From positions 1-26,856 of the forward strand of contig JAILHX010000081.1 in NCBI GenBank assembly GCA_024695565.1: a stretch of 26,856 bases of DNA, read 5' to 3'. A program made the translations under genes and the position numbers. Each line of letters begins with the position of its first letter. Position 1 is the first letter of the stretch. Of this stretch, positions 1 to 26,856 are shown piece after piece. The notes beneath the pieces were generated by a model. The model saw only the letters and a list, made by a program, of their open reading frames with translations, was not told the origin of the DNA and made no database searches. Origin of the DNA: Saccharofermentans sp. GTDB taxonomy: Bacteria; Bacillota_A; Clostridia; Saccharofermentanales; Saccharofermentanaceae.

Positions 1-77
1 TTCTGGTACTATTGGCATTAACGGTATTTATGGTATTCCTGCTGCCTGGCATAATCATGGGTGGAACGATCGTATGA
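1..77 (+). CDS. C-terminal end of a hydrophobic protein (partial)
   Basis: An open frame enters from the left edge (first full codon at 3) and ends at TGA 75-77. The 24 visible residues are almost entirely hydrophobic (Leu, Val, Ile, Phe) and end GGTIV, which suggests the last membrane segment of an integral membrane protein. Its stop overlaps the next start as ATGA, so the two genes are probably translationally coupled and in one operon. The family cannot be told from so short a tail. Confidence 0.6.
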   Translation, partial: LVLLALTVFMVFLLPGIIMGGTIV

Positions 78-718
78 CAGACCGGAACAAAGGTATATTG
101 ATAACAGCTATTTGTGTAGTGATCAGCCTGCTGCCTGTTGCAGCGGGCTTGATCCTGTTTAACAGACTGCCGGATCAGCTCCCTATCCTCTACACATTTG
201 AGGGCGAGGTCAATATGCTCGCAAATAAGACGGCCTGCATAACGCTGATCCCTGCAACATGCGCTGTTATTACTCTTGTTCTCGGAATCTTACTCAGATC
301 ATTTATTAAGAAATCCGCCGGATTCTACTTAGCGGTATTAATGACCGCGCCCGTCTTCTCGTTCTCTATTCAAACAATGACTTTGTCCGTAGGGGCATTC
401 GGCTTTGCAGTAACGGATATGACCATAACGATGATCCTTCTAGGAGTCTTATTCTATCTTCTCGGTGCGATAATACCGGCCATAGGTCCAAACCCTTTGA
501 TCGGCGCAAGATTTCCCTGGTTAAAGGATAACGATGAAGCTTGGTATAAGACCCAGGTCTTTACGGGCAGATTCATGATCGTATCAGGTCTGATAATAAT
601 AATCGACGCATTCTTCGAGATCGGCGGCATGACCGGTGACATCATTCTGATCCTGGCCGCAGTCATCATTCTTGTCATCGCTTCGGGAATCTATTCGTAC
701 ATGGCTGCAAACCGCTGA
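74..718 (+). CDS. SdpI-family (DUF1648) integral membrane protein
   Basis: A 214-aa protein with about six hydrophobic segments (roughly residues 8-28, 53-73, 80-100, 108-130, 160-180 and 185-207). The N-terminal loop has the DUF1648 pattern (RLPDQLPILYTFEGEVN). The segment near residues 142-170 (NPLIGARFPWL, then a Glu/Asp-Ala-Trp and a Phe-Gly-Arg-Phe stretch) matches the SdpI C-terminal signature, normally IGIRTPWT followed by W..TH..GG. In Bacillus subtilis SdpI gives immunity to the SdpC toxin and acts as a signalling receptor, but most family members are uncharacterised. The start overlaps the upstream stop. No SdpC-like toxin gene is visible, so a toxin-immunity role is not supported here. 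It converges on the histidine kinase gene with 14 bases between stops and no obvious terminator. Confidence 0.8.
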   Translation: MTDRNKGILITAICVVISLLPVAAGLILFNRLPDQLPILYTFEGEVNMLANKTACITLIPATCAVITLVLGILLRSFIKKSAGFYLAVLMTAPVFSFSIQTMTLSVGAFGFAVTDMTITMILLGVLFYLLGAIIPAIGPNPLIGARFPWLKDNDEAWYKTQVFTGRFMIVSGLIIIIDAFFEIGGMTGDIILILAAVIILVIASGIYSYMAANR

Positions 719-732
719 AAGACTTCTTGATT

Positions 733-3423
733 TTACTTGATCTGATCGTAATCCCAGATAAGTTCTTCCATGGTCTGATACAGACGGTCAGGTTCAACGG
801 GCTTGGACAGATGGGCATTCATTCCAACCTGCAAAGATCTTTGTACGTCTTCATCGAAAGCATTGGCAGTCATTGCGATGATCGGGACAGCCTTCGCGTC
901 TTTCCTGTCAAGAGCGCGGATGGCTTCAGTCGCAGCGAGACCGTCCATGTCAGGCATCTGCCAGTCAACAAGGATCAGGTTATAAGGCTCGTGGCGCACG
1001 TGGCGGAGCTTGACCTTCTCTATGCCTTCAGCACCGCTCAGAGCAACTTCAGCAGCGATACCTGCCTGCTCTAACACGAGCTTTGCATGTTCGCATGCTA
1101 CAGAATCGTCATCGATGATGAGCACAGCCATATCACCCGGATGGATATTGAGTTCTTCTTCGACCGTATCCTTATGTTCGGAATCAGTTAACGTAACTGA
1201 TACGATGAATGTCGTGCCCTCACCCTTCTTACTCTCAACACGGATCGTGCCGTTCATCATCTCGATGATATTCTTGGTGATTGCCAGACCAAGCCCTGAC
1301 GAACCGTATTTGTTGGTAGACGTAGCATCTTCCTGCGCAAACGTATCAAAGATATGCGGCAGAAATTCCTCACTCATTCCGATACCCGTATCGGTTATCG
1401 TAAACTGCAGGGTTGATCTGTCATCGAACTGTGCCGTCCTCTGAATATCAAGAGAAATGTCTCCGCCCTCAGGTTTGAACTTTACTGCATTACCCAATAT
1501 ATTGATCAGGATCTGGCGGAGCTTCATGTTGTCGCCGATATAGTAATCGTCAACCTGCCCCTTAATGTTGCAGCTGTAATTCTGCTTCTTATCAAGACAC
1601 TGTCCGCTGAACATGGTATTGATGGATTCGAGCATCTTCGAGAATGAGAATTCCTCGTTCTTCAGGATCATTCTTCCTGACTCGATACGGTACATATCAA
1701 GGATGTCGTTGATAAGGTTCAGAAGGTGCTCTGCAGAAGTTCCGATCTTAACAAGATATTCCTTCGTCTTCTCAGACGTCTCAGGATCGTTAAGAGCGAT
1801 TTTATCAAGACCGATGATCGCATTCATGGGAGTACGGATCTCATGGCTCATATTGGACAGGAAAGCAGTCTTGGCTTTATTGGCCTGCTCTGCAGATCTG
1901 AGAGCATCGCCAAGCGCTTCATGCTGGGCCATATTTTCGCGCATCTCCGTATCGATAACAGTCAGACCCAGACCGATTGCATGGACCTGATGATCATCAC
2001 GTTCTTCAAGATGTCTTACGCCCGCAACTCTTATCATCTCGTAGTATTCGCGGCCGCCGCGCTTTGCCAGATATCTGTATGCCAGGATCGGCTCTTTGCT
2101 CAGGCCCTCGCGGATATTATCGGGATCGATAAAATTAAGGAAACCTTCGCGGTAACTCTCTTCGACCGAGTTCTCCGCATACCATGAGAAACGTTCATGG
2201 AACGGGAACTTAATGCCTTCAGCCGTCTGTTCGTTATCACTGATATCACCCCTGTAACAGACACCTTCATCGCTGTCAAGATCGATATAATACACACTGC
2301 GGTAATCACTCGACATCGCAGTGATCATGCTGTCCTGAACCGTTCTTTTCTTCTCCTCTTCAAGGAGCTTGGTCTGGAGAGAGAGCTTCTCTTCCATCTG
2401 CTCCTGCTTGATACGGTTGGAAGCTTCAGAGGTCTCATGCTCTATCGTGAGACGTGTATTTTTTCTGATCTGATAGATGATAAATATGAACATACTGACG
2501 AGGACCAGAGCAGCGAGCATTGACTGAATAAGGCTTCTGATCACGATACTCTGTGAAACAGGATAGATCTGTTCTGCAATGACAGTCTCTTGGATGAGAT
2601 ATGTCAGCATCCAGTCGGTTCCGGATACGGGAACAAAGCTCAGTGTTTCAGTCGTGCCGTTGTATGTAAATGTGACTTCGCCGCGCTTTCCGCCCTGGAA
2701 ATCAGCTAAGAACTCCTCATATGTACCGGAATTCAGTTCAGCATTTTTCATAGCATCAAGGAGGTTGTCCTCTACGGCAAGACCGCCAAGGTAAACGTTA
2801 GTCAGGGCGATACCGTCTCTGGTGTAGATGTTACAGAAAGTCGTATCCGTATCATCTGACTTCATGGATACACCCTAGAGCATCTCGTTCATGTCTATCT
2901 CCATGAAGCATGCCTTGAGTTCTTTGCCGTCCAAAACCATGTCATCTACGGGGACGGCAATAATGACTTTCTTCTCGGCGGTATCAAGATTCAATATGGA
3001 GATCTCCGGTTCTGAGATCGTCATATAGTCAAAGTGATAATCCGAGATGTTCGTCTGGGTTCCGAGTGATGTGTAGATCAGACCGTCGCTGTCAACAAAA
3101 GCAAACTTATCGAGCTTATAGATCCGCTTCATTCTGGCCTGATAGACCTGAAGATGCTAAATATCGGACAAGTCTTCCCCGGTCATCAGTTCGAGAGCGA
3201 CGTTCATGTCTTCGATCTTCTTGTTGAGATTGGCAGATACGACCTGTTCTCTCCTTCCGGCAAGCTCATCAAGATACAGAAGACTGACATATTCTACAGC
3301 CTTCTCCGTATCTCTGGTAGCCATCAGTCCCGTAAGGATAGTACCTACCAATAACACGAGAAGGAAAACGATACTACCGATGATGGCAATCGTAACGGTG
3401 CTCTTACTCTTGGAATGCTTCAT
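733..3423 (-). CDS. Hybrid sensor histidine kinase/response regulator, interrupted by two in-frame TAG codons
   Basis: A single reading frame of 897 codons, broken only by TAG at codons 89 and 183, with no frameshift. The start at 3423 has a GGGAG ribosome binding site. Order of parts: N-terminal membrane segment (about residues 10-32), extracellular Cache-like sensor region, second membrane segment (about 290-315), coiled coil, PAS-like domain, HisKA with phospho-accepting His in NMSHEIRTPMNAI, HATPase_c (N box ILGNAVKF; DTGIGM; GSSGLGLAI) and a C-terminal receiver with Asp in LVDWQMPDMDG, Thr in AMTAN and Lys in LSKPV. The longest uninterrupted stretch, 733-2865 (710 aa from an ATG), keeps one membrane segment and all signalling domains. 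The gene is therefore either a truncated kinase with a decayed sensor, or a full-length protein made by reading TAG as sense. No DNA-binding output is present. Confidence 0.85.
2875..2877 (-). other. In-frame TAG codon 183 of the hybrid kinase
   Basis: The plus strand reads CTA here, hence TAG on the minus strand. It lies after EIDMNEML and before GVSMKSDDTD, inside the extracellular sensor region. The frame is intact on both sides, and the residues on both sides look like one continuous domain. Confidence 0.9.
3157..3159 (-). other. In-frame TAG codon 89 of the hybrid kinase
   Basis: The plus strand reads CTA. The codon follows MTGEDLSDI and precedes HLQVYQARMKRIYKLDKFA. The frame is the same before and after it. 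A Gln (CAG), Lys or Glu codon could have become TAG by a single change. Confidence 0.9.
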
Positions 3424-3568
3424 GAGAACATCTCCCTGCTATGAGTTTTTGTCCCGTCTTATAAAAAATCTTTATTTTAAAATTAAATCATAGATTTTTG
3501 ATAATGCGGTTGGGACAAATACATTTCCAAATGCCCGAAAACGGTACGGACAGCGTTCACAAATAATT

Positions 3569-3587
3569 TACTTTGATTATCAAAGTA
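3569..3587. promoter_or_regulatory. 19-bp perfect palindrome, candidate operator
   Basis: TACTTTGAT, one central T, then ATCAAAGTA: nine-base arms with no mismatch. It lies between the divergent kinase (start 3423) and hydrolase (start 3714) genes, where a dimeric repressor such as a TetR- or MarR-type protein could act. The arms are AT-rich and there is no poly-T run after it, so it is not a terminator. No regulator gene is adjacent. Confidence 0.45.
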
Positions 3588-3713
3588 TTGCCCGACATTT
3601 GCCTAGATTACCTGTATTGCAAAATTCAAAGAGGGATTATTATTCGGCTATAAGCTCTAAAGCTTAATGTATTCATCTTTTAGGCATTGTTCTTCAATGC
3701 AAAGGAGGTAAAT

Positions 3714-4499
3714 ATGAATTACAAAGTATATAACAACAACTCAAGTGAATGGGTTTTATTGATCCACGGATTAGGCGGAAGCATTAATACATGGAAATAT
3801 CAGATCAATGATCTGAAGGACTTCAACGTAATAGCAGTAGATCTCGAAGGTCACGGCGGTTCTTCATTCGAGAAGTCAAGGCATCTGTTATCGAGAACGG
3901 CAGCTGAGATCAATGAGGTATTGGAACAGGAAAAAATCGACAAAGTCCACATCGTCTCATTGTCACTCGGAACGCTTGTCGCAATGGAATTTGTTTATCA
4001 GTACAAAGAAAAAGTCAGATCAGTCGTACTCGCAGGTTTTGTAATGAACCTTGGAATCGGCTACAAGACGCTTCTGGCACTGGTGGAAGGCTTCAAATAC
4101 ATAATTCCCAAGAGGTTCTTCTACCCCATGTTCGCCAAGATCATGATGCCGTTCAAGAACCATAAGAAGTCCAGGGACATCTTCATCAGAGAATCATTCA
4201 AGATGAAGGGCGCCGCATTCAGAATGTGGCTGTCCGAATTATTCAGGGCGCAGTTCAAACTCAAGGAATACATCAGGATCATTCAGGAGAATAATCTGTC
4301 TGTATGCCTTATCTCCGGCAAACAGGACTACTTCTTCGTCAGAAGCGTAAAAAGAGCCCACAGAAAGATGAGTGACTCATCACTCTACTTTATCGATAAG
4401 TGCGGCCACGTCTGCAGCATCGAGAAGCACGAGATCTTCAATCACCTGGTGCTGAATTTCCTGAACGGACTGAACAATCCCCAGCTTGCAATTGCCTGA
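3714..4499 (+). CDS. Alpha/beta-fold hydrolase
   Basis: I chose the ATG at 3714 because AAAGGAGG lies directly upstream; it gives 261 aa. The N-terminal half has the oxyanion-hole region (LLIHGLGGS) and the strand/loop VDLEGHGGS. The nucleophile elbow reads VSLSLGTLVA, so the usual Gly-X-Ser-X-Gly is Ser-X-Ser-X-Gly, with the middle Ser as expected nucleophile. Likely acid is Asp in LISGKQDYFF and the His is in DKCGHVCSIEKH. The cap region is rich in Lys, Arg and Phe. These are the marks of a small intracellular esterase, lipase or C-C hydrolase; substrate unknown. No signal peptide is seen. It converges on the alanine-racemase-like gene with three bases between stops. Confidence 0.85.
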   Translation: MNYKVYNNNSSEWVLLIHGLGGSINTWKYQINDLKDFNVIAVDLEGHGGSSFEKSRHLLSRTAAEINEVLEQEKIDKVHIVSLSLGTLVAMEFVYQYKEKVRSVVLAGFVMNLGIGYKTLLALVEGFKYIIPKRFFYPMFAKIMMPFKNHKKSRDIFIRESFKMKGAAFRMWLSELFRAQFKLKEYIRIIQENNLSVCLISGKQDYFFVRSVKRAHRKMSDSSLYFIDKCGHVCSIEKHEIFNHLVLNFLNGLNNPQLAIA

Positions 4500-4502
4500 A
4501 TA

Positions 4503-5627
4503 TCAGACGACCAGCCTCTTTACATAAGGATGTACGAGCAGAGGATTTACCTGAACCTTTACAGTGTCCCCTTCCTTTACAGTACTGCCGGTAACGTCAA
4601 CAGTCATGTGAGACACACCGATCCTGCCGATTACAGGGCTCATCTTACCGTTGATGCAGACGCTTAAGACAGGCACTTCACGGATCTTCCTGAGCATGTT
4701 CTTAAGGACATTCTGAACAGAAAAATCCAAAGCACTTCTCTGAATCAGTCCGACTCCGCAGCCGGTTCCGATCCTTACGACTGCAAGGTCGCTGTCTCTT
4801 TTGAGATACGCTTCACCGCTGTATCCGATGTGCTCACCTTCCTGTCTGTTGCACACGGAAAACACCTGGGATTCGAGCCAGACAGCCTCTTCGAGATCGC
4901 ACTTGACTGACACTTTTCCGAGGATCGCACTGCCCACTCTGACGGCGTCAAAACCCAAAGCGCCGAAGGTCAGTGCGGCCTTGGAATTGGCGATGTGGCA
5001 GATGCCGGGATCAACGCCTTTTGCCCTGATCTTGGCAACGGCCTGCTTAAAGATACTTACCTGCTTTTCAACGCTCTTTTTGTAGTTATTCGTGCTGCCT
5101 GCCAGATGTGAAAAGCACCCTTCAAATGAGAAATAATCAGTATAGTGCTTGAAGTCCGGCATACGGTCGCAGTTAAATCCGTATCTTCCGAGGCCTGAAT
5201 CTATCTGGATGTGGACTCTCGGGCGCTTTCCCGTAAGTTCATGAATATCGAGTAATACAGGGATCTGCTTCTCGCTCCCCAAAGCAATGGTGACATTATG
5301 GGTTACCATGAGGAGCAGCTCACTGAAATCAGTTATCGGAGTCAGCATCAGGATATCCGCATCACACCCTTCCCTCCTCAGGGCAACCGCTTCACAGACG
5401 GATGTAACGGCATACATGAATATGTCCTGATCCTTGATGATGTTATATAAATTGGCTACGCCAAGACCGTAACCGTTCTCCTTCACCACCGCGATCACCT
5501 TTGCACCGGTAGTCTTCTTTATAAGCTTTACATTATTGACGATAGCTTCCTTCTTGATGACAAGGGTAGCATTCTTGTCAAAGCAGCTGTTGCTGTTAAT
5601 CTGATCTAAAAAGAGTTCATCGCACAT
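4503..5627 (-). CDS. Alanine racemase-like PLP enzyme, divergent at the C-terminal active-site loop
   Basis: A 374-aa protein, the normal length for Alr. The start has a GGGAGG site. The N-terminal barrel carries the PLP lysine (Lys49 in VIAVVKENGYGLG), the IDSGLGRYGF strand, HIANSKAA and the PLP-phosphate loop VRVGSAILG. The C-terminal beta domain has IGYSGEAYLKRDSD, aligning with the usual SYGRTY...KRDSR, so the second catalytic Tyr seems kept. Where classical Alr has PVGYADG this protein has RIGTGCGVG, and where it has GRICMDQ it has GRIGVSHMTVDV, so the Met-Asp of that loop is gone. The cytoplasmic reaction is probably racemisation of an amino acid, perhaps L- to D-alanine for peptidoglycan. 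The loop changes make a different amino acid or a secondary role possible. Confidence 0.8.
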   Translation of the reverse strand: MCDELFLDQINSNSCFDKNATLVIKKEAIVNNVKLIKKTTGAKVIAVVKENGYGLGVANLYNIIKDQDIFMYAVTSVCEAVALRREGCDADILMLTPITDFSELLLMVTHNVTIALGSEKQIPVLLDIHELTGKRPRVHIQIDSGLGRYGFNCDRMPDFKHYTDYFSFEGCFSHLAGSTNNYKKSVEKQVSIFKQAVAKIRAKGVDPGICHIANSKAALTFGALGFDAVRVGSAILGKVSVKCDLEEAVWLESQVFSVCNRQEGEHIGYSGEAYLKRDSDLAVVRIGTGCGVGLIQRSALDFSVQNVLKNMLRKIREVPVLSVCINGKMSPVIGRIGVSHMTVDVTGSTVKEGDTVKVQVNPLLVHPYVKRLVV

Positions 5628-5732
5628 AGAATTACCTCCCTTTCTGCATTAAGGTTAATTCCGCGACTCTTCAAATCATCTTCATATCAGCATCAAAACG
5701 ACAACAACATTGTGAGAAAAATCAGGCTAAAG

Positions 5733-5761
5733 TTAGGCAGACACCGGATTTCTGATATTAT
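5733..5761 (+). promoter_or_regulatory. Possible weak sigma-A promoter of the methyltransferase gene
   Basis: TTAGGC, 17 bases, then TATTAT. The -10 is good and the -35 is poor. It lies about 30 bases before the chosen start of the methyltransferase gene and points at it. Confidence 0.3.
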
Positions 5762-5792
5762 ATGTTTATTGTTTTTAGGGGGATCTATATTA

Positions 5793-6410
5793 ATGAGCAG
5801 CATCAGAACCAACTATGAGAAATGGTACGAAGGCGACGGTTACTATTGGGGCACCGAGCCTGCAGGGTTCTGCGATGAGCTTATCGCATTATGCCCGCCG
5901 TCCAAGGATAAGAAGGTTCTTGATATCGGCTGCGGCGAAGGCAAAGACGCTGTTTACATGGCTCTAAAGGGTTACGATGTAACAGCCTTCGACCTCACGG
6001 AGAACGGCATCAGGAAGACCCTCCGCCTTGCAGAAGAAAAGGGCGTTAAGATCAACGCTTATGTTGATGACATAAATGTTTTCGAGACAACCGAAAAATA
6101 TGACATCATATATTCTTCCGGAACCATACAGTATCTTTTCGAAGAGAATAAAAAAGGATTCTTTGAAAAGCTCGGGAAGATCACTAAGAAGAACGGTATC
6201 GTTTTCTTCAACGTGTTCGTCGAAAAGCCGTTCTTGGAACTCCCTCCCGACTGGGACAAGGAAGAAAAGATGTGGAGACCGGGCGAGCTGTTCTCTTACT
6301 TACCTGACTGGAAATTCCACAGAATAGATGAAGTCATCTTCGAAGATGACAGCAACGGAATTTTGCACTATCACTGCATGGATACGATAATCTGCGAGAA
6401 GATTATTTAG
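5793..6410 (+). CDS. Class I SAM-dependent methyltransferase
   Basis: The start at 5793 (MSSIRTNYEKWY) is preceded by AGGGGGA at a good distance, and the upstream in-frame extension has no such site, so the protein is 205 aa. Motif I is VLDIGCGEGKDAVYMA (SAM-binding glycine loop, about residues 43-58). An acidic residue after the second strand (VTAFDLT) would bind the SAM ribose, followed by DDINVF and a motif IV-like region YDIIYSSGTIQYL. The layout resembles TehB/Tam-type small-molecule methyltransferases; substrate unknown. It is cytoplasmic, with no signal peptide. Its TAG is the only TAG gene end in the window, and a TGA follows ten codons later. The last eight bases overlap the end of the convergent GGDEF/EAL gene. 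Confidence 0.85.
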   Translation: MSSIRTNYEKWYEGDGYYWGTEPAGFCDELIALCPPSKDKKVLDIGCGEGKDAVYMALKGYDVTAFDLTENGIRKTLRLAEEKGVKINAYVDDINVFETTEKYDIIYSSGTIQYLFEENKKGFFEKLGKITKKNGIVFFNVFVEKPFLELPPDWDKEEKMWRPGELFSYLPDWKFHRIDEVIFEDDSNGILHYHCMDTIICEKII

Positions 6411-9400
6411 AGCGCTTCCAGACGAGGATATCCGAAGGCATGAGCGGCTTGGCATAATAATAGCCCTGGAAGCTCTTGACACGGAACTGCTTGAGAATTC
6501 TTATCATGTCCTCTGTCTCGATACCTTCAACGCAAACCTTTGCGCCGAACAACGAAGCGAGACCGGTAATGTACTCAACCAATTCTCTGTCAACTTCACT
6601 TTCTTCGATATTCTGGACAAAACCGCGGTCGACCTTGATTATGTCGAACGGAAGCTCTCTTACGATACCGACAGAAGAGAAACCTGTTCCGAAGTCATCA
6701 AGCGCAATAAGGATTCCTCTTGACATAAGGCTGGCAATGACATTCTTAAGAAGTTCCATATCCAGGAGTTTGCAGCGTTCTGTTACCTCCAGGCAAATAT
6801 GCTCAGGCGGATAATCCATATCGCTCAGGATCCTGAATACCATATCCACAAAGTCAGGCTTCTCAAGCTGGGAATATGAGAGATTGACGTTCATGACGAA
6901 TTCAGGATTATTCTTGAGCAGCTTCTTAGCCATCGTAACAGCTTCCTTTATGATCCACTCACCGAGCTCAGGGAAAAGCGGATCTGATTCAAGCAGAGGA
7001 ATAAACTGGTCCGGAGGGACAATGCCATAAGTATCGTTCTTCCAGCGGAGCAGCGCCTCAGCTCCGATAAGTTCTTCAGTCTGAGCATCCACTACCGGCT
7101 GGTACAGCAGATAGAAGCCCTTAAATCCATGCTTGATCGAAGCACGGATCTCATGTAGCTTCTCAAGCCTGTACTTGTTCTCTTCATTAAGATCGTTGTA
7201 GAAATAGACCAAGTCACCCTGATAACGGCTCTTGGATTCCACATAAGCGAAGTTCATGCAGGCATATACCGTCTGTGAATCGAAGTCAAAGTGGTCAACC
7301 TTGAGAGCACCGCAGTTTGTCTCAAGAAGAACTGTCTTCTCATCAACCTGGAACGATTCTCTGAAATAATCGCGGAACTCATTGTACTTATCCGTGATCT
7401 CGTCAGCCATAAGAAGATTCGTAATAATAGCAAACTTGGTTCCGTCAAGTCTGTAGCAGGTTCCTTTGTTGCCGATAGTATCAAATACTTTCCTCGCGAA
7501 AAGCTGCAGAACACGGTTGCCGAAGTGATATCCGTATACCTCATTTATCTCCGAGAACTTGCTGATACCGATAAGCAGAACGACGATCTCAGCCTTTCTC
7601 TTGATACAGCCGTCAAGGTCTTCGAAGAAACCGTACTGGTTCCTGAATCCTGTCAGAGTATCGATATGGCCCTGGGAACCGTGGCTTCTGATAGTTCCTA
7701 CAAAATAATCAGGCTCGCCGCTTAAGTCTCTGATAACGATTCCTCTGCAGGTGCAGACATCGTATTCACCGTCTGCCTTCTTTGCACGGTACTGCATATC
7801 ATGTCCGGAAGTATAACCTGAGAAGATATCAGCAATTCCCTTACGGTAAGCTTCCCTGTCGTCAGGATGAATATTGTTCTCCCAGATGTCACCTGCTCCA
7901 TACATGTATTCTGAAGGGAGTCCATATGTATCAACAGCATTTTTGGACCACTTCGAGAAATCATATTTCATGTCACAGAGATATACATAAGTGCCTTCGG
8001 AAACAACTTCGTAAGACTTATAAAGCGTATCAAGAAGTCTGCGCCTGTCATCCGTGATGCACTTAATGTTCGCATCTTCGATATCAGGACGGCTCTCACG
8101 GAGAAGCTTCATCTCCTTCAGGTACTTCTTGTTCTCATACATGCGGCTGTCAGCCATTTCAAAGAGCTCTTCAACCGTAGTGTCATTTTCAGGCAGATAC
8201 TCTGCAAATCCGGAAGAAACCACAGGACCCTGGTCGATTCTCATGTTCTCTTCTATCTGCCTTCTGAATGTTGCAAAGAGATTCTCACGGTTAGAATAAT
8301 CCTGTCCCTTTACGAAAACTGCAAACTCATCGCCTCCGATCCTGAATACGGGACTGTGCGCGAATGTCTTGCAGATCAATTTACAAGCAGCCTGAATGTA
8401 CTCATCACCGGCCTTGTGGCCCTGAGTATCGTTAATTATCTTAAGGTCGTTAAGATCGCAAACGAGGATTCCGAACGGGTCAGCATTCTTATCCGCTACG
8501 GTCTTCTGAACCTCGTTCTCATACTCAACAAATGCTGTCTTGTTTCTTGTGCCTGTAAGGCTGTCGCGGCGCGCAACCTCATTGGCGATGGACAGTGCCT
8601 GCAGGTGTTCCTTCTCCTGCTTAACGAACTCTTCGCGGTCCTCGATGCAGATGATCAGATGTGTCTTATCTGAAGACCAGGTTACCTTCATTCTTGTGTA
8701 TTTGGGCTCCCCGCCGTCAACAACCATGCGGTAATCCTCATTCAGCTGCCTGCTGTCTTCGAGCTTTGTAATGAGGTTATCCTTGTCAACGAACAGCTTG
8801 ATACGGTCTCTGTCTGCAGGATAAATAATCTTGTCGACATTGCGCTCTGCTTCGGCAAAGAAGTTCTCTCCTTCTTCCTGGATCTCAAGTTCACCGTAAA
8901 GCTTATGTGTCGCAAACTCAATATAGTAAGAAGTCTGGGCATCAACATAGTAGATCAGGTCATAATGCGAAGCCAGGCTCTCGGCAATCTGTGAATATGT
9001 GAGACTCCTCTGCTGGGATTCCTGTAATTCGAGCCTTGCCTTTACCTCATTGTCGATATTCTCGATGCAGACGATAATGTGCTTTTTGTCAGCAGACATG
9101 ATCTCGGTATGTCTGATGTGTTTTACCTGACCATTTACAACAAGACGGTAAGCCAGAGAATAGGAATTCCTGTGCTTCAGGTTCTTGAGCATGGCATCTT
9201 TGTAATGGATCTTAATTACTGCGTCCTGATCTTCGGGATGCACATGTTTCTTTATGCTTCTTCTGCTGTCGGCAAAGAAATCACTTCCTGTGGCAGGAAC
9301 ATTAAGCTTCTTGTAATCATCCGTCGAGGATATCTCAACATATGTGCTCGTCTCAATGTCAATGAAGTACAGGGTGTCATACTGCCCCGCAAGACTTGTT

Positions 9401-9858
9401 GTAATCTGGTTATAGATCTCCTTCTGACGGGCTGTCTCTTTTTCTTCTTCCCTGCGGCGTACTTCCTCATCAATATTTATGACACCGAGGATAAAGTAAT
9501 CGGACTCCTCATCGAGACCGCGGATAAGTCTGATTGCGTGCCAGGTGGGAACGCCATTTATCATAAGGCGGTATTCGATGCTCAGTTTGCTGCCCTTCTG
9601 CATCATGTTCAGAAGGTTATCCTTCTGCATGTCAGTAATAAAGATATGCTGGTCTTCTTCGTAGATTACCTTCTTGCAGTCACGAACAAGATTCTTGAAG
9701 AAATCGTCACCGCCCTGCTCCAAGCTTAAGGAATGGAATTCGGGATCGACCGAATACCAGAAGTACTCATTAGTAACAGCGTTCACATAATAAACGCTGG
9801 AATAGTCGAGCAAGAGTACTTCAGATATCTTTTTAAAAATCTCGTCCTGGCCCGCCAT
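6403..9858 (-). CDS. Multi-sensor GGDEF/EAL c-di-GMP turnover protein
   Basis: I chose ATG 9858 (MAGQDEIFKKI) because GAGGAA lies five bases upstream; this gives 1151 aa with no membrane segment. Order: three PAS-like sensor repeats of about 140 aa (roughly 1-430), GGDEF with intact IGGDEF near residue 508, a PAS_3-type domain (about 620-740), a second GGDEF fold whose signature is degenerate (YRLDGTKF near 801), and an EAL domain with EALLRW near 935. EAL catalytic motifs look complete: NVNLS, LEVTE, DDFGTG near 1053, IKVDR, VEGIE, QGYYYAKP. There is no RxxD inhibition site before the first GGDEF. It probably both makes and degrades c-di-GMP under cytoplasmic signals, with the second GGDEF acting as a regulatory domain. 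The sensor repeats resemble the PAS-like domain of the hybrid kinase in this window. Confidence 0.9.
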   Translation of the reverse strand: MAGQDEIFKKISEVLLLDYSSVYYVNAVTNEYFWYSVDPEFHSLSLEQGGDDFFKNLVRDCKKVIYEEDQHIFITDMQKDNLLNMMQKGSKLSIEYRLMINGVPTWHAIRLIRGLDEESDYFILGVINIDEEVRRREEEKETARQKEIYNQITTSLAGQYDTLYFIDIETSTYVEISSTDDYKKLNVPATGSDFFADSRRSIKKHVHPEDQDAVIKIHYKDAMLKNLKHRNSYSLAYRLVVNGQVKHIRHTEIMSADKKHIIVCIENIDNEVKARLELQESQQRSLTYSQIAESLASHYDLIYYVDAQTSYYIEFATHKLYGELEIQEEGENFFAEAERNVDKIIYPADRDRIKLFVDKDNLITKLEDSRQLNEDYRMVVDGGEPKYTRMKVTWSSDKTHLIICIEDREEFVKQEKEHLQALSIANEVARRDSLTGTRNKTAFVEYENEVQKTVADKNADPFGILVCDLNDLKIINDTQGHKAGDEYIQAACKLICKTFAHSPVFRIGGDEFAVFVKGQDYSNRENLFATFRRQIEENMRIDQGPVVSSGFAEYLPENDTTVEELFEMADSRMYENKKYLKEMKLLRESRPDIEDANIKCITDDRRRLLDTLYKSYEVVSEGTYVYLCDMKYDFSKWSKNAVDTYGLPSEYMYGAGDIWENNIHPDDREAYRKGIADIFSGYTSGHDMQYRAKKADGEYDVCTCRGIVIRDLSGEPDYFVGTIRSHGSQGHIDTLTGFRNQYGFFEDLDGCIKRKAEIVVLLIGISKFSEINEVYGYHFGNRVLQLFARKVFDTIGNKGTCYRLDGTKFAIITNLLMADEITDKYNEFRDYFRESFQVDEKTVLLETNCGALKVDHFDFDSQTVYACMNFAYVESKSRYQGDLVYFYNDLNEENKYRLEKLHEIRASIKHGFKGFYLLYQPVVDAQTEELIGAEALLRWKNDTYGIVPPDQFIPLLESDPLFPELGEWIIKEAVTMAKKLLKNNPEFVMNVNLSYSQLEKPDFVDMVFRILSDMDYPPEHICLEVTERCKLLDMELLKNVIASLMSRGILIALDDFGTGFSSVGIVRELPFDIIKVDRGFVQNIEESEVDRELVEYITGLASLFGAKVCVEGIETEDMIRILKQFRVKSFQGYYYAKPLMPSDILVWKRSK

Positions 9859-10041
9859 AAAAATTCCTCGACACATTTGGGCTTCACTATAAATATAATT
9901 ATATCAAGGTTTTTTAATGGTTTCTTTATTTAATTGTTAAAGAATTGTTATTAGTGCCTTTCAGGCGGGCGGCCGGCAGTCTCATTTTCGGATGGCTCAA
10001 ACAGTGTCCATATAAAACATCCGGCATTTTCCCGTTCAAAC

Positions 10042-10065
10042 TCCCGTTATGTAACGGGAATTTTT
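10042..10065 (+). terminator. Terminator-like hairpin with T-run, plus strand
   Basis: TCCCGTT, loop ATGT, AACGGGA, then A and TTTTT. It has the form of a Rho-independent terminator for plus-strand transcription, although no plus-strand gene precedes it. An inverted repeat upstream (CGGATG...CATCCG, near 9979-10024) makes a short structured RNA ending here possible. Confidence 0.4.
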
Positions 10066-10082
10066 CTGTCTCCGGGCGGAAT

Positions 10083-10256
10083 ATGTTTTTCGATGCGTTA
10101 GGAAACGTATTTTTAAACGTATTTTTGGCCGATTTTGCCCGATATTGCGTTTTGCAATACGTTAGCATACGTATTCAAAAACGCATTTTTAGCCGTTTTT
10201 GCCTGATATTACGTTTTTGAATGCGTTACGGAACGTATTTAAAAACGCATTTTCGA
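10083..10256. repeat. 64-bp tandem repeat, 2.7 copies, each an imperfect long hairpin
   Basis: Copies start at 10083, 10147 and 10211; the third is cut at about 43 bases. Each copy holds a long imperfect inverted repeat around a six-base loop. In the middle copy AATACGT-tagcat-ACGTATT extends outward through GCGTTTT and AAAACGC. Loops differ (taggaa, tagcat, tacgga), while the stem arms keep pairing or G-T wobble. The spacer between hairpins (GCC-N-TTTTGCC-GATATT) is also conserved. There are no unique spacers, so this is not a CRISPR array. Confidence 0.75.
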
Positions 10257-10314
10257 AGTCTTCGAAAACCAAACCTTCCGCAGAGCGGCTGCAGTCTTCA
10301 TCACTCCCCAAAAG

Positions 10315-10417
10315 CATGGCAAAAAGTATGGCCTAAGCCATACTTTTTACCACAGAAATCAGCTCATTACCCCGAAAACTATGGCAAAACATATGGCCTG
10401 AGCCATAGTTTTTACCA
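10315..10417. repeat. Pair of 38-bp direct repeats forming terminator-like hairpins
   Basis: Copies lie at 10315-10352 and 10380-10417, 65 bases apart. The first contains a perfect 12-bp stem, AAAAAGTATGGC/GCCATACTTTTT, with loop CTAA, at 10321-10348; the A-run and T-run would let it work as a terminator in both directions. The second forms either a short TATGGC/GCCATA stem or a longer 11-bp stem (10375-10385 with 10402-10412). Confidence 0.65.
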
Positions 10418-10452
10418 TACTTTTTCCGCGGCCGTCCGGGCACGCTTCGTCG

Positions 10453-10540
10453 ATAAACCCCGGCGCCCCGGCACACCAGCCAATAAACCCCGGCCGCCCT
10501 GGCACACCCGTAAAACCCCTGCTTCCCTTACACGCCCCCA
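10453..10540. repeat. Degenerate GC-rich repeat of about 30 bp, three copies
   Basis: Units begin at 10453, 10483 and 10512 with the pattern (AT)AAACCCC-GC-rich-GGCACAC. The first two are close copies and the third is diverged. Composition is much more GC- and C-rich than the flanking hairpin arrays. No frame across it looks coding. Confidence 0.5.
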
Positions 10541-10541
10541 A

Positions 10542-10570
10542 CAAAAATAGGCTGTCCCGAAGGACAGCCT
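10542..10570 (-). terminator. Rho-independent terminator of the 476-aa sigma gene
   Basis: Read on the minus strand: AGGCTGTCC, loop TTCG, GGACAGCCT, then ATTTTTGT. It has a nine-base perfect stem, a stable tetraloop and a T-run, and begins 20 bases after the sigma gene stop. Confidence 0.85.
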
Positions 10571-10589
10571 GTCAGTATTGAATTATTTA

Positions 10590-12020
10590 TCAGGTATTTT
10601 CAGATAACCAGAAGTCGCAATAGTAGCTTCCTTCGTACTCGCTCTCTCGATAGCAGATGATATAGTCCTGATCGTCTTCACATGTGATCCAGTATCCGGC
10701 ATCATATCCGCCGCTTAAATCGTATTCTTCAATCTCAAGCGCGCCGTCTCCATAGTATTCAACAAAGGCATCTACGATCTCCTGAACCTTTTCGGGATCG
10801 TGTATCCTGAACTGCATTGTAAATTCAATATGGTTAGTGAATGAGTAGCCTGTAGCACTAAAGCTAGATACATGATCAAGTTTCTCATCAGGCAGGATTC
10901 CGTCATAGCACATGAACAGGCCTTCACCGTCGCTGTCAGGATCACAATCAGCCGGATACTCAAGTTCTTTGCCGAAGTTAGGAAGGTTCTTGATCTCGTA
11001 TCCGTGCGAGATAACACGGTAATGATCATAAACTCCTATGATCTCTTCGGCTGACAGATCCTCAATAATATAGTAATGATCTTCGCCTTCGTAGCCGCCA
11101 TTCTCATAGAACTCACGTCCATATGTCTCTCTGGTGGTTTCTTCAATCGTGTGATCTATAGCATCATCTGTCGGATTCAGTTCAGTGTCCTGAACCGCAA
11201 TGCTTGCATCTGCCTGAGGCCTTGCGCTTGCTGCCTTTGTAATGAGAACAATGACGCCTGCTGTTGCTGCCACTGTAACTAAACCTGCTGCCGCAATACT
11301 GCCAATAACAATTTTATTAATCATAATTCCTGTCCCTTTCTTTGCTGCTTGAATAGCGGTGTTTGTTCCGGCTCCCTTGACCGGAACCTTAGCTGATGCG
11401 GACAGATTTATGAGTGATGCAGGCATTGCCTTGAAAGGCACCTGCTCGGCTTCTTTGATAAACAGTTTGCTTAGGAATGGCAACGCCATGCTAAACAACT
11501 TTGTATTGTTATCTTTTTCATATTTCTCGACCTCCTTCTTGATCTTTTTCTTCGCAAAGTTAAGGCGCCACAGAACCGTTCCCTGAGGGATTCCCAGTGC
11601 GTCTGCGATCTCTCTGGTAGTCATCTCATCGAAGTAGAAGAGTATCAATGTAGCTCTTACTTCCTGAGACAATGCCTCATCAATGATCCGCATTACGATA
11701 GCACGGGCATCTGCCGATTCAACTATGGAATCGGGCAGGAAATCCTCGGGCACAGCTTCCTGACTGTCAAAGAACTCTTCATCCATGTTGTCTGTTTTCG
11801 CGAGCTTGATGCGATCGAGACACTTGTTGGCGGCGATCTTCTTAAGCCACGGCAGAACCTTGTCCTTATCCTTCAGTGAATCGTAGGATTCGATCAGGGT
11901 TACAAACGTGTCCTGAACTACGTCTTCTGCGTCTGCTTCATTCTTAAGAAGCGCGAAAGCGGTCCAATACACGGCGCGGTAGGCTTCGTTATAGATCTTT
12001 TCAAGTTCTTTGTCTGTCAC
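10590..12020 (-). CDS. Membrane-tethered sigma-70 family (ECF-like) sigma factor with extracellular domain
   Basis: The start is GTG 12020 (VTDKELEKIYNEAY), chosen because GAAAGGAG lies ten bases upstream; 476 aa. Region 2 is at about residues 5-75 (ALLKNEADAEDVVQDTFVTL, then LPWLKKIAANKCLDRIK). Region 4 is at about 110-175 (FYFDEMTTREIADALGIPQGTVLWRLNFAKKKI). A linker of about 60 aa leads to one membrane segment (about 237-262, GSIAAAGLVTVAATAGVIVLI), then an acidic, Tyr-rich extracellular domain of about 210 aa to the end. The tail is not recognisably the one on the sigma factors at the right of the window. No separate anti-sigma gene is adjacent, so the protein may be held at the membrane and sense by itself. 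How region 2/4 would be released is unknown. It is followed by a strong terminator. Confidence 0.85.
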   Translation of the reverse strand: MTDKELEKIYNEAYRAVYWTAFALLKNEADAEDVVQDTFVTLIESYDSLKDKDKVLPWLKKIAANKCLDRIKLAKTDNMDEEFFDSQEAVPEDFLPDSIVESADARAIVMRIIDEALSQEVRATLILFYFDEMTTREIADALGIPQGTVLWRLNFAKKKIKKEVEKYEKDNNTKLFSMALPFLSKLFIKEAEQVPFKAMPASLINLSASAKVPVKGAGTNTAIQAAKKGTGIMINKIVIGSIAAAGLVTVAATAGVIVLITKAASARPQADASIAVQDTELNPTDDAIDHTIEETTRETYGREFYENGGYEGEDHYYIIEDLSAEEIIGVYDHYRVISHGYEIKNLPNFGKELEYPADCDPDSDGEGLFMCYDGILPDEKLDHVSSFSATGYSFTNHIEFTMQFRIHDPEKVQEIVDAFVEYYGDGALEIEEYDLSGGYDAGYWITCEDDQDYIICYRESEYEGSYYCDFWLSENT

Positions 12021-12144
12021 TTGACTTTGCTCCTTTCTATCCGCATCTACTCTATAGACGAACAAGCGATGCGAATTATTGGGTGGTTTCAAGAAATTTT
12101 TTCGAGATTTTTATATTACCATTCGAAAAGTACTTCGCGCCCCA

Positions 12145-12786
12145 TTATTTTAGGCTTTCAACAAGTCTTACTGTGGCGGCAGCGAAAAGCGGTATATACA
12201 TAAATAAAAGATTAAGTCTCTGCCATAGCCCTTCGTTCGCGATGAAGCTCTTTGAGAACTCGGGCTTGTCGGACATAACGAACAGGACAAACGTTATCAG
12301 GGCAAAAATAAAGCTGATTATGGACGTCACTCCGAGGAAAATCTCGCCGTTTTTAAATGACATGACAGCTAACAGGACCGGGACGAACAAAAAGAGCATA
12401 AAGCCCGTAACAGAGCCTATTCCGTGTATTTTAGAGGCCGTTGTAACAATGTTACGGTCCTTATTTACGCTGAAAAAACAGGTCAAAATGCAGGCCCCGA
12501 CCGCGAAGACCGCGATGAACACCATGGCCGTGACGGCGAGCCCCAGTGATACCTCACGATAGTACAAAAAGAAGGCAGGAAGTGCTGCCAGGAACAGGAT
12601 GCCTTCGATAAGCATCCAGATATTAAAGGGGATCCTCACCGGGCTCTCGGGATTACCCAGGGCGCTGATTGAATCCTTCATTCTGCTGTAGCCGCGATAA
12701 CCAAATGGCAGCACGACGGAGACTAAGAGGTCTCCGGTCATCGCGATCAGCATCGCTATCCAGGTAAGTGCAAACAGTTTATCCAT
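12145..12786 (-). CDS. DUF998 family membrane protein
   Basis: A 213-aa protein starting at ATG 12786, overlapping the end of the aldolase gene by eight bases. About six hydrophobic segments. The loop after the first segment (GYSRMKDSISALGNPESPVRIPFN) carries the DUF998 pattern S-x-LG-x-x-x-SP followed by an FN. DUF998 proteins have no established biochemical role. It is the last gene of the minus-strand operon; 124 bases separate it from the sigma gene downstream. A link to the salvage genes is suggested only by the overlap. Confidence 0.75.
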   Translation of the reverse strand: MDKLFALTWIAMLIAMTGDLLVSVVLPFGYRGYSRMKDSISALGNPESPVRIPFNIWMLIEGILFLAALPAFFLYYREVSLGLAVTAMVFIAVFAVGACILTCFFSVNKDRNIVTTASKIHGIGSVTGFMLFLFVPVLLAVMSFKNGEIFLGVTSIISFIFALITFVLFVMSDKPEFSKSFIANEGLWQRLNLLFMYIPLFAAATVRLVESLK

Positions 12787-13432
12787 TCTCAAGCCTTCTG
12801 CGGATGTCTTCTAACCCCTGAACCTGTTCTGCGGTAAGCTTCGGGTAGCCACCGGGAATCAGGGTCTCCATCAGAGTTACCTGAGCAAAGAACTCTACTG
12901 ATTCCATGCGCATGTATGCCTGCATGAGATCTTTGCCCCATGTAAGAGGCCCATGATGGGCAAGAAGCACTGCGTTATAGTCTTTGCAGTAAGGCGCTAT
13001 GGAATCCGGCACTTCTTCGGTTCCGGGCATGGCGAACGGTGCGCAGGGAACTTTGCCCACACCCATTAAAGTTTCAGTCAGGAACTCGCCGTCCAGAGCC
13101 TTCTCTGCAGCCGCAGCACATGTAGCATACGGCGAATGAGCGTGAACGACGCCTCCGACTTCAGGGTTCTCACGATAAACGCGAAGATGCATCTTTATCT
13201 CACTCGAAGGCTTGGCACTGCCCTCCAGAATCTTGCCTGAGAGCGAGAGCTTTACAAGCATATCTTCGGTCATGAAGCCTTTGCTGACACCCGTGGGTGT
13301 TGCCCAGATCTCGTCACTACTGACCCTGCAGCTAATGTTGCCGTCGTTCGAAGCGACAAAGCCCTTGTTATAGAGCCTTCTTCCGACTTCGAGGATCAAT
13401 TCTTTTGCTTCTTTGTCTGTAGGATAATTCAT
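12779..13432 (-). CDS. Class II aldolase/adducin family protein (fuculose-phosphate aldolase or MtnB type)
   Basis: A 217-aa cytoplasmic enzyme, normal for the family. SNDGNISCR is the phosphate-binding Asn-Gly-Asn-Ile-Ser loop. Zinc ligands are the two His of VVHAHSPYA and the His of LLAHHGPLTWG, and the catalytic Glu is in KPSSEIKMH. It starts three bases after the mtnA stop with its own GAGGT site. Two readings fit. It may be an aldolase cleaving methylthioribulose- or 5-deoxyribulose-1-phosphate to DHAP and an aldehyde (the DHAP shunt known in Rhodospirillum and some E. coli). It may instead be an MtnB-type dehydratase of the methionine salvage pathway. The adjacent isomerase makes either substrate. 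No mtnC, mtnD or mtnK gene is present in the window, which slightly favours the aldolase. Confidence 0.85.
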   Translation of the reverse strand: MNYPTDKEAKELILEVGRRLYNKGFVASNDGNISCRVSSDEIWATPTGVSKGFMTEDMLVKLSLSGKILEGSAKPSSEIKMHLRVYRENPEVGGVVHAHSPYATCAAAAEKALDGEFLTETLMGVGKVPCAPFAMPGTEEVPDSIAPYCKDYNAVLLAHHGPLTWGKDLMQAYMRMESVEFFAQVTLMETLIPGGYPKLTAEQVQGLEDIRRRLENG

Positions 13433-13435
13433 CTC

Positions 13436-14536
13436 TTACCTCGCGATCAGCAAGTTCTTGCCATAGGGCTCATACGCGATGCCCTTTTCAGTGATTATTC
13501 CCGTTACCAGCTCGTGACTTGTAACGTCAAAAGCAGGATTAAAGATATCTATTCCATCAGGTGCCATGCGCTCCTTATACCAGAGGTCAGACACCTCCGA
13601 AGGATCGCGCATCTCGATCGGAATCTCATCACCTGTAGGAGTATCAAGATCGACCGTGCTGCTTGGCGCGCAGACATAGAAAGGAATACCATAGTGCTTT
13701 GCCAGGATCGCAACACCTGATGTGCCGATCTTGTTGGCAACATCGCCATTGGCTGCCACACGGTCAGTGCCGACAAAGATCAGGTCTATCTTTCTCTGCT
13801 TCATCAGAGCCGATGCCATGTTGTCGCACTGAAGCGTTGTGGTCACGCCTGCCTGTGATAACTCGAATGCGGTAAGCCTTGCGCCCTGCAGAAGGGGCCT
13901 CGTCTCGTCGCAGTAAACATGGATATCAGTTCCTGCCCAGCCGTGTTCCAATGCGGTATAAACAGGTGCCAGTGCGGTTCCGTACTTAGCGGTCGCAAGC
14001 GTTCCGGCATTGCAGTGAGTCAGGATACCCAGAGGCTTGCCCTCTTTCTTAAGTGCCTTCATCAGACCGAATCCCAATTCACCGATATTGCGGCTTATCT
14101 CTATGTCTTCTTCCTGTATTGCCAAAGCTTCTGCAAAGAGTTTTTCCTTGATCGCATTAACCGGCAGATCTTTTGAATCAGCTGCAGTCTTATCCATGCG
14201 GCTTAATGCCCAGAACAGATTTACTGCAGTAGGTCTGCTTGATGCCAGATAGTCTTTTATAGCGGCAAATTCAGAATAGAAGCTGTCAAAATCTTCAGTG
14301 GCAATCCTACTAGCAAGCACCGCGAGCCCTAATGCCGCGCACACTCCGATAGCAGGCGCGCCTCTGACTCTGAGCTTCTTTATCGCTTCCCAGATCTCTT
14401 CCTTCGTTCGGAGCGTGATTCTCTCAATCTTGCCCGGGAGCAGAGTCTGGTCGATGATATCTATTGCGTCACGTTCGGGAGTCAGCTTAACTGTTATGAC
14501 CTTCTCGAAGAATTCTTCAATCCTGCCAGAGCTCAT
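13436..14536 (-). CDS. mtnA: S-methyl-5-thioribose-1-phosphate isomerase
   Basis: A 366-aa protein, typical length. Diagnostic motifs: VRGAPAIGVCAALG near residue 74, the catalytic Cys in THCNAGTLATAKYGTALAP, the catalytic Asp in FVGTDRVAANGDVANKIGT, and the C-terminal YVCAPSSTVDLDTPTGDEI. It converts 5-methylthioribose-1-phosphate to the ribulose form and also accepts 5-deoxyribose-1-phosphate in organisms with the DHAP shunt. It starts by an ATGA overlap with the PurA-like gene and has a GGGAGG site. The following aldolase would use its product. eIF2B-type relatives and ribose-1,5-bisphosphate isomerases share the fold, but the motifs fit MtnA better. Confidence 0.92.
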   Translation of the reverse strand: MSSGRIEEFFEKVITVKLTPERDAIDIIDQTLLPGKIERITLRTKEEIWEAIKKLRVRGAPAIGVCAALGLAVLASRIATEDFDSFYSEFAAIKDYLASSRPTAVNLFWALSRMDKTAADSKDLPVNAIKEKLFAEALAIQEEDIEISRNIGELGFGLMKALKKEGKPLGILTHCNAGTLATAKYGTALAPVYTALEHGWAGTDIHVYCDETRPLLQGARLTAFELSQAGVTTTLQCDNMASALMKQRKIDLIFVGTDRVAANGDVANKIGTSGVAILAKHYGIPFYVCAPSSTVDLDTPTGDEIPIEMRDPSEVSDLWYKERMAPDGIDIFNPAFDVTSHELVTGIITEKGIAYEPYGKNLLIAR

Positions 14537-15753
14537 TTGTCGTCCTCCCTGATATCTATTCTTCTTATATCTTCTGCAAAGTGAGATTCAGATACAAGCA
14601 CTTTTTTGTAAAGTCCGCTGCTGTTGATCCTGCAGATCCAATCGTTCAGCGCGAATTCACCATCCTTTGTAAGCACCTGTCCTTTTGTCTCATCGACATG
14701 AGTAAACAATATTGTTGGTGCAAAGGCGGACTTTGCCGAATCCTTTATAACATACTCGTTAAACTCATCAGGGCTTCCGTGAGACGCGAATCTTAAAGTG
14801 CCCTGCCATTCGTTATGGACATTTGTCGCGTCTTCGAAAACCATATCTTCCCTAGAAATCACATCTTCGTAAGGAAGCCTTCCCGCGCCGTGCTTCGTGA
14901 CATAAGTCCTGGTAACGTAAATGGCTTCTGCTTCACCTTCGATGCCGACGCGCTCAAGGATCGCATCCGGATTGGTAAGCCCCGTCCTCGACGACGTGAG
15001 GTTAGGCGCAAACGCTTCGTTCTCTTCGTCGAGTATAAGTCCCTGCGCGCCCTCGAAAATTATATCGTCATAAGACTTCATTATGCCTTCATCTGCGATC
15101 TCGATAAGTTCGCTGTTGCGGCACATCTGCTCGCAGTAGTTATAAAGGACATTTTGGTCAGTGATCAGATCGCCGAACTCCCCCATTGAGCTTGAGCTCA
15201 GATCCAGCGCTTCAAGGCGCTTTGGGAGATATTCTTCACGGATATAGATCAACTTCTTATAGAACGCTTCTGCTCCGCCCGATACTATGTCATAGGGAGT
15301 TATCTTGAAGTCAGTCAGAAGCGATCTTCTCTTCGCCTCATCGATTCCCATGCCACAGCTGCCGTGACGGTCTTTACCGCGGCGGGTCTCTAGTGACATG
15401 TTGATAAGGATGTCATCGATATAAGTGAGCGGACAATCGGGAACGGATAAGATCTTCGGGAGCTTAACACCCAGACTTAAGAACTCATTTCTCTCATCTG
15501 AGAGTTTATAGAGGTCCGGCATGAATGTCGGAGCCCATAAAGTATCGGCACCTCTAAACGATCCCGATGAGATCTCCCTGAAGATAAACCGCTTGCCAAA
15601 GGCTTCCACGGTGTGCCCCGCCTGCGCACCGCCGTTATGGCGGACGACGATGCAGGAGTGATCCTTTTCGCGCGCGAGCATGGCAAGATAATCCGTGGCA
15701 AGACCTTTGCCCTCGTCACCGAAGTTCTTACCTATTACGGCTCTGATACTCAC
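14533..15753 (-). CDS. Adenylosuccinate synthetase-like (PurA superfamily) enzyme, divergent
   Basis: The start is GTG 15753 (VSIRAVIGKNFGDEGKG), overlapping the previous stop as GTGA; 406 aa, slightly shorter than PurA (about 430). Kept features: the GTP loop GDEGKG near residue 11; HNGGAQAGHTV (PurA: GGNNAGHT); FEGAQGLILDEENE (PurA: FEGAQG.LLD); NLTSSRTG (PurA: VTSSNT); YVTKHGAGRLPYED (PurA: TTRVGEGPFPTE). Changed: the GTTGRGIGPAYEDK region is HGSCGMGIDEAKRR, and the aspartate-binding loop TTGRPRRCG is replaced by QGTLRFASHG. It therefore probably activates a carbonyl with GTP as PurA does, but the base and amino donor may differ. Its place between vWA genes and mtnA argues against housekeeping purine synthesis. 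Confidence 0.75.
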   Translation of the reverse strand: MSIRAVIGKNFGDEGKGLATDYLAMLAREKDHSCIVVRHNGGAQAGHTVEAFGKRFIFREISSGSFRGADTLWAPTFMPDLYKLSDERNEFLSLGVKLPKILSVPDCPLTYIDDILINMSLETRRGKDRHGSCGMGIDEAKRRSLLTDFKITPYDIVSGGAEAFYKKLIYIREEYLPKRLEALDLSSSSMGEFGDLITDQNVLYNYCEQMCRNSELIEIADEGIMKSYDDIIFEGAQGLILDEENEAFAPNLTSSRTGLTNPDAILERVGIEGEAEAIYVTRTYVTKHGAGRLPYEDVISREDMVFEDATNVHNEWQGTLRFASHGSPDEFNEYVIKDSAKSAFAPTILFTHVDETKGQVLTKDGEFALNDWICRINSSGLYKKVLVSESHFAEDIRRIDIREDDK

Positions 15754-16625
15754 CCGATCTTGATGTCCTCTAATGCTTTCCTGACACCGTCTCTGGCATC
15801 TCCGGGCCACTGTTTGATTACGGATTCCTTGTCCTGGCCGTTTGTAAGCTGCATCAGGGAGATAATTACCATGTAGAGATTCTTGACGTCATTCGCCTCA
15901 ACGAGCGCCGTGCTGTCGGGAAGGAGCATTCTCCAATACTTATAAACGCTGTCGTTAAGAGGCTTTGTGATGATGTGGAACACATGATACTTCTCACGTG
16001 CCATCTCGAGGAGCTCCTCGGGCGTAAGATCACGCGCAACGTCTTCATCGCCAAAGATCTCAGCGAAATAGTATCTGTCGATAGGTCCCTTGATGGTATC
16101 GTCGCCGATCGTGAAGAGGAAGCCCTTCTTGCCTCTCTTCTCCCATGAGTCGATACTCGTATGCTTAGCTGCAAAATACCAGAGCAACGGGTCGCCGCTG
16201 TCGCCTCTGCCTCTTCTTACGATCCAGAGATCTAAGAGCTGCTCAACGATCTTGATGTCAGCCTCGAACTGTGTAACCTGAAGCGGTGCGATGTCACCTG
16301 CGTTGCCGTATGCAGCGCACATGATGTGCGGATTGGTAACAGGGTTCTTATCGTAGATCTCAGTAACTGTTTTGTTCAGTGAATTCTGGGCGATCTCCTG
16401 TGCGAGATAACCCATGGAACCCGTATCGTCGAACGATATGATGATAGGTGTGGATTCAGGTGAATCCGCGCTGTCTCTGGACTCTCTCACATTGATCTTC
16501 GAAGGATCGTACTGGGGCTTCAATTCCTTGTTCTTGAAGATATCATTAACATTAGAAGCCTGATTAATACCTCTGCTTGTCCTGAGCTTATCCCAATCTT
16601 TTGATCTGTAACTGCCGTATCCCAT
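15750..16625 (-). CDS. vWA domain protein, copy 2
   Basis: A 291-aa protein with AAAGGAG before its ATG. It opens with MGYGSYRSKDWDKLRTSRG, nearly the same as the next protein upstream. The metal-binding MIDAS is seen as IISFDDTGSMGYLA (DxTxS; about residues 63-77), a Gly/Asp-rich loop RRGRGDSGDP, and FTIGDD. The rest aligns with its neighbour along most of its length, so the two arose by duplication. No signal peptide or membrane segment: probably cytoplasmic and binding a partner through the metal site. vWA proteins often pair with kinases, ATPases or chaperones; here the partner may be the zinc-ribbon protein or the PurA-like enzyme whose start overlaps this stop. Confidence 0.8.
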   Translation of the reverse strand: MGYGSYRSKDWDKLRTSRGINQASNVNDIFKNKELKPQYDPSKINVRESRDSADSPESTPIIISFDDTGSMGYLAQEIAQNSLNKTVTEIYDKNPVTNPHIMCAAYGNAGDIAPLQVTQFEADIKIVEQLLDLWIVRRGRGDSGDPLLWYFAAKHTSIDSWEKRGKKGFLFTIGDDTIKGPIDRYYFAEIFGDEDVARDLTPEELLEMAREKYHVFHIITKPLNDSVYKYWRMLLPDSTALVEANDVKNLYMVIISLMQLTNGQDKESVIKQWPGDARDGVRKALEDIKIG

Positions 16626-16639
16626 AATTACTCCTTTCG

Positions 16640-17557
16640 TCAGAAACTGATTATGTTGTTATCTGTTTTTTTGATCTCAATAAATGACAAGGATCTTGCG
16701 ATCCTCTCTGCGATATCCTGGTCCATTCCCTGCAATGCCTGATTCTGTGTCATCCCGCCGTTAACGAGCATTATCGCCACGATCAGGTCTGACAGAAGCG
16801 ATATGTCCTTCTTGTGTATCGGACAGGATCTTCCGGGCAGAAGGTCATTCCAGTAACGGAACACTTCCTTATCGCTTACGGTATCGTTCTCAATATAGAG
16901 ATGGAATATGTCGTATTTAACGCTTGCTTCCCTGATAAGTTCCTCGTTGGAGACAGTATAAGGAACCTCATCTGCGAAAGCACTGAAGATCTCATTCCGG
17001 GTAAGTTCAGGATGGCACTTGTCGTCACCGATCGTGAAGATCAGGCCCTTGCCCTTGCGCTTCTCATAACAGTCAGTAACGGTGTGTCTTGATGCAAAAT
17101 ACCAGAGCAGGTTATAAGACTCACCGCCGTTGCCTCCGCCGCCTCCTTCGAGACAGAGCGTCATGAGCTGGCTCACCATCCTGATGTCGGACTCAAACTG
17201 AGTTACCTGCAGAGGATAGCGGTCGCTCTTGACATCGCCTATGGCGGCGCAGAGCACCTGCGGATTTGTGACGGCGTTCTTGTTGAGAATCGTGGTGATC
17301 ATGTTGTTCAGGGCATTCGTGGCGATCTCCTTGGCAAGATAACCCATCGAAGCCGTAACATCAAAGCCGATTATCACGGGCGTCGACTTGGGAGAATCCT
17401 CGTTATCCCTGGCTTCCCTAGTCCTGATCAGATTGCTCCTTACGGAGTCATTTGCTGCCTTGCTGTCGAAAACCTGTACCGCCGTGCTGTCCCCTGACAG
17501 TTTGCGGCTGGTCCTTAAGGCTGCCCAATCGGTCGCTCTGTAACTTCCGCGTCCCAT
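16640..17557 (-). CDS. vWA domain protein, copy 1
   Basis: A 305-aa paralogue of the gene that follows it. The N-terminus is MGRGSYRATDWAALRTSRK. MIDAS motifs are IIGFDVTASMGYLAKEIA, a glycine-rich loop EGGGGGNGGES, and FTIGDD. Its ATG overlaps the stop of the zinc-ribbon gene as TGATG. The gap to copy 2 is 14 bases. Two vWA copies in one operon suggest a heterodimer or two distinct clients. The combination recalls TerY-type vWA plus kinase pairs in tellurite/stress (Ter) loci, but no TerD or PP2C gene is seen here. Confidence 0.8.
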   Translation of the reverse strand: MGRGSYRATDWAALRTSRKLSGDSTAVQVFDSKAANDSVRSNLIRTREARDNEDSPKSTPVIIGFDVTASMGYLAKEIATNALNNMITTILNKNAVTNPQVLCAAIGDVKSDRYPLQVTQFESDIRMVSQLMTLCLEGGGGGNGGESYNLLWYFASRHTVTDCYEKRKGKGLIFTIGDDKCHPELTRNEIFSAFADEVPYTVSNEELIREASVKYDIFHLYIENDTVSDKEVFRYWNDLLPGRSCPIHKKDISLLSDLIVAIMLVNGGMTQNQALQGMDQDIAERIARSLSFIEIKKTDNNIISF

Positions 17558-18498
17558 CAGGAATCACCCTGCTTTCCGTAGATATCGGAATCTTCGGTAT
17601 CCATCTTGATGAATTTGCGCTCTCCGAACGCCTTGATCAGCATATCGTCCCAATACGCGAAGTCTTCATATGCATCAAACTTCGGCTCGGAATTGATGAA
17701 GTCCAAAAGTGCCTGAGGAGTATCTGGCGTGACTTCGTTAGTCTCGAGCAGAGCCTTGGCGGTCTTACGAAGACCCTTAAGGTTATCAGTTGATGTCAGC
17801 ATATGAACGGAATTCTTGCGCTCAACGCTCCACCAGTTGCAGTAGAGGCACGCAGTATGGTTGCCCGGATTAATGTAAACGGTATCGAGGTCGATCTCGG
17901 GATGAACGAGTCCGTTATATTCCAGGACACAGCACAGATTCTCAAGTCTGCTGATGATCCAGGCGATATGTCTTCCTCCGAGCTTGCCGAACAGTCTTAA
18001 CGGATATTCCTCTTCCCTCTTGTTAATTACTACAAGCGATGTGCCGTCATCAAGGACAAAAGCTCCTGTCACGCGCGGGAAAAAGTCAGACAGCGCCCTC
18101 GTGTCAGCTGAAGGATAATCCAGAGAAGAAACCATTCTCCTCAGATGCTCTGCCTGCTCATTCATGCCGCTTCTGAAGTGGAACGCGATATTTCTCCTGG
18201 TTACAAAGACATCTGCGCACTTATCGCTATAGTAATGCAGATACTTAAGCTCAATGACCTGCCCTTCATTAGTGGTAAAGGACATCGTGTCGGCATTCTC
18301 CCAGAGCGAATCATCGCGCTGCTTCCTGTCCTCTTCCTTCGTAGAAGATTCGATCATCTGTCTGTAGAAAGCCTTGAAGTAATCGGTATCCTTGTGGTCG
18401 AGCACGTAAGATGTGCCGCAGAACCTGCAGTGGGCCATCATGGACGAGACGTCGTAGATCATTGCACTTCCGCAGTTCTTGCAATTCAGGTTGCGCAT
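17557..18498 (-). CDS. Zinc-ribbon protein with a possible degenerate protein-kinase fold
   Basis: I prefer ATG 18498 (MRNLNCKNCG) because the GGGG of its ribosome binding site lies eight bases upstream; an ATG two codons earlier is too close to it. 313 aa. N-terminal ribbon: CKNCG and CRFCG, 19 residues between pairs. The middle (about 145-215) has PLRLFGKLGGRHIAW, then LVHPEIDLDTVYINPGN and LYCNWWS. I read these, tentatively, as a kinase catalytic loop and DFG region in which catalytic Asp and DFG are lost; that is inference from spacing only. No membrane segment. First gene of the operon and overlapping the first vWA gene, it is probably a scaffold or sensor for the vWA proteins. Confidence 0.6.
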   Translation of the reverse strand: MRNLNCKNCGSAMIYDVSSMMAHCRFCGTSYVLDHKDTDYFKAFYRQMIESSTKEEDRKQRDDSLWENADTMSFTTNEGQVIELKYLHYYSDKCADVFVTRRNIAFHFRSGMNEQAEHLRRMVSSLDYPSADTRALSDFFPRVTGAFVLDDGTSLVVINKREEEYPLRLFGKLGGRHIAWIISRLENLCCVLEYNGLVHPEIDLDTVYINPGNHTACLYCNWWSVERKNSVHMLTSTDNLKGLRKTAKALLETNEVTPDTPQALLDFINSEPKFDAYEDFAYWDDMLIKAFGERKFIKMDTEDSDIYGKQGDS

Positions 18499-18537
18499 AG
18501 TCATATCCCCTATAACAAATATCTTTTACTATTGATA

Positions 18538-18566
18538 AATATAACAAAGAACTAACCTTATAACAA
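18538..18566 (-). promoter_or_regulatory. Sigma-A-type promoter of the zinc-ribbon/vWA/PurA-like/mtnA operon
   Basis: On the minus strand TTGTTA (18566-18561), 17 bases, then TATATT (18543-18538). Spacing is ideal and there are two mismatches in -35 and one in -10. It lies about 40 bases before the start at 18498. Confidence 0.6.
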
Positions 18567-18625
18567 TTTGAATAATGGGCCAATTTTGAGGTCTCGGAAA
18601 AAAACTGAAAAAATTTTCAAAAAAA

Positions 18626-18658
18626 GTGAACCTGCCTGAGATCTGCATCGTCTTATAG
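18626..18658 (+). promoter_or_regulatory. ECF-type promoter of the SGNH hydrolase/sigma operon
   Basis: GTGAAC with GAAC at 18628-18631, 17 bases, then CGTCTTATAG at 18649-18658. GAAC and CGTC at this spacing are the classic ECF -35 and -10 elements. The same elements at the same spacing stand before the sigma gene at 25769, followed by an identical run through the transcription start. Confidence 0.8.
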
Positions 18659-18664
18659 GCAAAA

Positions 18665-18680
18665 GATGACAAAGATCATC
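18665..18680 (+). promoter_or_regulatory. Short 5' leader hairpin shared with the second sigma gene
   Basis: GATGA at 18665-18669 pairs with TCATC at 18676-18680, a few bases after the expected transcription start. The copy at 25734-25749 pairs GATGAT with ATCATC; the loop sequence differs while the stem is kept. It could stabilise the mRNA 5' end or be an operator. Confidence 0.5.
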
Positions 18681-18701
18681 GTAAAAACAGGAGGATTACT
18701 T

Positions 18702-19649
18702 ATGAAAACCTTTTTTACTATTTTGGCATTCCCCTTCAGATTGATCGCCAATAATGCGGTTCAGTCGTTCAGGGACGTTAAGGACAGCGAGGTAGATGCA
18801 CCTTCAAAAATCTTCGGTATCGCTTCATTGCTGCCGATTGCAGCTTCAATCGTCATGTTCCTTATCGCAATTATCAATTTCGCAGTAACCGGCGGATTTA
18901 CCAGGGAAGTCAACATGGTCATAAATGACGGACTTCTTGTTTCCGTCCAGAAGATCTGGACTGTCGGTACTGCCGGATTCTTTTACAACCCCTGGGTATG
19001 TATAGGAGTCGGTGCAATCCTTTTAATAACATCATGCGTAGCAGTCATCGATCTTTACAGATTCGCTGCCACATGGAAAAAGGTTATCTTCTCTATCATC
19101 CTTCCGTTGATCAACGTATTGGCAGGATTGATCGCATTTTCCGCTGTAAGCGATGATAACTTTGACTTTCTTCTAAATCTTATCGGAATCAGGGGAAACA
19201 GCGACGGTATAACGATCGCCATGCTGGTCTCATTGGGTGTCGGATTGCTTCTTCTTATCGGTGCCACGATCTTACTTGCAGGTTATAAGCCGTTTATCAG
19301 ATGCTTTGCAAATACTGTTTTCTATTTCGCAGCAGCTCCCCTTACATGCCTTGTAGTCGAGAACCTGATCGGACTGGCTGTTGCTGTAGTACTGATTATA
19401 AGTCTCATAATCGCAGGATTCTTGTTCTTAGGTTCATTTAACTCTTCGGAAGATGAGGACGAAAGGGATCTCAGAAGAACAGAAAGAGAGATTGAATACC
19501 TCGAAAATGAGATCCGCAAGCGTGACGACTCGGTTAAAAGACACTATGAAGGAGAATACGGTTACGCTCTGGTCGACCCTGACTCCTGTGCCCGCGATAA
19601 CCTGGACGATCTGAATGAGATTCAGCGTCTTAGAGAGAGCATGATATAA
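18702..19649 (+). CDS. Membrane protein with cytoplasmic charged coiled-coil tail, unknown function
   Basis: The start at 18702 (MKTFFTILAFPF) is preceded by AGGAGG; an earlier in-frame ATG at 18666 lies too close to the promoter. 315 aa. About six hydrophobic segments between residues 40 and 245, including IASLLPIAASIVMFLIAIINF and VAVVLIISLIIAGFLFL. The C-terminal 70 residues are highly charged (Glu/Asp/Arg: SEDEDERDLRRTEREIEY) and likely helical or coiled coil. I do not recognise the family. It is the first gene after the ECF-type promoter, so it is expected to be switched on by a sigma factor of this locus. Confidence 0.7.
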   Translation: MKTFFTILAFPFRLIANNAVQSFRDVKDSEVDAPSKIFGIASLLPIAASIVMFLIAIINFAVTGGFTREVNMVINDGLLVSVQKIWTVGTAGFFYNPWVCIGVGAILLITSCVAVIDLYRFAATWKKVIFSIILPLINVLAGLIAFSAVSDDNFDFLLNLIGIRGNSDGITIAMLVSLGVGLLLLIGATILLAGYKPFIRCFANTVFYFAAAPLTCLVVENLIGLAVAVVLIISLIIAGFLFLGSFNSSEDEDERDLRRTEREIEYLENEIRKRDDSVKRHYEGEYGYALVDPDSCARDNLDDLNEIQRLRESMI

Positions 19650-19674
19650 CCGGATCAAAAGCGGGGGAACCAGC

Positions 19675-19824
19675 ATGGCAAACATAAACGGGCAAACTGT
19701 TCCCTTTCTCACAAGATTCTTCAGGGCCTGGGCGGATGACATCCAGGTACCTGACAAGGATCCGCCGGGAATTGAGCGAACAAGCAACGATCTGTGCGAA
19801 CTGGGAAACTCTGACCAACAGTAA
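19675..19824 (+). CDS. Small ORF of 49 aa, hypothetical
   Basis: ATG at 19675 with GGGGGAA upstream at a normal distance; ends TAA at 19824. The protein is soluble, with no membrane segment: MANINGQTVPFLTRFF, then a stretch rich in Asp, Pro and Glu. It sits 25 bases after the membrane-protein gene and 37 bases before the next start, so it would be part of the operon. No family recognised. Support is only the start signal and position. Confidence 0.45.
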   Translation: MANINGQTVPFLTRFFRAWADDIQVPDKDPPGIERTSNDLCELGNSDQQ

Positions 19825-19861
19825 GTATCAATATGCAATCAACAAAATGAGGAATAAGACC

Positions 19862-20509
19862 ATGACAAAGAAAAAACATTTCCCTATCGGACTTCTAATT
19901 GTGCTCATAGTACTCGGCGCCGGTTTGATCGGCGGTGCTGTCTTTGCAGTCATCAAGATGAACAGCAAAGAACCCGAACCGGATCTGGATCATACGATCC
20001 CTTCTGAGTATTTGAATGAATACCCCGATATCGAAAAGTACTTCGAAGAGAATTCCACGATAAGATCCATAAGCTTTGTAAAAAATTCAGAAGATAATTA
20101 TTCAGAAGAGAACATCATTGATGAGCTTGAATCACGCGGCTTTGGTGATATGGGCATTATGTCTAACTATTCGATTGATGGAACATATGATGATTCAATT
20201 GAAGTATCAGATTCTGAGACCCAACATCCCCAATACATTACATACTATGAGAGCAGCAGCGGTGAGCTCTGGGCAATAATCGTAGTCGAGGACAGCATCA
20301 CCGCGAATCCCATCACATACAATCTTCAGCACCCCGATGCTGTTCAGATCACGGTATCCGAGAAGAACGAGATCGTCAGCTACGACAGCAGTACTAACAG
20401 TTATTACAGAACAATTCCTAATGAATCTGTTTTAGATGTCCGCATTGTCGAAAAGATCGATGCGGAGACGCTTGATTCATTGACATCGGAGGTTTTATAC
20501 AATGCTTAA
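19862..20509 (+). CDS. Membrane-anchored extracellular protein, unknown function
   Basis: The start at 19862 (MTKKKHFPIGLL) has GAGG nine bases upstream; a start at 19847 is the alternative. 215 aa. Lys-rich N-terminus, then one membrane segment (about residues 8-31, GLLIVLIVLGAGLIGGAVFAV), then an acidic extracellular domain of about 180 aa rich in Ser, Asp, Glu and Tyr, without cysteines. The topology (short positive cytoplasmic end, single helix, outside domain) copies that of the sigma factors without their DNA-binding part. No lipobox, no recognisable catalytic motif. The stop overlaps the start of the SGNH hydrolase gene by eight bases, implying coupled translation. Confidence 0.7.
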   Translation: MTKKKHFPIGLLIVLIVLGAGLIGGAVFAVIKMNSKEPEPDLDHTIPSEYLNEYPDIEKYFEENSTIRSISFVKNSEDNYSEENIIDELESRGFGDMGIMSNYSIDGTYDDSIEVSDSETQHPQYITYYESSSGELWAIIVVEDSITANPITYNLQHPDAVQITVSEKNEIVSYDSSTNSYYRTIPNESVLDVRIVEKIDAETLDSLTSEVLYNA

Positions 20510-22967
20510 TAAAAACGTGATTTACAAAGTAATCACTCTGTTACTGGTGCCGATAATTACTGTTTCATTTCTTATCCCCATAACCAGCTATGCCGATGAC
20601 GGACAGGATGAAAAAAAGGGACCCATAGTACTCTCACTTGGAGATTCTTATTCTTCCGGTGAAGGAATCGAACCTTTTTACGGACAGGAGAAGCCGATAT
20701 ATGAGAGATGCAACGACCAGGACTGGCTTGCCCACAGATCACAATTAGCATGGTCAGGTATGTTAAAAGTACCGGGTATAGACGGCCTTCTGACTTACAG
20801 CAAAGGCGAGAACTACTTCTTTTACGCTTCATCAGGCGCTACAACAGGGGATTTCTATGGTCAGCAGGAAAAGACTTATTCCCGAGAATTCGTGAATGGA
20901 AAGGTAAAACTTCCTTCACAGCTGGATGCGTTTAAACAGTTTGAAGGAGATCCGGATTATGTCACTCTCACGCTTGGCGGAAACGATGCCGGCTTTGTTG
21001 ACATTCTGTCTTTGGCAGTCGTTACCGGAAAGTTCCAGTTCCCAACTATTCTAAAGGATTCTTTAGATGCAGTCTGGCTCGATTTTTACATGCCCGGCGG
21101 AATCAGCGATCATCTTTACAAATGCTATCTGGATATAGACAAATTATCTCATGGCAATGCCAAGATAATAGTTGCAGGTTATCCCAAACTGGTCAATATT
21201 AATGGCGGCGGACTTTTCTTTAATAAAGATGAGGCTGAAATGATAGATAAAAACGTCCATGATTTCAATGAAGCTATAAAAAAGCTGGTAGATAAAAGCA
21301 GAGAAAACGGAATAAAGATATACTTCGTCTCTGTAGAAGAAGAATTTGAAGGACACGAAGCATATACAGAAGATCCGTGGATCAATGGAATAATTCCGGG
21401 AATGCAGGCTCAGGATCTGTACGACCATTTTGATATTCCGAATTCGATCGTCAGTGCATATTCTTTTCATCCGACATTCGATGGTGCTTCAGCATATAGG
21501 AATTGCGTACAAATGAAAATCTACGAACTGGAAGGTATTGACCCCACTACGATTCCCAATCCTTTCCCGACATCTGTACCCACACCGACCTTATCTCCTG
21601 CCGAGACACCGGCTGAACCTACAGAGGTTCCCGCAATGCCAACAGAAGTGCCTGCTGAGCCAACAGATCCTACAGTTCCGACTGATACAACAACAACTGT
21701 AACTCCTGGCAGCGGGGCATATATAGATATTCTGTATCAGTATCAGAATGAAATAATCACTTATGAGGCAGCATACGGGTGCTATTCAATTAACTATATT
21801 GACATAACACATGACGATATTAATGATCTTATGTTCTTGTACTGTCCCAGCAGTAACACGTCATATGTGAGGTTAGCAATTTATTCTTACGATTCTTCAA
21901 CAGACACAGCAGTTTGCCTGTTAGATAGAGACGTTACTGAAGGCGGAGCTTTTGAAGATGCAGCGCTGTTGGATAACGGTAATCTTGTTTACTATAGATT
22001 CTACGATCCAATCGAAGGTGATGACGACGATTTTGACGAATGGGAAGGACATCTTTACGAAGTTGAATTAGACGGAGCAGAAGGTGTCGTTATCAACCAT
22101 TGGTCATGCGATCCGGGTTATAACTCATATCTAAACGGTGAATTTGCTGGTCCCGGTAATGTTTTCGATGAGGCATTTGACGATTATAAGAGTCAGGTAG
22201 TTTTACCGATAATGCCGGAATATCGCACAATAGAGGACTACTCGGATCCGTCTTACTATAGCGAATACGGATTAATGACCAGAGAAATCTACGATGCCGG
22301 CGACTACTATTACATCAACGATCTGATCGCATTGCTCAGCGGAGATCCAGGAACTGTAGTTACACCTACAACAGGGACGACACCGGCTGCATCGTTCTCA
22401 AACGAAATAAAGGAAGCTTATCTTGACGTGGTCAATAACATCTCTTATGACGACTTCCAAAAGAGCGGTGATTATGCTCCTACCGAAGGTGAATTCGCTT
22501 TTGATCTCATATATGTAAACGATGATGATATTCCTGAACTTCTGATCACTCACATTTTATATAATTCCTATTGCGGTGATATGTATACTTCTAACCTCTA
22601 CACATATGCAGACGGGAATGTTGTCGAATTAATGCACTGCTGCCGATCCGAGTATTTAAACGACAATACTGTTTACTATCCGCGCGAAAACCTGATAGTA
22701 CAGTTCTATAAAGACAATTATCAGACATATTTTTATGTAGCAACGAGGATCAATGGCAGCAACGCAGATGAAACTTACTATGAAGAGTTTTACGATGAGA
22801 CCATAGAAGGAATGGAGATCCACTACTATCTCTACGATCACTCGACATATTCGGAAATAAGAGAAGTTACTGAAGAGGCATTTACCGCTGATATCAGAGG
22901 AATTTCCGCATCCACGCCTTTTGTTGCAACTAAATCTTTAAATGAAATCCAGGGAGTATTACAATAA
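20502..22967 (+). CDS. Secreted SGNH/GDSL-family hydrolase with C-terminal tail module shared with the adjacent sigma factor
   Basis: 821 aa; start with GGAGG nine bases upstream. Signal peptide residues 1-31 (hydrophobic core VITLLLVPIITVSFLIPI, cleavage near SYA-DD). SGNH domain about 40-340: nucleophile in LSLGDSYSSGEG near 48, GGNDAGF near 160, catalytic His in SFHPTFDG near 322. This resembles the SEST-like lipase/esterase branch. Then a Pro/Thr-rich linker (about 345-405) and a two-part tail: module A (about 407-620) with YIDITHDDINDLMFLYC, a short Thr/Pro linker, and module B (about 635-821) with FDLIYVNDDDIPELLI. The Asp-Asp-x-Pro-Glu-Leu pattern is common in Clostridia extracellular proteins. 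The tail is a close copy of the end of the next gene. Likely an exported esterase acting on cell-wall or plant polymer; substrate unknown. Confidence 0.85.
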   Translation: MLNKNVIYKVITLLLVPIITVSFLIPITSYADDGQDEKKGPIVLSLGDSYSSGEGIEPFYGQEKPIYERCNDQDWLAHRSQLAWSGMLKVPGIDGLLTYSKGENYFFYASSGATTGDFYGQQEKTYSREFVNGKVKLPSQLDAFKQFEGDPDYVTLTLGGNDAGFVDILSLAVVTGKFQFPTILKDSLDAVWLDFYMPGGISDHLYKCYLDIDKLSHGNAKIIVAGYPKLVNINGGGLFFNKDEAEMIDKNVHDFNEAIKKLVDKSRENGIKIYFVSVEEEFEGHEAYTEDPWINGIIPGMQAQDLYDHFDIPNSIVSAYSFHPTFDGASAYRNCVQMKIYELEGIDPTTIPNPFPTSVPTPTLSPAETPAEPTEVPAMPTEVPAEPTDPTVPTDTTTTVTPGSGAYIDILYQYQNEIITYEAAYGCYSINYIDITHDDINDLMFLYCPSSNTSYVRLAIYSYDSSTDTAVCLLDRDVTEGGAFEDAALLDNGNLVYYRFYDPIEGDDDDFDEWEGHLYEVELDGAEGVVINHWSCDPGYNSYLNGEFAGPGNVFDEAFDDYKSQVVLPIMPEYRTIEDYSDPSYYSEYGLMTREIYDAGDYYYINDLIALLSGDPGTVVTPTTGTTPAASFSNEIKEAYLDVVNNISYDDFQKSGDYAPTEGEFAFDLIYVNDDDIPELLITHILYNSYCGDMYTSNLYTYADGNVVELMHCCRSEYLNDNTVYYPRENLIVQFYKDNYQTYFYVATRINGSNADETYYEEFYDETIEGMEIHYYLYDHSTYSEIREVTEEAFTADIRGISASTPFVATKSLNEIQGVLQ
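21678..22967 (+). repeat. Duplicated tail module, copy in the SGNH hydrolase
   Basis: This segment matches 24316-25686 along its length at protein level, and strongly at DNA level in its first half. Positions 21871-21917 are identical to 24509-24555 (47 bases). The similarity is weakest in the last 350 bases (module B). Confidence 0.85.
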
Positions 22968-22971
22968 GGTA

Positions 22972-25686
22972 ATGGCTAAGGAAGATGACATTTTTGAACA
23001 ATACGCGGAACTCGTAAGAAGATTTAAGTCAGGCGATGAGTCAGCGTTTACCGATATCTACGAGAACTCCAAAAAACTCGTTTATGTAACCTGCTTAGGT
23101 ATCCTCAACAACGAACAGGATGCTGAAGACGCTATGCAGGAGACATATCTGACCGTCTACGAGAAGCTCGGAACATTAGACGCCGAGAATACATTCGTTA
23201 CTTGGCTCAAGACAATCGCAGCCAACAAGGCCCGCGACAAGTTCAAGGCCAAGAGGAATGACGCTTCCTACGACGACGTATTGGCGACCGAAGACTATAC
23301 AGCGGGCGACGATAATCTTGAGAATCTCCCTGACGCCATCATCCTGGAAAAGGATAAACGCAACACGTTCTACAAGATCATGAGGAAAGAACTCTCTGAC
23401 GAGCAGTTCCAGACAACCCTCCTCTACTATTACGATGAGCTGCCCGTATCCAAGATCGCACAGATCATGGAATGCCCCGAAAACACCGTAAAATCCAAGC
23501 TCAGACTTGCCCGCGTAAAGATCAAGGCAGGCATCGAAGAATACGAGAAGAAGAACAAGATCAGCATCCTCGGCGCAGCTGCAGGAACAGGATCTCTCGG
23601 AAACTTCTTCAACGCTTACTACAACACTGTCAAAGTTCCTACAATCAAGGGTCTTCCCGGCAAGGTCGGCATCGGCGCGAAGAGCGCAGCAGGCAAGGTT
23701 GCCGGCAAAACCGCTGTCAAGGCAGCAGCCAAGACAGGTGCCAAGGTCGGACATGCAGCTGCAGGCACTACAGCCAAAGTCGCAGCCACATCTTCCCTTC
23801 CCAAGGTTCTCGCTATCGTCAGCGCTTCTGTCCTCGGTGTAGGCGCGATCGGCGGCGGTGTATTTGTCGCAACACAAGTGATCCAGGACGAAGACGATGA
23901 AGACAAGAAATCATACGAGATCGAATACGATGGTCTCTACTGCAACATCGACAAGACTGATGAGATAACAAAGTGCCTGAGATTCTATTCAGACGGCAAA
24001 GTTATTTCCACGGAATTCGAGTACGGCTCCGACAGTCACTTCCCTGACGGCTCCTGGTTCAACCTGGATTCAGGTGATGAGCGCGTAGATGAAGGCACAT
24101 ACGATGTCGACGGCAGCAAGATCGAAATAAGCTTCGAAGACGATGATTATTCCGGCTACATCATGAAAGAAAGCGTCTATATCGATGATCTAAAGTACAA
24201 GTATTATGAATTCGACGATATCGACGGTTACATCCCTGAGGCGGAAATCACTGAACCTACTGATCCGACCGAGACAGGAACGACTGATCCTACAGACACA
24301 ACGGATCCAACAGATCCGACTGATACAACGACAGCTGTAACTCCTATAAGCGGAGCATATTTGAATATTCTGTACCAGTATCAGAACGAGATCATCGCAT
24401 ATGAGACAGCATACGGGTGCTATTCAACTAACTATATAGACATAACGTATGATGATACTAATGATCTGATGTTCTTGTACTGTCCTAACAGTGACTCGTC
24501 AGATATCAGGTTAGCAATTTATTCTTACGATTCTTCAACAGACACAGCAGTTTGCATGTTAGACAGAGATGTAACTGTAATTGAAGGTGGAGATTTTAGT
24601 GGTGCCGCACTGCTTAGTAACGGCAATTTAGTTTGCTCCAGATCCTTTGCAGGCTACGATGAAGATGATTTCTGGGTCGAAGAAGCATATGTTTATGAGG
24701 TTGTTTTAGACGGTGCAGAAGGTTCCGTAATAGATGAATGGTCATGCGATCAGGGTTATAACACATATCACAACGGTGAATTCGCAGGTACTGGAGTTGT
24801 TTTCGATGAGGCATTTGACGATTATACGAGTCAAATTGTTTTACCGATAATGCCATCTGACTGGATGATAGAGGATTACTCGGATCCTTCTTATTCTGGT
24901 GAATACGGATTAATATCCAGAGAAATCTACGATGCCGGCGACTACTATTACGTCAACGATCTGATCGCTTTGCTTGGCGGAGATTCGGGAACTGTAGTTA
25001 CGCCTACTACTGAGACGACACCGGTTGCGTCATTCTCAAATGAATTAAAGGAAGCTTATCTGACAAAGATCAATTCAATAACTTTAGACGATTTTACTGA
25101 TGACGATTATCGTGATCCTCCTGTCGCCGATGAAATATCATTTGATTTGGTCTACATAAACGACGATGATATTCCGGAACTGATCTGTTCGTGCTCAGAA
25201 TACTCTATTGGTCTTCAATACGAGGGTTACATAATCTATACAAATGTCTACACTTTTGCAAACGGAGAAGTCATTGAATTGTGCCGTCGATTTAAATCGT
25301 CTGTCGATGATACTTTTTCGAATATTGTAGGCACAAAATACTATTACAGACAAAACCTGATAGTGTTCGGTGGAACAGAAGGTAATGGTACGCACTATTT
25401 CAATTTCAATTACACATATGTCATCAACGACGATTGTATGGGTGTTTATAAATCATATTATGTATGTGGCGATTCATTGTCAGTTGATTATTCAAGCGGC
25501 TACCCGGAGTTATTGAACGAGGCTCCTGATGGCAAGTATCACTACTATATCGGAGAATTACCTTCGTATTCATCTTATACGGAAATAACCGAAGCCGAAT
25601 ACACTGCCGCAACAACCGGAACAGGTGATTCAAGGCCTTTGGTTGCAACAAAATCGATAGATGAGATAACCCTTGAATTAAGTTGA
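22972..25686 (+). CDS. Transmembrane sigma-70 family (ECF-like) sigma factor with large extracellular tail
   Basis: The start at 22972 (MAKEDDIFEQYAELVRRFK) fits its paralogue at 25769 (MDDGNNIFEQYADLVRRFK) and lies four bases after the SGNH stop; 904 aa. Region 2 about 10-85 (ILNNEQDAEDAMQETYLTVY), region 4 about 125-190 (YYYDELPVSKIAQIMECPENTVKSKLRLARVKIK). Then a low-complexity Ala/Gly/Lys linker (about 200-272), one membrane segment (about 276-302), extracellular domain 1 (about 310-420, YEIEYDGLYCNIDKTDE onwards), a Thr/Pro/Asp linker (TDPT repeats, 423-456), and modules A and B (457-904) shared with the SGNH hydrolase. It probably binds an outside ligand through the modules and delivers regions 2/4 to RNA polymerase by an unknown step. 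The ECF-type promoter upstream of the operon implies autoregulation. Confidence 0.9.
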   Translation: MAKEDDIFEQYAELVRRFKSGDESAFTDIYENSKKLVYVTCLGILNNEQDAEDAMQETYLTVYEKLGTLDAENTFVTWLKTIAANKARDKFKAKRNDASYDDVLATEDYTAGDDNLENLPDAIILEKDKRNTFYKIMRKELSDEQFQTTLLYYYDELPVSKIAQIMECPENTVKSKLRLARVKIKAGIEEYEKKNKISILGAAAGTGSLGNFFNAYYNTVKVPTIKGLPGKVGIGAKSAAGKVAGKTAVKAAAKTGAKVGHAAAGTTAKVAATSSLPKVLAIVSASVLGVGAIGGGVFVATQVIQDEDDEDKKSYEIEYDGLYCNIDKTDEITKCLRFYSDGKVISTEFEYGSDSHFPDGSWFNLDSGDERVDEGTYDVDGSKIEISFEDDDYSGYIMKESVYIDDLKYKYYEFDDIDGYIPEAEITEPTDPTETGTTDPTDTTDPTDPTDTTTAVTPISGAYLNILYQYQNEIIAYETAYGCYSTNYIDITYDDTNDLMFLYCPNSDSSDIRLAIYSYDSSTDTAVCMLDRDVTVIEGGDFSGAALLSNGNLVCSRSFAGYDEDDFWVEEAYVYEVVLDGAEGSVIDEWSCDQGYNTYHNGEFAGTGVVFDEAFDDYTSQIVLPIMPSDWMIEDYSDPSYSGEYGLISREIYDAGDYYYVNDLIALLGGDSGTVVTPTTETTPVASFSNELKEAYLTKINSITLDDFTDDDYRDPPVADEISFDLVYINDDDIPELICSCSEYSIGLQYEGYIIYTNVYTFANGEVIELCRRFKSSVDDTFSNIVGTKYYYRQNLIVFGGTEGNGTHYFNFNYTYVINDDCMGVYKSYYVCGDSLSVDYSSGYPELLNEAPDGKYHYYIGELPSYSSYTEITEAEYTAATTGTGDSRPLVATKSIDEITLELS
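24316..25686 (+). repeat. Duplicated tail module, copy in the sigma factor
   Basis: Counterpart of 21678-22967. It encodes the extracellular modules A and B of the sigma factor; DNA identity is patchy but includes a 47-base identical run, so the duplication or gene conversion is fairly recent. Confidence 0.85.
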
Positions 25687-25696
25687 TAATTTGTGT

Positions 25697-25727
25697 GAAC
25701 TTTCGTTGATCCGACGTCGTCTTATAG
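25697..25727 (+). promoter_or_regulatory. ECF-type promoter of the second sigma gene
   Basis: GAAC at 25697-25700, 17 bases, then CGTCTTATAG at 25718-25727. From 25718 the next 21 bases equal those from 18649. Spacers between -35 and -10 are unrelated, so the match is in the elements that a sigma factor would read. Confidence 0.8.
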
Positions 25728-25733
25728 GCAAAA

Positions 25734-25749
25734 GATGATATGAATCATC
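25734..25749 (+). promoter_or_regulatory. Leader hairpin before the second sigma gene
   Basis: GATGAT (25734-25739), loop ATGA, ATCATC (25744-25749), followed by an AAAAAGGAG ribosome binding site. It is the counterpart of 18665-18680. Confidence 0.5.
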
Positions 25750-25768
25750 GAAAAAGGAGAATAAAAAG

Positions 25769-26856
25769 ATGGACGACGGAAACAACATTTTCGAACAGTA
25801 CGCAGACTTAGTCAGAAGATTTAAGGCAGGCGACGAATCAGCATTTACCGAGATCTACGAAAGCTCAAAGAAGATGGTTTATGTAACCTGTTTGGGTATC
25901 CTCAACAACGAACAGGATGCCGAAGATGCAATGCAGGAAACATACATTGCCGTTTATGAGAAGATCGGAACATTAGATGCCGAGAATACATTCGTTACCT
26001 GGCTTAAGACAATCGCTGCCAACAAGGCTCGCGACAAGTTCAAAGCCAAGAAGAACGAATCCTCTTACGACGATGTGGTTGCTACAGAAGAATACATCGA
26101 AGGTGACGACAATCTCGAGAATCTTCCAGATACGCTCATCATGGAAAAGGATAAGCGTGATACTTTCTATAAGATAATCAGGAAAGAACTTTCAGATGAA
26201 CAGTTCCAGACAACACTTCTCTTCTATTACGATGAGCTGCCGATTGCCAAGATCGCACAGATCATGGAATGCCCGGAAAATACAGTTAAGTCCAAGCTCA
26301 GACTTGCACGTGTAAAGATCAAGGCAGGCATCGAAGCCTTCGAGAAGGCTAACAAAGTCAGCCTCATGGGCGCTGCAGCAGGAACAGGTTCTCTCGGAAA
26401 CTTCTTCAACGCTTACTACAACACTGTCAAAGTTCCTTCACCCAAAGGCATTCCCGGCAAGGTTGGCGCTGGCGCGAAGAGTGCTGCTGGCAAAGATGCC
26501 GGTAAGACTGCAGTCAAAACTGCTGCTAAGACAGGCGCAAAGGTAGGCCATGCAGCTGCTGCAAACGGAGCTAAAGTCGCAGCTACCACTTCCCTTCCCA
26601 AGGTGCTCGCTATCGTAAGCGCTTCGGTCCTCGGTGCAGGTGTGATCGGCGGCGGAGTATTTGTCGCAACACAGTTGATCCAGGACGAAGACGAGGAAGA
26701 CAATAAGACCTACGAGATTGAATACGACGGTCTCTACTGCAATATCGACAAAACCGACGACATCAACAAGTGTCTGAGATTCTATTCAGACGGCAAGGTC
26801 ATCTTCACCGAATACGAATATGATGATGACAACTACTACCCTCAGGGTTCATGGTT
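25769..26856 (+). CDS. Second transmembrane sigma factor, paralogue (partial, runs off the window)
   Basis: ATG at 25769 with AAGGAG upstream; about 362 residues are visible without a stop. It is very similar to the sigma factor just upstream through region 2 (ILNNEQDAEDAMQETYIAVY), region 4 (FYYDELPIAKIAQIMECPENTVKSKLRL), the Ala/Gly/Lys linker, the membrane segment (PKVLAIVSASVLGAGVIGG) and the first extracellular domain (YEIEYDGLYCNIDKTDD). What follows extracellular domain 1 is outside the window, so whether it carries modules A and B or a different tail cannot be seen. It has its own ECF-type promoter and leader hairpin rather than being read only from the upstream operon. Confidence 0.9.
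   Translation, partial: MDDGNNIFEQYADLVRRFKAGDESAFTEIYESSKKMVYVTCLGILNNEQDAEDAMQETYIAVYEKIGTLDAENTFVTWLKTIAANKARDKFKAKKNESSYDDVVATEEYIEGDDNLENLPDTLIMEKDKRDTFYKIIRKELSDEQFQTTLLFYYDELPIAKIAQIMECPENTVKSKLRLARVKIKAGIEAFEKANKVSLMGAAAGTGSLGNFFNAYYNTVKVPSPKGIPGKVGAGAKSAAGKDAGKTAVKTAAKTGAKVGHAAAANGAKVAATTSLPKVLAIVSASVLGAGVIGGGVFVATQLIQDEDEEDNKTYEIEYDGLYCNIDKTDDINKCLRFYSDGKVIFTEYEYDDDNYYPQGSW

Follow-up and report, generated by a model that had tools for sequence, protein, structure and literature searches.

The window, that is, the whole stretch of 26,856 nucleotides that was analysed, comes from a gut or rumen bacterium and carries a secreted SGNH hydrolase and a membrane-anchored ECF sigma factor (TM-ECF; sigma 1) in consecutive ORFs, whose coordinates were reproduced on the plus strand (Table 1). 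The alignment of relatives favours position 22972 over 22942 as the start of sigma 1, in agreement with the 904-residue numbering of the initial annotation, and because of this likely start the two genes probably do not overlap. The hydrolase is predicted to belong to the same transcription unit as sigma 1.

Table 1. Features of the window at and around the hydrolase and TM-ECF genes.
Feature	Positions	Strand	Basis or remark
Promoter at operon head, GAACCT-N15-CGTCTTATAGG	18628..18659	+	0 mismatches to consensus
Gene 1, 327-aa hydrophobic membrane protein, probable start 18702	18666..19649	+	ORF; relatives beside TM-ECFs
Small ORF, 49 aa, PFLTRFFRAWADDIQVP motif	19675..19824	+	Profile A7
UP, small membrane-anchored exported protein, probable start 19862	19736..20509	+	Frequent hydrolase partner
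Secreted SGNH hydrolase, 821 aa	20502..22967	+	ORF, Pfam, alignment A3, PDB profile matches
Hydrolase catalytic domain	about 20619-21536	+	Alignment/profile A3
Hydrolase MOD copy A	21696..22343	+	Domain profiles
Hydrolase MOD copy B	22395..22964	+	Domain profiles
TM-ECF sigma factor 1, probable start 22972	22942..25686	+	ORF, Pfam, TIGR02937, hydropathy, relatives' alignment
Sigma 1, ECF sigma domains 2 and 4	22984..23577	+	Pfam, domain profiles
Sigma 1, conserved helix behind sigma4, LGNFFNAYYNTVKVP	23578..23640	+	Alignment A5
Sigma 1, predicted membrane segment	23779..23871	+	Hydropathy
Sigma 1, ectodomain D0, about 114 aa	23890..24231	+	Domain profiles; occurs in this TM-ECF clade
Sigma 1, ectodomain MOD copy A	24334..24981	+	Domain profiles
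Sigma 1, ectodomain MOD copy B	25033..25683	+	Domain profiles
Second promoter copy, GAACTT-N15-CGTCTTATAGG	25697..25728	+	1 mismatch; about 40 nt before sigma 2 ORF
TM-ECF sigma factor 2, open at contig end	25769..26856	+	ORF, Pfam, likeness to sigma 1
Third TM-ECF, probable start 12020	10590..12092	-	Without any named ectodomain
Second-type conserved leader of third TM-ECF	12040-12060	-	Leader of the gene with probable start 12020

Sigma 1 is an ECF sigma factor whose regions 2 and 4 exceed the curated cut-offs: it scores 44.9 bits with PF04542 (Sigma70_r2; Pfam gathering cut-off 24), 31.1 bits with PF08281 (Sigma70_r4_2; 25.7) and 74.3 bits with TIGR02937 (42.9). Hydropathy indicates a single membrane segment at about residues 280-310. 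The initial annotation had described sensor, membrane anchor and sigma factor as apparently fused in one protein, and one ORF indeed holds the sigma domains, one membrane segment and an ectodomain. Many TM-ECF relatives have a helix of the PFLTRFF type behind sigma4, which reads LGNFFNAYYNTVKVP in sigma 1 and contains the invariant columns L219, F222, F223 and P233 of the TM-ECF alignment (A5). Pfam searches gave no match at E <= 1 to a zinc-finger family in either window sigma factor or to a FecR-type anti-sigma, no match to RsgI_N at the locus, and no recognised anti-sigma domain. Sigma 2 begins at 25769, leaves the contig, and is 83% identical to sigma 1 over 362 aa.

The hydrolase has one hydrophobic segment, which is N-terminal. 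Its PF13472 score of 24.1 bits lies below the Pfam cut-off of 32.9. The SGNH/GDSL blocks GDS, GGN and SxH are all conserved in its family, as illustrated by the invariant G8 D9 S10, G120 G121 N122, S282 and H284 in an alignment of 10 catalytic domains (A3), and the profile made from it matches phospholipase A1 (4hyq, E 1.8e-22) and a lipase (5mal, E 2.4e-21) in the PDB. In the hydrolase loci examined, family members mostly lack an adjoining TM-ECF; in two genomes (G050 and G057) the hydrolase tails resemble TM-ECF ectodomains, yet no TM-ECF was found in either.

That sigma factor and hydrolase share one extracellular tail, as first proposed from the sequence, is borne out by BLASTP (52% over 521 aa, E 4e-129). 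The identical DNA run, previously given as 47 bases, exists and measures 48 nt (21870/24508), and it is accompanied by repeats of 289, 173 and 227 nt with 82-86% identity at a constant offset of 2638. The tail had been described as a two-part module; both proteins do share it, but its halves are homologous to each other, so that it consists of one domain of about 200 aa (MOD) in tandem. For MOD A, the copies of hydrolase and sigma 1 agree at 74.6% of positions, compared with 51% for the P0004 sigma, whereas MOD B of sigma 1 is 46% identical to the hydrolase copy and 65% to the P0004 sigma. A shared fold of the two tails is near certain because of their sequence identity; structure prediction was carried out on the sigma copy. 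MOD shows a weak, non-significant likeness to the PliI lysozyme inhibitors (PliI/XAC2610) in sequence and fold searches. Pfam and domain profile searches found no CBM family in the MOD-bearing ectodomain or tail, and sequence searches gave no sign of sugar or polysaccharide binding by MOD. The hydrolase thus bears a second version of the extracellular part of the sensor, which suggests a common target for the two proteins.

Both TM-ECF units of the window are headed by a match to the consensus GAACCT-N15-YGTCYTATAGG; these are its only two matches in the window at <=2 mismatches, and 100 shuffles gave none. The consensus was derived from TM-ECF upstream regions, including both window sites. 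Four relatives contain 17 matches at <=2 mismatches; 12 of these, among them all 6 without a mismatch, have a TM-ECF no more than 5 kb away, a nearness that is partly built in because the consensus came from TM-ECF loci. A reversed version of the pattern, used as a control, was matched 12 times at the same threshold, at which the motif is near background. The shorter pattern GAAC-N16/17-CGTC occurs at 10 of 92 TM-ECF operon heads and 5 of 252 control genes (p = 0.0011). As the promoter heads both TM-ECF units, it suggests autoregulation of the TM-ECF operon. The initial annotation had placed the hydrolase in the regulon of the sigma factor; this gains a basis in that both lie in the same predicted unit, behind an ECF-type promoter sequence common to other TM-ECF genes. 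The twofold promoter looks new and is a candidate predictor of the regulon.

TM-ECFs, whose ectodomains are exchangeable, are widespread: their profile has matches in 78 of 188 genomes from a single clostridial order. An exported neighbour with the TM-ECF's own ectodomain was found for 7 of 87 TM-ECFs (5000 permutations averaged 1.58, and 7 was attained in 2 of them) after one degenerate TM-ECF had been taken out of the neighbours; before its removal, the count was 9 of 89, which 0 of 2000 permutations attained. Two of the seven cases (L191 and L223) are related to each other. Such sharing between a TM-ECF and its exported neighbour looks new. An RseP-type protease is present in all five relatives, which says little because all 14 control genomes match too.

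The sensor domains of SigI/RsgI resemble those of the enzymes, and sigma-I is not known to be of the ECF type seen in the window. The enzyme PdaC shares the ectodomain of RsiV. The initial claim that no system of exactly this form had been described was too strong, because membrane-fused ECF sigma factors are already in print as ECF52 and IutY (PMC5826349 and PMC8999054). ECF52 SCO4117 of Streptomyces is described as an ECF domain, zinc finger, membrane segment and carbohydrate-binding domain in one protein with a proline-rich linker; proteolytic release has been proposed and positive autoregulation suggested, and the group is reported only from Actinobacteria (PMC5826349). The window TM-ECF likewise combines an ECF domain, membrane segment, proline-rich linker and C-terminal extracellular module; it differs from ECF52 in having no recognised zinc finger, clostridial relatives, a MOD ectodomain and an adjoining enzyme with the same module. 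IutY (ECF243) of Pseudomonas putida is also a sigma factor fused to a membrane anti-sigma part, freed by regulated intramembrane proteolysis, but it serves iron-starvation cell-surface signalling, whereas the window has no FecR-type match (PMC8999054). Clostridium thermocellum, like genomes with TM-ECFs, has several paralogous membrane sensors with differing extracellular domains, for which an RseP/ClpXP cascade serves as model; its SigI and RsgI are two proteins, unlike the single window ORF, which lacks RsgI_N (PMC12203970). In Bacillus subtilis, the extracellular domain of RsiV binds lysozyme before site-1 cleavage and RIP, and the ECF factor SigV is thus controlled through a protein-binding ectodomain, a parallel to the ectodomain control proposed here (PMC4183432). 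RsiV is a separate anti-sigma protein, and searches of the T and MOD domains gave no match to its DUF4163/DUF3298. ECF262 of Ruminococcus albus, which a table places under 'Others' among the ECFs that have a regulatory extension, may be of the same class as the window TM-ECFs (PMC8999054).

We propose that the C-terminal ectodomain (D0 and two MOD copies) lies outside the cell while the single membrane segment holds the N-terminal ECF domain at the membrane. When MOD meets its ligand, the protein would be cut, most likely by regulated intramembrane proteolysis, and the freed sigma domain would transcribe from GAACCT-N15-YGTCYTATAGG its own operon, including the hydrolase, and the tandem second TM-ECF. 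Through the MOD pair that they have in common, sensor and enzyme most likely bind one extracellular partner. Architecture, common domains, promoter conservation, operon spacing, and the cassette and core gene order elsewhere are sequence-based; ligand sharing, proteolysis and promoter use we infer. We give the switch as a whole, from MOD ligand through cleavage to a hydrolase with the same MOD pair, an even chance of being correct. If it is, a single protein would suffice for transmembrane signalling, and the effector that it switches on would bear a copy of its sensor part; ectodomain ligands could be read from the enzyme bearing the same domain, and vice versa, in a large and mostly uncultured set of gut bacteria.

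The tail might instead be common by descent and not through a ligand, if local duplication and gene conversion carry MOD, DUF6273 and T, extracellular domains that are frequent in these clostridia, from one exported gene to its neighbours. We regard this plain shuffling as a substantial minority possibility. In keeping with it, MOD also occurs on 12 ORFs that are not sigma factors among the matches given loci (30 of 40, in 16 genomes), and the N-terminus of 10 of these looks lipobox-like by eye; wide occurrence on unrelated proteins, which the initial annotation had named as speaking against a sensory link, is thus partly found. The homogenised part is the first tail half only. Local duplication may also explain tail sharing because exported neighbours in the same loci share domains with each other nearly as often (3/67) as with TM-ECFs (8/105, p = 0.53; 10/107 before removal of the degenerate TM-ECF, p = 0.37), a difference that is not significant. 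However, the matched pairs other than those of the window and L146 are only 27-36% identical and therefore old, and yet they are still adjacent. In L136, a TM-ECF and a hydrolase both carry DUF6273 and T, agreeing in both domains and their order (E 7e-38), although these genes are convergent and therefore not one operon. The window is also the only one of 12 hydrolase loci with a TM-ECF-type promoter at <=1 mismatch; the other 11 have none.

A homotypic contact, in which the hydrolase tail binds the sensor ectodomain and the enzyme or its substrate-bound form serves as signal or co-receptor, would suit the tandem MOD on both partners and their predicted co-expression, and a kindred possibility, a protein and not a sugar as the MOD ligand, is weakly backed by the PliI-like hints. 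We consider it improbable, given that the second MOD halves of hydrolase and sigma 1 differ and that 80 of 87 TM-ECFs have no matching exported neighbour. Least probable to us is that another ECF sigma factor reads the promoter, the TM-ECF being a passenger or having lost sensing. The near-background frequency of the motif at <=2 mismatches fits this reading, and decay does happen, because a TM-ECF relative in L146 (4983-6536) has lost its sigma domain; the perfect promoter matches, from a consensus drawn from such loci, nevertheless all lie near TM-ECFs, and the sigma domains of the window are intact.

Returning to the ligand-sharing switch, we tentatively extend it to rumen and gut Clostridia, which may possess arrays of one-protein membrane sigma factors, with some ectodomains mirrored on a secreted enzyme or lipoprotein nearby or in the regulon and aimed at a common target. 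A peptide of about 40-50 aa related to the helix behind sigma4 and encoded in the operon would then be an in-trans regulator, and the MOD branch may be aimed at a protein, for instance a peptidoglycan hydrolase, and not at a polysaccharide.

An older operon of gene 1, small peptide and TM-ECF probably acquired the UP-hydrolase cassette by insertion, after which the first MOD copy would have been homogenised between enzyme and sensor; we infer this history, as well as the role of the peptide. UP adjoins the hydrolase upstream in 9 of the 11 other hydrolase loci, and one locus (L016) has the order gene 1 relative, small peptide, TM-ECF. The profile of the 49-aa peptide (A7) matches the helix that follows sigma4 within TM-ECFs as well as separately encoded copies in the vicinity of TM-ECFs. 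The peptide is a free-standing relative of this helix, which looks new and makes it a candidate new control element. Gene 1 relatives adjoin TM-ECFs in L099, L016 and L156, those of the near-identical loci L016 and L156 with only 30-33% over 92-145 aa, and in L238/L257 a gene 1 relative lies behind a promoter copy with one mismatch.

The tails of the secreted SGNH hydrolase and of the ECF sigma factor encoded next to it are 52% identical across 521 aa, which bears out the initial annotation that the two proteins share a tail. The tail had been described as a two-part module, and two halves are indeed present, but they are homologous. Because a profile of either half picks up both, the module is, judged from its sequence, a single extracellular domain of approximately 200 aa (designated MOD) in tandem. 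In the sigma factor, an additional domain (D0), which is seen in this clade of relatives, lies between the membrane and MOD. The first MOD is 74.6% identical between hydrolase and sigma factor, versus 51% between the sigma factor and P0004, another sigma factor and the best match of the tail search. For the second MOD of the sigma factor, the order is reversed (65% with P0004 and 46% with the hydrolase). Because the first MOD is closest between hydrolase and sigma factor and the second is closer to P0004, copying or conversion between enzyme and sensor probably took place for the first half in this lineage, and did not for the second.

A search with the tail returned five proteins among 7992 candidates scored, namely four TM-ECFs (an ECF sigma factor, one membrane segment and an extracellular domain in one protein) and the window's own hydrolase. 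MOD is present in 14/16 genomes with 40 matches. The domain is not restricted to sigma factors: it also occurs on 12 non-sigma ORFs among those whose DNA was examined, 10 of which have a lipobox-like N-terminus by eye.

Features of the operon and of further TM-ECF genes in the window
Feature	Position	Probable start	Strand	Remark
Promoter GAACCT-N15-YGTCYTATAGG	18628		+	before first operon gene
Gene 1, 327-aa hydrophobic membrane protein	18666-19649	18702	+	ORF
Small ORF, 49 aa	19675-19824		+	
UP, small exported membrane-anchored protein	19736-20509	19862	+	
Secreted SGNH hydrolase	20502-22967		+	
ECF sigma factor, one membrane segment	22942-25686	22972	+	
Promoter GAACCT-N15-YGTCYTATAGG	25697		+	before second sigma factor; 1 mismatch
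Second copy of sigma factor	25769-26856		+	cut by contig end
Third TM-ECF, different ectodomain	10590-12092		-	

The window sigma factor is a variant of the membrane-fused ECF sigma factor, a known class. Unusual are the large repertoire of exchangeable ectodomains on TM-ECFs, the enzyme with the sensor's ectodomain inside the sensor's own predicted operon, and the associated micro-peptide. The architecture, the shared domains and the conservation of the promoter sequence are directly observed. An RseP-type protease, which is expected in most bacteria, was found in 5/5 relatives tested. In the putative mechanism, MOD would bind a ligand, the sigma factor would autoregulate its own operon, and sensor and enzyme would aim at a common target. 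Proteolysis would free the sigma domain, as described for IutY (PMC8999054) and as proposed for ECF52 (PMC5826349).

A search with the sigma half returned 224 proteins, and C-type lectin, RHS, DUF6273, LRR or FG-GAP domains stand behind the sigma part in some of the best 120. A genome contig scan gave 80 loci. The 22 best, which are clostridial MAGs, many of rumen or gut origin, were used, and the other 58 were judged generic sigma matches and left out. At E ≤ 1e-25, and with up to five candidates per genome scored, the TM-ECF profile matched 78/188 genomes of one clostridial order. There were 136 sigma ORFs in 130 loci (some overlapping); in 127, a membrane segment follows the sigma part and at least 80 aa lie behind it. 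Removal of near-copies left 98 TM-ECFs, 63 without any of four named domains. C-type lectin and DUF6273 are among the TM-ECF ectodomains of P0026, P0027, P0036, L004 and L136; DUF6273 also appears in the literature on targets of diversity-generating retroelements.

The hydrolase family occurs in 10/99 relatives (11 genes) and in 13/188 genomes of the order. UP lies upstream in 9/11 other hydrolase loci; a different protein takes this position at L132, and the L136 locus is truncated where its contig ends. Among the 12 hydrolase tails, including that of the window, nine match some TM-ECF ectodomain (four a same-genome one) and three match none (E < 1e-3). At L136, a TM-ECF adjoins a convergent hydrolase, and both carry DUF6273 followed by another ectodomain part, domain T. 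The match is of the type seen in the window, made up of other domains, but the L136 pair is not one operon.

An exported neighbour matches the TM-ECF's own ectodomain for 9/89 TM-ECFs that have exported neighbours (8 loci; permutation mean 1.97, 0/2000 reaching 9). The neighbour at L146 (4983-6536, + strand) is a TM-ECF relative without the sigma domain; it retains the first 22 residues (86% identical to the adjoining TM-ECF), the membrane segment and two DUF6273 domains. Without L146, the count is 7/87 in 7 loci, two of which (L191 and L223) are related pairs (permutation mean 1.58, 2/5000 reaching 7). A control weakens the pattern further. Under a stricter definition of "exported", sigma-exported neighbours match in 10/107 pairs (8/105 without L146) and exported-exported neighbours in 3/67, versus 161/14814 and 99/11492, respectively, for pairs from different loci. 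Adjacency thus clearly raises domain sharing (p = 4e-7; 2.5e-5 without L146), whereas sigma-exported pairs show no significant excess over exported-exported pairs (p = 0.37; 0.53 without L146), and a special role of sigma factors is not shown. The sensor-enzyme interpretation of the initial annotation, in which the sigma factor may sense the ligand that the enzyme of its regulon binds, is partly supported. Exported, ectodomain-sharing proteins, several of them lipoprotein-like, adjoin TM-ECFs at L160, L164, L165, L191, L223 and L228, the sharing being partly by domains outside the named profiles.

A strict PFLT[KR]FF-type motif directly follows sigma4 in 56/98 TM-ECFs, with looser forms in many others; the window sigma factor has LGNFFNAYY. 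Upstream of 10/98 TM-ECF genes, at a distance of up to 700 nt, there are free-standing ORFs of approximately 40–50 aa with the motif; the 49-aa window peptide belongs to the operon of its TM-ECF, 3.2 kb ahead of it. Such small ORFs, which are related to the helix that follows sigma4 in TM-ECFs, were found in the window and at L002, L003, L006, L009, L010, L011, L013, L016, L017 and L020; three tested had no Pfam match. A profile of 11 peptides gave 24 matches in 12 genomes. Ten are inside long TM-ECF ORFs absent from training (E down to 3.9e-7). The other 14 are free-standing: by our count, 13 are no more than about 4 kb away from a TM-ECF (10 had been used for training), and G008:C13 has no TM-ECF known nearby. 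Our guess is that the peptide is the counterpart, acting in trans, of the helix on the sigma factor. At L016, a relative of gene 1 (30% over 145 aa) comes first, then the peptide and then the TM-ECF. In the window, the UP-hydrolase pair splits the peptide from the TM-ECF, suggesting that the pair was inserted into an older sensor operon. Gene 1 relatives at L099, L238/L257, L016 and L156 adjoin TM-ECFs or stand behind the same promoter sequence.

Two layouts recur upstream of TM-ECF genes. That of the window's clade, GAACCT-N15-YGTCYTATAGG, has exactly two matches in the window at ≤2 mismatches (0 in 100 shuffles). Its association with TM-ECFs is partly built in by a consensus drawn from TM-ECF loci including the window's sites. 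Four relatives contain 17 matches, of which 12, all six perfect ones among them, lie no more than 5 kb from a TM-ECF (our count). Two-mismatch matches are mostly noise, because 12 matches in all were also obtained with a reversed control pattern. The looser GAAC-N16/17-CGTC occurs in 10/92 TM-ECF operon heads, compared with 5/252 control genes from these loci (p = 0.0011). An ORF follows 14 of 15 distinct sites (≤1 mismatch) in the scanned loci: four TM-ECFs, eight that look by eye like secreted, lipo- or membrane proteins (among them the gene 1 relative of L238), a domain T protein and a 79-aa ORF. No site at ≤1 mismatch was found in the 11 other hydrolase loci, nor did a looser regular expression match the 260 nt before UP in nine of these loci. 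The third TM-ECF of the window has the other layout, with a conserved leader of a second type at 12040-12060 (CGTCTATAG..AGATGCGGA then AGGAG) and a partly matching upstream arm, a possible hairpin. Behind both promoter sequences, AAAAGATGA...TCATCG (18649-18690 and 25718-25755) may form a short leader-RNA hairpin.
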